From Lachnoanaerobaculum gingivalis (lineage in GTDB: Bacteria > Bacillota > Clostridia > Lachnospirales > Lachnospiraceae): DNA of 64,000 nt. Below are positions 1-64,000 of this stretch, in pieces. The stretch lies in the NCBI RefSeq assembly GCF_003862475.1, contig NZ_RRCO01000002.1, positions 186,001 through 250,000 on the forward strand, given 5' to 3'. The notes beneath the pieces are model-generated. The model saw only the letters and a program-made list of their open reading frames with translations, made no database searches and was not told the origin of the DNA. Each line of letters starts with the position of its first letter. The stretch's first letter is position 1. Made by a program: the position numbers and the translations under genes.

Positions 1-84
1 AAGAAACTGAGGTTTGTCAGATTCAAAAATATCTTTACAATCTTCAAAAATATCTGCCAAAGAGAGTTGTTTTTGTGATATCAT
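1..84 (-). pseudogene. 5' end of a DDE transposase gene (partial, runs off window)
   Basis: Reading leftwards from an ATG at 84 there are 28 open codons to base 1, beginning MISQKQLSLADIF. A good ribosome binding site (AAGGAG, 93-98 on the complement) precedes the ATG. The opening resembles the N-terminus of DDE transposases (IS5/IS1182-like) common in Lachnospiraceae, which start with a QKQxxLADxF motif. Only the first 28 residues are in the window, so it cannot be said whether the gene is intact. It marks the left edge of a region full of broken genes. The family call is from memory of the N-terminal motif and is moderate. Confidence 0.55.
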
Positions 85-250
85 AGTAATGTCTCCTTTA
101 GGGATGTGGTTTATGGTTTTGTGCAACTCCATTATATCACAGATCTAGAGGAGATTTTTATATTCAGTAACAAAAAAGTGTCGTATTTATACGGCTTTTG
201 GCGTTTCGCAAACGCCTAAATTCTATATTGTATAGAAAGGAGCGGTGCCC
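85..250. other. Intergenic spacer with a short hairpin
   Basis: Divergent spacer between the partial transposase and the broken sirtuin gene. Bases 200-216 form a perfect short hairpin (GGCGTTT/AAACGCC, loop CGC) without a clear U tract. A ribosome binding site (AAAGGAG, 236-242) belongs to the downstream pseudogene. Nothing else is recognisable. Confidence 0.4.
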
Positions 251-999
251 ATGTTTTTCTTTAATAGTAATACCATACAGCATCCCGGAGAAAATATTCC
301 ATACGAAGAGCAAGTTCGTAAATTAAAGGAAAAATTCAAAATGCGGAGGCTATTATGCTGGGTTCCGGCTCCGAACTATCTACTGCCGCGGGCGTTACCT
401 ACAGCGGAGAGCGTTTTCAGAAGTATTTTTTCGACTTTGCCAAAAATATCCTATACAAGATATGTATTCCGGAGGCTTCTTTCCCTTTGAAAGCCCCGAG
501 GAATTTTGGGCATGGTGGAGTAGAAACATTTACTTTAATCGCTATATTTATATCTATTCGGATGTCTATGGAAACATGAAAAAAATAGTGGAGGGAAAGG
601 ACTATTTTGTCTTAACCACCAATGTGGGTCATCAGTTTCAAAAAGCAGGCTTTGAAAAAGAAAGACTCTTTTATACACAGGGGGATTTTGGACTTTTCCA
701 AAGCACCCGCCCCACAGTGGCAAAAACCTACGACAATCAGGAAATCGTGGAGAAGATGCTGGAAGCTTTTATCACTTCCCCGATATGTAAACATTATGGG
801 GATGGTGGAGCCGTCACATTTGGGTAAATCGGTATATGAAAGCACTGAAAAATATCCTTTTTGGAAGATGACATATGACAATAAAAAGGCAATATATGCA
901 TGTTTAAATTATGGAGAAGCTTTCTGTCCTGAGAAGATAAATGGTAGAAGTATCTGTATTGACGGGGATATTGGAGAAGTACTTGCCAAATTGAAATAA
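251..999 (+). pseudogene. Broken Sir2-family (sirtuin) NAD-dependent protein gene
   Basis: Three reading frames together spell one sirtuin-like protein: an N-terminal part from ATG 251 (HPGENIPYEE), the NAD-binding stretch LGSGSELSTAAGVTYSGERF near 355-415, then MYSGGFFPFESPEEFWAWW from 462, the TTNVGHQFQKAGF stretch near 612-655, and the C-terminal NYGEAFCPEK...GDIGEVLAKLK ending at 999. One-base losses are implied near 340 and in the A-run at 442-446. Around 780-830 the protein jumps from the middle to the C-terminus, so the zinc-finger part and much of the catalytic half are deleted. Intact relatives (SirTM-like sirtuins of Firmicutes) are about 270-300 residues. No partner macrodomain or lipoate-ligase gene is next to it. 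It should be non-functional. Confidence 0.75.
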
Positions 1000-1047
1000 G
1001 CTGATTTATGATATGCATATAAAAATCTATAAGTATAGGTGGTAGTC

Positions 1048-1632
1048 ATGGATATTATAATAAAAGAAGCAAAACCTGAAGATGCTAATAAGCTGATTGA
1101 ATACACAAAGATAGTAGGTGCACAAACCGATAATTTAAGTTTTGGCAAAGAGGGAATAGATGGAACGGTTCAGGAAGAGAAAGAATTTATTAAAAGGATA
1201 AACTCAGATCCTAAATCTGTAATGTACTTTGCGTGGAAGAATGAAGATATAGTCGGATGTGCAAATATAAGCGGTATGAAACGCAGGATGAGCCATAGAG
1301 CAAATTTTGCTGTCAGCGTGGTTAAATCAGAATGGGGAAGTGGAATCGGAAGTGCACTTTTAGAAAAATGTATTTCCTTTGCCAAGGATAACGGAATAGA
1401 AATCATAAACCTTGATACTAGAAGTGATAACTTGCGAGCGATTAGCCTATACAAAAAGTTCGGATTTGTGAAAATCGGCCGGATACCTGCCTTTTCAAAA
1501 ATAAACTGTGAGTATATAGATGCGGATTTGATGTATCTGGACTTGAGAGAGAAAATTAATAATAGAAAAATAGAAGCATTTGAAAGATTAGAGACAATAA
1601 GAAGAGAAAATAAAAAAGAAATTGATTTTTAA
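1048..1632 (+). CDS. GNAT-family N-acetyltransferase
   Basis: Predicted 194-aa acetyl-CoA-dependent N-acetyltransferase of the GNAT superfamily, close to the RimJ/RimL/YhhY-type group. The acetyl-CoA loop is visible as EWGSGIGSALLEKCISFAKD (about residues 93-112), followed by INLDTRSDNLRAISLYKKFGF, the usual motif B and the tyrosine-containing C-terminal strand. The ATG at 1048 is preferred over the in-frame GTG at 1039 because AGGTGG at 1037-1042 sits correctly for it. The substrate cannot be told from sequence. It is the one intact gene among several broken ones and ends in its own terminator. Confidence 0.85.
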   Translation: MDIIIKEAKPEDANKLIEYTKIVGAQTDNLSFGKEGIDGTVQEEKEFIKRINSDPKSVMYFAWKNEDIVGCANISGMKRRMSHRANFAVSVVKSEWGSGIGSALLEKCISFAKDNGIEIINLDTRSDNLRAISLYKKFGFVKIGRIPAFSKINCEYIDADLMYLDLREKINNRKIEAFERLETIRRENKKEIDF

Positions 1633-1670
1633 TAAAGAAATAGAGTGGGCAATGAATGAAAAACATCAAA

Positions 1671-1709
1671 AACAGCCTTAATCTCAATAAGTATCAAGGC
1701 TGTTTTTTG
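1671..1709. terminator. Rho-independent terminator (bidirectional)
   Basis: A 9-bp stem (AACAGCCTT, 1671-1679, with AAGGCTGTT, 1696-1704) is followed by a T run on the plus strand and preceded by an A run. It can end the acetyltransferase transcript and, in the other direction, the permease remnant. Confidence 0.8.
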
Positions 1710-1721
1710 TTAAATATTCCT

Positions 1722-2034
1722 CTACCTTCCCGTCTTTATATCAGTACTGTTCAGATAAAGTAATCCTATAGCAAAAGAAATGAAAATATAAAGTATACAA
1801 GTTATTATTACAACAGGTAGATTTATTTCACCGGTTATATTTGTGCTGCCAATAGAGTATATAAGCATTGAAAAAGGTGTTGCGTAGAAAAATCCCTTCA
1901 CGGTGAGGAGAAGACCTAAAATATTTCCGAGGAACGCAAGCCCTACAGGTATTGCAAATGAAGGTATTATCAGCGAAAGCATACACTGAAAACTTGAAAC
2001 GGCAATTATACAAAGTACACTTGCAAATTTTGAA
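1722..2034 (-). pseudogene. C-terminal remnant of an ABC-2/lantibiotic-type permease
   Basis: About 104 residues with three hydrophobic segments (KFASVLCIIAVSSFQCMLSL; GLAFLGNILGLLLTVKGF; LPVVIITCILYIFISFAIGL). They match the C-terminal half of the permeases of lantibiotic-immunity ABC transporters (MutE/EpiG/SpaG-like), which are about 230-250 aa. The N-terminal half is missing: homology stops near 2034, where plus-strand histidine-kinase coding begins. The apparent ATG at 2042 lies within the fusion region and is probably not a native start. The exact permease subfamily is uncertain. Confidence 0.6.
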
Positions 2035-2040
2035 AAAATC

Positions 2041-2485
2041 AAAGTATACTTTACAGGATGTAGCCAAGTTTACAAGGTATTATCTGGATGACTATCCTGT
2101 ACGTACGTATATAGTCGGTGAAGACAGATTGCTTATAGTCGGAAAGTTGAATGCAAAAATATGAAATTTTATTAAACCAAGAACTTTTTGAAAGAGCTAT
2201 TGTAAATCTTTTGAATAATACTTTTCGTCATAACCCAGACGGATGCAGAATATATATAAATCTATATAAAGAAAATAAGAAAACAGTTTTGGAGATAGCG
2301 GAAGCGGAGTACCGGCTGAAATTTTACAAAGACTGAATGAAAAATCATATGCCGAGAGTAAAAGCGTCGGAAAACATGGACTCGGACTTAAGATAGTTAA
2401 GAAGGTAGCATGGTATCATAGATGGAAAGTAAGATTTTATAATGGTGAGGATGTAGGATTTGTGTGTAGGATGGAAATAAAATAG
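2041..2485 (+). pseudogene. C-terminal remnant of a sensor histidine kinase
   Basis: The kinase catalytic domain can be read across three frames: SKYTLQDVAKFTRYYLDDYP (from 2041), then LFERAIVNLLNNTFRHNPDG (N-box, about 2172-2240), then GSGVPAEILQRLNEK and GKHGLGLKIVKKVAWYH (G-boxes, about 2302-2420), ending at TAG 2483-2485. Frameshifts lie near 2150 and 2298. The sensor region, dimerisation helices and phospho-acceptor His are absent. This style of kinase normally accompanies lantibiotic-type ABC transporters like the adjacent permease remnant, but here the two remnants face each other. The last 215 bp are part of the 249-bp repeat that recurs beyond the IS element. Confidence 0.7.
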
Positions 2486-2519
2486 GTAGTAGCTAAGATT
2501 GACAGGGATTTATTATAAT
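2271..2519. repeat. Left copy of 249-bp target-site duplication
   Basis: Bases 2271-2519 recur at 4605-4853 (constant offset 2334) and I see no difference by reading. The copies abut the two ends of the IS1634-family element. IS1634 of Mycoplasma mycoides is known to make long, variable direct repeats of tens to hundreds of bases, so this is read as its target duplication. Confidence 0.9.
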
Positions 2520-4604
2520 CCCATCTTCAACAGTTTGGGAATAGAAAAGTGGCTTGAAACCCTGTATTTACAAGGCTTTAGCCACTTTTTTAAGTATCTA
2601 AAAAATGTTGTATGGAAAGTTCAAGTTGAAATCTTTTTTATTTTTTTATTTAAATCTTTTGGCTGATAGTATTTCTTGTCCAATTCAAGATTAAAGATAG
2701 CATTTAATGACGTTAGTACTTGTGAATTATCATATGTTGACATATAGCATACATCTTCTAAATTAGCTACCTGCATGTTATTCAAAGTTTCTATAACATT
2801 CTCTACAGTGAAATGCGTTCCATACATATCCAGCTTCTTTTCCAGAATCCTATATATTAAAAGAGCTGTGTAACAGACCATAAAGTGTGCTACTATTCGC
2901 TCTCTATTTTGATGAAATACAGGTCTGGCTGAAAAATTGGTTTTCATTATTCTAAAGCAATCTTCTATCTTGTATCTGTTTGAGCTAATTTCTAAGATAT
3001 ACTTAGCTGAATCTTCAAGATTTGTTGCCACTGCATAGAATCCATCATACTTTTCTTCTTCATTTATGGCTTCTTGGTTAAGTTCGTAGGTATCTACAGC
3101 TTTTTCACCGGAGGATGTTGATGTGGTTCGTTTTATAAAACGAGTTATATCATTTGCCCCTTTTTTATAGGTTTCGGGGTCCAGCTTAGTAAGGAGCTTC
3201 TTAGCCCTTTCTATCTGGCGATTTCGTATAAATCTTTGATATTCCATCATTTTTCTTGAGAATGAGACAATGATTTTTTGTGGAACTACGGCCTTTGACT
3301 TAACTTTCTTAATAGTACCATTCTTACATGCCTTTTCTTCATAAAGTCCAAGGTCAAATGCCTTATCAGCAGGGATTATCTTGTATATCCTATCATCGTA
3401 CAGTTCTGCATTAACTTTATCAAACCTATCAAAATCTTTCATTTGCTGAATAGTTGCAGGTTTATCATTAGATAATAGGCGATAATCAATATCACTAAAA
3501 ATAGCTTCTTTTAACGTATTAGAAAGCATCTTTATGGATTGAGTAACAATAAAAGCTCTGCCACCCATAGAATTAAAATTTCTGATATTTAAAGACCCAA
3601 GACCGGCATCAGCACAATAAATAAACTTTTTGCCCTTAAACATAGTTATTAGCTTTTGTTCTAAAGGAATAGCAGTAGTTTGCTCATTATCAGAACCGGA
3701 AGTAATGCACATAGATAGTGGTATACCGTCTTTGTCCATAAATAGTCCCATTTGTACAATAGGATTTGGTCTATGTTCTTTACTCACACCATATTTTCGT
3801 AGACCTTTAGTCACTTCACCGGTTACAGGATCAATATAATCTTCGTCATTTGATTCTATTTCAAAGTAATAGTTTGAGCAGTCAAAAAAACATACCGAGG
3901 TATCTCTCTTTATTAATTTCGTACTTGCATCATATAGATGAGAAATATACTCATCATAATGATCATACATAATGTCAAGTGTACGAAGAATGTGTTCGTA
4001 ACCAAATGTGGGTTGCTCATAAAAGCTAACAAGATTCTGATGAGTACCTAGCTTGGAGTCAGGATTAAGTATACGAGAATAAGTGAGGAATCTATTTACC
4101 AGATTTGGGTCAAACTGTATTCTAGTATCTTTTATTATATTTTTGAAGAAGGCTCCAATCTTGAGATCATGGTAAATTTGCTGAAGGAAAAAATATCCTA
4201 TGTTTAAAAGTTTAGACTTAGATACTAAATCATCTTGATAGGTGATTTTTTCATTAAAGTCAAACTTAAAATCTAAAGCTACCGATTTATTGTTTTTTAA
4301 CTCCTCATTATATCTTTTGACCTCATCAAGAGCGTAAGCCAGAGGGTCAGCGGTAGTTTTTAGAAGTTCGGAATGTTTTCCTATGCGAACCACATTTTTA
4401 GTAGTAGTCTTTTTTCCGTTTCGGATTCCTCTTTGAATAAAATAAGTAGGATCCTTCGATTTTTTGTCATACCAAAGTTTCATACTTCATTATATCATAT
4501 AATACAACAAAATACAACAATAAAATAAAAGAAATTTGACACAGAAAACCCTTTATTTATAAGGCTTTAGAGGCTGTTTGCATGTAACAAACTGTTGAAG
4601 ACCC
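2520..4604 (-). mobile_element. IS1634-family insertion sequence (about 2085 bp)
   Basis: The element is bounded by imperfect terminal inverted repeats sharing TCTTCAACAGTTTG (2524-2537 and the complement at 4588-4601). It contains a single transposase gene on the minus strand. A 10-bp hairpin (AAAAGTGGCT/AGCCACTTTT, 2545-2589) lies between the transposase stop and the left end and would act as a terminator, shielding the element from outside transcription. Both ends are set exactly by the edges of the flanking 249-bp duplication. Nothing suggests decay, so it may still be active. Confidence 0.9.
2621..4483 (-). CDS. IS1634-family transposase
   Basis: 620-aa DDE transposase of the IS1634 branch of the IS4 group. 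Visible parts: an N-terminal DNA-binding region (MKLWYDKKSKDPTYFIQRG), a first acidic motif CFFDCSNYYFE (about residue 197-207), a second at KFIYCADAGLGSLNIRNF (about 286-303), and the C-terminal NRYKIEDCFRIMKTNFSARP (about 503-522), which corresponds to the YREK-type signature carrying the last acidic residue. Length fits the family (550-620 aa). The start ATG at 4483 begins the conserved N-terminus. The gene is uninterrupted and alone in its element. Confidence 0.93.
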   Translation of the reverse strand: MKLWYDKKSKDPTYFIQRGIRNGKKTTTKNVVRIGKHSELLKTTADPLAYALDEVKRYNEELKNNKSVALDFKFDFNEKITYQDDLVSKSKLLNIGYFFLQQIYHDLKIGAFFKNIIKDTRIQFDPNLVNRFLTYSRILNPDSKLGTHQNLVSFYEQPTFGYEHILRTLDIMYDHYDEYISHLYDASTKLIKRDTSVCFFDCSNYYFEIESNDEDYIDPVTGEVTKGLRKYGVSKEHRPNPIVQMGLFMDKDGIPLSMCITSGSDNEQTTAIPLEQKLITMFKGKKFIYCADAGLGSLNIRNFNSMGGRAFIVTQSIKMLSNTLKEAIFSDIDYRLLSNDKPATIQQMKDFDRFDKVNAELYDDRIYKIIPADKAFDLGLYEEKACKNGTIKKVKSKAVVPQKIIVSFSRKMMEYQRFIRNRQIERAKKLLTKLDPETYKKGANDITRFIKRTTSTSSGEKAVDTYELNQEAINEEEKYDGFYAVATNLEDSAKYILEISSNRYKIEDCFRIMKTNFSARPVFHQNRERIVAHFMVCYTALLIYRILEKKLDMYGTHFTVENVIETLNNMQVANLEDVCYMSTYDNSQVLTSLNAIFNLELDKKYYQPKDLNKKIKKIST

Positions 4605-4853
4605 GAAAATAAGAAAACAGTTTTGGAGATAGCGGAAGCGGAGTACCGGCTGAAATTTTACAAAGACTGAATGAAAAATCATATGCCGAGAGTAAAAGCG
4701 TCGGAAAACATGGACTCGGACTTAAGATAGTTAAGAAGGTAGCATGGTATCATAGATGGAAAGTAAGATTTTATAATGGTGAGGATGTAGGATTTGTGTG
4801 TAGGATGGAAATAAAATAGGTAGTAGCTAAGATTGACAGGGATTTATTATAAT
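4605..4853. repeat. Right copy of 249-bp target-site duplication
   Basis: Second copy of the histidine-kinase 3' end, in the same orientation as 2271-2519. It carries the stop codon (4817-4819) but has no start, so it is not a gene. Its right end at 4853 falls between the -35 and -10 elements of the promoter for the toxin-antitoxin-like pair, so the -35 hexamer is supplied by the duplicated segment. Confidence 0.9.
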
Positions 4854-4885
4854 GTTATTCTATAGACACAGGTGGGAATTCCCAC
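4833..4885 (+). promoter_or_regulatory. Promoter and palindromic operator of the toxin-antitoxin-like pair
   Basis: TTGACA (4833-4838), a 17-bp spacer and TATTCT (4856-4861) make a plausible sigma-A promoter. Eleven bases further on is a perfect 14-bp palindrome, GTGGGAATTCCCAC (4872-4885), placed over the start of the transcript. Antitoxins usually repress their own operon through such palindromes, so this is a candidate operator; binding is inferred. Confidence 0.5.
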
Positions 4886-4912
4886 AAAATTAGGTGTTTT
4901 TTAGGGGGATTT

Positions 4913-5155
4913 ATGAATACAAGTGTAAGAGAATATGATGCAAAGTTAGATTCAAAGAAAAGAATTACTTTAAGAGGATGTATATTTGAGTACTACCATG
5001 TTAAAGAGAAAGAAGACGGTACAATACTGCTTGAGCCTCGTGAACTTAGAGAGCCGTTCAGAATTTCTGAAAATACATTACATATGATGGATACAGCAGT
5101 CGAAAATATTAAAGACGGGATTACATCAGATGAAATTGACTTATCTGAGTTCTAA
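4913..5155 (+). CDS. Putative antitoxin of a type II toxin-antitoxin pair
   Basis: Small 80-aa acidic protein, first of a two-gene unit. It begins TSVREYDAKLDSKKRITLRG, which resembles antitoxin-like proteins with a KKRITLRG core, and ends with an acidic tail (SDEIDLSEF). The start ATG at 4913 has a strong site (AGGGGG, 4903-4908). Eight bases separate it from the next gene, and a perfect palindrome lies upstream as a possible operator. The role as antitoxin is inferred from size, gene order and operator; DNA binding and neutralisation are not shown by sequence. Confidence 0.6.
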   Translation: MNTSVREYDAKLDSKKRITLRGCIFEYYHVKEKEDGTILLEPRELREPFRISENTLHMMDTAVENIKDGITSDEIDLSEF

Positions 5156-5163
5156 GGTGAAAT

Positions 5164-5541
5164 ATGTATAAAATAAAATTGGGTGTACCTGAAATGAAAA
5201 ATTTTTGGGATAACCTTTCATCAAAGGTAAAGAATAATACTGCAAATAAGGAAGATGAAAAGCAATATAAGAAGATAGGTAAAGCGTTTAAATTATTGTC
5301 GGAAAATCCTAGATATCCCGGGCTGCAAACGCATGAGATAGACTCTCTATCAAAGAGATACGGATTAAAGGTATGGGAATCATATTTGGAAAATAATACA
5401 CCAAGAGCAGGTAGGATTTTTTGGGTCTATGGACCGGAAAAAAATGATATTACGGTTATCGGATTGGAACCGCATCCTAATGATAAATCTAATGCATACA
5501 AAAAGATTACATTATCTAAATTGGGTGAGGAAGTCGATTAA
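5164..5541 (+). CDS. Putative RelE/ParE-like toxin
   Basis: 125-aa basic protein directly after the putative antitoxin. The N-terminal half is helical (MKNFWDNLSSKVKNN...EKQYKKIGKAFKLLSENP), and the C-terminal half contains a beta-rich stretch with RAGRIFWVYGPEKNDITVIG and LEPHPNDKSNAYKKITLS. Conserved arginines and a terminal beta/Lys-Arg pattern fit the RelE/ParE/HigB fold of mRNA interferases and gyrase toxins, but no catalytic set can be named with certainty. AAGGTGA (5154-5160) serves as ribosome site. A convergent terminator follows immediately. Confidence 0.55.
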   Translation: MYKIKLGVPEMKNFWDNLSSKVKNNTANKEDEKQYKKIGKAFKLLSENPRYPGLQTHEIDSLSKRYGLKVWESYLENNTPRAGRIFWVYGPEKNDITVIGLEPHPNDKSNAYKKITLSKLGEEVD

Positions 5542-5543
5542 AA

Positions 5544-5569
5544 AATAAGAGGGCAAGTACCCTCTTATT
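5544..5569. terminator. Bidirectional terminator between convergent genes
   Basis: Perfect 10-bp stem AATAAGAGGG/CCCTCTTATT (5544-5553 with 5560-5569), loop of 6, with A-rich and T-rich flanks. It overlaps the stop codon of the minus-strand XRE gene (5565-5567) and serves both it and the toxin-like gene. Confidence 0.8.
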
Positions 5570-5762
5570 CTTCTTCCCAGAACAATTCATCTAAAGTCTT
5601 ATCAAGTGCGTGGCAGATGGATAGGCAAAGACGAATGGTGGGATTGTAGTCTCCCTTTTCTATAGCATTTATAGTTTGGCGGCTCACACCTACTATATCT
5701 GCAAGCTGCTGTTGAGAGAGGTCTTTGGCGGCTCTGGCGGATTTTAATTTAAGGTTTTTCAT
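5565..5762 (-). CDS. XRE-family transcriptional regulator (65 aa, single HTH)
   Basis: Almost the whole 65-aa protein is a Cro/CI-type helix-turn-helix: LSQQQLADIVGVSRQTINAI (about residues 14-33) covers helices 2 and 3. It belongs to the short YozG-like regulators that start MKNLKLKSARAAKDLSQ. The gene follows the membrane-protein gene by 9 bases on the same strand, a pairing often seen in Firmicutes, where the two are thought to act together. GGGAG (5767-5771 on the complement) gives a ribosome site. The regulon is unknown; autoregulation is likely. Confidence 0.85.
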   Translation of the reverse strand: MKNLKLKSARAAKDLSQQQLADIVGVSRQTINAIEKGDYNPTIRLCLSICHALDKTLDELFWEEE

Positions 5763-5771
5763 AGTTCTCCC

Positions 5772-6278
5772 TTATTCCTCATCTTTTTTACATCTGTCTA
5801 TAATCAATTTTATTACCAAGTTTAAAGCTAAAATAATAATGGCAACAGCTGCAATAAAATTTATGCCTTCTCTAAACTGTAATACTCCGTCTTTAAACAA
5901 TGTGTGATCTGATACAGGCCTTATTAAGTAGTAGGCATTTAATAAAAAAATAATGATATAGGTGATAAATTGCTTTATATAATTATTCTTTTTATAACTG
6001 CCACAGGCGTCATTAAAAATAATATAAGTATTCAGCACAATACCTGATATAAAAAGTATTATAACACTTATAAGATCATTTGAAACAGGTAATGATACAG
6101 TATCTTTTGTGAATACGTGTAAAATTGAAAGTATCATTACGGTAAAGTATGCATAAGTATAACCACGTCCTCTGACAGCCAACTGTCTTTCGTCATATTC
6201 TTCTTTTGACTTTTTTGAATTGAAAGCCAAAACTCCAAATACACCTACAAAAAATAAACCAATCATAATATATTCCAT
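5772..6278 (-). CDS. Membrane protein paired with XRE regulator
   Basis: 168 aa, with about five predicted membrane helices: an N-terminal one (MIGLFFVGVFGVLAF), then YAYFTVMILSILHVF, LISVIILFISGIVLNTYIIF, FITYIIIFLLNAYYLI and a C-terminal IAAVAIIILALNLVIKLII. A conserved-looking YDERQLAVRGRGY loop follows helix 1; the DERQ motif is typical of small membrane proteins encoded beside XRE regulators. The ATG at 6278 is chosen over the longer reading from 6305 because AAAGGAG stands just ahead of it on the complement. The function is unknown. It is the first gene of a two-gene operon. Confidence 0.75.
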   Translation of the reverse strand: MEYIMIGLFFVGVFGVLAFNSKKSKEEYDERQLAVRGRGYTYAYFTVMILSILHVFTKDTVSLPVSNDLISVIILFISGIVLNTYIIFNDACGSYKKNNYIKQFITYIIIFLLNAYYLIRPVSDHTLFKDGVLQFREGINFIAAVAIIILALNLVIKLIIDRCKKDEE

Positions 6279-6444
6279 AAAAACTCCTTTCAGACAAAAT
6301 GTCATATATGTTTTACATCATCAATATAACTCTTTAGTTACATTATATCAAGTATATTTTACTTTATGTAAAATTATGGGCTTGCTTAAAGTATATATAA
6401 TTGATATAAATAGGGTGTATAAAATATAGAAAGGATGTTTTTCT

Positions 6445-7260
6445 ATGAAAAAAAATGGAGTTATCATCTTGGCTGTTGTCTGCGGCATTGTTCTTTTTGC
6501 TTTTGCTAAAGCCGGATTTTTACAAGATAAATATTACGGTGTATTTATAGGTATCAGTAAAGAAGACGGGATGAAGCTTAATAATTACGAAGTTCTGGTT
6601 CTTGAACCGACTGAATTTAATAAGGATGATATAAAGAAACTACATGAGAAGAATAAAAAAATATATGCCTATCTTAATATAGGGTCTTTGGAAAGCTACC
6701 GTCAATACTATGAGAAGTTTAAAGGTAAAGTCTTGGGGAATTATGAGAACTGGAAAGATGAGTACTGGATGGATGTTTCTGATAAGGAATGGCAGAATCT
6801 TGTTGTAGATGAACTTGGAGAAAATATCGCAGATAAGGGTTTTGACGGATTTTTTATAGATAACTGTGATGTATATTATCAATTTAAGGATGAAAATATC
6901 TTTAACGGACTTTGTTCTACTTTGAAGGGCCTTCAAAAATATAATCTTGATATTATAATCAATGGTGGAGATACTTTTGTGAGTAAATGCATTGATGAAA
7001 AAATTGCAAAGGATATGTTTGACGGTGTTAATCAAGAAAGTGTATTTACCGATATAGACTTTGAGCATAAAACTTATAATAAAAAGAGCATAGAAGAACG
7101 AGAATATTTTACAAAATACTTGAAAAAAGTGAATTCGTGTGGATTAAAAGTATTTCTACTGGAATATGGGGCTGACAGTAAACTTAAAAATGAGATAGAA
7201 AGATATTGTATTGAAAACGATTTCCATTGGTACAATGCGAAAAATATTGAGCTGAGGTAG
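6445..7260 (+). CDS. Secreted GH114-like glycosidase (TM1410-related)
   Basis: 271 aa. Residues 1-25 are a signal peptide or membrane anchor (KKNGVIILAVVCGIVLFAFA). The rest is a TIM-barrel-like domain of the GH114/TM1410 type: YYGVFIGISKEDGMKLNNYE, KKIYAYLNIGSLESYR (about 72-87), WMDVSDKEWQNLVVDEL, then DGFFIDNCDVYYQ (about 135-147), which holds the conserved acidic residues. Members of this group act on alpha-1,4-galactosaminoglycans (polygalactosaminidase) in the few studied cases; the actual substrate here is inferred only. AAAGGATG at 6430-6437 is the ribosome site. The gene stands alone. Confidence 0.75.
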   Translation: MKKNGVIILAVVCGIVLFAFAKAGFLQDKYYGVFIGISKEDGMKLNNYEVLVLEPTEFNKDDIKKLHEKNKKIYAYLNIGSLESYRQYYEKFKGKVLGNYENWKDEYWMDVSDKEWQNLVVDELGENIADKGFDGFFIDNCDVYYQFKDENIFNGLCSTLKGLQKYNLDIIINGGDTFVSKCIDEKIAKDMFDGVNQESVFTDIDFEHKTYNKKSIEEREYFTKYLKKVNSCGLKVFLLEYGADSKLKNEIERYCIENDFHWYNAKNIELR

Positions 7261-7263
7261 GTA

Positions 7264-7291
7264 ATGGCTATACCCAAAGGGGCATAGCCAT
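7264..7291 (+). terminator. Hairpin after the GH114-like gene
   Basis: Stem ATGGCTAT/ATAGCCAT with inner CCC/GGG pairing lies 4 bases after the stop codon. There is no U tract, so termination would be weak. Confidence 0.45.
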
Positions 7292-7408
7292 ATTGCATAA
7301 AAATTTAGTTTTATGTACTGACTTTGTTTACTAAAATACTAAAATACATACCTGGTGTAAATTTTAATCATTTACAGATACTGATTTGAATTACTTGAAG
7401 GGAGAAAA

Positions 7409-7978
7409 ATGAAAAAAATAGCATTATTAACAGGATTGTGTATATCAGCACTTGTATTATCTGCATGTAGCAATCAAAAGAGAGTAGTAGGTTCTAAAGG
7501 TGATCAGTACACAATAAATAAGGATGTACAAAAGGTTGGCAATGACTCGGAAGAAAAGGAATATGAGCCATACACCATAACTCTAAATCTTGAGAGAACG
7601 GGTGCCGGACAAAATACAGACATTTTCTTTCATTATCAGGTGGAGAAAAGCAAATAACTTTACTCGCCAGAGCATTGAGTCAGAAAGCTCCTGTAATACT
7701 TCTTGATGAACATACAAATCACTTGGATATAGGATACCAGTATCAAATCATGAATATACTTAAAAGACAAAGACTGACAATACTTTGTTGTGTACATGAT
7801 CTTAATATAGCGGCGTCATATTGTGATAGAATTATTTTGATGAATGATAAGAAAGTATTTGATGTCGGAAGTCCGAAAGAGATTCTGACAAGGGGAACAT
7901 TAAAGAGCTTTTTGATATAGAAACACATGCAATATAGAATTAAAAGACGGGCAGATTGAATATAATCTTTATGCCTGA
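7409..7978 (+). pseudogene. Lipoprotein stub joined to C-terminal half of a siderophore-type ABC ATPase
   Basis: From ATG 7409 (site GGGAG 7399-7403) a lipoprotein signal is clear (ALLTGLCISALVLSACSNQ, lipobox LSAC) and continues for some 50 residues as in an iron-type binding protein. Around 7575-7620 the sequence switches, in another frame, to an ABC ATPase of the FepC/FecE kind: LSGGEKQITLLARALSQ (7630-7680), Walker B region VILLDEHTNHLD (7690-7725) and CVHDLNIAASYCDRI with the switch His. It continues through two further frameshifts (near 7915 and 7955) to TGA 7976-7978. Everything between (rest of the binding protein, permeases, Walker A half) is gone. This is a deletion scar of a siderophore import operon. 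Confidence 0.75.
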
Positions 7979-8001
7979 GGAATAAATATCTTAAGTATCA
8001 T

Positions 8002-8039
8002 AAATAGTGTGAATGAGATTATCATTTACACTATTTTTT
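8002..8039 (+). terminator. Rho-independent terminator
   Basis: A 13-bp stem (AAATAGTGTGAAT with ATTTACACTATTT, one G-U pair) runs into a T6 tract at 8034-8039. It follows the broken ABC locus and insulates the surface-protein leader. Confidence 0.85.
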
Positions 8040-8387
8040 CTTTATAGACGGTTTTAAAAAGCATTATAAATATAAAAAATAAGAAAAGTTTAAGAAAAAA
8101 ACTTTCAAAGTATCATTTGATAGTTCCAAAAACATAAAAAATAGAGTAGAATAGTAAGGATTTAAAAATCAAATTTTATTGTTATTAAGGAGGTGTAGGG
8201 TTAATCGGGTAAATTTTCATTTTTTTGCAAAGCAAGAATGCAATAAAATGAAGTCTTTGTTTATATGGATAAGGGCTAGATTCGTATAGACAAATTTCAT
8301 TCTTCTATTAAGAAGATTGTTTTAAATTAAATTGGGTAGTTTATCTATGCAAGAGGGTAAACAAAGGTAAAATAAAGGATATAAAAT

Positions 8388-8428
8388 CAAGGGAAGATTA
8401 CTTGGGCTAGGTAAGAAACCCTTATTTT
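8388..8428 (+). repeat. Leader hairpin unit 1 (41 nt)
   Basis: First of two near-identical units. The shared core is TTACTTGGGCTAGGTA followed by (A/G)GAAAC. AAGGG at the 5' side can pair with CCCTT at the 3' side, leaving the conserved core in the loop. It does not match any riboswitch consensus I know. Confidence 0.6.
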
Positions 8429-8440
8429 GAGAATAAAAAA

Positions 8441-8481
8441 CAAGGGTAACTTACTTGGGCTAGGTAGGAAACTCTTGTTTA
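8441..8481 (+). repeat. Leader hairpin unit 2 (41 nt)
   Basis: Second unit, 53 nt after the first. CAAGGGT can pair with ACTCTTG (one G-U), so stem bases differ from unit 1 while pairing is kept and the loop core is unchanged. This is the pattern of a conserved RNA structure, though two copies are a thin basis. Confidence 0.6.
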
Positions 8482-8538
8482 GGGTGCGAAAAATACGATT
8501 TTAGATTCTTTATATTTTCAATGGAGGATAACAAGATA

Positions 8539-8592
8539 ATGATTTTATTTTGTACGAAAAGAAAAATAGAGGTGATATATGAAAAAGAATAA
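8539..8592 (+). CDS. Possible 17-aa upstream ORF overlapping the surface-protein start
   Basis: ATG 8539 opens a 17-codon frame (MILFCTKRKIEVIYEKE) ending at TAA 8590-8592, 11 codon-bases past the ATG of the 2335-aa gene and in another frame. GGAGG at 8523-8527 lies 11 nt ahead. If translated it could couple to, or compete with, initiation at 8579. Such short frames occur by chance, so confidence is low. Confidence 0.3.
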   Translation: MILFCTKRKIEVIYEKE

Positions 8593-11500
8593 TCACAAGG
8601 GTAAAAGACTGTTGGCGGGTCTACTATCCTTTTTAATGGTGGCAACAACGCTGCCTTTTGGGGAGATGGAAGTAAAGGCGACCAGTTTGGTGCCGAATAC
8701 AAGCTTAACGGATAATGGGGATAGATACCCGTATATGACTACAAGTGGTGCCGGTAATAATAGAATCAGTTATGGTTCTTCGGAATCTACAGGATTCACA
8801 TTCCAGAAGATGGGAGCAGGACTTACTGGCCAAAATACTAACTACGATCCTGCCGATTTATTTACTCAAGGGGGTTACCTATATTCCAACAACATTGGTA
8901 ATACAAACTCCTTTAATATTTCAGCAGTAATAGATGATACTGAAACAGCTAGAAGTGGTCCTCAAAAGGGTTATACTACTGCTGTACGTACTGCATATGG
9001 AAAAAATTATTGGCCTACTTATTATGGTTTTGGTGAGCCTAGACCAAATGATACAATTAATTCACTTACATATTTGACACCATATATTACATACAGAGGG
9101 AACGGGATTACTCCTGATGACGCTTCAATGCAAGGTAATGATTATTTTGCGCATCTTAGTGGTGCAGGAGCCGCTGCTAAATATAAGTCAATAGATCCCA
9201 ATAGTTTTCCTGTAAAACTTTTTCCTGCTACATATAATGGTGGCATCACAGAACTTCAAGTACCAGGAAAACCGGCAGGTACAAAAATTGAAGTCCGACA
9301 AGAAATAAAGCCGGATGACGATGATAAAAACTTACTGGTAACTTATACAGTAGCTAACACAACTAGTGATAATATAAAATTTATGATTGGTAATGAGTCA
9401 GATACATTCTTATATAATCATGACAAGGCACCTATCTTAGTTACAAAGGGTGGAAAACATCTTCACATGATGGCAAATTTGACAAATACAGAAGTGCAAG
9501 ATTTATTTAATAATGGTGAGTTGGCTTCTACAGATAATACTTATAAACTTTCTGACTTTGATGTAAAGGTAAAGTCGGGAGAGGGAAGGGTGTGGGCCGG
9601 TCAATGGCCAATGACACCATGGGATGCTACAAATTCATCAGTGTATCATACAGGTTTTACGTTTGTGAAATCAAGGGAATCTTTGGTACAGGGATATGAT
9701 TCAGCAGCAGCTTTTTCAGCATTCTTTGATTTGGCACCTGGGCAAACCAAGAGTACAACCTTTGAAGTTTCTATGAGAGTATCTGTATACTATGTTGATC
9801 CTACTTATGGTGATCAAAATGGTGCATCTACAGGATATATTACAAAACCTTATAAGAATGTACAGGATGCAATAGATGCTATAGGAGCCAGTGGAACTGA
9901 AAAGGCATATATTTATGTAATGGAAGATACAGAGATTCCTTCAACACTTAATTGGAATAATGCTTTAAATTTAAAGAGTCTTACAATCCAGACCAGTCTA
10001 TATGATAAAATAGGTTCAATGAGTGTACCGGATGATCCAGGTTACTATGGAACTCATCCGGAAGATATGCCTGACGGTCAGGCAAAGAAGCTTATTCGTA
10101 AGAACGATTTTACTGGCGACCTAATAGAGGTCCCTGCCGGAAAGACGCTTACTCTTACAAATATAGAGATAGATGGTAACAAGGCTGCAACTGATACAGC
10201 AGGTACTAATGTTACAGGTGCTTTGGTAAAGGTTGAAGGTCAGCTTAATTTGAAATCCGGAACTACACTGATAAACAATAAGGTTAAAGGAACTACTGCT
10301 AAGGCTTCGGCTATAGATGTTGAAGGTAATGGTGTAGTGGCGGCAAATGCAGGTACAGGTACTGTAAACATTACAGGTAACGAATCTGATAACAAGGTTT
10401 CTGCTGTAAGTCTGGCAGATGCAATGGCTATTACCGGTTCAACACCAACTGTATACCCATTTACACTTGCAGGAAATGTAAATGTAACAGGAAACACTAC
10501 TACAGATACAACTACAAATACAACAACTAATGCCAATATAGGTCTTGGTGCAAACTATCTTTATATACCAAAGGGAGCTAAGTTTACAGGAAGTGTTGGT
10601 GTAAATGAAGCAGACCAGACAAGGCTACCTTCTTCAAATACTGAGGGAAGTACAGTATTAGACTACTCCGGAAGAGGAACTGTGGCACTTCCATATTCAA
10701 TAGGCAGTATTACTGCAGATAAACCGGGACAGACGATTGCACCGGGCAATGTATCACAACAGGTAAGAACCGGAACCACTATAAACGGTGGAACAAATCA
10801 ATTACAAAACGTTGTATACTTAAAAGCACCTGTATATAGCTTTACGCTAAACTATGCAGATGAGGATGGAAACAGCATTCCATTTGGAAATATGAGCTTT
10901 ACAGGAAGTGATCATATAGTTGGTACAAATCCGTATACAACTTCATATGCGGCAGGTGCAAATATAAAATATGATTTACCTACACTTACAGGAAACTATG
11001 CCGGGTATGTACTTGACAGAGTTGATATTCCGTCAGTAGTAACAACTGTACGTTCACAAAACGATACATCAGGAACCCCAAACGGAAATATTATAGGTAC
11101 TATGGGCACCAACTCTGTAAATATTACGGTGTACTTTAAGAAAAATGTTGTTCGTTATCATTTTGATACACAGGGTGGTAATGTGATAGCAAATATGGAA
11201 GAGAATGCCGGCGCATCTCTAACGGTCACAACTTTAGGTGCTTTACCAATTCCGACAAAGTATGGATATAATTTCGATGGTTGGTTTACATATACTGATA
11301 ATACTGGGGATGAAGTATATAATACAGGTGATATAGATGGTGTTGCATTTAATGGAGTACCACCTGTAACTGGTACTTCTAATACATTCCCTGCACCTAC
11401 TATGGCAGGTAATGTATATCTTTATGCAAAATGGACACCTGATCCAACGCTACATAATTTTACAGTAACACATAAGAACTCGAATGTAGCATTACCTATA

Positions 11501-14500
11501 GACTTTGGTAGCGAACCACCTAGACAGTATAGCTTTACACAACCAATTACTGCAGATCCGCTTACTTCTATAGCAGGATATGAATTCAATACAGGTGTGC
11601 TTAATCCATATAGTGCCGGAACTGTGAATGCTACATCAGGTCATGTAGATGCAACAATGAATACAACAGGAGTGGATCTTACATACAGATATAAGGTTAA
11701 CCCTGCTGTGACATTTACTTACACCATTCATCACCGTGACAGTGCGGGAAATACATTGGCAGCTGATCAAACTGCTTCATTAAATGCAGAACAGATTTTC
11801 TCAAGTCAGCCTGATACTTCAATTACAGGATATAATTATACATCCTTTAGTATAGTACAGGGGGGACATGAGGATTTAACATTCCCAAATTATAAGACAG
11901 GTCTTGACAGTGCAGGTTTTATAACATTAAATGACCAGACAAACGGACTGTTTACTGCACATATGCCGAATCAGAATGTAGAAATCACATATATTTATAC
12001 AGCCGATTCTTCAAACAATCTTGTTCGTAGATTCTTTGACAGAGAAGTACCGAATAGTGTACTTGCAAGTAGTGTGGATGCTATAGCACCCGGTTCTACT
12101 ATTACAAATATGCAAATACCTGCAATAGGAACTACTGCAGGAGATAAGCTATATGGATATATCTGGGATGGCAACTCTACAGCAGACATTAATCCTTCAG
12201 GTTCAACATGGGGAAGTGTAAATCCGGCAGATGGCGCATTAACCGGAGCTATGCCTATTTCATCCACAGGACCTATAGGTGTTGACTACAAGCTTAGTCG
12301 TGATCCGAATAAGTGGAGAGCTATAAACTTCCAGGTTGCAGCTTCTCCAAATAATGAGGGAAGTATCGGTGCATTATTCCCCGGAGTTCCGACTACATTC
12401 CTTGGTAGTGACGGTACAGCTTTAGGTGACAGAAAAGCAGATACATTTAATAAGCTTAATGCTCAGGGAAGTATACCGGGAACGGTAGCTAATCGTTATT
12501 ATAAGTTTGACGGTTGGTATATGGATGCTGCCGCAACTATACCTGTTGTAGGTACCTATCCGCTACCTTCCGATACAGCTACAGCAGGAAGTACTCCACT
12601 TACACTTTATGCAAAATTCATTGAAGATCCTTCTATGTGGATTGATATAAACTTTGCCGCAAATGCAAATGGAAGTGTTGGAACACCTGCTACACTTCAT
12701 AAGCCATATGACTATACATGGGGACAGATTCAAAGTGATTTACCAAGCACTATTCCTGTTGTAAACTACAACTTTGCCAACTGGAGTGACAGTGCAAATA
12801 ATGCAATGACTGCAACAAGTCCGCTTGTAAATAATGCTACATACTATGCGAACTTTACTAAGGATCCTGTTACATGGGGACTTACTATAGGTTCTATAGT
12901 ACCGACAGGTCATCTTGGAAACGATGGAAGCGGTGAAATCAGAATAAACGGTACAACACCGGGAAATGTATATGTTATAAGTGATAAGAACGGAAAGATT
13001 GTAGCAGTAGTTACAGGTGAAGCTATTGGAAGTATTACAAATGTTCCAAATCTTATTCCGGGAGCACACTATGATGTGCAAGAGGGTACACCTGATACTA
13101 TTGCTGTTGTAGGAAATCCTACGTCAAGTATTACAAGCAGTAATATATCAGCACCTATAGATACATATATACCTACAGTTGATAATAACTATAGTGTCGG
13201 TTATGATCCGGAAAATGACGGAATGGCTGAGGTTGTTATAAATCCTGCCGACCCTGATGCGGATTATGCACTTATTGACGAAAACGGAAATGTCATAAAT
13301 TATCCGGGAAGTGATAACGGATGGATAGGTTCATCAGGAAATCCTTCAATAGTTACTTTTAAAAACCTTAATCCTAATGAGACATACACAGTAGTGGCAA
13401 GAAGAAAGGGTGATACATCTATTACTGATCCGCTCAGTAAATTGCCTGACGGAAATGCAATTACAGCTAACCCCGGAGATATGGCTGATGCACCTAAGTA
13501 TATTGTAGAAGCTGTAAATGGCGAAGTTGTAATGGTTGGAGCTAACAGTGTTAATGCAGTAAGCTTTGATAATGCAAAGGCCGGAGATATTGTAAATCTG
13601 CATGCAGATATGGTGAATTCTGCAGGATATAACTTTAAGTATTGGCAGGTTCTTGCAGGTAGAGCAGTAGGAGTTACCGGAAAGATACTTGATAATGATT
13701 ATTCATTTACAATGTCAAATTCAAATATTGTTTTCAAGGCGGTATATGATTTACCTAAGATTGCAGCTGATGATGCGGATGCAGATGAAGAAATCAGAGG
13801 AGGTGCAGTAGGAGAGTTCGGACTTGATCCGAATCAGATACCTGCACTGGCACATGATCTTACATCACCACAGGATCAATCACTTATCGGAATAAACGGA
13901 GCAAAGGTTGACTATAGAGTTATATTCTCAAAGAGAAATGCAAGCAATGCTGAAAGCGCTTTGGTAAAGCCTGTTTCTATTTCAGGTGTGGATCATCCTG
14001 ATGCATACACTGCAGCATACGCTCTTGATATAGAACTTGAAAGATATGTTGACGGAAGAAAGGTTGGAAGAGCTACAGATTCAAATGCAAGCATTGATGT
14101 AACAGCACAGCTTCCGGCAGCAGATACCGATCAGCTTGACTATGAGATTTTTGATGTAACTACAGGTACACCTGTTGCTATGAGTTATATAGGAGAACTT
14201 GATAATAATGCAGGACTGTTTAAATTTACTGCAAATATAAATCATACTTATGTTTTGGTTTATTCAAAGATATTTAAGGTTGTGTTTGTAGATAATAAGC
14301 CTGTACTTGACTATAAGTATTTGAATGATACAAGCAGAAACTTCTATCATAAGTTTAAGGTTAGAAGAAAAGAGGCTGTAGAGGATGCGGATTATTCTCT
14401 TGACTATTCTCTTGTACAAGCATATGCGGACGGAGAAACAGCCGGAAATCTTGTAACACCTTTTGAAGATATTTACGGTGTGGAACACAACTATAAGAAT

Positions 14501-15586
14501 TGGTCAAAGAAGGAGAATTCTCTCTCTGTATTTGATCCTTCAATGAATATTACAAAGGCTATGACTATCTATGCTTACTATGAAAATAACAAGCCGAAGG
14601 TAGACAAAGCCAGAGTAGATCTTAGAAATACAATTCAAACAGCAAAGGATTTACTTGGTGATCCTTATCTGAAGGCAGGCGAGGCTGATACGATAAGAGA
14701 AAAGATATTGGAAGCTATGGATACATTAGCTTGGGCTAGAGGTATCTTGGATAAAGACGGTATCGACCACGGAAGAATGGCAAACTATGCAGAACTTCAA
14801 AGAGCTATTGACGGATTGCTTGATATTATTAACAGATACAGCAATATATCTAACGGCAGAATTGCAGACAGAAACAGAAGAACCGGAGGTGCAAGCGGAG
14901 GTGGTAACTCTTCAGCAGGAAGAGGATCTATACTTCTGACACCGGGAGAAAAAAATACAATAGGCAATAAGGCTTCTCTTGAGGGAAGCAATGTAACAAG
15001 CTTTATTTTGGGAACTGACGGTAAATGGGAGACAAATCCTGTGACCGGTGGATGGAGTTTTGTACTTAACGGTGGCCTTCCACTCAACTCTTCATGGGCA
15101 AAGATTCAGATTCCTGACAGTCATGGAAAACTTGTGAGCAGATGGTATTTCTTTGATTCAAGGTCAACTATGGTAACAGGATGGATGCAGGATCCTTCTA
15201 CAAAGAACTGGTATTTTATGAATACCGGGAAGGGAGCTCTTGAAGGTCAAATGGTTCTTGGTTGGGTACTAGATACAAATACAAATAAATGGTATTACAT
15301 GGATGAAGACAATGGTGTAATGACAAGAGGATGGCATAAGGATCCTCAAGACGGAAGATGGTACTATATGGATAATTCCGGTGCTATGCTTACAGGATGG
15401 CAAAATATTGGAGGAAAGAACTATTTCTTCAATCCTGTGGTTCCTGCACCTACATATGAATGGAATTCTACTGATATGAGATGGGATTATGTAAAGACAT
15501 CTTCAAGACCATATGGATCAATGTATGAAAATGAAAAAACACCTGACGGCTACACTGTAAATGCCAATGGTGAGAGACTTCAGTGA
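8579..15586 (+). CDS. Giant secreted surface protein with InlB/MucBP-like modules and wall-binding repeats
   Basis: 2335 aa. Signal peptide 1-35 (LLAGLLSFLMVATTLPFG...VKA). Residues ~40-395 are a globular N-terminal domain I do not recognise. About 400-735 starts YYVDPTYGDQNGASTGYITK and looks like a right-handed beta-helix. ~745-955 has a MucBP-like stretch (YADEDGNSIPFGNMSF) and an InlB/Flg_new repeat (YHFDTQGGNV...DGWF...LYAKW). Further MucBP/InlB-like modules run to ~1720. A helical spacer (~2009-2100), a Gly/Ser linker and four GW/WYYM choline-binding-like repeats (~2158-2285) close the protein. There is no LPXTG or C-terminal membrane helix, so anchoring to the wall should be non-covalent through the repeats. 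AGAGGTGAT (8566-8574) is the ribosome site. Probable role: adhesion; inferred. Confidence 0.85.
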   Translation: MKKNNHKGKRLLAGLLSFLMVATTLPFGEMEVKATSLVPNTSLTDNGDRYPYMTTSGAGNNRISYGSSESTGFTFQKMGAGLTGQNTNYDPADLFTQGGYLYSNNIGNTNSFNISAVIDDTETARSGPQKGYTTAVRTAYGKNYWPTYYGFGEPRPNDTINSLTYLTPYITYRGNGITPDDASMQGNDYFAHLSGAGAAAKYKSIDPNSFPVKLFPATYNGGITELQVPGKPAGTKIEVRQEIKPDDDDKNLLVTYTVANTTSDNIKFMIGNESDTFLYNHDKAPILVTKGGKHLHMMANLTNTEVQDLFNNGELASTDNTYKLSDFDVKVKSGEGRVWAGQWPMTPWDATNSSVYHTGFTFVKSRESLVQGYDSAAAFSAFFDLAPGQTKSTTFEVSMRVSVYYVDPTYGDQNGASTGYITKPYKNVQDAIDAIGASGTEKAYIYVMEDTEIPSTLNWNNALNLKSLTIQTSLYDKIGSMSVPDDPGYYGTHPEDMPDGQAKKLIRKNDFTGDLIEVPAGKTLTLTNIEIDGNKAATDTAGTNVTGALVKVEGQLNLKSGTTLINNKVKGTTAKASAIDVEGNGVVAANAGTGTVNITGNESDNKVSAVSLADAMAITGSTPTVYPFTLAGNVNVTGNTTTDTTTNTTTNANIGLGANYLYIPKGAKFTGSVGVNEADQTRLPSSNTEGSTVLDYSGRGTVALPYSIGSITADKPGQTIAPGNVSQQVRTGTTINGGTNQLQNVVYLKAPVYSFTLNYADEDGNSIPFGNMSFTGSDHIVGTNPYTTSYAAGANIKYDLPTLTGNYAGYVLDRVDIPSVVTTVRSQNDTSGTPNGNIIGTMGTNSVNITVYFKKNVVRYHFDTQGGNVIANMEENAGASLTVTTLGALPIPTKYGYNFDGWFTYTDNTGDEVYNTGDIDGVAFNGVPPVTGTSNTFPAPTMAGNVYLYAKWTPDPTLHNFTVTHKNSNVALPIDFGSEPPRQYSFTQPITADPLTSIAGYEFNTGVLNPYSAGTVNATSGHVDATMNTTGVDLTYRYKVNPAVTFTYTIHHRDSAGNTLAADQTASLNAEQIFSSQPDTSITGYNYTSFSIVQGGHEDLTFPNYKTGLDSAGFITLNDQTNGLFTAHMPNQNVEITYIYTADSSNNLVRRFFDREVPNSVLASSVDAIAPGSTITNMQIPAIGTTAGDKLYGYIWDGNSTADINPSGSTWGSVNPADGALTGAMPISSTGPIGVDYKLSRDPNKWRAINFQVAASPNNEGSIGALFPGVPTTFLGSDGTALGDRKADTFNKLNAQGSIPGTVANRYYKFDGWYMDAAATIPVVGTYPLPSDTATAGSTPLTLYAKFIEDPSMWIDINFAANANGSVGTPATLHKPYDYTWGQIQSDLPSTIPVVNYNFANWSDSANNAMTATSPLVNNATYYANFTKDPVTWGLTIGSIVPTGHLGNDGSGEIRINGTTPGNVYVISDKNGKIVAVVTGEAIGSITNVPNLIPGAHYDVQEGTPDTIAVVGNPTSSITSSNISAPIDTYIPTVDNNYSVGYDPENDGMAEVVINPADPDADYALIDENGNVINYPGSDNGWIGSSGNPSIVTFKNLNPNETYTVVARRKGDTSITDPLSKLPDGNAITANPGDMADAPKYIVEAVNGEVVMVGANSVNAVSFDNAKAGDIVNLHADMVNSAGYNFKYWQVLAGRAVGVTGKILDNDYSFTMSNSNIVFKAVYDLPKIAADDADADEEIRGGAVGEFGLDPNQIPALAHDLTSPQDQSLIGINGAKVDYRVIFSKRNASNAESALVKPVSISGVDHPDAYTAAYALDIELERYVDGRKVGRATDSNASIDVTAQLPAADTDQLDYEIFDVTTGTPVAMSYIGELDNNAGLFKFTANINHTYVLVYSKIFKVVFVDNKPVLDYKYLNDTSRNFYHKFKVRRKEAVEDADYSLDYSLVQAYADGETAGNLVTPFEDIYGVEHNYKNWSKKENSLSVFDPSMNITKAMTIYAYYENNKPKVDKARVDLRNTIQTAKDLLGDPYLKAGEADTIREKILEAMDTLAWARGILDKDGIDHGRMANYAELQRAIDGLLDIINRYSNISNGRIADRNRRTGGASGGGNSSAGRGSILLTPGEKNTIGNKASLEGSNVTSFILGTDGKWETNPVTGGWSFVLNGGLPLNSSWAKIQIPDSHGKLVSRWYFFDSRSTMVTGWMQDPSTKNWYFMNTGKGALEGQMVLGWVLDTNTNKWYYMDEDNGVMTRGWHKDPQDGRWYYMDNSGAMLTGWQNIGGKNYFFNPVVPAPTYEWNSTDMRWDYVKTSSRPYGSMYENEKTPDGYTVNANGERLQ

Positions 15587-15600
15587 TATTGGAGAAAAAT

Positions 15601-18600
15601 ATGAAAACAATGAAAAGAAAAATTGCGACCCTATTGGTTGGAACAATGTTAGCAACCCAGCCGGCAAGTTTGCCGGTTTGGGGAGCAGCGGTTACCCAGC
15701 CGGATGCTCCAACAGGTTCAAACTTTCAGTTTAATTTTACGGATTTGAATCCTTCTTTAAAAAATATTATTCAAAACATTAATATTACGGGAGGAACTGC
15801 AAATACATTAATAGATACAGGTAGTGGAGACTTTCATGGAATGGAAGTAAATCACACCAATCACTATGTATATCTGCCTTTCGTATCGCCGGACACAGGT
15901 AATCCGGATAACGGAACTTTTGATAATACAAAGACTCTTGACGGTAAATCTTGGGACAATATCGGATTGGAAGGCTATGCGATAGAGCATTGGATGACTG
16001 ATAAGGAAAACGGTTTTGGTTTATGGAGAATGGACGGCCTAAATTATCCAAGTAACGGAAAAACTTATTATGCTAAACTTAAGGCCGATCCAAGTAAAAA
16101 CTATAATTTAAGAGTAAAGTATACTGCTGATACAGGTGTTTATGTTCCGGGACTTCCGGCAAATTTAGATACAACAAAAAATGTATTAGATGCAATACCG
16201 CAGTCACCTATAGTACCTAACGGGTTTAAGATAACAAATACAGGTGCAGACGATACTGTTAAATTTTTCAAACCTAATACTTCACCTTTATTTACAACAC
16301 CATTTACAGGTTTTAATGCTATTGATTCAGGTTTTACTATGGATAATAATAAAAACCTAAGTGGAACCATGGTAAATAAAGATACAGAAATTACATTTAA
16401 TTATGCAGTAGATACAGGTGTAAAAAAATCTTTGCAAGTAGTGGATGAGATATACCAAGATGCTGCTTTAACTGTTTTGTCAGGTAGAAAAGGAAGAGTA
16501 GGTGGCTTATACTATGAGTCTGCACTGGAAAATATTGGTACAAAGAATATTGGACCAAATACAAACATCAGTACAAAAGATGTTACTAGGGCTGCTTCAT
16601 CAGATAGATATATTCTTAAAGAAGTAAATATAAGTTATATTGACAGCGATAGGAATATTGCAATAAGTAATCCCACAGCTAATGCTACATTGCTTACAAA
16701 TGATGCAGTTTCTGCTACAGGTAACTATACAAGACTCACTGCAAATTCAGTAAGCGCAGCAACAGGTGCCGGTGAGATAAGTGGTCAAATGCCAAACCAG
16801 GATGTCAAGATAACCTACAAATACTATATCAATCCAGCATTTGAGACTACACTTAGTGTGAAGTATATGGATGATAGGGGAAATGATATCACAAGCCTGA
16901 TATTATCGGAGTATGAAAGAGCTAATGGAGCACTTCCTACAACAACCGGAGCATCTAACGGCAGCAAATATAAAGAAGTGGATGGTTCGGGTAATGCAAC
17001 ATTCCTCAAATTTAAAACAGGATATAGCAGTACAGGTTCATATAATATTAATATACCTGTTCCTAAGGTAGCTAATTATAAATACGGTACAGATCATCCG
17101 AAGGCACAGCTAAACGGTGGTACCGCAACATGGGGTAGCTCATATCAAACAGCTATAGCAAATATTGATTCAAGCTGGAGTGATACAAACCAATACTTTG
17201 ATTTAACTACTGTCGCTACAGGTCCTATCGAAAATAAAGAGATAATTGTAACATATGCAGTTGATCCTACAGCTATAGTTCAACTTATTCCGATAAACGG
17301 AGCCGGAGGAAGTATAAGAGTTGCAAATTCACCTACAGCTGCAGAGTACAATGTAAATACAGATGCTGCAATTAATCTGTCAAGGCTTAATCAGACAAGT
17401 ACAAGTACTACATATGATGTGGATATAAAGCCAAGTGATATGATATATTATCCGGTACCAAACGCAGGGTATAGATTTGATCATTGGGAGACATCATCTG
17501 AACTTGGATCACAGCTTGTAAACTTAAATCTTGGTACACCTCAGACTGTTACAGGAATTCCAAAAAGTAAGAATACAATTACATTGACTGCCAAGTTTAC
17601 AAAGATACCAAGTAACTTTAATACTTATCATTTTAATATAGGCGGTCATATATCTCCTTTGCCATTGGGTCAGGATGCGGAGATTGCAAATGTAGATGCA
17701 AGCGGAAATCCTATAAATCTTACTTTTGGTGATTTAAGTGCTTATACTGCAGTAAATGCTGATACGGGTTATACTGTACAGTGGTTTGACGGTAACTTTA
17801 ATCCTGTTGATGCAACCACACCTATTAACAATTTGAACGGACAGACTTTTACAGCATTTGCACAGCCGACCACAGCACTTGTAGCAAATGCACCTGTAGC
17901 CGACGGTCAATTACATCCTACAAACGGAACACCTTCAATACAGATACATCCTTCATCTATTGACTCAAGGCTTCGCTATGTAATAGTCGATCCTATTACA
18001 GGAAATGTTGTAAAAATAGTGAACGGAGCAAATCTTGTACCTACAGCCGGTGAGATAACAGACAGTTCGCTCAATCCGGGACAGAGCTATCAAGTATATA
18101 CAGCTTTACCTACGGCAGTGATATCTGTAGGAATGCCTGTTCCAAGCAGTGATGTTTCAACACCGACATCTACAACAATACCTACAGCAATAAATCCTCA
18201 GCCGGGGGCTGATCCGAATAATCGTGGTAAAGCTAAAATTACAATATCACCTTTATCTGCAAATACAGACTATGCACTGATAGGACCAAACGGAGTGGTA
18301 TATCCGTTTACAACTCCTTCAGGAAACAATATTGTATTTGACAACCTTGATCCTGATGTGAATTATCAGATAGTAGCAAGACCTACAGGAACAACAACAG
18401 ATCCTGTAACCAGACAGGCTACTACATCACCTACAACTGTAAGTACTGCAAACCTTGTTATTGTTAATACGAACAATGATATAACACTTATTGCAGATGC
18501 CACTCCACAGTATACTTTTGTGAGAATTAACGGCGCAAATGCTTCTGCCGGAAACCCTTTACAGGGTGTAGCTGAAGGGACACAAGTAGAAATAAAGGCA

Positions 18601-20343
18601 GCTCCTATAGATACCTCAGGCAAGAATTTCCAGAGCTGGAATGTAGTTAGAGGCCTTAGAAACTACAATATTGTAGGAGACAGAATTGCATTTACTATGC
18701 CTAATGTTCCTGTTACATTACAGACAGTATTTTCACCGATATCAGCAAGTAATACATGGTCTAAGAACTACGTGGACAATCTTGGTTCAAACCAGAATGT
18801 CGGTGTTATTTATCCGGTAGTAAATGAGGCCGGGGACTTTAGAATTCAAATTATAAAGTCGAGCATACCTACAGCTACAAGAAATGCTATTGCATTTGAA
18901 ACAGATGACAGCTTCAAGTCTGTTTTCCTTATGACATTTAATGTTCAAAAGAAGAATCCTGCAACAGGAAATTGGGAGAACTATGTAGATCCTACAGGAG
19001 CAGACATTACATTCGATGCAAACATTGAGACAGGTGCTTTGCTCGGCAACAGAAGCTATGGATTCTATGAGCTTGGAGGAAGTCTTGCATCACCTTCAAA
19101 TGCAGGCGGTAATACAATAAATCCGTTTACAGGAGTTGATTTCACATCACCTTCTTATACAGGAGAGTTCTCGCTTACAGTGGCAAACGGTTCAACATAT
19201 GCTTGGGGATATACACTTCCTGATGATGTAAGAAAAGTTATAGTAAGAGATGCAAGAGATGGCAGTCTTGTTTCCACACTTAATATTGCTCCTACAAGAG
19301 TAATAGAAGATTATGCGTCTTTGTACACAGCAAACATTACAAATGACTATGTGGATAATAATGGTATAACATGGCATTATGAAGGTGTGAGTGATGACAG
19401 AAATTCATTTGTACCTACAGATACAACTACAAGAGTATTGTCTGATGCTACAGTATATCTCTATTTCTCAAATGACAGAGTAGATAGAGCTCAGGCTGCA
19501 AGAGACCTTGACGATCTTATAAAACAGGCTAATATTGAACTTCCAAAAGTTGCCAATACAGGAATGTTACAAATGGCAATTGATGCTGCACAGGCTGTAC
19601 TCACAAAGACTAACAGAAAGTCATCAACAGCCGAGTTAAAGGCTGCATTTGATGCACTTGAGCTTGCATTAAAAAATGCAGGAAGAAAGTCAACCGGTGG
19701 CGGTTCTTCAAGTGGCGGTAGCTCCGGTCGTGGAAGCTCAGGTGGTGGCGCAGCTTCTTCAAATGCAGGAAGAGGAAGAGCTAACACTTGGTCAGGATCA
19801 ACACCTATTGCAGTAGGCATAGGCGGAAACTGGGAACTTATCAATCCTGAGGAAGCAGCTCAGAATCTTGATAATTCAAAGTGGATATTTAAGCTTACAA
19901 CAGGTGAGAGAGTAACAGGATGGCAATTACTAAGCTACACATTTGAGGGCAGAACAAAGGTTGAATGGTATCACTTTGAACAGGACGGTATCATGGATAG
20001 CGGATGGTTCTTAGATAGAGATACAAACAAGTGGTATTATCTGTCAATGAATCATGACGGCTTCTTTGGCGAGATGATTAAGGGATGGCATCATGATCCG
20101 GATGATACAAGATGGTATTTCCTTGACAGAAACGACGGTCATATGCATGTTTCATGGGATAAGATCGATGGAAACTGGTATTTCTTCAATCCTAACCCAC
20201 CGGCTCAGACATGGTTCTTTGACAATACCACAGGTCGTTGGAACTATGGAGATAACAAGGATATAAGACCGCTTGGTTCTATGTATGTAAACGAAGAGAC
20301 TCCTGACGGATTTCATGTAAATGCTGAGGGAGCTTGGCGATAA
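15601..20343 (+). CDS. Second giant surface protein, paralogue of the preceding gene
   Basis: 1580 aa from ATG 15601 (GGAG at 15591-15594); a longer reading from GTG 15583 overlaps the upstream stop and lacks a site. Signal peptide 1-30 (KIATLLVGTMLATQPASLPVWGA). The body holds MucBP-like modules (SVKYMDDRGNDITSL near 420) and an InlB-like HWETSS...KFTK module near 620-680, then NADYALI-type repeats also found in the upstream protein. A helical spacer of FIVAR type (~1292-1360), a Gly/Ser linker (~1361-1397) and wall-binding repeats (GWFLDRDTNKWYYL, GWHHDPDDTRWYFLD) follow. It ends with GSMYVNEETPDGFHVNAEG, closely like the upstream protein's end. A 14-base gap implies one transcript. Confidence 0.85.
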   Translation: MKTMKRKIATLLVGTMLATQPASLPVWGAAVTQPDAPTGSNFQFNFTDLNPSLKNIIQNINITGGTANTLIDTGSGDFHGMEVNHTNHYVYLPFVSPDTGNPDNGTFDNTKTLDGKSWDNIGLEGYAIEHWMTDKENGFGLWRMDGLNYPSNGKTYYAKLKADPSKNYNLRVKYTADTGVYVPGLPANLDTTKNVLDAIPQSPIVPNGFKITNTGADDTVKFFKPNTSPLFTTPFTGFNAIDSGFTMDNNKNLSGTMVNKDTEITFNYAVDTGVKKSLQVVDEIYQDAALTVLSGRKGRVGGLYYESALENIGTKNIGPNTNISTKDVTRAASSDRYILKEVNISYIDSDRNIAISNPTANATLLTNDAVSATGNYTRLTANSVSAATGAGEISGQMPNQDVKITYKYYINPAFETTLSVKYMDDRGNDITSLILSEYERANGALPTTTGASNGSKYKEVDGSGNATFLKFKTGYSSTGSYNINIPVPKVANYKYGTDHPKAQLNGGTATWGSSYQTAIANIDSSWSDTNQYFDLTTVATGPIENKEIIVTYAVDPTAIVQLIPINGAGGSIRVANSPTAAEYNVNTDAAINLSRLNQTSTSTTYDVDIKPSDMIYYPVPNAGYRFDHWETSSELGSQLVNLNLGTPQTVTGIPKSKNTITLTAKFTKIPSNFNTYHFNIGGHISPLPLGQDAEIANVDASGNPINLTFGDLSAYTAVNADTGYTVQWFDGNFNPVDATTPINNLNGQTFTAFAQPTTALVANAPVADGQLHPTNGTPSIQIHPSSIDSRLRYVIVDPITGNVVKIVNGANLVPTAGEITDSSLNPGQSYQVYTALPTAVISVGMPVPSSDVSTPTSTTIPTAINPQPGADPNNRGKAKITISPLSANTDYALIGPNGVVYPFTTPSGNNIVFDNLDPDVNYQIVARPTGTTTDPVTRQATTSPTTVSTANLVIVNTNNDITLIADATPQYTFVRINGANASAGNPLQGVAEGTQVEIKAAPIDTSGKNFQSWNVVRGLRNYNIVGDRIAFTMPNVPVTLQTVFSPISASNTWSKNYVDNLGSNQNVGVIYPVVNEAGDFRIQIIKSSIPTATRNAIAFETDDSFKSVFLMTFNVQKKNPATGNWENYVDPTGADITFDANIETGALLGNRSYGFYELGGSLASPSNAGGNTINPFTGVDFTSPSYTGEFSLTVANGSTYAWGYTLPDDVRKVIVRDARDGSLVSTLNIAPTRVIEDYASLYTANITNDYVDNNGITWHYEGVSDDRNSFVPTDTTTRVLSDATVYLYFSNDRVDRAQAARDLDDLIKQANIELPKVANTGMLQMAIDAAQAVLTKTNRKSSTAELKAAFDALELALKNAGRKSTGGGSSSGGSSGRGSSGGGAASSNAGRGRANTWSGSTPIAVGIGGNWELINPEEAAQNLDNSKWIFKLTTGERVTGWQLLSYTFEGRTKVEWYHFEQDGIMDSGWFLDRDTNKWYYLSMNHDGFFGEMIKGWHHDPDDTRWYFLDRNDGHMHVSWDKIDGNWYFFNPNPPAQTWFFDNTTGRWNYGDNKDIRPLGSMYVNEETPDGFHVNAEGAWR

Positions 20344-20376
20344 TATTGTCTGAACTATATTCAGATAAAATGGTGA

Positions 20377-20399
20377 ACGCCTCGATTCGTTCGAGGCGT
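20377..20399 (+). terminator. Hairpin after the surface-protein pair
   Basis: Perfect 9-bp GC-rich stem ACGCCTCGA/TCGAGGCGT with a 5-nt loop, 34 bases after the stop. No U tract follows, so it may be a weak terminator or an mRNA 3' end stabiliser. Confidence 0.55.
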
Positions 20400-20480
20400 A
20401 TTACCTAAAATAGGGTAATTATTCTACTTGAGTTTTGCCTTATTTGAATGTATTCTAATATATCGAATAAGGAGTACACT

Positions 20481-21491
20481 ATGAAGAAGATTTTAGTGAT
20501 AGGAACAGGTGGAACGATTGCTTCAAAGCAAATGGGTGAGGGATTGTCACCGGCACTCTCGGCACCTGAGATTTTGACATTTGTACCTGAAGTAGAAGAG
20601 TATTGTGAGATAGATGTATTGCAGGTTTGCAATATTGACTCTACAAATATTACTCCAAGTATTTGGCAGGATATAGCAAGAGCTATTGAAAGAAATTATG
20701 ATTTCTATGACGGATTTGTGATTTTACACGGTACGGATACTATGGCATATACTTCGGCGGCTCTTAGCTATATGATACAAAATTCCAGAAAGCCTATAGT
20801 TATCACAGGAGCACAAAAGCCGATAAGTATAGACGGCACAGATGCAAAATTAAATTTAAGAGACAGTATTCTCTATGCATGTGATGATTATTCTCAAAAT
20901 GTTGTTCTGGTATTTGACGGTAATGTAATTGCCGGTACCAGAGCAAAAAAGATGATGGCAAAATCATTCAATGCATTTCATAGTGTGAATTTCCCGGTAC
21001 TTGCAAGAATCCAGGAAAAGCACATAATAAGATACATTCCATACATACCAATGAGAGAGAGGGTAAGATTCTTCCTTGACTTAAGTGATTCGGTATGTGT
21101 ATTAAAAATGATTCCGGGTATGAAAGAGGGCATGCTTGGATATTTATTTGATAACTATGATTGCATTATTATAGAGAGTTTCGGAGTTGGGGGTATACCC
21201 GACAATATGCTTGATAAATTCTATACTGAGATGGAGAAGTGGCAGGAAATGGGTAAATTCATTGTCATGGCAACTCAGGTGGTAAACGAGGGTTCCAACA
21301 TGGAAATTTATCAGGTAGGTCAAAAAATCAAAAAAGATTTCAATCTTATAGAGGCATATGACATGACATTGGAAGCTACAATTACGAAATTAATGGTCCT
21401 GTTGAAAAGATACACATCATATTCGGAGCTTAGAAGAGCTTTCTATGAAGAAATAAATTATGACATATTATGTGCATTTGAGAGATTGTAA
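20481..21491 (+). CDS. ansA: L-asparaginase, type I (cytoplasmic)
   Basis: 336 aa, hydrolyses L-asparagine to aspartate and ammonia. Both catalytic motifs are present: VIGTGGTIAS near the N-terminus (first Thr nucleophile) and LHGTDTMAYTSAAL (second Thr, with Asp) at about residues 78-91; ITGAQKPI and GTRAKK follow as usual. Length fits bacterial type I enzymes (330-340). There is no signal peptide. The ATG at 20481 has AAGGAG (20467-20472); the in-frame ATG at 20448 has none. The gene lies between two surface-protein genes and 21 bases ahead of the CAP gene, with which it may be co-transcribed, though no functional link is evident. Confidence 0.92.
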   Translation: MKKILVIGTGGTIASKQMGEGLSPALSAPEILTFVPEVEEYCEIDVLQVCNIDSTNITPSIWQDIARAIERNYDFYDGFVILHGTDTMAYTSAALSYMIQNSRKPIVITGAQKPISIDGTDAKLNLRDSILYACDDYSQNVVLVFDGNVIAGTRAKKMMAKSFNAFHSVNFPVLARIQEKHIIRYIPYIPMRERVRFFLDLSDSVCVLKMIPGMKEGMLGYLFDNYDCIIIESFGVGGIPDNMLDKFYTEMEKWQEMGKFIVMATQVVNEGSNMEIYQVGQKIKKDFNLIEAYDMTLEATITKLMVLLKRYTSYSELRRAFYEEINYDILCAFERL

Positions 21492-21512
21492 AGTCTTATT
21501 TTGGAGATTAAA

Positions 21513-22862
21513 ATGGGTTTAAGCAAGAAAATCTTGGGATTAATTTTTGTTTGTTTTACAAGTTGTTTATTATCAATGACTGCTTTAGCATCACCTCCTG
21601 TTTTAGAGGGATGGAAGCAAAATGATATTGGGTGGTGGTATAGACAGGTCGATGGCACATACCCTAGTGACTCTTGGAAAAATATAAATAAAAAGTGGTA
21701 TTATTTTGATGATAACGGTTACATGGTAGAAGACTCATGGGTGGAAAACTATTATTTGGGTTCTGACGGTGCAATGCTTGTAAGTGCAATGACACCTGAC
21801 GGTCACTATGTACTTGAAAACGGTGAGAGGATAGAAGACAGCTTGGATGCAAATCAGACCGGTATTACTGTCAACGTTCACAAGCCGGATGTTGATAAAA
21901 GAGAATTGGAAAGCTTGATTGGTCCGGGTGCGGAGTTAAGCGAGTATTATAAGAGTGAAGTTTTTGAAAATTTGGAAAATAATATAGATTCTTTGGCCGG
22001 TGAGGGTATCAAAGAGGTATACGATGAGAATAATGCAGTAGAAGCTTATACTTCAAATCTCTTTGAAGAAACAAAAGTATTTGAAAACACAAATAATAAT
22101 ATCGGACCTGTGGCTGACAATACAGCTTCTGATTCAAATAATATAGGACCGACTGCCGACCAAAACAATGATACTGCAACTCAGGCAGTGCCGAGTGTTA
22201 ATGATGCCAATGAGACTACAACTCAGGCAGTACCAAGTGCTAATGATACTAATGTTACAAATGTTCCTACAACTGTTATTACAAACGACAATGTTGAAGG
22301 AGATACAAGAGCAAAGATTATTGCCAAACTTAGGGAATACGGACTGAGTGAAGCTGAGGCAAATTTATATTATTTGATAAATGAGTATAGAGAGAGTCTT
22401 GGACTTTCTAAGCTGTCATTCTCAAAATCGCTTACAAGTGTTGCAAGAGCCCATGTAAAAGATTCACATGATTACACACCGAGACTTCAGCTTGATAGCA
22501 GAGGTATTCAGGGCAATCTGCACAGCTGGTCAAATAACGGAAATTGGAGCAGTGGAGCATACACACCCGATCATGCACATGCACAAATCATGTGGGATAA
22601 GCCAAGTGAGTTGACAGACTATAAGGGAACGGGATATGAAATATCCGTATACCACAGTATAGGAATAGATCCTAAGCTTGCTCTTGATTTATGGAAGAGT
22701 TCTTCAGGTCACAATGAAGTAATAACAGGTGATAATGACTGGTCATTTATAACAACTATGGGAGTGGCTATGGATAAAAATTACTCTCATTTATGGTTTG
22801 GAGGAGATGAAGATCCGGCAGGTTATTATGACATTGAAGGATATGAAGTTGTACATCCATAA
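21513..22862 (+). CDS. Secreted CAP-domain protein with wall-binding repeats
   Basis: 449 aa. Signal peptide 1-27 (ILGLIFVCFTSCLLSMTALA). Residues ~30-105 are choline-binding-like repeats (GWWYRQVDGTYPSDSWK; KWYYFDDNGYM) ending with TPDGHYVLENGER. A low-complexity Asn/Thr-rich stretch (~190-265) contains repeated TTQAVPS(A/V)ND units. Residues ~281-440 are a CAP/SCP domain: YYLINEYRESLGLSKLSFS, VARAHVKDSHDY and SGHNEVITG show the conserved His and core. CAP domains in bacteria are of unknown or varied activity. GGAG (21503-21506) supports ATG 21513 over an upstream TTG. The wall-binding repeats are at the N-terminus here, unlike its neighbours. Confidence 0.87.
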   Translation: MGLSKKILGLIFVCFTSCLLSMTALASPPVLEGWKQNDIGWWYRQVDGTYPSDSWKNINKKWYYFDDNGYMVEDSWVENYYLGSDGAMLVSAMTPDGHYVLENGERIEDSLDANQTGITVNVHKPDVDKRELESLIGPGAELSEYYKSEVFENLENNIDSLAGEGIKEVYDENNAVEAYTSNLFEETKVFENTNNNIGPVADNTASDSNNIGPTADQNNDTATQAVPSVNDANETTTQAVPSANDTNVTNVPTTVITNDNVEGDTRAKIIAKLREYGLSEAEANLYYLINEYRESLGLSKLSFSKSLTSVARAHVKDSHDYTPRLQLDSRGIQGNLHSWSNNGNWSSGAYTPDHAHAQIMWDKPSELTDYKGTGYEISVYHSIGIDPKLALDLWKSSSGHNEVITGDNDWSFITTMGVAMDKNYSHLWFGGDEDPAGYYDIEGYEVVHP

Positions 22863-22877
22863 AAATAAAAAAACTTA

Positions 22878-22906
22878 TTGACAAACAAAAAGAAAACTGA
22901 TAACAT
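22878..22906 (+). promoter_or_regulatory. Promoter of infC-rpmI-rplT
   Basis: TTGACA (22878-22883), 17-bp spacer, TAACAT (22901-22906). This is a near-consensus sigma-A promoter placed just ahead of the infC leader. Confidence 0.8.
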
Positions 22907-22911
22907 AAACA

Positions 22912-23046
22912 CGTTGAAAGAAAGCAGGTTCGCCTCACCTTAGCACAGGAGTGACTTTGGTTCATATAAACATTTTTTTGGTTTTGATTAAATGATTATT
23001 TGGGCGGATAGTTTTCTATCTGCCTTTTTATATTGGTAAGGAAAAT
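22912..23046 (+). ncRNA. infC/L20 leader with attenuator
   Basis: Untranslated leader of the translation-factor operon. The block GCAGGTTCGCCTCACCTTAG followed by ACAGGAGTGACTTTGGTTCA is a hallmark of infC leaders in Clostridia. A perfect 9-bp terminator hairpin (GGCGGATAG/CTATCTGCC, 23003-23024) with a T5 tract follows, so expression can be cut off before infC. In Bacillus the same operon is attenuated by ribosomal protein L20; that the same holds here is inferred. Confidence 0.8.
23003..23029 (+). terminator. Attenuator terminator in the infC leader
   Basis: Stem GGCGGATAG/CTATCTGCC, loop TTTT, then TTTTT, 32 bases before the infC start codon. Its place between promoter and gene makes it a regulated terminator. 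Confidence 0.85.
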
Positions 23047-23060
23047 GGAGGTATAAAGGT

Positions 23061-23570
23061 ATTAGCGAACAATTGATTAACGAACAGATTAAAGCTAAAG
23101 AAGTTCGTCTTATTTCATCAGAGGGTGAACAGTTAGGTGTAGTTTCAATAAATGAGGCAAGGGAAAAAGCAGAGGAAGCAGGCTTGGATTTGGTTCTTAT
23201 TGCTCCAACAGCTAAACCCCCTGTTTGTAAAATTATTGATTATGGTAAATTCAGATATGAACTTGCCAGAAAAGATAAGGAAGCAAAGAAAAAGCAAAAG
23301 ACAATAGAAGTAAAAGAGGTTCGTTTATCTCCAAATATTGACACTAATGATCTTAATACTAAAGTCGGTTCAGCCAGAAAATTCTTGGAAAAAGGAAACA
23401 AGGTTAAGGTTACTCTAAGATTTAGAGGCAGGGAGATGGCAAGAATGTTCAAGTCAAAATATATTTTGGATGATTTTGCCGAGGCTCTTTCAGATGTGGC
23501 AACAATTGACAAACCTTCTAAGGCAGAAGGAAGAAGTTTGGTAATGTTTTTATCAGCAAAGAAGGCTTAA
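23061..23570 (+). CDS. infC: Translation initiation factor IF-3, probable AUU start
   Basis: 169 aa. Binds the 30S subunit, discriminates against wrong start codons and prevents 70S re-association. The N-domain ([14 protein letters not shown]), the linker ([19 protein letters not shown]) and the C-domain ([16 protein letters not shown]) are all present. The conserved family start ISEQLINEQ reads from ATT 23061. GGAGG (23047-23051) lies 9 nt ahead of it. There is no in-frame ATG/GTG upstream, and the TTG at 23073 lies 21 nt from the site and would cut the conserved start. An AUU start, as in Escherichia coli infC, lets IF-3 repress its own translation. First gene of infC-rpmI-rplT. Confidence 0.93.
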
Positions 23571-23598
23571 AGATATTGTAATAAAAGGAGGATTCATT

Positions 23599-23796
23599 AT
23601 GCCAAAGCTAAAGACAAATAAAGCAGCAGCGAAGCGTTTTAAGAAAACAGGAACAGGTAAGCTTGTAAGAAATAAAGCTTATAAGTCACATATCTTAACT
23701 AAGAAGTCAACAAAGAGAAAAAGAAATCTTAGAAAAGATATCGTAACAGATGCTACAAACGCAAAAGTTATGAAGAAAATTTTACCATATCTATAA
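23599..23796 (+). CDS. rpmI: 50S ribosomal protein L35
   Basis: 65 aa, strongly basic. The typical start [20 protein letters not shown] and the body ([19 protein letters not shown]) cover the whole family length. A strong site, AAGGAGG (23585-23591), precedes the ATG. It is the middle gene of the infC operon and is controlled through the shared leader. Confidence 0.97.
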
Positions 23797-23823
23797 GTTG
23801 ACGAAGGGTTAGGAGGTTTTTAA

Positions 23824-24180
23824 ATGGCAAGAGTTAAAGGTGCTTTAAATGCAAAGAAAAGACATAATAGAGTTTTAAAACTTGCAAAGGGATATAGAGG
23901 AGCTCGTTCAAAGCAGTACAGAATTGCAAAGCAGTCTGTAATGAGAGCTTTAGCAAGTGCTTATGCAGGTAGAAAAGAGAGAAAGAGACAGTTCAGACAG
24001 CTTTGGATTGCAAGAATCAATGCTGCTGCAAGAATCAACGGTCTTTCATACTCAAAGCTTATGCACGGACTTAAGGTTGCAGGCGTTGATATGAACAGAA
24101 AGATGCTTGCTGAGTTGGCTGTAAATGATGCTGCAGGTTTTGCTAAGTTAGCAGAAGTTGCAAAATCAAAGCTTGCATAA
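23824..24180 (+). CDS. rplT: 50S ribosomal protein L20
   Basis: 118 aa, full length. [20 protein letters not shown] and [16 protein letters not shown] are the conserved N-terminal RNA-binding segment, followed by [18 protein letters not shown]20 is needed for early 50S assembly and in Bacillus represses this same operon by acting on its leader. AGGAGG (23811-23816) is the ribosome site. A terminator follows. Confidence 0.97.
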
Positions 24181-24203
24181 TAATTAGTATTGTATTATAC
24201 TTG

Positions 24204-24230
24204 CCACGTGAGGTAATCTCACGTGGTCTT
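24204..24230 (+). terminator. Terminator after rplT
   Basis: Perfect 9-bp stem CCACGTGAG/CTCACGTGG with a 5-nt loop followed by TCTT. The U tract is short, so some read-through into tRNA-Leu is possible. Confidence 0.65.
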
Positions 24231-24234
24231 ATAA

Positions 24235-24318
24235 GCAGAAATGGCGGAATTGGCAGACGCGCACGGTTCAGGTCCGTGTGATAGCAATATCATGAGGGTT
24301 CAAGTCCCTTTTTCTGCA
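24235..24318 (+). tRNA. tRNA-Leu (anticodon CAG)
   Basis: The acceptor stem GCAGAAA (24235-24241) pairs with TTTCTGC (24311-24317), with discriminator A at 24318. The anticodon arm CACGG-TTCAGGT-CCGTG carries CAG, reading CUG codons. A long variable arm (GATAGCAATATC) marks a class II tRNA such as Leu, and the T-arm carries GGTTCAAGTCC. The 3' CCA is not encoded. Confidence 0.95.
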
Positions 24319-24357
24319 TCAATCTATCTAAATATTGAGAGGTAGTTCATTTAAAAG

Positions 24358-24384
24358 ATTGTACATTATGTGCAATTTTTTTTT
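24358..24384 (+). terminator. Terminator after tRNA-Leu
   Basis: Stem ATTGTACA/TGTGCAAT (one G-U) with a short loop and a long T run to 24384, just ahead of the ABC exporter genes. Confidence 0.8.
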
Positions 24385-24404
24385 ATTAGAGAGAGGAGAA
24401 ACAT

Positions 24405-26150
24405 ATGTTAAAGGTACTGGCAAAATATATAAAAGAATATAAAGTTGCTTCCCTACTCACAATTGCATTCATAATAGGTGAAGTAGTATTTGAATTACTT
24501 ATACCATATATGATGACATTTATAATTGATAAAGGCGTTGCAATTAATGATTTCGGTGCGGTAATAAAATACGGTTCAATAATGATAGTTCTGGCTATTC
24601 TTGGACTTATTTGCGGTATAGCCGCAGGTATTTACGGTGCAAATGCCTCAGCGGGATTTGCTAAAAATTTACGAGAAGGTATGTTTAGAAATATTCAAAA
24701 TTTCTCTTTTTCAAATATTGATAAGTTTTCAAGTGCCGGTCTTGTCACAAGACTTACGACAGATATAACCAATGTTCAAAATTCATATCAAATGATACTT
24801 AGAATGTTGATGAGAGCTCCTGCTACACTTATTTTTGCTCTGATTATGGCTGTATCTATTTCAAGAGATATGTCGGTTATATTCTTCGTTGCTATTTTCT
24901 TTTTAGCTACGGCTCTTGCTATTATAATTGCGGTAGCTTTTAAACTCTTTAATCAGGTATTTGAAAAGTATGACGCATTGAATGCAAATGTGCAAGAAAA
25001 TATCTCAGGTATAAGAGTTGTAAAATCATATGTACAGGAAGATAAAGAAATATCTAAGTTTGATAGAGCTATAACAAATTTATATAAGTTGTTTGTAAAG
25101 GCGGAATCACTTGTTGTAATAAACAATCCTTTGATGATGTTTACGGTATATGCATGTATAATTGCGCTGTCATGGTTCGGTGCAAAAAGAATCGTAGCCG
25201 GAGCATTAACAACAGGTGAACTTACATCTCTTTTTTCATATATAATGAGTATACTTATTTCACTGATGATGCTCTCGTTTGCATTTGTAATGATTACTTT
25301 ATCTGAAGCAAGTGCAAAGAGAATTGCGGAAGTTTTGCAGGAGGAAAGTGATATAAAGACAAAGGAAAATGCATCCAAAGATGTAAAGGACGGCAGCATT
25401 GACTTTGATAATGTCAGCTTTTCATATAAAGCCGGTATCGGAAAACCTGTGCTGTCAAATATAAATATTCATATAGCATCAGGTCAGACCATAGGAATAA
25501 TCGGTGGAACAGGTAGTTCAAAGACATCTTTGGTAAATCTTATTCCAAGACTTTATGATGCCACACAGGGAAATGTATATGTGGGTGGAAAGAATGTAAA
25601 GGACTATGATATAAAGAGTCTTAGAGATGCGGTAAGTGTGGTATTGCAAAAAAATGTACTCTTCTCAGGCAGTATAATTGACAATCTTCGTTGGGGAAAT
25701 GAGAATGCTTCACCCGACGAGATAAAGAAAGCCTGTGAACTTGCTTGTGCCGACGAATTCATAGAAAGAATGCCTGAAAAGTATAATACATGGATAGAGC
25801 GTGGCGGAAGTAATGTATCAGGTGGTCAAAAGCAGAGACTTTGTATTGCAAGAGCTCTTCTGAAAAAACCTAAGATATTGATTCTTGATGACTCTACATC
25901 TGCTGTAGATACCGCTACAGATGCAAAGATAAGAAAAGCATTCAAAGAAGAGATACCTAATACTACAAAAATTATTATCTCTCAAAGAATATCATCTATA
26001 AAAGAGGCTGATAAGATTATTGTAATGGATAACGGTAAGATTGTTGGATTTGATACACATGAAAAATTACTTGAGACTAATGAGATTTACAGAACTACAG
26101 CAAATGCGCAGTCTGAAGGTAATGCGGATTTTGATAAGGCAGGTGCATAA
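24405..26150 (+). CDS. ABC exporter half-transporter, subunit with degenerate ATP site
   Basis: 581 aa: an N-terminal transmembrane domain of six helices (~15-300), then a nucleotide-binding domain. Walker A is IIGGTGSSKTSLVN (~363-376), the signature is VSGGQKQRLCIARAL, and Walker B is ILILDDSTSAVD. The residue after the Walker B Asp is Asp, not the catalytic Glu, and the H-loop region reads IIISQRISS with Gln in place of the switch His. That set marks the non-hydrolysing side in heterodimers such as TM287/288, LmrCD and BmrCD. GAGAGGAG (24390-24397) precedes the ATG. It overlaps the next gene by one base (TAATG), so the two are translated together. The substrate is unknown; drugs or peptides are typical. 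Confidence 0.9.
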   Translation: MLKVLAKYIKEYKVASLLTIAFIIGEVVFELLIPYMMTFIIDKGVAINDFGAVIKYGSIMIVLAILGLICGIAAGIYGANASAGFAKNLREGMFRNIQNFSFSNIDKFSSAGLVTRLTTDITNVQNSYQMILRMLMRAPATLIFALIMAVSISRDMSVIFFVAIFFLATALAIIIAVAFKLFNQVFEKYDALNANVQENISGIRVVKSYVQEDKEISKFDRAITNLYKLFVKAESLVVINNPLMMFTVYACIIALSWFGAKRIVAGALTTGELTSLFSYIMSILISLMMLSFAFVMITLSEASAKRIAEVLQEESDIKTKENASKDVKDGSIDFDNVSFSYKAGIGKPVLSNINIHIASGQTIGIIGGTGSSKTSLVNLIPRLYDATQGNVYVGGKNVKDYDIKSLRDAVSVVLQKNVLFSGSIIDNLRWGNENASPDEIKKACELACADEFIERMPEKYNTWIERGGSNVSGGQKQRLCIARALLKKPKILILDDSTSAVDTATDAKIRKAFKEEIPNTTKIIISQRISSIKEADKIIVMDNGKIVGFDTHEKLLETNEIYRTTANAQSEGNADFDKAGA

Positions 26151-28048
26151 TGTCGGGAATAAATAGAGAAAAAGGCGGTATAAATCAAACTATACAGGTT
26201 GTTGCAAGTGACAGCATGAAAAGAGTAATATCACTTGTATTAAAAAACTATAAAAAGAGTATCTTTGTTGTAATTATAGGAATACTGATATCGGCGATAG
26301 TAAGTTCTATCAGTGCTTCCGTTATGCAGGATATTATAGATAATTATATAATTCCTCTAACAAAAGAAACTAATCCTGATTTCACACCATTGGCAATTGA
26401 GATAGGAAAACTTATTTGTATATTTTCGGTGGGTGTATTGGCATCATTTGCTTATAACAGGATAATGGTAAATGTAGGACAGGGAACCATGCGTGAGATA
26501 AGAAGAAATCTTTTTGCACATATGGAAAAACTTCCTATAAGATATTTTGATACACATTCACATGGCGATATAATGTCCATCTATACCAATGATACAGACA
26601 CATTGCGACAGTTTATAGGAACATCATTTCCACAGCTGGTAGAAGCACTATTTTCTTTAATTGCTGTATTTATCACAATGCTTTCATTAAGTCCTATGAT
26701 GACTTTAGTGTCTGTTATTATGATTATTATATCTGTACAGGCTTCAGGTAAGGCCGCAAGTATTTCAGGTAAATATTTCGGAATACAGCAGGCTACTCTT
26801 GGAAAAGTAAACGGATATATAGAAGAGATGATAAGCGGTCAAAAGGTTGTAAAGGTATTCAACTATGAAGATAAGAACATAAAAGGGTTTATATCCATAA
26901 ATGATGAATTATGTGATGCCGCTTCAAAAGCAAACGGATTTGCAAATATACTTATGCCTATAGTTGCACAAATCGGAAACTTAAGTTATGTAGTAATAGC
27001 TGTAGTTGGTGGCTACCTGGCTATAAACGGTCATTTCGGAGTGACCATAGGAACTATAGCCGCATTCCTTTCGCTGGTAAAAGCATTTAACAGACCGTTT
27101 ATGACTGTATCACAACAGCTCAATGCGGTAGTTATGGCGGCTGCTGGAAGTCAGCGAGTATTTGCACTTATGGATGAAACTGTAGAAGATGATGAAGGAT
27201 ATGTAACACTGGTAAATGCAAAGATAGACGGTAAGGGAAATATATCAGAGTCAAAATCAAGAACCGGAATCTGGGCATGGAAGCATAAACATGATAACGG
27301 AGAAATTACATATACAAAACTTGAGGGAGATATTGTATTTGAAAATGTCGACTTCGGATATGTACCTGAAAAGATAGTACTACATGATATAAATCTCTTT
27401 GCAAACAAGGGACAAAAGATTGCATTTGTAGGTTCTACAGGTGCAGGTAAGACAACTATAACAAACCTTATAAACAGATTTTATGATATTCAAAACGGTA
27501 AGATAAGATATGACGGTATAAACATCGAAAAGATAAAGAAGGATGACCTCAGAAGATCTTTGGGTGTGGTTCTTCAGGAAACAAATCTTTTCTCAGATAC
27601 CGTTATGGAAAATATTCGTTATGGTCGTCCTGATGCAACAGATGAGGAGTGCATAGCGGCTGCAAGACTGGCAAATGCCGACGGTTTTATAGAAAGACTT
27701 CCTGACGGATATAATACATTCCTTCACGAGGGTGGTGCAAATCTGTCACAGGGTCAAAAACAGCTCCTTTCTATTGCAAGGGCTGCCTTAGCAGATCCTC
27801 CTGTACTTATTTTGGATGAAGCTACATCTTCAATTGATACAAGAACCGAACAGCTTATACAGGCAGGTATGGATTCCTTGATGATTGGTCGAACAACATT
27901 TGTTATTGCCCACAGACTCTCAACCATTAAAAACTCTGATGTAATAATGGTACTTGAGCAAGGAAGAATAATAGAGCGTGGCTCACACGAAAGTTTATTG
28001 GAACAAAAAGGAAGATATTATCAACTTTATACGGGAAAAGTGGTATAA
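26150..28048 (+). CDS. ABC exporter half-transporter, catalytically competent subunit
   Basis: 632 aa. A hydrophilic N-terminal extension of ~25 residues is followed by six helices (~38-330) and an ATPase domain. Walker A GSTGAGKTTITN, signature LSQGQKQLLSIARAAL, Walker B VLILDEATSSID with catalytic Glu, and switch His in FVIAHRLSTI are all intact. An insertion (KIDGKGNISESKSRTG... to about residue 390) sits between the two domains, as in LmrD-type subunits. Together with the preceding gene it should form a heterodimeric exporter with one active ATP site. No regulator is adjacent. Confidence 0.92.
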   Translation: MSGINREKGGINQTIQVVASDSMKRVISLVLKNYKKSIFVVIIGILISAIVSSISASVMQDIIDNYIIPLTKETNPDFTPLAIEIGKLICIFSVGVLASFAYNRIMVNVGQGTMREIRRNLFAHMEKLPIRYFDTHSHGDIMSIYTNDTDTLRQFIGTSFPQLVEALFSLIAVFITMLSLSPMMTLVSVIMIIISVQASGKAASISGKYFGIQQATLGKVNGYIEEMISGQKVVKVFNYEDKNIKGFISINDELCDAASKANGFANILMPIVAQIGNLSYVVIAVVGGYLAINGHFGVTIGTIAAFLSLVKAFNRPFMTVSQQLNAVVMAAAGSQRVFALMDETVEDDEGYVTLVNAKIDGKGNISESKSRTGIWAWKHKHDNGEITYTKLEGDIVFENVDFGYVPEKIVLHDINLFANKGQKIAFVGSTGAGKTTITNLINRFYDIQNGKIRYDGINIEKIKKDDLRRSLGVVLQETNLFSDTVMENIRYGRPDATDEECIAAARLANADGFIERLPDGYNTFLHEGGANLSQGQKQLLSIARAALADPPVLILDEATSSIDTRTEQLIQAGMDSLMIGRTTFVIAHRLSTIKNSDVIMVLEQGRIIERGSHESLLEQKGRYYQLYTGKVV

Positions 28049-28096
28049 TAAAAATGTAGTATATATTTTAGGCCTAAATTTAAGGAGTGTACATAT

Positions 28097-29152
28097 ATGT
28101 TTTGTTCAAATTGCGGTAAACAGCTTGAAGATAGTGATAAAGTATGCGGTTTTTGCGGCGTACCTGTACAAAGCGAAAGCAATATTACATTGAGTAAAGA
28201 TAAGCCCGATAAAACACATAGTAATGTAGAAAAAGACGGAAATACAGAAATACCGAGCTATATTAAAAAACCAGCTTTAGTTTCGGCAGGTATTTACATC
28301 TTATCCAGATTTATGATTTATATTGTTGATATATTTGACAGCTCAAGAACAATGATAGGTGTTCCGTTTTATATTTCATTGCTATGTATTATTTCTTTAG
28401 TAATGATAGTAGGGCTTTTAGTTCTGAATTCAAAGAACAAAATAATATTGGCTGTACCGAAGATATTCATCATCATTTCCTCGATACCGTCGATATTTCT
28501 TTACTACCAATATTTTAGAAGTGAATTTCTATTTTCTGATTTGTTAAAAGCTGTATTTATATATCCTACAAGTTTTGTAGCCGCAATCGATGATTGTATC
28601 GTATTTGTTGTGCTATGTATACTGGCATTAAGTAAAAATAAGACGCTTGTTAAATTTTGCGGATTTATATTAATTTTAACAGTATTGCGCCATACGGTAA
28701 GTATAATATATCTTACTGGCTATGAATTTACTACGATACTTGAGAACTTATTCAGTCTTTCAAGTTTAAGTACTCTTTGTTGGATTATAGCGACAATATC
28801 TTTTTATGTATATGAAGTATGTATCTTCTTCATTATGTGGAGTATGAGTGTATGTGGAAAACAAGCTGTACATACAGCCGGTAGAGAAAACGAAATAAGA
28901 AATGTATACGTAGAGAACACGGCAAATACCAATGAACTTGATGAACCAAATACCGGTATAAATGTTTTATGTTTCTTTATTCCTATAATAGGTTTGACTC
29001 TATACTTTGCATGGAAGAGTATGTATCCTAAAAAAGCAAAAACTGCACTGAAGGTTGCCTTAATGGGATTTTTAACTTGGACAGTATTAAGCGTTGTATT
29101 AAGATTGTTCATAGACTTTATAGTTTATTGGATGATTTCGAATATGCACTAA
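28097..29152 (+). CDS. Zinc-ribbon membrane protein of unknown function
   Basis: 351 aa. The N-terminus is a zinc ribbon: CSNCGKQ (Cys3, Cys6) and CGFCG (Cys17, Cys20). A polar linker of about 35 residues leads to at least six membrane helices between residues ~58 and 260 (e.g. ALVSAGIYILSRFMIYIVDI; ISLLCIISLVMIVGLLVL). A further pair follows near the C-terminus, with GLTLYFAWKSMYPKKAKTAL, a motif seen in many zinc-ribbon membrane proteins of Firmicutes. The zinc ribbon should be cytoplasmic. AAGGAGTG (28082-28089) is the ribosome site. No partner gene is evident. Confidence 0.7.
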   Translation: MFCSNCGKQLEDSDKVCGFCGVPVQSESNITLSKDKPDKTHSNVEKDGNTEIPSYIKKPALVSAGIYILSRFMIYIVDIFDSSRTMIGVPFYISLLCIISLVMIVGLLVLNSKNKIILAVPKIFIIISSIPSIFLYYQYFRSEFLFSDLLKAVFIYPTSFVAAIDDCIVFVVLCILALSKNKTLVKFCGFILILTVLRHTVSIIYLTGYEFTTILENLFSLSSLSTLCWIIATISFYVYEVCIFFIMWSMSVCGKQAVHTAGRENEIRNVYVENTANTNELDEPNTGINVLCFFIPIIGLTLYFAWKSMYPKKAKTALKVALMGFLTWTVLSVVLRLFIDFIVYWMISNMH

Positions 29153-29250
29153 TAATCATTGATGTATAAAAATTAATATTTAAGATAGAATAACGGTCGT
29201 AGCGGGTTGCTTTGGCTGTTATTTTTTGTAATATATACTTAAGAAAAATA

Positions 29251-29279
29251 TTGACATTTTATTATATAAACCTTACGAT
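29251..29279 (+). promoter_or_regulatory. Candidate promoter of the 515-aa membrane protein
   Basis: TTGACA (29251-29256), 17-bp spacer, TACGAT (29274-29279), 84 bases before the start codon. The -35 is perfect; the -10 matches four of six. Confidence 0.5.
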
Positions 29280-29363
29280 AGTATTTAGATATATTAATTA
29301 TAAATTAAATACGAATATAATATACATAATATATGTAGCAGTTTGAGTTAAAGGGTTTATTAC

Positions 29364-30911
29364 ATGCAAGAACGCAGGATTTGTCAAAGTGATATAATTA
29401 AATATATAAATGAAGAGCTGGGTATTCCATACTCGTCATTGTGCACTGTTATAGACAAGGTAAGACCGGGAAATATGGTGGAGCCCAGAATCAGTGAGAT
29501 AAAACGTGGGAAGAGAAAGGGATACAAGGAACTTGAAAACCATGAAGACCTATTTTTTGATACATGCTTTACAATCAAAGATGAGGAGCTTGGATTTCAT
29601 AAATTAAGAGAGTTTATTGAACGTGAGAAATTAATATTCCCCAATCATAAAGGTTTACAGGATGATGATTATAAATCTTATTCTTTGCGAATGCTAAAGT
29701 ATGGTCTGGAGAATTGTGAATTACCGTCCAGCCATAAAAATATTGTATTACTTGTGGAAGACTTAGAATATATTAAAGAACCGACTGTGGTGCCGGAAGA
29801 TATATTGGATGTCATTGATATTGAGGAATATTCAAATAAAATAGATACAAATGAAAAAAACAGATATATAAGCAGTATAAGGGAAAATTGGAACTATATA
29901 TTTCTATGTTTTGTTTTCTTAACACTTGGGTCGATAATATTCAGTATTTATAGGATTTCCGCAATGGATATGTTTTTTTGGATGAAGAATATGTCACCTG
30001 CTTTGTTTTCTTTTTTGACATTATTTATTTCGGTATCTACAGTGATTTTCGGGTTTGTTGATACAGGTATTGCAGTTTTTATTTATAATATAAAAAATAA
30101 AAGCCGGGAAAAATTAACTTACAAAGACATATATATGATTGCCAAATACGGTGATAAAGACAAAATAATACAAGGTCGTGGAAGGTATGATCTTGGAATA
30201 AGCCATATATGTTATTCATTATTTTGCAATATAACAGGAGCCCTATGTGCATTGGCTTTATACAGCTATTTAAAGAAACAGGAAAGCTTTGATACTTTTT
30301 TATTATCAAAAGATTTTTCTATAGTGGCAAATATAGCTCTAATGTTTGTATTGGTACTGGTATTTGTAAACAGCTTCTTACTGTTTACAAGAGAGCCTAT
30401 GAAAGATTTCCATGATATAGAAGAAAACCCGGACACATTGAAAATCACAAGGCTAAGTGTTATAGCCAACAATGTTCACATAGCAGTAAATATATTCTTC
30501 TCGTCTATGGGAATACTGTTTTCATTTATGTATGGATTTTCAAGCTATAATGTAATGGGAAATATATCACCTATGTTTTGTCTTGTACTTATAGGATTGT
30601 ATTCATATTTATGGTTTTCATCAACATCGCCATATGCGGTAGAGTTCAATGCACAATGTGCGGGGTCTTTTTTGTTACTTGCACCTTTTATAGCATCTGT
30701 TACCTCACTGTATACAATTATGTGTTTTAACAACTCAACTTCATATATGATGGTTATAGGTGTAAATGTAATAGCTGTTATAGTATGGCTTGTATGCCTG
30801 ATTTATAAAGAAGAGAGAAAATTAGCGCCGGTGATGAGAAACAATAAGATTTATTTTTCTGTCTATACATCACTTTTGGTTTTGTTTTTTATTATACTCA
30901 ATTGTATTTAA
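29364..30911 (+). CDS. Unknown membrane protein with soluble N-terminal, HTH-like domain
   Basis: 515 aa, not recognised. Residues 1-165 are soluble; ICQSDIIKYINEELGIPYSS then RISEIKRGKRKGYKEL could form a helix-turn-helix of the XRE type, but this is a guess. Residues ~174-515 hold about nine membrane helices (e.g. IFLCFVFLTLGSIIFSIY; IVANIALMFVLVLVFVNSFL; MMVIGVNVIAVIVWLVCL). A cytoplasmic loop near 240-275 carries YKDIYMIAKYGDKDK. The start ATG at 29364 has only a weak site (AAAGGG, 29351-29356). The gene is monocistronic, with its own candidate promoter and strong terminator. Function open; membrane-bound sensing is one possibility. Confidence 0.7.
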   Translation: MQERRICQSDIIKYINEELGIPYSSLCTVIDKVRPGNMVEPRISEIKRGKRKGYKELENHEDLFFDTCFTIKDEELGFHKLREFIEREKLIFPNHKGLQDDDYKSYSLRMLKYGLENCELPSSHKNIVLLVEDLEYIKEPTVVPEDILDVIDIEEYSNKIDTNEKNRYISSIRENWNYIFLCFVFLTLGSIIFSIYRISAMDMFFWMKNMSPALFSFLTLFISVSTVIFGFVDTGIAVFIYNIKNKSREKLTYKDIYMIAKYGDKDKIIQGRGRYDLGISHICYSLFCNITGALCALALYSYLKKQESFDTFLLSKDFSIVANIALMFVLVLVFVNSFLLFTREPMKDFHDIEENPDTLKITRLSVIANNVHIAVNIFFSSMGILFSFMYGFSSYNVMGNISPMFCLVLIGLYSYLWFSSTSPYAVEFNAQCAGSFLLLAPFIASVTSLYTIMCFNNSTSYMMVIGVNVIAVIVWLVCLIYKEERKLAPVMRNNKIYFSVYTSLLVLFFIILNCI

Positions 30912-30935
30912 ATGTAATTTTATAAATTTGATTTT

Positions 30936-30963
30936 ACCACCGTTTTAGTACGGTGGTTTTTTA
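30936..30963 (+). terminator. Rho-independent terminator
   Basis: 7-bp stem ACCACCG/CGGTGGT, 8-nt loop, followed by a T6 tract. It ends the 515-aa gene's transcript. Confidence 0.88.
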
Positions 30964-31191
30964 TTGTAAATTTCATGTGCATTTTTATAAAAATGTCAAT
31001 AAATATAAGGATTATAGCACTTACACTAAAATTACACAGTAAGTTGTAAGTTGGTGGGATGTTCTTTTCTCGTAAAAAATACTAAAGTACAAATATCATT
31101 AAACGTAATAAAAAGGGGGACTTGATATGTTGTGAGAAGGTATACAGATTTAGAAAAAAATTGTATTTATGTAATGTGAAAGGATAAAAAT

Positions 31192-34020
31192 ATGGATAGA
31201 AGAATACGATTAAAAAGATATATTTCACTTTGTTGTTCCTTTTTTCTAGTATTGTTTAATCTTAATTCGTATATTGTTGCAAGTGCGAATGCATTAGACA
31301 ATACAAATGTTAATAATGAAATTTATGTGGCAACATCAAGTAATGCAAGAATAGCAGATGAATTTTATTTTGATTCAATATTTGAAGGATACAGAATAAT
31401 ATTACAAGCAGATAAAAATGTAGTACCGCCGGATACTGTTGTAAAAATTAAAAAGGTAGAGAAGCTAAATGGAGAGTCTATTAATAAGATAGTAAACTCA
31501 AATGTGGATTATGATGAGGGAGAGGTACTTGATGTAGTTGCATTTGATATTTCACTTTGGCTAAACGGCATTGAAATACAGCCTGAAAATGGCAATGTAA
31601 ATGTAAGCATAGAACCTTTATTAAGTAATAATAAGAGTAAAGAAAATATAGCAGAAGTATTCCATATAACTGAAGATGGTGATATTTCAAAAATTGCAAA
31701 TGATAGTTTAGATGACGGAAAAATAGACTTTGTTGCAGAACACTTTTCAGTATATGGTTTTGCAATGCTTGGTGCTGCAGGTGGGCATACACAGGCAGAT
31801 GCAGAAGCTTGGATTGATAGCATGCATGGAACAGCAATAGACTATGATGGAGCCTATGGTGTACAATGTGTTGATTTAATCTCATCATATTACAGATATC
31901 TCGGATATAATATATTTAATTATGTTGCCGGTAATGGATATGCATATACGTTTAATTATTCACCATTACCGCCGGGATGGCAAAGATTTGGGAATAATGT
32001 TGATCCAAGACCCGGAGATATAGTTGTATTTGGGGCTCATCAATATGGAATGTACGGAACCGGCCACATAGGTATAGTGCGTGCTGTAGATTCAACATCG
32101 TATAAATACCTTGATTATAACGGTACAGGAAATTATGATGCCGGTACGTGGAGATGGAAACCACTCAGAAATTTTACAAGTATTATTCGTCCGGATTTTG
32201 TAATACCTCCTGTAATACCTGACCATATACCGGGACCTGTAGGTGGAAGTGATGATGATATAGCTGACGGAGACTATACCATACGTTCAGATGTGGCAGA
32301 AGGTAGAAGCTTAGGTTGGGAAGGTGACGGAAATACAAACGGACAGAATGTATGCTTAAAAGATTATTTTAAAAATGGTGACTATGTGTGGACACTTGAA
32401 CGTCAAAGTGATGACAGTTTTATCGTAAAAACAAAGCAAGGTGGAAAACTCCTTGATATATTAGGTGGACCATATTCATATGGAAATGAAAAGAATGCCA
32501 TTATGTGGGACTATGTACAGGGAAATGACAACCAAAGATGGTACATAGTAAGAAACGGTAGCGGATATAGATTTATTGCTAAACATTCAGGATATTCATT
32601 GGATGTAAGAAACGGAGATACTACTGACGGCAATAATATATACCAATACTATCCTAATGAATCTACAGCACAAAGATTCTATCTTGAAAAGCATGATTTT
32701 CCAAATGTAGAAGAAACAAGTGCAGATGATTTAAAAGATAATGCTACTTACATAATTCGATCAAAACTGGATGTATCAAAAGTTATCACTACCGAGTCTG
32801 ATTCAAGTGGTGCAAACGGTAAAAATATATACCTCTATGATTATAATTCACCTAATTTACCTTCAACACAGATTTGGAAGCTTGAGAAGCAGTCAGAAGG
32901 AACATTTCTTATAAAGAATACATACAATAATAAATATATGGATGTAGTATGGTATTCCTTGAGCAACAGAGCAAATATATATAGCTGGGAAAGGCATTAT
33001 AATCCAAGTGAGAGTTGGTATATTGTGAAAAACAATGATACTAAGGGAACATATAGAATTGTAAATAAGAATTCAGGTAAAGTTGTGGATATAACCGGAG
33101 GTCAAACAGCAAACGGTACTAATGTGCAACAATATATTTGGCATGAACATCCGGCACAAATGTTCTTCTTTGAAAGAGTTCCTGCACCTGTAGAATATAC
33201 TGTAACATTTAAGGAGAATAATGGAAATATAATATCTACTAGGATTGTAGAAGATGGAGAGTCAGCGGTTGCACCACAGGCTCCTTACAAAGAAGGTTAT
33301 GTATTTGTAGGTTGGGAAGGTGAATATAGTAATGTTCACGCAAACACTTTTGTAACTGCAAAGTATAATAAATTGCCTGATAGTAACAATGGAAGTAATA
33401 ACAATGGAATAAATATAGGAAATAACGGAAGCAATGCCGGAAATACCGGTTCTAATATTGTAAACAGTAATTCACAAAATAATAATACTAGTGGTTCAAC
33501 ATCTGGTAACAGTTCACACTCCGGAGGTGGAGGTGGTTCACATTCCGGTGGAGGCGGTGGCGGTGGCTCACGCTCCGGTGGAGGCGGTGGCGGTAGCTCA
33601 CGTTCCGGTGGAAGCGGTGGCGGTGGTTCACGCTCCGGTAATGCAGGTACCAAGACATCACAGAACTCATCTTCAGTATCCAATGGAAGTATATCATGGC
33701 AAAGAGACAACAAAGGATGGTGGATAAAGAACAGTGACGGCTCATATCCAAGAAATGAATGGAAGCTTGTTAACAACAGTTGGTATTTCTTTGATTCACA
33801 AGGATATATGTTCACAGGTTGGTTAAATTCAAATGGAAGTTGGTACTTCATGAATACAGACGAAGGTAGTGACAATGGAAAGATGGTCACCGGTTGGAGA
33901 GTAGTATCAGGAAAATGGTATTATCTAAGCACCGCTACAGACGGTAGTGGAGGAAAAATGCTTTTGAATACAACAATAGACGGCTATAGATTAGGGGCTG
34001 ACGGTGTATGGGTAAAGTAA
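31192..34020 (+). CDS. Secreted CHAP amidase/peptidase with ricin-type lectin, InlB and wall-binding repeats
   Basis: 942 aa. Signal peptide 1-~34. Residues ~40-185 form an unknown beta-rich domain. The CHAP domain (~197-333) holds Cys226 (YGVQCVDLISSYYRYLG) and His292 (GTGHIGIVRAVD), the catalytic pair of peptidoglycan amidases/endopeptidases. Two ricin-B-like trefoil lectin blocks follow (~359-503 and ~510-663; FLIKNTYNNKYMDV, RFIAKHSGYSLDV). An InlB B-repeat (~667-728) precedes a Gly/Ser/Arg linker with repeated SGGGGGGGSRS units (~765-815). The protein ends in wall-binding repeats (GWWIKNSDGSYPRNEWK; SWYFMNTDEGSDNGKMVTGW). Predicted to cut peptidoglycan while held to the wall and to sugars. 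AAAGGA (31180-31185) is the ribosome site. Confidence 0.88.
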   Translation: MDRRIRLKRYISLCCSFFLVLFNLNSYIVASANALDNTNVNNEIYVATSSNARIADEFYFDSIFEGYRIILQADKNVVPPDTVVKIKKVEKLNGESINKIVNSNVDYDEGEVLDVVAFDISLWLNGIEIQPENGNVNVSIEPLLSNNKSKENIAEVFHITEDGDISKIANDSLDDGKIDFVAEHFSVYGFAMLGAAGGHTQADAEAWIDSMHGTAIDYDGAYGVQCVDLISSYYRYLGYNIFNYVAGNGYAYTFNYSPLPPGWQRFGNNVDPRPGDIVVFGAHQYGMYGTGHIGIVRAVDSTSYKYLDYNGTGNYDAGTWRWKPLRNFTSIIRPDFVIPPVIPDHIPGPVGGSDDDIADGDYTIRSDVAEGRSLGWEGDGNTNGQNVCLKDYFKNGDYVWTLERQSDDSFIVKTKQGGKLLDILGGPYSYGNEKNAIMWDYVQGNDNQRWYIVRNGSGYRFIAKHSGYSLDVRNGDTTDGNNIYQYYPNESTAQRFYLEKHDFPNVEETSADDLKDNATYIIRSKLDVSKVITTESDSSGANGKNIYLYDYNSPNLPSTQIWKLEKQSEGTFLIKNTYNNKYMDVVWYSLSNRANIYSWERHYNPSESWYIVKNNDTKGTYRIVNKNSGKVVDITGGQTANGTNVQQYIWHEHPAQMFFFERVPAPVEYTVTFKENNGNIISTRIVEDGESAVAPQAPYKEGYVFVGWEGEYSNVHANTFVTAKYNKLPDSNNGSNNNGINIGNNGSNAGNTGSNIVNSNSQNNNTSGSTSGNSSHSGGGGGSHSGGGGGGGSRSGGGGGGSSRSGGSGGGGSRSGNAGTKTSQNSSSVSNGSISWQRDNKGWWIKNSDGSYPRNEWKLVNNSWYFFDSQGYMFTGWLNSNGSWYFMNTDEGSDNGKMVTGWRVVSGKWYYLSTATDGSGGKMLLNTTIDGYRLGADGVWVK

Positions 34021-34062
34021 TAAAGTTAATATTTTTAAATTATATAAATAAAGGAGAGAAAC

Positions 34063-34218
34063 ATGGTATACAAAGAAGGACATAGTTCATATGGACATTG
34101 TTGGATTGAGGGTGACGGTGTAAATTTTTGGGTATATGTTATGGATGGAAGGTCATCATACGGACCATATAGTTCATTGGCAGATGCCATAAGTGAATTT
34201 AATAGATATTGTCTATAG
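34063..34218 (+). CDS. Small 51-aa protein gene, unknown function
   Basis: Short gene not recognised. AAAGGAGAG (34050-34058) lies 4 bases ahead of ATG 34063. The protein (MVYKEGHSSYGHCWIEGDGV at its start, SLADAISEFNRYCL at its end) is rich in aromatic residues, with a compact beta-then-helix look and no signal peptide. Codon use resembles the neighbours. It begins 42 bases after the CHAP gene and may share its transcript. The strong ribosome site argues it is real; no role can be given. Confidence 0.6.
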   Translation: MVYKEGHSSYGHCWIEGDGVNFWVYVMDGRSSYGPYSSLADAISEFNRYCL

Positions 34219-34670
34219 AATATATTATTTAAAGAAAATGTTGACTGTAAATTTATGGCAAGTGATAAAAATCAAAAAATGTTAACTTATAACAGAATTT
34301 TTATTATGTTTTATGCTGTATGAGTTTATGGTTGATATTAAAAAAAATAAAACATACAAGTAACCGGTAGGAGTAGTTTTGAAAACACTACTCCTGCCGG
34401 TGTAACTTATATTATTTATATTCAAATAAATTTTAGTTGGAATATCTTTTTACTAAAAGTATATCACGTTATTTTTAAGTTGAAATTTGAGAAATATTTA
34501 ATGTCTATAAAAACAAACTAGACGTAATTAGCTCAAATTATTTCAAAAAATCTTATTGACTGTAATTTGCAGGGAATAGGACCGAATGAAATATTTGTAA
34601 ACTTTATAGTAGTAAAGAAGACTAACTATGTATAAGAATAGAATATAATTAATAATGCGGAGGTTTTTTG
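34219..34670. other. Intergenic region with a 15-bp hairpin
   Basis: About 450 very AT-rich bases. The only clear feature is a long inverted repeat, ACCGGTAGGAGTAGT (34363-34377) with ACTACTCCTGCCGGT (34387-34401), whose loop can pair further (GTTTT/GAAAAC). It probably ends the upstream transcript although no T run follows. The GGAGG at 34659-34663 belongs to the next gene. No promoter could be placed with confidence. Confidence 0.5.
34363..34401. terminator. Strong hairpin, possible terminator
   Basis: 15-bp stem with a single G-U pair and a self-complementary inner loop. U-poor 3' flank, so termination is uncertain; it may be a processing or stabilising hairpin. Confidence 0.45.
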
Positions 34671-35456
34671 ATGAGAAAAGTAATTTTAGCAGCAGCGATA
34701 ACAACTTTCAGCTGCATAATGACAATAAGTGCATATGCAGGTAATTGGGTAAAAAATAATACCGGTTGGTGGTATGATAACGGTAACGGTACTTGGCCGT
34801 CATCATCATGGCAGTGGATAGACGGTAATTCTGACGGAATAGCGGAGTGTTACTACTTTGACGGTGCAGGTTATTGTATGCTCAATACTACTACACCTGA
34901 CAATTACAGTGTAAATGGTTCAGGGGCATGGACTGTAAACGGAGTAGTACAAACAAAAAATGCAAGTACTGAAAAAAGTGACAGCTATTATATGGAAAAG
35001 TATGCATCTGTGATAGATAAATGGAGAAACGACGAAGCCGGATATGCACTGGATCCTGTTTATGATTTTATAGATATAAATGGAAATGGTAGTAAGGAGC
35101 TGATAATAGGAGATAGAGATAATGGTTTCATTACAGGTATATACACTTTAAATAATGAAACTCCTGTTGAGATTGTAATTGACCCGGGTGTAAGTGATTG
35201 GAGATTTAACGTTCTTAAAGGTGGATATATTTCAACCAGTAATAGTAATGCCAGCTGGGATACCAATAGCTTATCTATATTAGATAGTGATGACAACAGA
35301 ATTTGGGTAAGTAAAGCATATTATAAGCATTTCGATGGTGAGGCTGAGGTTTATGAAGTAAATGATGTACAAGTATCAAAAGGAGCCTATATCAACGAGT
35401 TGAAAAAATACAATATTGAGAAAGAAAATATAAGATTAACAAGGTCTATTAAATAA
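34671..35456 (+). CDS. Small secreted protein with wall-binding repeats
   Basis: 261 aa. Signal peptide 1-24 (ILAAAITTFSCIMTISAYAG). Residues ~25-90 hold choline-binding-like repeats (GWWYDNGNGTWPSSSWQWID; CYYFDGAGYCML) ending with a TPDNYSVNGSGAW motif like its neighbours. The rest (~105-261) contains YDFIDINGNGSKELIIGDRD, an FG-GAP/VCBS-like or EF-hand-like calcium loop, in a domain often seen in secreted Lachnospiraceae proteins. GGAGG (34659-34663) supports ATG 34671 rather than the TTG three bases earlier. No enzyme motif is seen. Confidence 0.78.
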   Translation: MRKVILAAAITTFSCIMTISAYAGNWVKNNTGWWYDNGNGTWPSSSWQWIDGNSDGIAECYYFDGAGYCMLNTTTPDNYSVNGSGAWTVNGVVQTKNASTEKSDSYYMEKYASVIDKWRNDEAGYALDPVYDFIDINGNGSKELIIGDRDNGFITGIYTLNNETPVEIVIDPGVSDWRFNVLKGGYISTSNSNASWDTNSLSILDSDDNRIWVSKAYYKHFDGEAEVYEVNDVQVSKGAYINELKKYNIEKENIRLTRSIK

Positions 35457-35485
35457 AATGGATGTTTTGTAAAATATAATTTTTA

Positions 35486-35521
35486 AAAACTTGCATTAAG
35501 TATAATCTTAGTGCAAGTTTT
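35486..35521. terminator. Bidirectional terminator between convergent genes
   Basis: 10-bp stem AAAACTTGCA/TGCAAGTTTT with A-rich and T-rich flanks. It serves the wall-binding gene and the minus-strand thioesterase. Confidence 0.8.
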
Positions 35522-35569
35522 AGTGTAAAGATTAATTCGATAAATGTTTAACTGAATGAAAAACTTCCT

Positions 35570-35980
35570 TTATATCTCTATCGCCTTCCCCAGCGACATA
35601 AATGAGAATATACCTACAGCAAGCTCGACATAGTCCTGATCTTTTACAGATATGCTGTAGACGGAGATTTTCTTTCCTTTCTTTATTTCTGTGGCGGTAG
35701 CGGAAAGTTCTTTTGTATTTAAGCCGGCACGCAGATAATGGAAGTTTCCGTCAATTGTAGTTACATGTATTCCGTAGGAACTTGCAGCGGCACCGCCTGC
35801 TATGTCGGCGATAGTATAGAGGCAGCCTCCATGTATTGAACCTATTGGATTTAAAAGTTCTTTTGTGACTTTCATTTCAGCTTTGGCATAGCCGTTTGAA
35901 AGTTCGGTAAGTTCTATACCAAGTAATTTTGCAAAGTTGTTGTTTATATTTCTAAATGATTTCAGTTTCTCATAATCCAT
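35570..35980 (-). CDS. PaaI-type hotdog-fold thioesterase
   Basis: 136 aa, an acyl-CoA thioesterase of the PaaI/YdiI group. The active-site helix is visible in NPIGSIHGGCLYTIADIAGG (about residues 44-63), with the HGG motif and the Asp of the catalytic set, followed by TIDGNFHYLRA. AGGAGG lies directly against the ATG at 35986, so the second ATG at 35980, with a 6-base gap, is the likelier start. The acyl substrate is unknown. The gene stands alone on the minus strand. Confidence 0.85.
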   Translation of the reverse strand: MDYEKLKSFRNINNNFAKLLGIELTELSNGYAKAEMKVTKELLNPIGSIHGGCLYTIADIAGGAAASSYGIHVTTIDGNFHYLRAGLNTKELSATATEIKKGKKISVYSISVKDQDYVELAVGIFSFMSLGKAIEI

Positions 35981-35986
35981 ATGCAT

Positions 35987-36368
35987 CCTCCTGATAATCG
36001 GAATTTACTCCGATTGATTTTAATAATTATACAATAAAATGTACCATATAAAAATATCATTTTTATTTTACACATAATAATATGTATTGTATTAATGAAA
36101 TATGTGTGCTAATATATCTAGGTAAAATTTAATTGAATTATTATTAGCCATTGTTTTTAGAATGAATTGTACTACCTGGGGGTAGTGCGTCAATTTTAAA
36201 GGCAATGGCTTTTTGCTGTGCTTTTTTGTACCTTGAAAATTAAATCCGCAGATATAAATGACGGCCGGACGGAGAAGTATGCGATGACCTAAAATAAAGT
36301 GAGCATGCCAAGGAAGAGTTATTGTAGACTGCGACATTAACAAAATAATTTTAAAAAGAGGTATAGCA
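35987..36368 (+). other. Intergenic region with nested hairpins and locally higher GC
   Basis: About 380 bases ahead of the AAA+ gene. An outer 8-bp stem (AGCCATTG 36146-36153 / CAATGGCT 36203-36210) encloses an inner stem (ACTACC/GGTAGT, 36171-36186) and runs into T tracts, like an attenuator. Bases 36245-36340 are clearly richer in GC than their surroundings (e.g. GACGGCCGGACGGAG) and contain no ORF. They could be a structured RNA or the remnant of a mobile element. I cannot name it. Confidence 0.4.
36146..36216 (+). terminator. Nested hairpin followed by T tract (possible attenuator)
   Basis: Outer 8-bp and inner 6-bp stems, then TTTTT at 36211-36215, about 150 bases before the AAA+ gene. 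Either a terminator of an unseen short transcript or an attenuator. Confidence 0.4.
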
Positions 36369-38159
36369 ATGAATAATACAAATGAAATACGTAAAGAATA
36401 TTTAAGTTCAAGTTCAATAGAATATAAAGATGACTTTAACGGTGAGGTGTATAGTGTCAGTGACAGGTTTATGACCTATGGAATGTATTTAAAAGTAGGC
36501 GAGACTTTGGGATTTGAAATCGTAATGAACTCGGGTGAGCCTTATAAAAACTATATATACTTGGATTCAGATAATGAGGTTTCTACAGATGAGTTTGACT
36601 GGATTTTCAACAATTATGCAAAGGTGATTCCGGATAAGTATATTTTGGAAGATAAAACCACAAAAAATTACAGAGTAAAGTATACAGCTGTTGTTGATAA
36701 AAGTGTGAATATAAATTTTATAGATGATGACATAATATATATGATTCCTGATTCCGGATATTTTAAGGCAATGTGTAAGGAGATAAGTGAGGTTGGAGGA
36801 CATATCAGTGTGATTATAGTCGGAGGAAAAAAGGACGGTAATATTGGAAGTATTGTCTTTGATTTTCCGCAAAGAATATCCAAAAAGCTTAAATCACTTA
36901 TAACCATGGTCTTTAAGGGTTGTGTTTTGGAAGAGGTAGGCGATGAAGTAACAGATAATAATATAAGTAAAAAGAATTTAAAAGATTATATTATTATTCT
37001 TTTGAAAATACTTGGTATGCAGCAAAAGGTAGATAAGGACTCTATTGACAATCTTGAACTTGGGGTTCGCTCCTACAATGCATTAAAAAAAGCGAATATT
37101 ACTTCTTTAAAAAGGCTTCTTGAGATGTCCGATATGGAACTTCTTAAGATTAGAAACCTCGGCAGGAAATGTATTTCAGAGATCAGAACACAGCTTATTG
37201 AAAAGAATTATGTAAGTTCATGTGAAGAAGAATTCTTTGAAAATATGGACTCTATCGTATTGCCGGCAATTCCCGAAGATATTTTTGATGATATAGTTGA
37301 TAAGCGTAACTATATGGATGAATTACAGGCTTTGGTTGGGATAAGGGCTGCAAAGGATCAGGTAAAAAAGATTTTGGCATTTGCAAAGATGAGAAAGGCT
37401 ATGGAAGAAAATGGGGAACATTTAGAACCTATAACTATGAATATGGAATTTGTCGGAAATCCGGGTACTGCAAAGACCACTGTAGCAAGGATTGTGGCCG
37501 GATTGCTGAAAGAAATCGGTATTATAACAACAGGGAATTTCATAGAGGTAGGAAGAGCCGATCTTGTAGCACAGTATGTGGGACAAACAGCTCCTATGGT
37601 AAAAAATGTATTTCAAAGGGCAAAGGGCGGTGTGCTATTTATAGATGAGGCGTATTCACTTCTGGAAGAAGTAAGGGGAGAATTCGGTGATGAAGCTATA
37701 AATACGATTGTTCAGGAGATGGAAAACAACAGAAAGGACACTATAGTAATATTTGCCGGTTATCCTGATGAGATGGATGAGTTCTTCTTGCGAAATTCGG
37801 GGCTTAGATCAAGAGTACCTTTTAGAGTAAATTTTGAAGACTATAATGTTGAGGAGATGTTAGATATATGTAAACTGGAAGCCTTTAAGAAGGGATTTTT
37901 GACAGATGACATGGCTGATAAAAGGATTATGGAAATATGTGAGAAATCTATTAAAAATAAAAATAATGGAAACGGAAGATTTTGCAGAAATCTGATAGAA
38001 ACGGGAGTACTCAATTTTGCATTCAGAAACTATGGAGATTTGAATGTAAATGAAAAAATAGAGTATATTTTAAGAAAAGAAGATTTCATAGATATGAATG
38101 ATTTGGATTTAAAATCTGATCAGAACAACTCAAAGATAGGTTTTAAGATATCTGCTTAA
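36369..38159 (+). CDS. AAA+ ATPase of CbbX/SpoVK type with an RNA-polymerase alpha-CTD-like domain
   Basis: 596 aa in three parts. Residues 1-~205 are an unrecognised domain (YSVSDRFMTYGMYLKVGETL; GGHISVIIVGGKKDGNIGSI). Residues ~221-283 match the RNA polymerase alpha C-terminal domain: LELGVRSYNALKKANITSLK and LKIRNLGRKCISEIRTQL. Residues ~318-577 are a CbbX/SpoVK-like AAA+ module: Walker A EFVGNPGTAKTTVAR, Walker B GGVLFIDEAYSLL, sensor-1 region IVIFAGYPDEMDEFF, arginine finger region NSGLRSRVPF, and NGRFCRNLIE. CbbX-like ATPases remodel protein complexes; alpha-CTD binds DNA UP elements and activators. The combination is unusual. AAAGAGG (36354-36360) is the ribosome site. Target unknown. 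Confidence 0.85.
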   Translation: MNNTNEIRKEYLSSSSIEYKDDFNGEVYSVSDRFMTYGMYLKVGETLGFEIVMNSGEPYKNYIYLDSDNEVSTDEFDWIFNNYAKVIPDKYILEDKTTKNYRVKYTAVVDKSVNINFIDDDIIYMIPDSGYFKAMCKEISEVGGHISVIIVGGKKDGNIGSIVFDFPQRISKKLKSLITMVFKGCVLEEVGDEVTDNNISKKNLKDYIIILLKILGMQQKVDKDSIDNLELGVRSYNALKKANITSLKRLLEMSDMELLKIRNLGRKCISEIRTQLIEKNYVSSCEEEFFENMDSIVLPAIPEDIFDDIVDKRNYMDELQALVGIRAAKDQVKKILAFAKMRKAMEENGEHLEPITMNMEFVGNPGTAKTTVARIVAGLLKEIGIITTGNFIEVGRADLVAQYVGQTAPMVKNVFQRAKGGVLFIDEAYSLLEEVRGEFGDEAINTIVQEMENNRKDTIVIFAGYPDEMDEFFLRNSGLRSRVPFRVNFEDYNVEEMLDICKLEAFKKGFLTDDMADKRIMEICEKSIKNKNNGNGRFCRNLIETGVLNFAFRNYGDLNVNEKIEYILRKEDFIDMNDLDLKSDQNNSKIGFKISA

Positions 38160-38325
38160 GTAGTCAAAGTTATAAAAAGTGTAATAAAGTATCCTTTATA
38201 CAGAAATATCGTATTTCTTTATAATTTATTTCTAAATATTGATATTGGCTAAATTGATAATTTGTTGTAGAATATAAGACAGTGTGTTATAGTAAAATTA
38301 TTATTAAGTAAGTTTGGAGGAGAAT

Positions 38326-39336
38326 ATGTTTTGGTTTACATCCAATGACATTGGTATAGATCTTGGAACAGCAAGTATCTTAGTTTATATAAAGGGCAAG
38401 GGTGTTGTTTTAAAAGAGCCAAGTGTTGTAGCTATAGATAGAGAAAACGGTAAGATACAGGCCATAGGTGAAGAAGCCAGACTTATGATCGGAAGGACAC
38501 CGGGAAATATTGTTGCAGTTAGACCGCTTCGTCAGGGTGTTATTTCAGATTATACAATTACAGAAAAGATGTTAAAGTACTTTATCGACAAGGCTGTAGG
38601 AAAGAAGACTTTCAGAAAGCCTAGAATTGCAGTATGTATCCCGTCAGGTGCTACTGAGGTCGAGAAGAAGGCTGTAGAGGATGCAACATATTCTGCAGGT
38701 GCAAGAGAAGTAAAAATAATCGAGGAGCCGGTAGCGGCAGCTATCGGTGCAGGAATTGATATCGAGAAGGCTGTAGGAAACATGATAGTTGATATCGGTG
38801 GCGGTACAGCTGATATTGCGGTTATATCTCTTGGCGGTACTGTTGTAAGTACATCAATAAAGATTGCAGGTGACGATTTCGATGAGTCTATCGTAAGATA
38901 TATGAGAAAGAAGCACAATCTTTTAATAGGTGAGAGAACAGCGGAAGAAATTAAGATTAATATCGGTGCCGCATACAGAAGACCTGAGGTTCTTACTATG
39001 GAAGTTAAGGGTAGAAACCTTGTAACAGGACTTCCAAAGACTATAGAAGTTAACTCTGATGAGACTTTAGAGGCACTCAGAGAGCCTGCAATGCAGATCG
39101 TAGACTCTGTTCACAATGTTTTGGAGAGAACACCACCTGAGCTTGCAGCTGACGTATATGATAGAGGTATTGTGCTTACCGGTGGTGGTGCATTACTTTC
39201 AGGTCTTGACGCTCTTATTGAGGAAAAGACAGGTATCAACACGGTAATAGCTGACAATCCTTTGACAGCGGTTGCTATCGGTACAGGTAAGTTTATCGAA
39301 TTCAGAACCGGTAATAAGGGAGATTCTAAAAAATAA
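38326..39336 (+). CDS. mreB: Rod-shape protein MreB/Mbl, bacterial actin
   Basis: 336 aa, full length. GIDLGTASILVYIKGKG is the phosphate-1 motif. IIEEPVAAAIGAGI, MIVDIGGGTADIAVISLGG (phosphate 2) and IVLTGGGALLSGLD (adenosine motif) follow. It polymerises under the membrane and directs lateral wall synthesis. No mreC/mreD follows; recD2 does, so this may be the Mbl/MreBH-like paralogue rather than the mreBCD copy. GGAGGAG (38317-38323) precedes ATG 38326; the in-frame TTG at 38314 overlaps that site and is not used. Confidence 0.93.
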   Translation: MFWFTSNDIGIDLGTASILVYIKGKGVVLKEPSVVAIDRENGKIQAIGEEARLMIGRTPGNIVAVRPLRQGVISDYTITEKMLKYFIDKAVGKKTFRKPRIAVCIPSGATEVEKKAVEDATYSAGAREVKIIEEPVAAAIGAGIDIEKAVGNMIVDIGGGTADIAVISLGGTVVSTSIKIAGDDFDESIVRYMRKKHNLLIGERTAEEIKINIGAAYRRPEVLTMEVKGRNLVTGLPKTIEVNSDETLEALREPAMQIVDSVHNVLERTPPELAADVYDRGIVLTGGGALLSGLDALIEEKTGINTVIADNPLTAVAIGTGKFIEFRTGNKGDSKK

Positions 39337-39337
39337 T

Positions 39338-41572
39338 ATGTCAACAGTATCAGGCTATATCGAAAAAATCATTTATAGGAATGAAACTAATGGCTATACT
39401 GTGCTCAGCGTGGAGGCCGATGATGATGACTATGTCCTTGTCGGTACCTTCAACTATATTGCTGAAGGCGAATTTATAAAGGCAAAAGGAAATATGAAGC
39501 TGCATCCAAACTATGGAGAGCAGCTTTTTGTCGATGAATACGAAATCATAGAGCCGAGAGAACTTGACAGTATACAAAAGTATCTGGAATCTTCCGCAAT
39601 AAAGGGTGTAGGCGAGGCACTGGCAAAAAGAATAGTTAAAAAGTTTAAGATGGACACTCTTAGAGTGATGGAAGAAGAACCTGAAAGACTGGCTGAAGTC
39701 AAAGGTGTAAGTGAAAAGCTTGCAAGATCGATAAGTGAACAGATACAGGAAAAAAAGTCCATGCGTGATGCCATGATTTTTCTACAAAAGTTTGGAATCA
39801 GTATGAAGCTTTCCGCAAAGATATATATGGAATACGGCAGTAAAATATATACTATAATAGAGACCAATCCATATAAACTTGCAGATGATATAGACGGTAT
39901 AGGTTTTAAGATTGCAGACGATATTGCCAAAAAAGTAGGTATTACAGCCGATTCCAAGTTTCGTGCCGTTGCAGGAGTGGAATATATTCTTTCAAATGCC
40001 ATGATGTCCGGACATCTATATCTGCCTGATACGGTTTTAAAAGATGAATTCCTTGATTTATTCGGTGAAAATATATTTGACTTTGATTCTTTACTTTCTG
40101 AGATGCAGATGGAAAAAAGAATCGTTGTGAAGAAAAATGAAGAAACTCAAGTTTATCTTTCACAGTGCTATTATACTGAACTTGCTGTAGCAAAAATGCT
40201 GACGGATATCAATATAAAAGCAAAGTATGATATAGAAAAGATAGAAGAGAAAATTCTAAAGATTGAGGACAAAGAAGGTATTGTTCTTGATGACTTGCAA
40301 AGGCAGGCGGTAATAGAATCTATAAGCAACGGTCTTATAATAATTACCGGAGGACCGGGAACAGGAAAGACTACAACTATAAATACTATTATCAAATACT
40401 TTGAAAGTGAAGGTGAAAGTATTGCGCTCGCTGCACCTACGGGCAGAGCGGCAAAGAGGATGTCGGAAGCCACGTCATATGAGGCAAAAACCATCCACAG
40501 ACTTTTGGAAATAACACCGAATAACAGTGATAATTCAAGCAATATAGGTACTCATTTTGAGAGAAATGAAAACAATCCGCTGGAGTCCGATGTACTTATA
40601 GTGGATGAGGTCAGCATGGTGGATATTTTTCTTATGAATGCACTTTTAAAGGCTGTAGCAATAGGAACCAGACTGATTTTGGTTGGAGATATAAATCAGC
40701 TTCCAAGTGTAGGACCCGGAACAGTGTTAAAGGATATGATTGAGTCAAATTGCTTTAATGTTGTAAGGCTGAATAAGATATTCCGTCAATCCACGGGAAG
40801 CGATATTGTAGTAAATGCTCATAAGATAATGACAAATGAGGAGATTGATCTAAGCAAAAAAAGCAATGATTTTATTTTCATCAAGCAAAGTAATCCCGAG
40901 CATGTAATGGATTCGGTAATTTCACTTGTAAGAGATAAACTTCCTTCTTATGTAAAAGCATCTACAAATGAACTTCAGGTTATGACGCCTATGAGAAAAG
41001 GTCCTCTAGGAGTGGAAGTTTTAAATTCGTTTTTACAAAACAAATTAAATCCCGCAAGTAACTCAAAAAAAGAAAAAGAATATGATGCCACCGTCTTTAG
41101 GGAAGGCGATAAAGTAATGCAGATAAAAAACAATTACCAAAAAGAGTGGTTCGTATACAATGAAAAACATCTGCCGGTGGATAAGGGACTTGGAGTTTAC
41201 AATGGTGATACCGGAATAATAAAAGAAATAGATATGTTTTCAGAAAGTTTCACTATTTGTTTTGATGACGGCAAAGTTTCAAATTATGAGTTTTCGGAGT
41301 TTAATGAGATTGAACTTGCATATGCCATTACAGTTCATAAATCACAGGGAAGCGAGTATCCGGCTGTAATTATTCCTGTTTATAAGGGACCGGCAATGCT
41401 GATGAACAGAAATCTTATATATACAGCTGTCACAAGAGCAAAAAAATGCGTGGTACTTGTAGGTATTCCTGAAGTGTTTTACAATATGATACAAAACACA
41501 AAGGAGATGGCAAGATATACCGGTTTAAAATCAAAAATAATTGAGCTTTCCATGTTATTTAAGGAGGACTAG
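39338..41572 (+). CDS. recD2: ATP-dependent 5'-3' DNA helicase RecD2
   Basis: 744 aa. N-terminal OB-like part (STVSGYIEKIIYRNETNGYT), helix-hairpin-helix DNA-binding region (SSAIKGVGEALAKRIVKKF), then a superfamily 1B motor: motif I GGPGTGKTTTINTI, motif Ia LAAPTGRAAKRM, motif II LIVDEVSMVD, motif III LVGDINQLPSVGPG, and the C-terminal AYAITVHKSQGSEYPAVI with YTAVTRAKK. RecD2 acts outside RecBCD in repair and replication-stress tolerance. ATG 39338 follows the mreB stop by one base and begins the conserved N-terminus; the longer frame from 39272 overlaps mreB and is rejected. It likely shares the mreB transcript. Confidence 0.94.
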   Translation: MSTVSGYIEKIIYRNETNGYTVLSVEADDDDYVLVGTFNYIAEGEFIKAKGNMKLHPNYGEQLFVDEYEIIEPRELDSIQKYLESSAIKGVGEALAKRIVKKFKMDTLRVMEEEPERLAEVKGVSEKLARSISEQIQEKKSMRDAMIFLQKFGISMKLSAKIYMEYGSKIYTIIETNPYKLADDIDGIGFKIADDIAKKVGITADSKFRAVAGVEYILSNAMMSGHLYLPDTVLKDEFLDLFGENIFDFDSLLSEMQMEKRIVVKKNEETQVYLSQCYYTELAVAKMLTDINIKAKYDIEKIEEKILKIEDKEGIVLDDLQRQAVIESISNGLIIITGGPGTGKTTTINTIIKYFESEGESIALAAPTGRAAKRMSEATSYEAKTIHRLLEITPNNSDNSSNIGTHFERNENNPLESDVLIVDEVSMVDIFLMNALLKAVAIGTRLILVGDINQLPSVGPGTVLKDMIESNCFNVVRLNKIFRQSTGSDIVVNAHKIMTNEEIDLSKKSNDFIFIKQSNPEHVMDSVISLVRDKLPSYVKASTNELQVMTPMRKGPLGVEVLNSFLQNKLNPASNSKKEKEYDATVFREGDKVMQIKNNYQKEWFVYNEKHLPVDKGLGVYNGDTGIIKEIDMFSESFTICFDDGKVSNYEFSEFNEIELAYAITVHKSQGSEYPAVIIPVYKGPAMLMNRNLIYTAVTRAKKCVVLVGIPEVFYNMIQNTKEMARYTGLKSKIIELSMLFKED

Positions 41573-41575
41573 GAC

Positions 41576-42280
41576 ATATTAAAAAAGATAGTTGATATTA
41601 TTTACCCGAGAAGATGTCCTGTATGTGAAGAGATAGTAAATGAAAAAGGTCATCTTATTTGTAAGGCATGTATAAAGAAGCTTCCTTTTGTAAAAGATCC
41701 ATACTGTATTAAATGCGGTAAGGAAATAATTTCAGAAGATTCTGCCTACTGTGATGAATGTAAATCAGACAGAGAGTTTGAAGCCGGAAGAGGGCTTTGT
41801 AATTATACTGATGAAATGAAGCATATTGTACTTAAAATTAAGTATGATAATAAAAGAGAATATATTGAAGGCTTTGCAAAGCTTATGGCAATTCGTTATG
41901 AAAAGTTTATTAAAGTCTCAAATATTGACTGTATTATACCTGTACCGCTTCACAGCTCACGAAAGAGGATGAGAGGATTTAATCAGTCCGATATTTTGGC
42001 AAAATATTTGTCAAAGTATCTTGATTTACCTGTATTTTTTGACTGCCTTTGCAGAGTAAAAAAGACTAAAGATCAAAAAGGACTAAACAGAACTGAAAGA
42101 CTTCACAATCTTGACAATGCATTTACGGTTAAAAAGATGCGAAAAAGCCTTAAAAATGTTTTAGTTGTTGATGATGTATATACTACAGGTACAACTATAG
42201 AAAAATGTGCAAAAGTCTTAAAAGATTCAGGAATAAATAAAATTTATTTCTTGACCATATGTACAGGAAGCATTAGTTAG
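41576..42280 (+). CDS. comFC: ComFC-like phosphoribosyltransferase-fold protein, apparent AUA start
   Basis: 234 aa. The N-terminal zinc-finger part reads LKKIVDIIYPRRCPVCEEIV with further CKAC, CIKCG and CDEC pairs. The C-terminal PRTase fold follows: DCIIPVPLHSSRKRMRGFNQ and the binding loop VLVVDDVYTTGTTIEKC. ComFC supports uptake of transforming DNA. The conserved start LKKIVDIIYP is preceded by ATA (41576-41578), 8 nt after AAGGAGG (41561-41567). The first in-frame ATG/GTG/TTG is at 41816, beyond all the zinc cysteines. Either AUA is used or the start codon has been lost. It begins 3 bases after recD2. Confidence 0.85.
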   Translation: MLKKIVDIIYPRRCPVCEEIVNEKGHLICKACIKKLPFVKDPYCIKCGKEIISEDSAYCDECKSDREFEAGRGLCNYTDEMKHIVLKIKYDNKREYIEGFAKLMAIRYEKFIKVSNIDCIIPVPLHSSRKRMRGFNQSDILAKYLSKYLDLPVFFDCLCRVKKTKDQKGLNRTERLHNLDNAFTVKKMRKSLKNVLVVDDVYTTGTTIEKCAKVLKDSGINKIYFLTICTGSIS

Positions 42281-42347
42281 TAGTAAAATATACTTAGGTT
42301 TGCAGTTTCTAAAACCTTACATTTTAAATTCTGGGAGGACATAATTT

Positions 42348-42941
42348 ATGAAAAAGAGTTTATATCTGTTACCTTTAATGATTGTAATGCTTTCTGCTTG
42401 TGGAAATAAACATGCGGATGTAGTTACAAGTACAAAGGCAGATGAGAGTACTGTGGAAGCTACACAAAAAGGTGATACCGGTAATAAAGACTCAAAGAGA
42501 GTTGAGAAGGAGTTTGGAAGCTTTATTGTGGCAGAAGGATTCGGTGAAGCAAAGGAACAATCAGGCGGTGGTAGATATTTTTATGTTGTTGAAGGTCATG
42601 AACATGATGCGAGACCAAATAATATATCTATAAATATGGGGCATCAAAATTATAACTTGGATGAAAGTGAAAAGTTTGCTGAGTCTACCACATGGCAGTT
42701 AAATACACAAATAAAGCAATACGGTATGGATGCTTCAGTTTACGGTTCATCAGGAAAAACAGATGCAGGCGATATAATGTATATTTTTGATATCAAGTTT
42801 AATAACAGTGACGAGATAGATCGTCAATACTATATATTAAGAGATAAAAAATATGTGATGGTCTTTATGTCAAACTTTGACGGTGATGAGTCTGTAAAGC
42901 AGGCGGCGGAGCTGATGGCAAAGAGTTTTGAGTGGAAATAA
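42348..42941 (+). CDS. Lipoprotein of unknown function
   Basis: 197 aa. Signal with lipobox: SLYLLPLMIVMLSACGNKH, acylated Cys18. A polar linker (~20-55) precedes a single folded domain beginning VEKEFGSFIVAEGF and ending QAAELMAKSFEWK, which would sit outside the membrane. I do not recognise the family. GGGAGGA (42332-42338) is the ribosome site. The gene lies between comFC and the pyrH promoter; no functional link is apparent. Confidence 0.75.
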   Translation: MKKSLYLLPLMIVMLSACGNKHADVVTSTKADESTVEATQKGDTGNKDSKRVEKEFGSFIVAEGFGEAKEQSGGGRYFYVVEGHEHDARPNNISINMGHQNYNLDESEKFAESTTWQLNTQIKQYGMDASVYGSSGKTDAGDIMYIFDIKFNNSDEIDRQYYILRDKKYVMVFMSNFDGDESVKQAAELMAKSFEWK

Positions 42942-43021
42942 TTTAATTTCCGGTAGATGGCAAATAGGAGTATATAGCTAAAAGTATAGTACTTAAATAT
43001 TTATTGCTGTATTTTAACTTA

Positions 43022-43050
43022 TTGTATAACTATTTCCCCTATGGTATACT
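43022..43050 (+). promoter_or_regulatory. Promoter of pyrH-frr
   Basis: TTGTAT (43022-43027), 17-bp spacer, TATACT (43045-43050), 38 bases before the pyrH ATG. Good sigma-A spacing and -10. Confidence 0.7.
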
Positions 43051-43087
43051 TGTGTCATAATTCCAAGTAAAAAGGATAGAAGAATCT

Positions 43088-43786
43088 ATGCAAAATAAAA
43101 GAGTAATGTTGAAACTAAGCGGTGAAGCTTTGGCAAAACCTGAGGGTGGTTACAACGAAGATAAAGTAAGAGATATTGCAAAGCAATTAAAGCCTTCTTT
43201 GGGGGCAGGTACAAATATAGGTGTGGTTATCGGTGGCGGTAACTACTGGAGAGGCAGAACATCTGAAGCTATTGACAGAACAAAGGCGGACCAGATAGGA
43301 ATGCTTGCAACCATTATGAACTGTATCTATGTATCTGAGATATTCCGTTCAGAGGGTATAGATACTGCAATCTTTTCGGCATTTCCTTGCGGAGATATGG
43401 CGGAAGTATTCTCAAAAGACAGAGTAAATGAAAGATTTAAAGAGGGCAAGGTTGTATTCTTCGGTGGAGGCACAGGTCACCCATACTTCTCTACAGATAC
43501 AGGTATAGTTTTAAGAGCTATCGAGATGGACGTAGATATGATACTTTTGGCAAAATCTATTGACGGAGTATATAATGCAGATCCTAAGGTAGATCCTAAT
43601 GCAAAGAAGTATGATACACTTACAATTCAGGAAGTTATTGATAAGAGACTTGCTGTAGTGGATTTGACCGCTTCAGTAATGTGTCTTGAGCATAAGATGC
43701 CGCTTGCAGTATTTGATTTAAATGAAGAGAATTCTATAAAAAATGCGTTGGACGGCAAGATAAACGGAACAATTGTGACAGTGTAA
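43088..43786 (+). CDS. pyrH: UMP kinase
   Basis: 232 aa. Phosphorylates UMP to UDP; cytoplasmic hexamer of the amino-acid kinase fold. VMLKLSGEALAKPEGG carries the phosphate-binding Lys and Gly; GVVIGGGNYWRGR, DQIGMLATIMNCIY and FFGGGTGHPYFSTDT are family motifs. Full length. Directly followed by frr, the usual pairing. Preceded by a clear promoter; a weak AAAGGATAG (43071-43079) is the ribosome site. Confidence 0.97.
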   Translation: MQNKRVMLKLSGEALAKPEGGYNEDKVRDIAKQLKPSLGAGTNIGVVIGGGNYWRGRTSEAIDRTKADQIGMLATIMNCIYVSEIFRSEGIDTAIFSAFPCGDMAEVFSKDRVNERFKEGKVVFFGGGTGHPYFSTDTGIVLRAIEMDVDMILLAKSIDGVYNADPKVDPNAKKYDTLTIQEVIDKRLAVVDLTASVMCLEHKMPLAVFDLNEENSIKNALDGKINGTIVTV

Positions 43787-43824
43787 TTGTAATATATTTA
43801 TTAATATAATTTTAAGGAGATTTT

Positions 43825-44379
43825 ATGCAAGAGAGTATTAAAAAGTTTGAAGAGAAGATGACCAAATCTATCGATGTTTTGCTTGAGGAATACGCATCAA
43901 TCAGAGCAGGAAGAGCTAACCCTCATGTACTTGACAGAATAAAAGTTGAATATTACGGAACACCTACACCTATCCAGCAGGTAGGAAATATTTCAGTTCC
44001 GGAACCTAGAATTATACAGATAGCACCTTGGGAGAAGTCTCTTTTAAAGGAGATCGAGAAGGCTATCAATATGTCTGACCTCGGTATCAATCCTACAAAT
44101 GACGGTTCATGTATCAGACTTATCTTCCCTGAGCTTACAGAGGAGAGAAGAAAAGAACTTGTTAAGGATGTAAAGAAAAAAGGTGAGGCATGTAAGGTTG
44201 CTGTCAGAAATATCAGACGTGATGCTATAGATGCCATCAAAAAACTTGAAAAGGCCAGAGAGTTCACAGAGGATGATTTAAAGGACGGCGAAAACAAAAT
44301 ACAAAAGATTACAGATAAGGCTATTGAGAGAGTAGATAAGGCTATTGAAGACAAGTCAAAGGAAATATTAACAGTTTAA
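43825..44379 (+). CDS. frr: Ribosome recycling factor
   Basis: 184 aa, normal length. Splits post-termination ribosomes with EF-G. SIRAGRANPHVLDRIKVEYY and the C-terminal long-helix stretch (NIRRDAIDAIKKLEKARE) are diagnostic. AAGGAG (43813-43818) precedes the ATG. Second gene of pyrH-frr, closed by a strong terminator. Confidence 0.97.
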   Translation: MQESIKKFEEKMTKSIDVLLEEYASIRAGRANPHVLDRIKVEYYGTPTPIQQVGNISVPEPRIIQIAPWEKSLLKEIEKAINMSDLGINPTNDGSCIRLIFPELTEERRKELVKDVKKKGEACKVAVRNIRRDAIDAIKKLEKAREFTEDDLKDGENKIQKITDKAIERVDKAIEDKSKEILTV

Positions 44380-44423
44380 TTAGCCGACTTCATATCAGTG
44401 GAGACAAATAGTTTCTAAAGTTT

Positions 44424-44452
44424 AAGAAGGTGGGCTTCCACCTTCTTGTTTT
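44424..44452 (+). terminator. Terminator after frr
   Basis: Perfect 10-bp stem AAGAAGGTGG/CCACCTTCTT, loop GCTT, then GTTTT. It separates pyrH-frr from the isoprenoid/phospholipid operon. Confidence 0.85.
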
Positions 44453-44479
44453 ATAGTTTAAAGTGAATGGAGTATAAAT

Positions 44480-45187
44480 TTGGAAAACTTAGTTATACCA
44501 AAAAGCATTGCCATAATACTGGACGGCAATGGAAGATGGGCTGAAAGAAGAAACCTGCCAAGAGCAATGGGACATAAAGCCGGATGTGAGGCGCTTGAAA
44601 AAACTGTTGAAGACTGTGTACGACTTGGAGTGGAGTGCCTTACAGTATATGCCTTTTCTACAGAGAATTGGAAAAGATCAGCAGTGGAAGTAAGTGCTTT
44701 GATGAAGCTTCTCAGATTTTACATGGTGAAGCTTATTGATGTTGCAAATAAAAACAATGTAAAAGCTGTTATGATCGGCGATGAGAGCAGATTCGATCCG
44801 GATATTAGAAAAGGAATTCAAAAGCTTGTGGATGCAACAAGTAAAAACACAGGTATGACTTTTGCATTTGCTATAAATTATGGTGGAAGAGATGAGATAA
44901 AAAGAGCTATAGAACATATAGTGGATGATGCCGCCGCCGGAGTTATTTCAAAAGAGAATATAAATGAGGAGCTTATTTCCTCATATTTAGATACAAAGAA
45001 TTTACCGGATCCGGATTTGCTTATTCGTACAAGCGGTGAGCTTAGAGTTTCAAACTTTTTACTTTGGCAGATAGCATACAGTGAGTTTTATATTACAGAT
45101 ACTTTGTGGCCGGATTTTGATAAGGATGAGCTTTTGAAGGCTGTGGAGAGCTATAGCAAAAGACAGAGGAGATTTGGAGGTCGTTAA
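44480..45187 (+). CDS. uppS: Undecaprenyl diphosphate synthase (cis-prenyltransferase)
   Basis: 235 aa, TTG start at 44480 with GGAG at 44468-44471. Extends farnesyl diphosphate to the C55 carrier for peptidoglycan and other wall polymers. IAIILDGNGRWAERRNLPRA has the catalytic Asp and Asn; YAFSTENWKRS and LLIRTSGELRVSNFLLWQ are family motifs. The stop overlaps the cdsA ATG by one base. First gene of uppS-cdsA-dxr-rseP-ispG-polC. Confidence 0.96.
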   Translation: MENLVIPKSIAIILDGNGRWAERRNLPRAMGHKAGCEALEKTVEDCVRLGVECLTVYAFSTENWKRSAVEVSALMKLLRFYMVKLIDVANKNNVKAVMIGDESRFDPDIRKGIQKLVDATSKNTGMTFAFAINYGGRDEIKRAIEHIVDDAAAGVISKENINEELISSYLDTKNLPDPDLLIRTSGELRVSNFLLWQIAYSEFYITDTLWPDFDKDELLKAVESYSKRQRRFGGR

Positions 45188-45987
45188 TGTTTTTTACCAG
45201 ACTGATAAGCGGAATAGGACTTTTGATAGTGGCTATCTTGGCTTTTTATATAGGTAATTTACCGCTTATAATATTATCCGCATTAATTTCCGTAATAGGT
45301 TTATTTGAGTTTTACAGAGCTTTGGGCCTTGATAAGAAAAATATTGCATATCTTGGATATGCGTACTCACTGATATATTATTGTTTGATTTATTTTAAAT
45401 TAAATCAATATATATTCTTTTCGGTGATAGCATTTCTTCTGGTTATTTTTGCAATATATGTATTCACATTTCCTAAGTATAAGACCGAGGAGATATCACT
45501 TATATTTATGGGAGTAATGTATATTCCGATACTGTTTTCATATGTTTACAATACCAGAACATTTGATGACGGACACTATCTGGCATGGTTAATACTTATA
45601 TCCAGTTGGGGCTCGGATACATGTGCATATGCGGTAGGTTCACTTTTTGGTAAGCATAAAATAGCTCCCGTACTAAGCCCTAAAAAGTCTGTAGAAGGTA
45701 GTATAGGCGGAGTTTTGGGAGCCGCTCTTATAGGAGGAATATTCGGCGCTATATTGTCGGGACATTTTATAAGTACCTTATCACCGGTATTTACCTGTGC
45801 CGCTTCATGCGCTATAGGTTCTGTAATATCACAGGTTGGTGATGCGCTTGCTTCAGCTATAAAGAGAAATCATAATATAAAAGACTATGGAAATTTGATT
45901 CCGGGACATGGTGGCATACTTGACAGATTTGACAGTATGATATTTACCGCTCCTGCGATCTTTTTTGCAATATATTTTTTGGGATAA
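45187..45987 (+). CDS. cdsA: Phosphatidate cytidylyltransferase (CDP-diacylglycerol synthase)
   Basis: 266 aa, with about eight membrane helices. Makes CDP-diacylglycerol from CTP and phosphatidate. The family signature is near the C-terminus: SAIKRNHNIKDYGNLIPGHG and GGILDRFDSM; an earlier SWGSDTCAYAVGSLFGKHK is also typical. TTTGGAGG (45173-45180) sits inside uppS. The overlap with uppS implies coupled translation. Confidence 0.96.
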   Translation: MFFTRLISGIGLLIVAILAFYIGNLPLIILSALISVIGLFEFYRALGLDKKNIAYLGYAYSLIYYCLIYFKLNQYIFFSVIAFLLVIFAIYVFTFPKYKTEEISLIFMGVMYIPILFSYVYNTRTFDDGHYLAWLILISSWGSDTCAYAVGSLFGKHKIAPVLSPKKSVEGSIGGVLGAALIGGIFGAILSGHFISTLSPVFTCAASCAIGSVISQVGDALASAIKRNHNIKDYGNLIPGHGGILDRFDSMIFTAPAIFFAIYFLG

Positions 45988-45991
45988 ATAA

Positions 45992-47131
45992 ATGAAAAAA
46001 ATATCTATTTTGGGATCCACAGGATCCATAGGAACACAAACACTTGATATAGTTAGAATAAATAATGACGTGGAAGTGGTGGCACTTTCAGCACATAAAA
46101 ATATAGATTTATTGGAAAAACAGATACGAGAGTTCAAGCCTAAGGTGGTTGCCATATGGGAGGAAGCTGACGCAAAAATTCTTTCAGATAAAGTAAAGGA
46201 TTTGGATGTAAAAGTGTGCTTCGGTATGGACGGACTGATAGAGGTTGCCTCTGTTTGTGCTGCCGATATAGTGGTAACAGCTGTTGTAGGTATGATAGGT
46301 ATAGAGCCTACTATTGCGGCAATAAAAGCGAAGAAGGATATTGCACTTGCAAATAAGGAGACACTTGTTTGCGCGGGGCATATTATTATGCCGCTTGCAA
46401 AGGATATGGGTATAAATATATATCCTGTTGACTCTGAGCACAGTGCTATTTTTCAATGTCTTGATAAGAATAATCCTATCAAGAAGATCTTACTTACCGC
46501 TTCAGGCGGGCCTTTTAGAGGTTTTAGTAAGAAAGAATTAGAAAATGTTACTCTAGAAGATGCTCTAAAGCATCCGAACTGGAGTATGGGAAAAAAAATC
46601 ACCATCGATTCTGCTACAATGATAAACAAGGGATTGGAGATAATAGAGGCGTCGCATTTATTTGATGTGGATATTGATGATATTGAGGTTGTCATACAAA
46701 AAGAATCCATCATTCATTCTATGGTAGAGTTTAAAGATAACGGGATTATAGCACAGCTTGGTACACCTGATATGAAGCTGCCTATTTCCTATGCTATTTT
46801 TTATCCTGAGAGAAGATATATATCTGAGGAAAGAGTGGACTTTTCAAAACTGTCAACTTTGAACTTTTTAAAACCTGATTTGGATGTATTTGAAGGACTT
46901 AAGATGGCTATATCGGCAGGCAAAAAGGGTGGAAGTGCACCTACAGTTTTAAATGCCGCCAATGAATGGGCTGTAGATAAATTCTTAAATAAAAAGATTG
47001 GATTTACAGATATACCGCGTCTTATAGGTCTTGCCATAGAAAATCATCAGTTCAAGGAAAATCCGTCTCTTGAGGATATCCTATCATTGAAACAGTGGAC
47101 CGAAGAGTATTTGGAAAGGATAAAAATTTGA
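45992..47131 (+). CDS. dxr: 1-deoxy-D-xylulose 5-phosphate reductoisomerase
   Basis: 379 aa. Second step of the MEP isoprenoid pathway, NADPH-dependent. SILGSTGSIGTQTLDIVRIN is the NADPH-binding start; NKETLVCAGH, PVDSEHSAIFQCL (metal-binding Asp/Glu), TASGGPFRG and HPNWSMGKKITIDSATMINK are conserved active-site segments. ATG 45992 follows cdsA by four bases. It works with ispG, two genes downstream, and feeds uppS, the first gene. Confidence 0.97.
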   Translation: MKKISILGSTGSIGTQTLDIVRINNDVEVVALSAHKNIDLLEKQIREFKPKVVAIWEEADAKILSDKVKDLDVKVCFGMDGLIEVASVCAADIVVTAVVGMIGIEPTIAAIKAKKDIALANKETLVCAGHIIMPLAKDMGINIYPVDSEHSAIFQCLDKNNPIKKILLTASGGPFRGFSKKELENVTLEDALKHPNWSMGKKITIDSATMINKGLEIIEASHLFDVDIDDIEVVIQKESIIHSMVEFKDNGIIAQLGTPDMKLPISYAIFYPERRYISEERVDFSKLSTLNFLKPDLDVFEGLKMAISAGKKGGSAPTVLNAANEWAVDKFLNKKIGFTDIPRLIGLAIENHQFKENPSLEDILSLKQWTEEYLERIKI

Positions 47132-48159
47132 ATATAGTTATTGCATTAATTATTTTTGGAATAATAGTATTAATACATGAGTTTGGACATTTTCTATTTG
47201 CCAAACTCTCAGGAGTAAAAGTTGTAGAGTTTTCTGTAGGAATGGGACCCAGAATTTTCTCTGTAAAGGGGAAAGAAACCAGGTACTCACTGAAGCTCTT
47301 ACCGCTTGGCGGTTCCTGCGCTATGTATGGAGAAGATGAGGATGAAGACGCACCGGGAAGCTTTAACAGCGCACCGCTTTTGGGAAGAATTGCCACTATT
47401 GCGGCAGGACCTATTTTTAACTTTATTTTGGCATTTTTAGTTGCCATATTTATAGTTGCAAATGTGGGCGTGGATAAACCTGTGATAAGCGGATTTGTAT
47501 CAGGCCTTCCGGCTGAGAGCTCAGGACTTATGGTAGGCGATGAGATAGAAAAAATTAACGGAAGAGAAATTTTCTTTTACAGAAGTGTTTCCACATACCT
47601 GTTTATGAATCAGGGTAAAGCTATTACACTTACGGTAAAAAGAAATAATGAAAAACAAACAATAACAGTTACACCTATGTATAATGAGGAATACTCTCAA
47701 TATATGATAGGTATAAAAAGCTCCGGATATGAAAAGCTGAATAACCCGCTCTCAATACTTAAGTATTCAGTATTGGAAGTAAAATATACTATTTCAATGA
47801 CTGTTGATTCACTTATCTATCTGCTAAGAGGCAGAGCAAAAGCAAGCGAGATAAGCGGACCTGTAGGTATTGTAAATATGATAGGAACTACGGTGAATGA
47901 ATCAAAACCATATGGAATATTTGTTGTACTGCTTTCATTGTCACAGATGGTGTTACTTTTAAGTGCAAACCTCGGAGTAATGAATTTACTTCCACTACCG
48001 GCACTTGACGGCGGAAGACTTATCTTTTTATTCCTTGAGGCGATATTTAGACGACCTTTAAACAGAAAAGTGGAAGGATATATTCATTTTGCAGGTTTTG
48101 CTCTCTTGATGCTTTTGATGGTTTTTGTAATGTTTAATGATATAAGAAAAATTATATAA
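47128..48159 (+). CDS. rseP: RIP-type intramembrane zinc metalloprotease (RseP/RasP-like)
   Basis: 343 aa, TTG start at 47128 overlapping the dxr stop by 4 bases (TTGA); AAAGGA (47115-47120) is the ribosome site. The zinc motif HEFGH lies at residues 17-21 in the first helix, a PDZ domain covers ~110-200 (ESSGLMVGDEIEKINGREIF), and the second metal ligand is in MNLLPLPALDGGRLIFLF. Homologues cleave anti-sigma factors, signal-peptide remnants and cell-division proteins inside the membrane. Its place between dxr and ispG is conserved in Firmicutes. Confidence 0.94.
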   Translation: MNIVIALIIFGIIVLIHEFGHFLFAKLSGVKVVEFSVGMGPRIFSVKGKETRYSLKLLPLGGSCAMYGEDEDEDAPGSFNSAPLLGRIATIAAGPIFNFILAFLVAIFIVANVGVDKPVISGFVSGLPAESSGLMVGDEIEKINGREIFFYRSVSTYLFMNQGKAITLTVKRNNEKQTITVTPMYNEEYSQYMIGIKSSGYEKLNNPLSILKYSVLEVKYTISMTVDSLIYLLRGRAKASEISGPVGIVNMIGTTVNESKPYGIFVVLLSLSQMVLLLSANLGVMNLLPLPALDGGRLIFLFLEAIFRRPLNRKVEGYIHFAGFALLMLLMVFVMFNDIRKII

Positions 48160-48182
48160 TGCTTGCATTATAGGAGTAAATA

Positions 48183-49241
48183 ATGAGAAAGAAAACAAGA
48201 TTAGTACAAATAGGAGATAAATATATAGGCGGTGATATGCCTATTCTTATACAGTCGATGTGTAATACAAAGACTGAGGATGTCAAAGCAACTGTAGATC
48301 AGATTTTAAGACTTGAGGATGCAGGTTGTGACATAATAAGAGTTGCAGTGCCGAATTCAGAGGCTGCAAAAGCAATCGCAGAGATCAAAAAGCAAATACA
48401 TATACCGCTTGTTGCCGATATTCATTTTGATTACAGACTGGCACTTGAGGCTATAAAGTCAGGTTGTGATAAGATAAGGATTAATCCCGGAAATATCGGA
48501 AGCAGTGAAAGAATAAAGGCTGTAGTGGATGCTTGTAAAGAAAGAAATCTTCCCATTAGAGTCGGTGTAAACTCAGGCTCTTTGGAGAAAAATCTTATTG
48601 AAAAATATGGCGGTGTTACAGCTGAAGGTATTGTTGAGTCTGCACTTGATAAGGTGAAAATTATAGAAGATATGGACTATAATAATCTTGTTATAAGTAT
48701 TAAATCTTCAGATGTGATGATGTGTGTAAAGGCACATGAACTGATTTCCGAAAGAACAGATTATCCGCTTCATATAGGTATAACAGAGTCCGGCACGGTA
48801 AAAAGGGGTATGATAAAGTCATCACTCGGACTTGGTATTATATTATATCAGGGTATAGGTGATACTATCAGAGTATCTCTTACCGGTGATCCTATAGAAG
48901 AAATTTTTGCCGCAAAGCTTATATTAAATAATCTTGGACTTAGAAAAGGCGGTATAGAGGTTGTATCCTGCCCTACATGCGGCAGAACAAATATTGATCT
49001 TATAAGTCTGGCAGGTAAGGTTGAAAAGCTTGTAGAAGGTTATGATCTTAATATAAAGGTTGCAGTAATGGGATGTGTGGTAAACGGACCGGGAGAAGCT
49101 AAGGAAGCCGACATAGGAATTGCCGGCGGAATAGGCGAGGGACTTTTAATAAAGAAGGGCAAGGTGGTAAAGAAATTGCCTGAGAATGAACTTTTAGCAG
49201 CTCTTAAAGAGGAACTTGATATATTGTCAAAAGAGGCATAG
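48183..49241 (+). CDS. ispG: 4-hydroxy-3-methylbut-2-enyl diphosphate synthase (IspG)
   Basis: 352 aa. Iron-sulphur enzyme of the MEP pathway that makes HMBPP from MEcPP. The cluster ligands are in SCPTCGRTNID and GCVVNGPGEAKEADIGIAGG; the TIM-barrel part starts RLVQIGDKYIGGDMPILIQS. Length fits the short bacterial form. AGGAG (48172-48176) is the ribosome site. polC follows by one base. Confidence 0.97.
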   Translation: MRKKTRLVQIGDKYIGGDMPILIQSMCNTKTEDVKATVDQILRLEDAGCDIIRVAVPNSEAAKAIAEIKKQIHIPLVADIHFDYRLALEAIKSGCDKIRINPGNIGSSERIKAVVDACKERNLPIRVGVNSGSLEKNLIEKYGGVTAEGIVESALDKVKIIEDMDYNNLVISIKSSDVMMCVKAHELISERTDYPLHIGITESGTVKRGMIKSSLGLGIILYQGIGDTIRVSLTGDPIEEIFAAKLILNNLGLRKGGIEVVSCPTCGRTNIDLISLAGKVEKLVEGYDLNIKVAVMGCVVNGPGEAKEADIGIAGGIGEGLLIKKGKVVKKLPENELLAALKEELDILSKEA

Positions 49242-49242
49242 A

Positions 49243-52200
49243 ATGTTAAAAAAATTCAAAGACGTTTTTCAAAGTTTAGAATGTTCGGGTCATATTGACG
49301 AACTTTTAAACTTTGTTTTTGTGGAAAAAGTGAGTGCAAGCAATGATATGTCTTTGATAAAGATAAATATCATTGCCGAGAGAATAATAGAGAAGAAAAC
49401 AATTCTTGATTTGGAAAAGCTTATAAAGGATAAGATGTTTCCAAAAAAGAATGTTAAAATTAAAATATTTGAAAAGTTCAAACTGTCAAGTCAATATACT
49501 GCCCAAAATCTTTTTGAGACCTATAGAGACAGCATACTTCTGGAAATAAAAAACTATAAGATATCCCAGTATGTTATTTTAAACAATGCCTGCATTACAT
49601 TTGACGGTTCATACATGGACATGACGGTTGAGAAAAATCCTTTAAATGAAAGTGTAATTGATGAGCTTGTAAGAATACTTGAAAAAATCTTTAATGAAAG
49701 ATGTGGAATACTTTGTACGGTAAGGCATAAGTTTGTTGCAAGAAAAGAAAGAAATGAAGAAATAGAGTATGCCGAGCGAACCGTTACAAAGAAAAGCGAT
49801 AACAGTGATTTTGTTACCGGAAGTGCAAATGCGGCATGGGAAGGCGGTGAAAATAATGAATCCGCAAAATCAAATGAGATAGCAGCTAATTCAAATCCCA
49901 AAAAGGATACAGGTAAAAAGTTTGGAAATAAGGGCTTTGATAAAAAAGGATATACTCCTAAGTATACAAAGCAAAAGTCGGATAATCCGGATGTTATTTA
50001 TGGAAGAGATTTTGATGACAATTTTATAAAACTATCAGACCTTATCGGAGAGATTGGAGAAGTAACTGTCAGAGGAAAGATCATAGAAGTTGAAAGCAGA
50101 TATCTTGAAAGAAGTGATTCCACACTTTATATTTTTGCAATTACAGACTTCAGCGATTCCATTTATGTAAAGATGTTTGTTCGTGGCGAGCAGTTGGATT
50201 CGGTTAAGACAAACATAGTCAAAGGAAATTACATAAAAGTAAACGGTATGGCTCTGATTGATAAATTTGACAGTGAGCTTACAATTTCATCTATAAAGGG
50301 AATAAAAAAATGTGAGAAGTTTGAAGAGAATATCAGAATGGACAATGAGCCTGTAAAAAGAGTTGAGCTTCATTGCCATACGAAAATGAGCGATTTTGAC
50401 GGTGTTTCTTCAGCTTCAGATATAATAAATCAGGCTAAAAACTGGGGAATGGATGCAATTGCAATTACAGATCATGGAAATATTCAAGGTTTTACAGAAG
50501 CCAGCCATGTGAAGAATCCACCTAAGATAATATACGGTGTAGAGGGTTATCTGGTAGATGATTTAAAGGAACTTGTAACCAATCCTATGGATAAGACTTT
50601 GGATGACGGTTTTATAGTATTTGATATAGAGACCACAGGATTCTCTGCCAAAAACGATGCAATCACTGAGATAGGTGCGGTTAAGGTCGTAAAAGGAGAG
50701 ATTGTAGACAGGTTCTCAACATTTGTAAATCCAAGAAGACCTATTCCTTTTAAGATAGAAGAACTTACACATATCAGTGATGCAATGGTAATGAATGCAC
50801 CTGTTATCGAAGATATACTTCCTGAGTTTTTGGATTTTTGTGAGGATTATATTATAGTCGCACATAATGCGGGTTTTGATACGGGATTTATACGTGAGAA
50901 TGCAAAGAGAATAAACAGAGAGTATAATCCTTCAATAATAGATACTGTTGCAATGGCAAGACTTCTTTTGCCGGATCTTAACAGATTTAAGCTGGATACG
51001 GTATGTAAAGCTTTAAATATATCTTTGGAAGGTCACCACAGAGCTGTAAATGATGCCGAAGCAACAGCACAGATCTGGGTGGAATTTATAAAAAGACTTA
51101 AAAGCAGAGGATTGTCCAAATTATCGGAGGTGGCAAGCTTAGGTGAGACCAATGCGGATATCGTAAAGAAAACCAAATACAATCATGTAATAATACTTGC
51201 AAAAAATGATATCGGAAGAATAAATCTTTATAAATTAATTTCATTATCGCATATTGATTTCTTTAATAAAAGACCCAGAATCCCGAAATCTATTTTAGCA
51301 AAGATGAGAGAGGGGCTTATTATAGGAAGTGCCTGCGAACAGGGAGAGGTTTATAAGGCTATTTTAGATGATGCTACAGATGATGAATTAAACAGAATTG
51401 TATCATTCTATGATTACCTGGAGATTCAACCTATAGGCAACAATATGTTCCTTTTGGAAGATGAGCAAAATGATATTCATTCCATAGAAGACTTGCAGGA
51501 TATAAACAGAAGGATTATTGAGCTTGGAAATGTATATGAAAAGCCTGTAGTTGCCACCTGTGATGTGCATTTTTTAAATCCTGAGGATGAGATATACAGA
51601 AGGATTATATTCTATGGAAAGGGATATAAGGATGCGGATACACAGCCGCCACTATATCTTCGTACAACGAGAGAAATGCTTGATGAGTTTGAGTATCTTG
51701 GCAGTGAGAAAGCTTATGAAGTGGTTGTTACAAACACAAGAATGATTTCAGATATGGTGGAGGTGATATCACCGGTAAGACCTGATAAATGTCCGCCTGT
51801 TATAGAAAATTCGGATGAAGATTTGACCAATGCCTGCTATAAGAAAGCACATGAGCAGTATGGTGAAGTATTACCAAAAATAGTTGAGGACAGACTGAAA
51901 AAAGAGCTGAATTCTATTATCTCAAACGGGTTTGCGGTTATGTACATTATTGCAAAAAAGCTGGTGGAAAAGAGCAATGAGGACGGTTATCTTGTAGGCT
52001 CAAGAGGATCTGTAGGTTCTTCTTTTGCCGCATATACTTCGGGAATAACTGAAGTTAATCCACTTCCGGCACATTATTACTGTGACTGTAAATATGTTGA
52101 CTTTGACTCACCTGAAGTAAAAGCGTTTGCAGGTATGGCAGGTTGTGATATGCCTGATAAGATTTGTCCAAAATGTGGTAAGAAACTTAAAAAAGACGGT

Positions 52201-53688
52201 TTTGATATTCCATTTGAGACTTTCCTTGGATTTAAAGGAGATAAAGAGCCTGATATAGACTTGAACTTCTCAGGAGAATATCAGCCAAATGCCCATGAGT
52301 ATACCGAGGTGATATTTGGTAAGGGTTATACTTACAGAGCCGGAACAGTAGGTACTCTGGCAAATAAGACGGCATACGGTTATGTAAAGCATTATTTTGA
52401 TGATAAAAATGAGAGTAAAAGAAAATGTGAGATAAACAGACTGGCTGTAGGCTGTGAAGGTGTAAGAAGAACTACGGGTCAGCACCCGGGAGGTATCATA
52501 GTGCTTCCTCATGGTGAAGAGATATATACATTTACACCGGTACAAAGACCTGCAAATGATATGACCACAAAGACTATTACCACACATTTTGATTATCACG
52601 CTATCGATCACAATCTTCTAAAACTTGATATACTTGGACATCAGGATCCTACAATGATAAGAATGCTTCAAGATCTTACAGGTATTGACCCGGTAAAAGA
52701 TATTCCACTGGATTCAAAAGAGACAATGAGTCTTTTCCAAAACACCTCGGCCCTTGGAATTGAGCCGAAAGATATACTTGACTGTCCGCTGGGTGCTTTA
52801 GGAGTACCTGAGTTTGGTACCGATTTTGCTATGCAAATGTTAATTGATACAAAACCTCAGGGACTTTCAGACCTTGTAAGAATTGCCGGACTTGCACATG
52901 GTACCGATGTTTGGCTTGGAAATGCACAGACTTTGATACTTGAAGGTAAGGCAACCATAAGAACAGCTATCTGTACCAGAGATGATATCATGATTTATCT
53001 TATAGAACAGGGACTTGATGAAGGTGAATCCTTTAAGATAATGGAGAGTGTAAGAAAGGGTAAGGGACTTACAGATGAATGGGTCGAACATATGGAGGAA
53101 AAGGGTGTGCCTGACTGGTATATCTGGTCCTGTAAGAAAATAAAGTATATGTTTCCTAAAGCTCATGCTGCCGCATATGTTATGATGGCATGGAGAATTG
53201 CTTACTGTAAGATATTTTATCCATTGGCATATTATACGGCATACTTTACTATAAGAGCTACAGGATTTAACTATTCTCTTATGTGTATGGGAAAGGATAA
53301 GCTTGAGTTTAATATTGCTCAATATAAGAAAAATCCGGATACCACAGCCAAATATGCGGATACTCTTCGAGATATGAGAATAGCACAGGAGATGTATGCA
53401 AGAGGTTTTGAGTTTGCAAAGATTGATCTTTTCAAAGTGCATCCTACAAAGTTTCAGATAATGGATGACGGCAAGATAATGCCTTCGCTTTCAAGTATTG
53501 AAGGACTTGGCGAAACTGCCGCCACATCAATAGTCAATGCCACAAAGGCAGGACCTTTCATTTCAAAAGATGATTTTATGTCCAGAGCAAAGGTCGGAAA
53601 GAGTACATGCGAACTTCTTGACAGCTTGAACTTACTGGGAGATCTGCCTGAGAGCAATCAGATATCGTTTTTTGATTTGATGGGGTAA
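49243..53688 (+). CDS. polC: DNA polymerase III alpha subunit, PolC type
   Basis: 1481 aa, the main replicative polymerase of low-GC Gram-positives with built-in 3'-5' proofreading. In order: N-terminal domains and a charged linker (to ~260), OB fold (GEIGEVTVRGKIIEVESRYL), first part of the PHP domain (ELHCHTKMSDFDGVSSASD, ~380), inserted DnaQ-like exonuclease (FDIETTGFSAKNDAITEIGA, ~462; DAEATAQIW), remaining PHP, palm/fingers (GSRGSVGSSFAAYTSG; PDIDLNFSGEYQ with catalytic Asp pair), a zinc site (CPKCGKKLKKDG) and C-terminal helix-hairpin-helix (SSIEGLGETAATSIVNA). ATG 49243 follows ispG; AAGAGG (49229-49234) is its site. The longer frame from 49216 lies in ispG. Confidence 0.97.
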   Translation: MLKKFKDVFQSLECSGHIDELLNFVFVEKVSASNDMSLIKINIIAERIIEKKTILDLEKLIKDKMFPKKNVKIKIFEKFKLSSQYTAQNLFETYRDSILLEIKNYKISQYVILNNACITFDGSYMDMTVEKNPLNESVIDELVRILEKIFNERCGILCTVRHKFVARKERNEEIEYAERTVTKKSDNSDFVTGSANAAWEGGENNESAKSNEIAANSNPKKDTGKKFGNKGFDKKGYTPKYTKQKSDNPDVIYGRDFDDNFIKLSDLIGEIGEVTVRGKIIEVESRYLERSDSTLYIFAITDFSDSIYVKMFVRGEQLDSVKTNIVKGNYIKVNGMALIDKFDSELTISSIKGIKKCEKFEENIRMDNEPVKRVELHCHTKMSDFDGVSSASDIINQAKNWGMDAIAITDHGNIQGFTEASHVKNPPKIIYGVEGYLVDDLKELVTNPMDKTLDDGFIVFDIETTGFSAKNDAITEIGAVKVVKGEIVDRFSTFVNPRRPIPFKIEELTHISDAMVMNAPVIEDILPEFLDFCEDYIIVAHNAGFDTGFIRENAKRINREYNPSIIDTVAMARLLLPDLNRFKLDTVCKALNISLEGHHRAVNDAEATAQIWVEFIKRLKSRGLSKLSEVASLGETNADIVKKTKYNHVIILAKNDIGRINLYKLISLSHIDFFNKRPRIPKSILAKMREGLIIGSACEQGEVYKAILDDATDDELNRIVSFYDYLEIQPIGNNMFLLEDEQNDIHSIEDLQDINRRIIELGNVYEKPVVATCDVHFLNPEDEIYRRIIFYGKGYKDADTQPPLYLRTTREMLDEFEYLGSEKAYEVVVTNTRMISDMVEVISPVRPDKCPPVIENSDEDLTNACYKKAHEQYGEVLPKIVEDRLKKELNSIISNGFAVMYIIAKKLVEKSNEDGYLVGSRGSVGSSFAAYTSGITEVNPLPAHYYCDCKYVDFDSPEVKAFAGMAGCDMPDKICPKCGKKLKKDGFDIPFETFLGFKGDKEPDIDLNFSGEYQPNAHEYTEVIFGKGYTYRAGTVGTLANKTAYGYVKHYFDDKNESKRKCEINRLAVGCEGVRRTTGQHPGGIIVLPHGEEIYTFTPVQRPANDMTTKTITTHFDYHAIDHNLLKLDILGHQDPTMIRMLQDLTGIDPVKDIPLDSKETMSLFQNTSALGIEPKDILDCPLGALGVPEFGTDFAMQMLIDTKPQGLSDLVRIAGLAHGTDVWLGNAQTLILEGKATIRTAICTRDDIMIYLIEQGLDEGESFKIMESVRKGKGLTDEWVEHMEEKGVPDWYIWSCKKIKYMFPKAHAAAYVMMAWRIAYCKIFYPLAYYTAYFTIRATGFNYSLMCMGKDKLEFNIAQYKKNPDTTAKYADTLRDMRIAQEMYARGFEFAKIDLFKVHPTKFQIMDDGKIMPSLSSIEGLGETAATSIVNATKAGPFISKDDFMSRAKVGKSTCELLDSLNLLGDLPESNQISFFDLMG

Positions 53689-53771
53689 AAATATAGATGA
53701 ACTAATTACGTTAAAGAATAATTTGTTCTAGAGTTATTTCTAAAGTCATTTTAATTAAGGAGAAATGTAGT

Positions 53772-54357
53772 ATGGAATGTTTAACATGTGGAAAGATAAC
53801 AGATAATAAAAAAGAATTTTATGAGGTTACCGGTAGAGTGGGTTTGAAGTACATTTGTAAGGAATGTGCGGCTGAACTTGGATATAATAATTTTTTCTGT
53901 TGGAATTCATACAAATACTAACCTGTTAAAAAAATATGTAAAGACTCATCCTGAAGCACAAGAAAGACTTGATTTACACATACAAGGAAAACTTGAAGCA
54001 AATTCAAGAGAAATAGAACAAATAAAAGGATACGGTGATAAGATAAAAGGCTATATTGATAAGATAAAATATGATGCAGAAGAAAAACGTAAATATAAAA
54101 ATTGTAAAAAAATGCAATAAACAGAATTTACCTGTAAGGCATGTGGTAATATTTATTATGTTAGTTTGATGGATGATATAGAAAATTTCTCTTTAGCAGC
54201 TGCGGGTCTTTCTAGTTTGGGAAATTTAGGAAATAGTATCTATATAGCAAGTAATTTAAAGGATAGAAATCAATGCCCTAAATGTGGTAGTACAAGGACT
54301 ACTAATAAAGTGATTTATTTTTATGTTGATAAAAAGGGCAATTTGGTGGAGTGATTT
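53772..54357 (+). pseudogene. Broken zinc-ribbon protein gene
   Basis: Three open segments read as one protein. From ATG 53772 (AGGAGAA 53758-53764) a zinc finger is seen: MECLTCGKITDNKK...ICKECAAELG. After the T-run at 53890-53895 a one-base shift moves the reading to a helical part (LKKYVKTHPEAQERLDLHIQ, then KGYGDKIKGYIDKIK). An in-frame TAA (54118-54120) then interrupts it just before a second zinc ribbon, FTCKACGNIYYV and CPKCGSTRTTNK, ending at 54355-54357. One frameshift and one nonsense change explain it. The family is unknown; two CxxC pairs at each end around a coiled helix suggest a scaffold. Confidence 0.65.
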
Positions 54358-55012
54358 ATTTATAGTTATTTAAGATTTAATTAAAAAAGTTCTTTAAAGA
54401 AACCGAACCAATATGTTAAGCTTTTTCTGTAAATAGCTATTAAGCCAAAGGTCTTCTATGACAAAATATAAAAATCATAGAAGACTTTTTATTATAGCAA
54501 AAAGAGAGAAGAAACCGATACACAAGATTATAATGACTGAAGATGCAATCAAAGAAAAGTAGTTCATTTTTTAATAATGCATTTTATATCAGAATGTATA
54601 CTTGGATTTCATCTTATTATTTATGGGTAATTAATATATAGAAATTTTATATTTCTCACAAACACTTTAATTAGATGTGTGTATGTGTCAAAATATACAT
54701 ACTAAACACTATATAGGATCTACTATTGTAAACAATACTTATTTGTTACGATATAAAATATTTTATGTATCTATTTAGCGCAATGTTTCTTACGATATTA
54801 TTAATATATTTACAACTTATTTTGTATATGTTAGTATAAATAAAATTAACCTGCATTATTCACGGTACGATATTTAAGTTAATTACCGTGCTATAAATCT
54901 TTAAACCTAATCCATGACGCTATAACTGACTTGATACACCTAAAAATGGGCAGACTTCCCCTAGGTAGAGTTTACAAGTAGTTATCAAGCTGTCAAGGTT
55001 CATTATTAGTTG
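54358..55012. other. AT-rich intergenic region upstream of the IS1380 transposase
   Basis: About 650 bases with no gene I can support. A strong terminator lies at 54451-54490. Further right are three spaced copies of TACGATAT (near 54749, 54794 and 54868) in very AT-rich sequence. The left end of the IS1380-type element should lie near 54900-55000, but its terminal repeat could not be identified. Confidence 0.45.
54451..54490 (+). terminator. Rho-independent terminator
   Basis: Perfect 11-bp stem GTCTTCTATGA/TCATAGAAGAC, A-rich loop, then T5. It closes the zinc-ribbon pseudogene transcript. Confidence 0.85.
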
Positions 55013-56338
55013 TTATTCAAGCTGTATACATAGCTTGCTGATATTTGATAGAGTATCATAGAACTCATCCTTATATGGGCAACTGCTACACAGCTTGAAT
55101 GTTATATACCTTGCTGAACGAATTACTTTTGCAGCAATCTTTAGCAGTTTTAGACGGACAGTATCAATGCGTTGTTTTCTCATATTTGCAGATAACGCCA
55201 ATCGTCTAAACCAATTAAATATGTTATAAGCAAGTGCATGTATTTGAAGCCTGTTGGCATTTACAATTCTTGTATGACTGCTGACAGAAGCAAAGTCAAA
55301 ACCTGTTTTACTTTCCTTTATGAAGTTTTCCATCAAGCCTCTTTTGCAATAGAACTTGATAAGATATTCAGGGGATGATTCCATGTTTGTAACAATGAAT
55401 GTATACATGTAAGTAATTTGGTTTTCAGGTTTTTCAACTTTACAGACAACACGTCTTTCATAAGGCCAAGGACCTGCCTGATACATGAATTCACCATAAA
55501 CTACAGCATAATCTACTTTGTTGTTTTTTGTGATTTCATCAAGTTCATCTACAAGATATGATGCTTTATCACGAAGTATAGCATTCTCTTTCAAACGAAT
55601 TACATAGCCGGTGCCGTTTTCTTCACACTGTTTATATAAACCGGGTGTTGCAAAGCCACTATCTCCACGAAGGAGAAGTTTAATTTCCGGAAAATCTTCA
55701 AGATATTCATCAAGTATAGGCTGAAGAAATTCCACAACTCCTGTGCTTGAATACTTAGTCCCATCGCGAAGCTGAATTTTAATCAAATCTCCTGTGATTC
55801 CATCATAGCAAACAAGTGGATGGTAACCGTTACTTTGATAGTGGAAGTTAAATGCTCTACCTTCCTGTTTGCCATAGGCATTAAGGAGTGTTGAGTCCAA
55901 ATCTAAAATGATAGCTTCCGGCATCTGAATGCTATAAACTTTCTTTCGAAGAATTTGATTTATTGAAAGGAACTGATTCAGCGAATCCTCATCCATTCGA
56001 TTATGAAATCTTGAAATGGTTGGTTGTGATGCTAAAGTGTCTTTATTTAGCACTGCTTTAAACACAGGATCATTTGTAAGTTCATCTGAAGCGTCATCTT
56101 CAAAATAACCTGCAATGATCATATATATCATCTGAAGAAGATTTTCTTTATCAGTGTGATAACGGAATAATGCAGAATCATTGGTCTTAAATGATTGACT
56201 GAAAAGTTTATCAATGCCAAGTTTACTTACGAATTCTTTTATAAGAAGTAAGCCTGCATCAGAGGATAAATCTCCTCCATCGAAATTAATTTTAATTTTT
56301 CTATTGCTTTCAAGTGATAAGGTGTTTACAATACTCAT
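55013..56338 (-). CDS. IS1380-family transposase
   Basis: 441 aa, apparently intact. The N-terminal motif NFDGGDLSSDAGLLLIKEF is diagnostic of IS1380 transposases. The DDE core follows: ILDLDSTLLNAYGKQEG (first Asp), LLLRGDSGFATPGLYKQCEE (second Asp), and the C-terminal CKRGLMENFIKESKTGFDFA carrying the Glu. AAAGGAG precedes the ATG on the complement (56344-56350). The terminal repeats could not be placed, so only the gene is given. It lies back-to-back with an IS110-type element, so this spot has taken at least two insertions. Confidence 0.92.
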   Translation of the reverse strand: MSIVNTLSLESNRKIKINFDGGDLSSDAGLLLIKEFVSKLGIDKLFSQSFKTNDSALFRYHTDKENLLQMIYMIIAGYFEDDASDELTNDPVFKAVLNKDTLASQPTISRFHNRMDEDSLNQFLSINQILRKKVYSIQMPEAIILDLDSTLLNAYGKQEGRAFNFHYQSNGYHPLVCYDGITGDLIKIQLRDGTKYSSTGVVEFLQPILDEYLEDFPEIKLLLRGDSGFATPGLYKQCEENGTGYVIRLKENAILRDKASYLVDELDEITKNNKVDYAVVYGEFMYQAGPWPYERRVVCKVEKPENQITYMYTFIVTNMESSPEYLIKFYCKRGLMENFIKESKTGFDFASVSSHTRIVNANRLQIHALAYNIFNWFRRLALSANMRKQRIDTVRLKLLKIAAKVIRSARYITFKLCSSCPYKDEFYDTLSNISKLCIQLE

Positions 56339-56641
56339 AAAGGGCTCCTTTGTGTATTTTTTTTGAGTTTAAGCACCTTAATTTTACCACAAATGGACGC
56401 TCTTTTTTTCTTCACTTAATAAGTGAAAGCAATATTTTGTTAAAATATAGTAATTATGTGGCTTTCAGCCACTTTCATGGAGTTAACAATGAATAATCTA
56501 GGATTAATATTAATTTAAATAGCTTCCTGTATAATTCAAAGTGTAGAAAGTAAATGATTTTACAAAAATAGATACCTAAGTTAAACTGTCATTGCTGACC
56601 GGCCAGTTAGCAAATGAGCGGAATAAGGAAGGTATCTACAA
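56339..56641. other. Spacer between the two insertion elements
   Basis: Bases 56339-56570 hold the right flank of the IS1380-type element, with a hairpin at about 56460-56476 (GTGGCTTTCAGCCAC). From 56571 the left end of the IS110-type element begins (GATACC, then TGTCATTG at 56587-56594). GGAAGG (56627-56632) serves the transposase start. No gene. Confidence 0.5.
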
Positions 56642-57931
56642 ATGAATTCTACACAAAATAAGAAGATTGAACAAGTAAAAGAAACAACAATGATTGTCGG
56701 CATTGATGTTGGCAGTGAAAAGCATTATTTCAGAGCTTTTAACTGGAGAGGCATAGAACTTACCAGAAAGCCTGTAGCGTTTTCAAACTCTATGGAGGGA
56801 TTCAACAGCTTTTACAATTCGGTTGTGGAACTGATGCAGAAAAATGAACTTAAAGATGCACTGGTAGGAATAGAGCCAACCGGTCACTACTGGTTTGATC
56901 TTGGGCAGTTCATGGGTGAAAAGAACATAAAGTTTGTGATGGTAAATCCGCACCATGTGCATAAGACCAAAGAATTAGATGACAATAGTCCATCTAAAAA
57001 TGACAGAAAAGATCCTCGTGTTATTGCAGGGCTTGTAAGGGATGGACGATATTTTTATTCATATATGCCGACAGGTGTATATGCAGAACTGCGGAATGCG
57101 TCAAACCGCCGGTTTGTGCTTGTAGAAGAACAGACAAGGGCGAAGAACCGTCTGCAGAAGTGGGTTGCAGTGTATTTCCCGGAATATAAGGGGATTTATA
57201 CACACATAGATGCCAAGGGAGGGCTGCTGGTGTTAAAGCAGGCACCAACTCTTGAGGAGATAGTAAGACTAGGAGTGGAAGGTATCATAAAGATATGGAA
57301 AGACGCTAAACTCCGAGGAAATGGGCATAAGAAGGCTATGCTGATCCTGAATGCAGCCATGAAAAGCATAGGATTAAAAGCAGGTCTTACAGAAGCTCGG
57401 ATGGAGATACAGGATCTGATAGAGGATTATGAACTCCAGACAAAACGCCTTGAACGGGTCAATGACCTGATCAAAGAACTGTGCCAACAGGTCAGGTATG
57501 CGGATAAGCTGCTTGAAATAAAAGGTATAGGAATAACAACCGTAGCTGGTTTCATAGCAGAAGTTGGTGATATCACGCGCTTTGATAGCACGAAAGAACT
57601 TCAGAAACTTGCAGGATTGGAACTGGTGGCAGATAGTTCCGGTAAGCACGACGGAAAAACAAAGATAAGCAAAAGAGGACGCAAGCGTCTCAGATATCTA
57701 CTTTTTGAGGCAGCGATATCGGTGGTGGGAAAGAATGAAGAATTCAAAGAAATCCACAGATATTATACTACCAGGGAAAAGAATCCATTGAAAAAGATGC
57801 AGTCGCTGATAGCAGTAGCATGTAAGCTGATAAGAGTATTCCATGTGATCCTTACCAAGGGAATCAGTTATGATGCATCAAAGATGTTGAAAGATATTCG
57901 ACGTCCGGGAGAGCAGTTAAAGGCTGCATAA
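56642..57931 (+). CDS. IS110/IS1111-family transposase (RuvC-like DEDD plus Tnp20)
   Basis: 429 aa, full length. The N-terminal RuvC-like domain begins IVGIDVGSEKHYFRAFNW (first Asp); ALVGIEPTGHYW (Glu) and KNDRKDPRVIAGLV (Asp pair) complete the DEDD set. The C-terminal Tnp20 domain contains LLEIKGIGITTVAGFIAEVG and LAGLELVADSSGKHDGKTKI with the catalytic-Ser region, then KRGRKRLRYLLFEAA. Such recombinases are guided by an RNA encoded in the element. The gene looks intact. GGAAGG (56627-56632) is the ribosome site. Confidence 0.93.
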   Translation: MNSTQNKKIEQVKETTMIVGIDVGSEKHYFRAFNWRGIELTRKPVAFSNSMEGFNSFYNSVVELMQKNELKDALVGIEPTGHYWFDLGQFMGEKNIKFVMVNPHHVHKTKELDDNSPSKNDRKDPRVIAGLVRDGRYFYSYMPTGVYAELRNASNRRFVLVEEQTRAKNRLQKWVAVYFPEYKGIYTHIDAKGGLLVLKQAPTLEEIVRLGVEGIIKIWKDAKLRGNGHKKAMLILNAAMKSIGLKAGLTEARMEIQDLIEDYELQTKRLERVNDLIKELCQQVRYADKLLEIKGIGITTVAGFIAEVGDITRFDSTKELQKLAGLELVADSSGKHDGKTKISKRGRKRLRYLLFEAAISVVGKNEEFKEIHRYYTTREKNPLKKMQSLIAVACKLIRVFHVILTKGISYDASKMLKDIRRPGEQLKAA

Positions 57932-57934
57932 CCG

Positions 57935-58300
57935 AGCAATAAAGAACAACCATAATGATTATAGGAAGCGTCCACCGAAAGGTGCTGTAATCGTAGTGTT
58001 TGGATCAGTGATGAAAGTACAAAGAATGAGCTGGTAGCCGGCAGGAATTTTCTCCAAAGGGCATGACCCTGATGAATAGCTAAGCTGGCACCCTGGTTAT
58101 GGACAGGCAGAACGAAGGAAGTGAGGACCCACCGTAAGGAGGATAATCCTGTTGGACATGAGAGGTGAGCTGCCATATAGGGATGGGTACACATCGAGGC
58201 CATTTAGAACGAATAGTGATGACGTTTTATTTGGTGCACCCATTATTACTATATATCTGCCCTGTATGAGGTAAAGATCACTCCATAACCTTAGTTCTAT
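57935..58300 (+). ncRNA. Candidate guide RNA (bridge/seek RNA) region of the IS110-type element
   Basis: This ORF-free segment, clearly richer in GC than the flanks, lies between the transposase stop and the right end of the element. It contains several short pairings, e.g. CCACCGAAAGGTG near 57972-57985 and CCTGGTTATGGACAGG near 58092-58107. Elements of the IS1111 subgroup are known to encode their targeting RNA at this position. That the RNA exists here, and where it starts and ends, is inferred. Confidence 0.55.
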
Positions 58301-58373
58301 TCAATGACAGGTATCAAAAAGTATTGAATTTATTAAAAAAACACTTGATTATATGGAGAGAGGAGTGATTACT

Positions 58374-59729
58374 ATGGTTATAATATTTTCCTTGGTTGAT
58401 TCAAGTAAGTCTATTTTTGATGTAGTAGATGATTGGAATAAGATGTTGTCATTTATAGTTTCTATCGGGGCTGTTTTAGCATCTATTTTTTCTCTATTTT
58501 ATATTATTAGAAGCATTGGTTTAGAAGACCATACTAAATATACTTTTAAAGATGTTAGCGAAAAAGATCGATATATGATATTAAAGCCTGCTATAATTAC
58601 TATTATTACTACTTTATTTGGCTTATTTTTGGGTTTGTTTATAGCATCTATTCAGTTAATTCCAAATTTAAATTACAATGATGTTTTATCTACTTATATT
58701 TTATCTGGAACTTTTTTTTTACTTATGTTCATTGTATTCACATATTTTTTCAAAAGATTTCCGTATAAGTTTTTGAGGGCTCCATATTATTTTTATAAAG
58801 AAAAAACAAAAAATTGTAATTTTTTATTATCTGCTTTTGCTAAAATACTTCTTATTATAGTATATTTTATAATGCTTATTATAGCTCTTATTCCAATTTT
58901 TATTTTGGGAGGTATATGCTCATTTGATAGTATCATATACACCATTTTGTCTAGCCTTATTTATAGTTTTTATGCAGTATCTGTATTTGTAGCTATTGTA
59001 CACGATGAAGAAGATGTTATTTTCATAAAAATATTTGGTAATATATGCTTGATTATAGTAATGATTCAAATTCCTAGTTCAATTTATTATTATTATATTA
59101 AAAAAACAGAGAATCTAAATGATATAATTAAAGGAATTTTTATAATTTCTTGTATAATTACATTGCTTTTTTTTATTTTAAATTTTATGTATTTACATAA
59201 GAAAATAAATTCAAACATTTCAAGAAGGCAAGCTTTGGCGTATTTTTATGCAAAAACTAAAAATAATAAAAAAGTATATATATATGGGAAACTAGATGAT
59301 TATTTTTTGTGTAACGAAAAAGACTATATTGAGTGTAGCAATATTGAACAAAAGGATCGAATTGAGAAAATATACAATTTTAAAAGAAAAGTATTAAAGA
59401 GTGTTTTTTTTGTAAATGATAAATTGAATGAAAAAAAATATAAGAAGCTATATTATGATCTAATTGAAGATATATTTTACTATATTAAATATTTGGATAA
59501 ATATGATAATGACATGATTCATTTGTTTAAAATTTTAGACAAGGTGGTCAAGGGTGAAGTTGTTTTAAATACAATAACAAGCTTGGATAAAAATTTAGAA
59601 GACATAAAAAAAATCTTTATCAGAATGGATAAAAAGATTAAATTACAATTTATTGAAATTTCAGATATAAAAAATAAAACAATATATTACTACCGTAAAA
59701 ATATAAAATCTTTTAAGAAAAACTTCTAA
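58374..59729 (+). CDS. Very AT-rich membrane protein of unknown function
   Basis: 451 aa from ATG 58374, which has AGGAG (58361-58365) 8 bases ahead; the ATG at 58353 overlaps that site. About eight membrane helices span residues ~15-275 (e.g. MLSFIVSIGAVLASIFSLFY; AIITIITTLFGLFLGLFIAS; IIVYFIMLIIALIPIFILGG). The C-terminal ~175 residues are charged and cytoplasmic (NISRRQALAYFYAKTKNNKK), rich in Lys, Tyr and Ile. Base composition is visibly more AT-rich than the core genes, which together with the two IS elements beside it suggests recent transfer. No family recognised. A defence or immunity role is possible but unsupported. Confidence 0.65.
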   Translation: MVIIFSLVDSSKSIFDVVDDWNKMLSFIVSIGAVLASIFSLFYIIRSIGLEDHTKYTFKDVSEKDRYMILKPAIITIITTLFGLFLGLFIASIQLIPNLNYNDVLSTYILSGTFFLLMFIVFTYFFKRFPYKFLRAPYYFYKEKTKNCNFLLSAFAKILLIIVYFIMLIIALIPIFILGGICSFDSIIYTILSSLIYSFYAVSVFVAIVHDEEDVIFIKIFGNICLIIVMIQIPSSIYYYYIKKTENLNDIIKGIFIISCIITLLFFILNFMYLHKKINSNISRRQALAYFYAKTKNNKKVYIYGKLDDYFLCNEKDYIECSNIEQKDRIEKIYNFKRKVLKSVFFVNDKLNEKKYKKLYYDLIEDIFYYIKYLDKYDNDMIHLFKILDKVVKGEVVLNTITSLDKNLEDIKKIFIRMDKKIKLQFIEISDIKNKTIYYYRKNIKSFKKNF

Positions 59730-60014
59730 AGATTCTTTATAAAACCACTAACACATATATTTAGTGTGTTTTTATGAGCTATGGTTATAATACAGGAGAA
59801 ATTTAAATAAAGTAAAGGTATTGAATTCAATCCGAATAAATCTATCAACTGCCAGGCCAGATCTGTTGCAATTGCAGTCGGATTAAAAAAAGTCGGTATA
59901 TTGGAAAAATGTATATCAGACGAAAAAGTTTTCTTGAGTGAAGTTTATAAGGTAACCGGTTAGTAAATAAATATCAAATCAAACGATATTATATTTTTTA
60001 TGAGGAAGTAACCT
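59730..60014 (+). other. Spacer with a possible gene remnant
   Basis: A weak hairpin (ACACATATATTTAGTGTGT, about 59752-59770) followed by T4 may terminate the AT-rich gene. From about 59815 to TAG at 59960-59962 an open frame without start codon reads GIEFNPNKSINCQARSVAIA and then VGLKKVGILEKCISDEKVFL. It looks like the end of a lost gene; the family is not recognised. Confidence 0.4.
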
Positions 60015-60443
60015 ATGAGAGGATTGAGAACAAATGAAGGAGCTAAATTTGAAAAATATTTTGCCATTATAGAAGAGGAGGCAAGAAAACTCGGAGGAGT
60101 TTTCTTTTCTGAAACAGGTGAAGGAAGAGATTTAGACCTTGAAGATATTGAAGTATGTGATTTAGGCGGATGGCTGGTTCCATTTGATCAGGTAGATGAA
60201 TTTGAAGCTCTTTATTTAGGTAGAAAAGATAAAGAAATATGGGCGGATAATAGATGGGATGATATGTATATTTTTGTAGACTATATACTTGATGGAAATA
60301 ATGTAAGTGTTAAGTTTGATAAATATGAATATGATACCCAAATATTTGAAGAGTATGAGGCGGAAAAAGAGGCAGGGACTTTAAAAACACGTCCAATAGA
60401 GGAACTTTGGAAAGAAATTGAACTAAATGATCCGGACCAATAA
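60015..60443 (+). CDS. Small acidic protein of unknown function
   Basis: 142 aa, strongly acidic and free of signal or membrane segments. Features visible: FEKYFAIIEEEARKLGGVFF, then GEGRDLDLEDIEVCDLGGWL and RPIEELWKEIELNDPDQ. Similar compact acidic cytoplasmic proteins are often immunity proteins for polymorphic toxins, but no toxin gene is adjacent and I do not recognise a family. AGGAAG (60003-60008) is the ribosome site. It ends in a strong terminator that isolates it from the ffh operon. Confidence 0.6.
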   Translation: MRGLRTNEGAKFEKYFAIIEEEARKLGGVFFSETGEGRDLDLEDIEVCDLGGWLVPFDQVDEFEALYLGRKDKEIWADNRWDDMYIFVDYILDGNNVSVKFDKYEYDTQIFEEYEAEKEAGTLKTRPIEELWKEIELNDPDQ

Positions 60444-60460
60444 TTCGATCCAACTTTTTC

Positions 60461-60497
60461 AAGCTGTCAAGTAAAAACACTTGACAGCTTCTTTTTA
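60461..60497. terminator. Rho-independent terminator
   Basis: Perfect 11-bp stem AAGCTGTCAAG/CTTGACAGCTT, 8-nt loop and T5 tract, just upstream of ylxM. Confidence 0.88.
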
Positions 60498-60517
60498 TAT
60501 TGTTATAATCTCTCAGT

Positions 60518-60874
60518 ATGGAAAATAATGATATAGAGAAATATATCAATCAAGGGATTCTTTATGATTTCTATGGAAAGCTTTTAACAGAGCATCAGCA
60601 AAGAATTTATGAGGATGTGGTTTTCAATGATCTCTCACTAAGTGAGATTGCTGAAAATGAGGGAATAAGTAGACAGGGTGTGAGCGATCTTATAAAAAGA
60701 TGCAATAAATCTCTGATTTCTTATGAGGAAAAGCTTGGTTTGATAAAAAAGTTTGATGAAACAAAATCTTATGTAAAAGAGATACAAAGGATTGTTAAGA
60801 TATATCAGGACACAAAGAATGAAGAACTTATATCAAAGATAGAAGAGCTTTCATTCAAGATACTGGATGTATAG
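60518..60874 (+). CDS. ylxM: YlxM, helix-turn-helix partner of the signal recognition particle operon
   Basis: 118 aa, full length. Sigma-70 region-4-like helix-turn-helix: LTEHQQRIYEDVVFNDLSLS, then EIAENEGISRQGVSDLIKRC. In Firmicutes it is always encoded just ahead of ffh and is thought to assist SRP function; direct DNA binding is not established. It lies 9 bases from ffh, so co-transcription is near certain. The promoter was not located with confidence, and the ribosome site is weak. Confidence 0.93.
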   Translation: MENNDIEKYINQGILYDFYGKLLTEHQQRIYEDVVFNDLSLSEIAENEGISRQGVSDLIKRCNKSLISYEEKLGLIKKFDETKSYVKEIQRIVKIYQDTKNEELISKIEELSFKILDV

Positions 60875-60883
60875 GAGGTTTGA

Positions 60884-62239
60884 ATGGCTTTTGAAAGCTT
60901 ATCCGAAAAACTTCAAAATGTTTTCAAAAATCTTCGTGGCAAGGGCAGACTTACTGAGGATGATGTAAGAACCGGATTAAAAGAAGTAAGGCTGGCACTT
61001 CTTGAGGCTGATGTAAGTTTTAAGGTTGTAAAAGATTTTATAAAGAGTATTCAGGAGAAGGCAACAGGTACTGATGTACTCAATTCACTTACACCGGCTC
61101 AGCAGGTTATTAAAATAGTTAATGATGAGATGGTTTCTTTGATGGGTAGTGAGACTACAGAAATAAAGATTAAACCGTCAGGAGAAATAACTATTATAAT
61201 GATGGCAGGTCTTCAGGGTGCAGGTAAAACAACAACTACCGCAAAGCTTGCCGCAAAATTAAAGAAAAAGGGAAATTCTCCACTTCTTGTAGGATGTGAT
61301 ATCTACAGACCTGCCGCCATAGAGCAGTTAAAAAGAAATGGTGAAAAGGTGGATGTGCCTGTCTTTGAGGTGGGAACCGATCACAAACCTGCAGAGATTG
61401 CTAAAAGAGCTGTGGAGTTTGCCAAGGAGAATCATCACAACATTATATTTCTTGATACTGCAGGTCGTCTGCATATCGATGAAGATATGATGGATGAGTT
61501 GATAGAGATAAAAGAAACTGTAAATGTTGACGATATCATTTTGGTGGTTGATGCCATGACAGGTCAGGATGCGGTAAATGTAGCCGAGACCTTCAATGAA
61601 AAGCTTGATATTACAGGAGTAATACTTACAAAGCTTGACGGTGATACCAGAGGTGGTGCGGCTCTTTCAGTACGTGCCGTTACAGGTAAGCCGATACTTT
61701 ATGTAGGTATGGGAGAAAAACTCTCTGATTTGGAGCAGTTTTATCCTGACAGAATGGCAAGCAGAATTCTCGGTATGGGAGATATCCTTTCTCTTATTGA
61801 AAAGGCCGAGATGGATATGGATAGTGAGAAAGCTAAGAAGCTCTCACAAAAGATTGCCAAAGCGGATTTTGATTTCAACGATTTCCTTGATCAGCTGGAA
61901 CAGCTTGAGAAGATGGGTGGTATGGCAAGTATACTCAGCATGTTACCGGGAATCGGTGGTAAGGCTGCATTACCTGAGGTTGATGACAGTCAGATGATAA
62001 AAATAAAAGCTATTATTCAGAGTATGTCTGAAAAAGAAAGGCTTGATCCAAGTCTTTTGAACCCTTCAAGAAAAAACAGAATTGCAAAGGGTTCAGGTGT
62101 AAATATTGCTGATGTCAACAGACTTGTAAAGCAATTTGAACAGATGAAAAAGATGATGAAGCAATTCCCGGGTATGATGAAGAATGGTAAAAAGAGAGGA
62201 GCCCTTGGCGGACTCTTCGGAGGAAAATTAGGTTTTTAA
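60884..62239 (+). CDS. ffh: Signal recognition particle protein Ffh
   Basis: 451 aa. NG domain: GLQGAGKTTTTAKLAAKL (G1), DIYRPAAIEQLKRNGEKVDV, FLDTAGRLHIDEDMMDELIE (G3), LTKLDGDTRGGAALSVRAVT. The Met-rich M domain that binds 4.5S RNA and signal peptides fills ~300-451, ending QMKKMMKQFPGMMKNGKK. Together with 4.5S RNA and FtsY it targets nascent membrane proteins. TAGGAGG (60870-60876) overlaps the ylxM end. No ffs RNA gene is seen in the window. Confidence 0.97.
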   Translation: MAFESLSEKLQNVFKNLRGKGRLTEDDVRTGLKEVRLALLEADVSFKVVKDFIKSIQEKATGTDVLNSLTPAQQVIKIVNDEMVSLMGSETTEIKIKPSGEITIIMMAGLQGAGKTTTTAKLAAKLKKKGNSPLLVGCDIYRPAAIEQLKRNGEKVDVPVFEVGTDHKPAEIAKRAVEFAKENHHNIIFLDTAGRLHIDEDMMDELIEIKETVNVDDIILVVDAMTGQDAVNVAETFNEKLDITGVILTKLDGDTRGGAALSVRAVTGKPILYVGMGEKLSDLEQFYPDRMASRILGMGDILSLIEKAEMDMDSEKAKKLSQKIAKADFDFNDFLDQLEQLEKMGGMASILSMLPGIGGKAALPEVDDSQMIKIKAIIQSMSEKERLDPSLLNPSRKNRIAKGSGVNIADVNRLVKQFEQMKKMMKQFPGMMKNGKKRGALGGLFGGKLGF

Positions 62240-62307
62240 CGGATTTTATTCTAAATAATTAGAATTGATCATATATAGATTTTTATAGCTATTAGGAGGA
62301 TAATAAA

Positions 62308-62550
62308 ATGGCAGTTAAGATGAGATTAAAGAGAATGGGACAGAAGAAGGCACCTTTCTATAGAGTAGTTGTTGCTGATGCTCGTTCACCAAGAGACGGT
62401 AGATTTATCGACGAGGTTGGTTACTATGATCCAACAGTTGAGCCAAGCGTAATCAAGTTTGATGAGGAGAACACAAAGAAGTGGCTTGCTAACGGTGCAC
62501 AGCCAACTGACAGAGTTGCTAAGCTTTTAAAGAGTGCCGGATTAGTATAA
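62308..62550 (+). CDS. rpsP: 30S ribosomal protein S16
   Basis: 80 aa. [20 protein letters not shown] and [20 protein letters not shown] cover the family's conserved N-terminal half. A strong AGGAGG (62294-62299) precedes the ATG. Conserved position after ffh and before khpA-rimM-trmD. Confidence 0.97.
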
Positions 62551-62562
62551 TAAGGACTGATT

Positions 62563-62790
62563 ATGAAAGAAGTCATTGAGGTTATAGCAAAAGCTTTGGT
62601 AGATGACCCGGCTCAAGTAAAAGTTGAAGAGACAATCGATGGTGATACTACTATCTGTACATTGTCTGTAGCCGAAGCTGATATGGGCAAGGTTATAGGT
62701 AAGTCAGGAAAGATAGCAAAAGCTATCCGTTCTATCATAAAATCAGCATCTATAAGAGCTGAAAAAAAGGTAGTATTAGAAATAAAATAA
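62563..62790 (+). CDS. khpA: KH-domain RNA-binding protein KhpA (YlqC)
   Basis: 75 aa, a single KH domain with the GxxG loop in MGKVIGKSGKIAKAIRSIIK (about residues 44-63). In Gram-positive bacteria KhpA pairs with KhpB/Jag to bind RNAs and affects cell growth and wall synthesis. Starts 12 bases after rpsP, the usual arrangement. Confidence 0.94.
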   Translation: MKEVIEVIAKALVDDPAQVKVEETIDGDTTICTLSVAEADMGKVIGKSGKIAKAIRSIIKSASIRAEKKVVLEIK

Positions 62791-62796
62791 CAAAAC

Positions 62797-62820
62797 AAGC
62801 TGCTACATTTGTAGTGGCTT
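62797..62820 (+). terminator. Hairpin between khpA and rimM
   Basis: 11-bp stem with two G-U pairs (AAGCTGCTACA/TGTAGTGGCTT), loop of 2-3, followed by TATT. It may reduce transcription into rimM-trmD rather than stop it. Confidence 0.55.
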
Positions 62821-62867
62821 TATTGCTATTTAAAGACTATATTAAGTAAGTTTTGAAAGAGAATAAA

Positions 62868-63377
62868 ATGATTGATAGATTTAGAGTGGGAGTAATCACA
62901 AGCTCTCATGGAATAAAGGGTGAGGCAAAGGTATATCCTACATCTGATGACCAAAACAGACTGAAGAAAATAAAGAAAGTATATGCAAATATTAAGGGAG
63001 TAGAGACTGCACTTGATATTGAAACTGTCAGATTTCAAAAAAATATGGCGCTTGTAAAGTTTAAGCAGTTTAACACTCCTGAAGAAATACAGGCACTTAG
63101 GAATACCGATTTGTTTGTAAACAGAGAAAATGCCACACCTTTAAAAAAGAATGAAAACTATATTGCAGATCTTATAGGTCTTAATGTAGTTGATGAAGAT
63201 GGTACACTGCTTGGTAAAGTTACAGATGTATTCCCCACAGGGGCAAATCATGTAATGGAAGTGGACATGGGAGAAAAGAAGGTATTATTCCCATATATCA
63301 GCCAATGTATACTGGATGTGGATCTTGAGGAAGAAAAAATTAAAGTCCATGTTTTGGACGGACTTTTGGATTTATAG
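62868..63377 (+). CDS. rimM: Ribosome maturation factor RimM
   Basis: 169 aa. RimM N-domain (FRVGVITSSHGIKGEAKVYP), then the PRC-barrel part (YIADLIGLNVVDEDGTLLGK; VFPTGANHVMEV; VLFPYISQCILDVDL). Helps assemble the 30S head. ATG 62868 with AAAGAG (62857-62862) is preferred; TTG 62853 overlaps the site. trmD starts 2 bases after the stop. Confidence 0.96.
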   Translation: MIDRFRVGVITSSHGIKGEAKVYPTSDDQNRLKKIKKVYANIKGVETALDIETVRFQKNMALVKFKQFNTPEEIQALRNTDLFVNRENATPLKKNENYIADLIGLNVVDEDGTLLGKVTDVFPTGANHVMEVDMGEKKVLFPYISQCILDVDLEEEKIKVHVLDGLLDL

Positions 63378-63379
63378 AT

Positions 63380-64000
63380 ATGAAGTTTTTTTGTTTAACA
63401 TTATTTCCTGAAATGATAGAAATGTGTATGAACACAAGTATAGTTGGTAGAGCCATAAAAAATGATTTTATATCAATGGAAGCCATAAATATACGTGATT
63501 ATACACTTGATAAACATAGAAGAGTGGATGACTATCCATATGGTGGCGGTGCAGGTATGGTAATGCAGGCAGAGCCTATTCATAAAGCATATGAGAGTAT
63601 CTGTGACAGACTAAATAAAAGAGCTAAGCTTATATATCTTTCACCTCAGGGCAAGGTATTTGATCAAAATGATGCCAAAGAACTTGCTAAACTTGATGAA
63701 ATAGTCTTTCTTTGCGGTCATTATGAGGGTGTGGACGAGAGAGCACTTGAACTTACAAATGCGCAGTGTTATTCGATAGGAGATTATGTACTTACAGGTG
63801 GTGAGCTTCCGGCGCTTGTAATGATGGATGCAATAGCAAGGATGGTAGACGGTGTGCTTACCAATAATGAAAGTGCGGATTTTGAGTCATTTGAAGATAA
63901 TTTACTGGAATATCCTCAGTATACAAGACCTGTAGAATATGAGGGACTTAGGGTACCTGATATGCTTCTTTCAGGACATCACAAAAATATAGAAGAGTGG
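63380..64000 (+). CDS. trmD: tRNA (guanine-N1)-methyltransferase TrmD (partial, 3' end outside window)
   Basis: 207 residues visible of about 240. SAM-dependent enzyme that methylates G37 of tRNAs with a G36 and prevents frameshifting. The SPOUT knot is present: HRRVDDYPYGGGAGMVMQAE, IYLSPQGKVFDQ, LCGHYEGVDERALE and SIGDYVLTGGELPALVMMDA. It runs off the window within LLSGHHKNIEEW, near the start of the C-terminal domain. Last visible gene of the ffh-rpsP-khpA-rimM-trmD operon. Confidence 0.96.
   Translation, partial: MKFFCLTLFPEMIEMCMNTSIVGRAIKNDFISMEAINIRDYTLDKHRRVDDYPYGGGAGMVMQAEPIHKAYESICDRLNKRAKLIYLSPQGKVFDQNDAKELAKLDEIVFLCGHYEGVDERALELTNAQCYSIGDYVLTGGELPALVMMDAIARMVDGVLTNNESADFESFEDNLLEYPQYTRPVEYEGLRVPDMLLSGHHKNIEEW

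What the first reader, a model, noticed from the sequence alone, without database searches (positions are those of the whole stretch)
2271..4853. IS1634-family element with a 249-bp target-site duplication
A complete IS (2520-4604) sits between two direct copies of the same 249 bases, apparently identical. Ordinary IS elements duplicate 2-14 bp. Among known elements, IS1634 of Mycoplasma mycoides is the one described as making long, variable duplications, and the transposase here is of that family. This is a clear example outside Mollicutes and implies a staggered cut or repair event hundreds of bases wide.
Basis: partly seen in the sequence, partly recalled or inferred. Interest (0 to 1): 0.7.

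Follow-up and report, generated by a model that had tools for sequence, protein, structure and literature searches.

The report
Promoter-landing IS with 248-bp target duplication
This is a jumping gene whose insertions copy tens to hundreds of bases of the target instead of a few; it and its relatives tend to land on the edge of gene promoters, so the long copied stretch leaves the neighbouring gene with its promoter intact.

Summary
In detail: IS1634-family element 2520-4604 lies between two exact 249-bp direct repeats, and two sister species have one uninterrupted copy. It is a true target-site duplication. Six of seven copies in this genome have one, 36-249 bp (one with 3 mismatches). Long duplications are already known in this family (IS1634, and IS1549 outside Mollicutes), so that part is not new.

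New, as far as I could search: these clostridial elements land on promoters. In 82 of 108 curated insertions the element's right end abuts a reversed TATAAT (4 or more of 6); a -35 box about 17 bp further on is found in 28 of 50 and, in a second set, 23 of 32, above matched controls; ribosome-binding site plus start codon follows on that side in 54 of 107, on the other in 12 of 107. The duplication runs upstream from the -10 box and is rarely shorter than a core promoter (1 of 108 under 29 bp; median 112.5), so the gene keeps its promoter. The spare copy faces a terminator-like hairpin in 38 of 53 element types.

How the two ends join so far apart is inferred, not shown.

The parts
2271..2519 (.). 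left copy of the direct repeat (target duplication; 2272-2519 if the element ends at 4605)
   Evidence: exact 249-nt repeat
4605..4853 (.). right copy of the direct repeat (4606-4853 if the element ends at 4605); next to the gene it serves
   Evidence: exact 249-nt repeat; one copy only in sisters G004 and G002
2520..4605 (-). IS1634-family insertion sequence
   Evidence: 7 full copies in the genome, 99-100% identical
2621..4483 (-). transposase, 620 aa, DDE type
2520..2537 (-). right end (RE), terminal inverted repeat, 3' of the transposase gene; joined at the -10 box
   Evidence: sequence, junctions
4588..4605 (-). left end (LE), terminal inverted repeat, 5' of the transposase gene; joined at the variable, upstream point
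   Evidence: sequence, junctions
2545..2589 (.). terminator-like hairpin inside RE (arms 2545-2553 and 2581-2589, then T tract); faces the spare promoter copy and could also end the transposase transcript
   Evidence: -17.1 kcal/mol in the identical copy L004; similar hairpins in 38 of 53 element types against 2.4% of shuffles; the simple terminator scan of the window found none here
2514..2519 (+). TATAAT, spare copy, abutting RE and pointing into it
   Evidence: sequence; logo of 108 events
4848..4853 (+). TATAAT, copy kept upstream of the gene; RE joined after this hexamer
   Evidence: sequence; empty site
4833..4861 (+). alternative promoter TTGACA-17-TATTCT with TG, across the insertion point; also intact on the gene side
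   Evidence: consensus scan, 10 of 12; the region as a whole has no more such sites than shuffles
4913..5155 (+). 80-aa ORF behind the kept promoter; start 59 nt after the junction, with a ribosome-binding site
   Evidence: no Pfam match

Best explanation
SHOWN BY SEQUENCE: the repeat is a target-site duplication made when this IS1634-family element inserted. In this clostridial branch the two ends use different targets. RE (3' of the transposase gene) usually joins immediately after the -10 box of a promoter, which on standard numbering is the template strand between about -7 and -6. LE joins the other strand at a loosely chosen point (preference for one C) tens to hundreds of bases upstream. 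Everything between is copied, so the gene keeps a complete promoter and the spare copy points into RE, where a terminator-like hairpin lies in most element types. INFERRED: RE attacks first; the freed 3' end at the -10 box is extended by a host polymerase, displacing the strand that carries RE; LE then attacks the opposite strand further upstream, and repair fills the rest. Duplication length would be how far synthesis (or unwinding) had gone when the second end struck. Likelihood: duplication by insertion 0.97; promoter targeting 0.92; ordered, delayed second strand transfer 0.4.
For: Duplication: exact repeat; empty sites with one copy for the window site in two sisters, for L009 in two (95% and 93% across both borders), for L004 in one (91%), and for L007 in one (74%, a single match over 408 of 420 query bases, the sister stretch 58 bp longer). 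A 7-bp deletion relative to sisters is in both repeat copies, so they derive from one allele. Generality: 111 of 179 unique copies with 1 kb on both sides have a repeat of 13 bp or more (68 of 109; 43 of 70; a few were dropped later as doubtful). Promoters: ATTATA (= TATAAT reversed) matches at least 4 of 6 at RE in 82 of 108; mean 4.40 at the junction against 2.09 over the neighbourhood, with no peak at the LE border. -35 box (at least 4 of 6, spacer 16-18) among sites with hexamer 4 or more: 28 of 50 against 8.7 +- 2.7, highest of 5000 draws 21 (set 1), and 23 of 32 against 4.8 +- 2.0, highest 14 (set 2). SD plus start codon: 54 of 107 against 12 of 107 on the other side, 11% at random positions and 10% at other ATTATA sites. 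RE junction inside an ORF of 100 aa or more: 16 of 66, random 79%. One event per element type keeps it: 45 of 58 hexamers, 28 of those with a -35 box. Length floor: 1 of 108 below 29 bp, where an exponential fitted above 60 bp predicts 36.
Against: The window copy and its sister copies have weak -35 boxes at 16-18 bp (1, 3, 3, 5, 2, 3 of 6 in the six with repeats); the -35 signal comes from the wider set. 26 of 108 RE junctions match TATAAT in fewer than 4 of 6. The hexamer read the other way round, TATAAT one base to the left, also scores well (3.66), so the direction of the promoter rests on the -35 box and the start codons, not on the hexamer. Mycoplasmopsis relatives make long repeats without a clear -10 box (9 junctions, 2-5 of 6), and a Rhodococcus one has 225 bp with none visible, so promoter targeting does not cause the length. 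30 of 35 intact-ended copies in the no-repeat class show no flanking repeat by the test (4 of these have runs of N at a junction); some are tandem pairs or recombinants, and of 17 loci searched more widely one, L294, has a 57-bp repeat; the rest are unexplained. No direct evidence bears on the order of strand transfer or on polymerase action.
Confidence: 0.82

Rival explanations
1. The transposase recognises only an AT-rich hexamer; promoters are hit because such hexamers abound there, and short duplications are missing because selection removes insertions that break the promoter.
For: The floor (29-35 bp) is close to a core promoter, -10 + 17 + -35 = 29 bp, as selection would give. Other family members are described as choosing AT-rich 5-6 bp targets (PMC2266710 passages).
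Against: Other sites with the same hexamer score in the same flanks rarely have a -35 box (14-23%) or a following start codon (10%), while the hit sites often do. Selection for intact promoters cannot by itself put the junction at one base of the -10 box.
Confidence: 0.3
2. RNA polymerase sitting at the promoter is the docking partner, as TFIIIB is for Ty3 (recalled): RE enters at the melted -10 region and the polymerase footprint pushes LE at least 30-40 bp upstream.
For: Junction at one fixed base of the -10 box; -35 and extended TG enrichment beyond the hexamer (TG 18 of 50 against 3.8; 11 of 32 against 2.1); floor near the upstream edge of the promoter.
Against: Long repeats without a clear promoter motif in Mollicutes and Rhodococcus relatives; an L. 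salivarius plasmid copy has a 14-bp repeat, still at ATTATAGCA, and one clostridial event has 15 bp; no interaction data.
Confidence: 0.3
3. LE is not joined by the transposase but by microhomology-mediated repair or template switching, which would give variable lengths.
For: The first base after the repeat is C, the terminal base of LE, in 58% of events.
Against: Longer homology would need G next; it is G in 9%, so there is no graded homology. That LE is intact in the 108 events is no evidence, since the set was chosen for intact ends.
Confidence: 0.07
4. The repeat pre-dated the IS, or is a recombination or assembly artefact.
For: One of seven copies (L010) has no adjoining repeat.
Against: Single-copy empty sites; different repeat at each of six copies; same pattern in long-read and complete genomes. 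L010 lies where the sister carries a 25-bp scar of LE, so its history is not a simple insertion.
Confidence: 0.02

Closest known systems
IS1634 (Mycoplasma mycoides) and IS1549 (Mycobacterium smegmatis)
   Same: Family, and long variable direct repeats, 8-514 bp for the two (PMC2266710, passages).
   Different: No promoter targeting or end asymmetry is mentioned in the passages I saw; the original 1998 and 1999 papers are not held. Their sequences were not compared here; a Mycoplasmopsis relative is 28.5% identical over the matched part.
ISGka5, ISPfe2 and the Acidiphilium IS1634 element
   Same: Same family name; active elements.
   Different: 6-bp repeats: ISGka5 (PMC8024623, passages), ISPfe2 (PMC3281130, passages). 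For the Acidiphilium element a figure legend lists three 6-letter sequences that it calls inverted repeats; I take them for target repeats (PMC4549789, passages).
TnGBS, ISLre2 and ISKra4-group elements (prokaryotic Mutator-like)
   Same: Oriented insertion at sigma-A promoters, explained there by unequal inverted repeats (PMC3942029, passages).
   Different: Different transposase superfamily; they insert 15-17 bp upstream of the promoter, not at the -10 box.

Membership tests
IS1634 family | transposase matches the family profile | tested here: met
   NF033559, 355.5 bits, cut-off 100
IS1634 family | DDE triad with a long N3-C1 spacer, YREK motif incomplete (features from PMC2266710) | tested here: met
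   invariant D201, D292, E507 (214 residues between the last two), R503 and K514 kept, the Y position is S in the window protein; catalytic roles inferred
IS1634 family | ends C-----YT (PMC2266710) | tested here: met
   CGGGTCTT and CCCATCTT
IS1634 family | size 1500-2000 bp (typical range in PMC2266710) | tested here: inconclusive
   2085-2086 bp, just above the range
IS1634 family | direct repeats: 5-6 bp as a rule, long and variable in the name-giving IS1634 and in IS1549 | tested here: met
   the long, variable kind: 15-831 bp, n = 108 chosen for repeats of 13 bp or more
Mutator-like promoter-targeting elements (TnGBS, ISLre2) | Mutator-type transposase | tested here: not met
   only PF01609 among Pfam models at E <= 0.001; NCBIfam gives IS1634, IS4 and IS701 models only
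Mutator-like promoter-targeting elements (TnGBS, ISLre2) | insertion 15-17 bp upstream of the promoter | tested here: not met
   RE junction at the downstream edge of the -10 box
Tn5 / IS4 superfamily fold | RNase H-like core with beta insertion | tested here: met

The most novel reading that the evidence does not exclude
A promoter-sparing transposon: the transposase docks one end on an RNA-polymerase-bound promoter at the -10 box and delays the second strand transfer, so that copying hundreds of bases of target is an adaptation. The neighbour keeps a full promoter and the spare copy is silenced by a terminator built into the element's right end.
Probability: 0.3. Interest if true: 0.82.

Novelty: new variant of a known kind. 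Interest (0 to 1): 0.62.

Why it matters
PMC2266710 (2008; passage) states that no mechanistic model had been proposed for the long variable duplications of this family. The polarity (one end on the -10 box, the other free), the length floor and the terminator-like hairpin give testable constraints on how a DDE transposase can join two strands hundreds of bases apart. They also suggest a route by which an element can live in promoters without silencing genes. In my searches the only other prokaryotic DDE elements described as targeting promoters were those of the Mutator superfamily.

Tried and rejected
Microhomology joining at LE: rejected (second base G in 9%). Helical phasing of lengths: period 10.5 stands out weakly (nominal p 0.005, jitter control 0.026, set 2 alone 0.18); not claimed. 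RNAalifold on RE hairpins found no pairs, the alignment being out of register; a named helix scored 71.3% paired against 64.5% shuffled, but a one-column slide did as well, 72.9%; the shuffle test was used instead. The LE side and the outward strand also often fold (at or below -8: RE-inward 41, LE-inward 30, RE-outward 36, each of 52), so only the -12 cut-off with shuffles is quoted. Own-genome copy without a repeat (L010): no adjoining repeat with 14 kb of flank, one unrelated 51-bp match. The ORF-only gene test was weak (51 against 36 of 66; random 63% and 45%) and was replaced by SD plus start. Empty-site search gave no clean full match for L005 and L008. No PDB sequence match, no Rfam match in 2200-5000. 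Relatives in IMG/VR: 1; in plasmid records: 61; in phage records: 3. Events dropped before counting: 3 of 72 and 6 of 45. Set 2 is not fully blind: it was fetched after the model was formed, but the end patterns used to place its borders were extended after its junctions had been printed.

Full report
OBSERVATION. The 249-bp repeats 2271-2519 and 4605-4853 are identical and abut the element exactly. The genome (G000, 3.10 Mb, 12 contigs) has only these two full copies of the repeat. The element has 7 full-length copies there. Their direct repeats are 249 (window), 228, 160, 121, 118 with 3 mismatches, 36 and none (L010, no adjoining repeat with 14 kb of flank). The two 99% copies are identical to each other; one has 228 bp and the other none. 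The window's genus is Lachnoanaerobaculum by inference: the contig length of a record titled Lachnoanaerobaculum sp. OBRC5-5 equals that of a contig of same-genus handle G002.

EMPTY SITES. In sister G004 the site is uninterrupted and holds one copy (91% over 1425 bp); in G002 one match of 703 bp (88%) also crosses both borders; in G001 the match stops before the junction. Joined predicted empty sites of the other copies were searched in five sisters. L009 matched end to end in G004 (95%) and G002 (93%), and L004 in G002 (91%). L007 matched in G001 as one piece (74%, sister stretch 58 bp longer) and in G004 and G002 in two pieces. L005 and L008 gave no clean full match. L010's flanks lie in G003 around a segment that ends in 25 bp of LE sequence, a scar of an earlier insertion. 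Both window repeats share a 7-bp deletion that the sisters lack, as expected if one allele was duplicated.

BREADTH. Set 1 holds 159 unique copies with at least 1450 bp of transposase match; 109 have 1 kb on both sides, 68 of these with a repeat of 13 bp or more. Set 2 holds 88 unique new copies; 70 have such flanks, 43 of these with a repeat. After curation 69 + 39 = 108 events remain: duplications 15-831 bp, median 112.5, quartiles 74.5 and 185, in 58 element types. Repeats under 13 bp could not enter this set. Of 68 full-flank copies without a repeat, 35 have both canonical ends; 5 of those do have one that the filter missed, and 27 of the 35 still show the RE hexamer (4 or more of 6). In one genome three tandem pairs share repeats of 101, 87 and 81 bp between their outer flanks (in one pair a copy also has its own), and in Catonella the left flank of one copy and the right flank of another share 99 bp in register, the mark of recombination between copies.

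FURTHER OUT. Ten distant loci from plasmid and phage records were tested: Rhodococcus 225 bp, Carnobacterium two pieces of 175 and 144 bp out of register with each other, Streptococcus phage 47, L. salivarius plasmid 14, Sulfitobacter 6; the Mycoplasmopsis one gave 30 bp away from the expected ends, and four (Cereibacter, a second Rhodococcus, Acidiphilium, Phaeobacter) gave no convincing repeat. Of 10 Mycoplasmopsis gallopavonis copies examined (19 matches in the record), 8 show an exact flanking repeat of 30-341 bp; in 4 of the 8 (55, 44, 109, 125 bp) it meets both expected ends. The tree places elements with long repeats on many branches of the Bacillota clade, but its clostridial rows were picked among copies that have repeats, so it shows breadth, not frequency. 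The 6-bp proteobacterial element groups with the 225-bp Rhodococcus one outside that clade; the branches there are long and the joins unsure.

PROMOTER TARGETING. Read in the transposase orientation the site is Z X | IS | X Y. X begins ATTATA at the RE junction (A .88, T .76, T .64, A .55, T .83, A .74; n = 108), the reverse complement of TATAAT, and TTGACA appears 17 bp further in. The promoter therefore points away from the element, into Z. Controls: hexamer-matched sites in the same flanks, both strands; the LE border, which shows no peak; random positions; one event per element type. Set 2 was fetched after the model was formed and gave the stronger -35 signal (23 of 32 against 28 of 50), though its border patterns were completed after its junctions were printed. 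SD plus start codon follows on the Z side in 54 of 107 and on the Y side in 12 of 107. In the window, TATAAT (4848-4853) is followed by an 80-aa ORF at 4913. The -35 match there is weak (3 of 6), and a second candidate, TTGACA-17-TATTCT, straddles the insertion point. Under either reading the gene keeps its promoter in the right-hand copy.

CONSEQUENCE AND MECHANISM. With X of at least 29 bp the Z gene keeps -10, spacer and -35; only 1 of 108 events is shorter. The spare copy points into RE, which carries a terminator-like hairpin with its T tract 55-81 nt inside the tip in 38 of 53 element types, against 2.4% of shuffles. The transposase is Tn5-like in predicted fold; its first 95 or so residues are not covered by that match. 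Strand logic (established DDE chemistry, inference here): RE's 3' end joins the template strand between -7 and -6 and leaves a free 3' end; LE's 3' end joins the other strand upstream; the stretch between is copied on both sides. A simultaneous cut hundreds of bases wide would need that stretch unwound. Extension from the first nick before the second strike needs no unwinding beforehand and gives duplications only, with lengths that trail off. The observed lengths trail off roughly exponentially above 60 bp. I put 0.4 on this order of events.

LITERATURE. The searches in the held open library listed no title or abstract that reports promoter targeting by IS1634-family elements; several listings were cut (15 of 43, 10 of 17, 30 of 131, 12 of 25), and the library misses most subscription papers. 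Papers were seen as passages only: PMC2266710, PMC8024623, PMC4549789, PMC3281130, PMC3942029. The numbering of the -10 box (-12 to -7), Ty3/TFIIIB and general DDE chemistry are recalled.

VERDICT. The length is a known trait of part of this family. The oriented docking on -10 boxes with an upstream, promoter-preserving duplication is the new part.

Noticed in passing
   Followed up: partly
L442 near 1342-1500 (sister G003): A 25-bp solo left end of the element remains where the window's genome has its repeat-less copy L010; other short end fragments occur in G003.
   Followed up: partly
window 2557-2590 and 4546-4579: 34-bp direct (not inverted) subterminal repeats inside the two ends, 82% alike.
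   Followed up: no
window 2151-2519: The duplicated stretch is, by eye, the tail of a histidine-kinase gene, already broken: a 7-bp deletion and lost upstream sequence against sisters.
   Followed up: partly
window 4913-5541: Two adjoining small ORFs (80 and 125 aa) behind the kept promoter; no Pfam or PADLOC match; arrangement like a two-gene stability module, by eye.
   Followed up: partly
window 8579-15586: 2335-aa secreted-looking protein with repeats, by eye.
   Followed up: no
transposase residues 1-95 (window 4199-4483, - strand): Beta-rich N-terminal part outside the Tn5 alignment; a candidate for the promoter-docking part.
   Followed up: no
108 events (sets 1 and 2): Weak 10.5-bp periodicity of duplication lengths.
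   Followed up: partly
L427 and L422: Relatives sit in a Streptococcus phage genome (47-bp repeat) and in an L. salivarius plasmid beside a predicted erm(C) gene (14-bp repeat at ATTATAGCA); described only.
   Followed up: no
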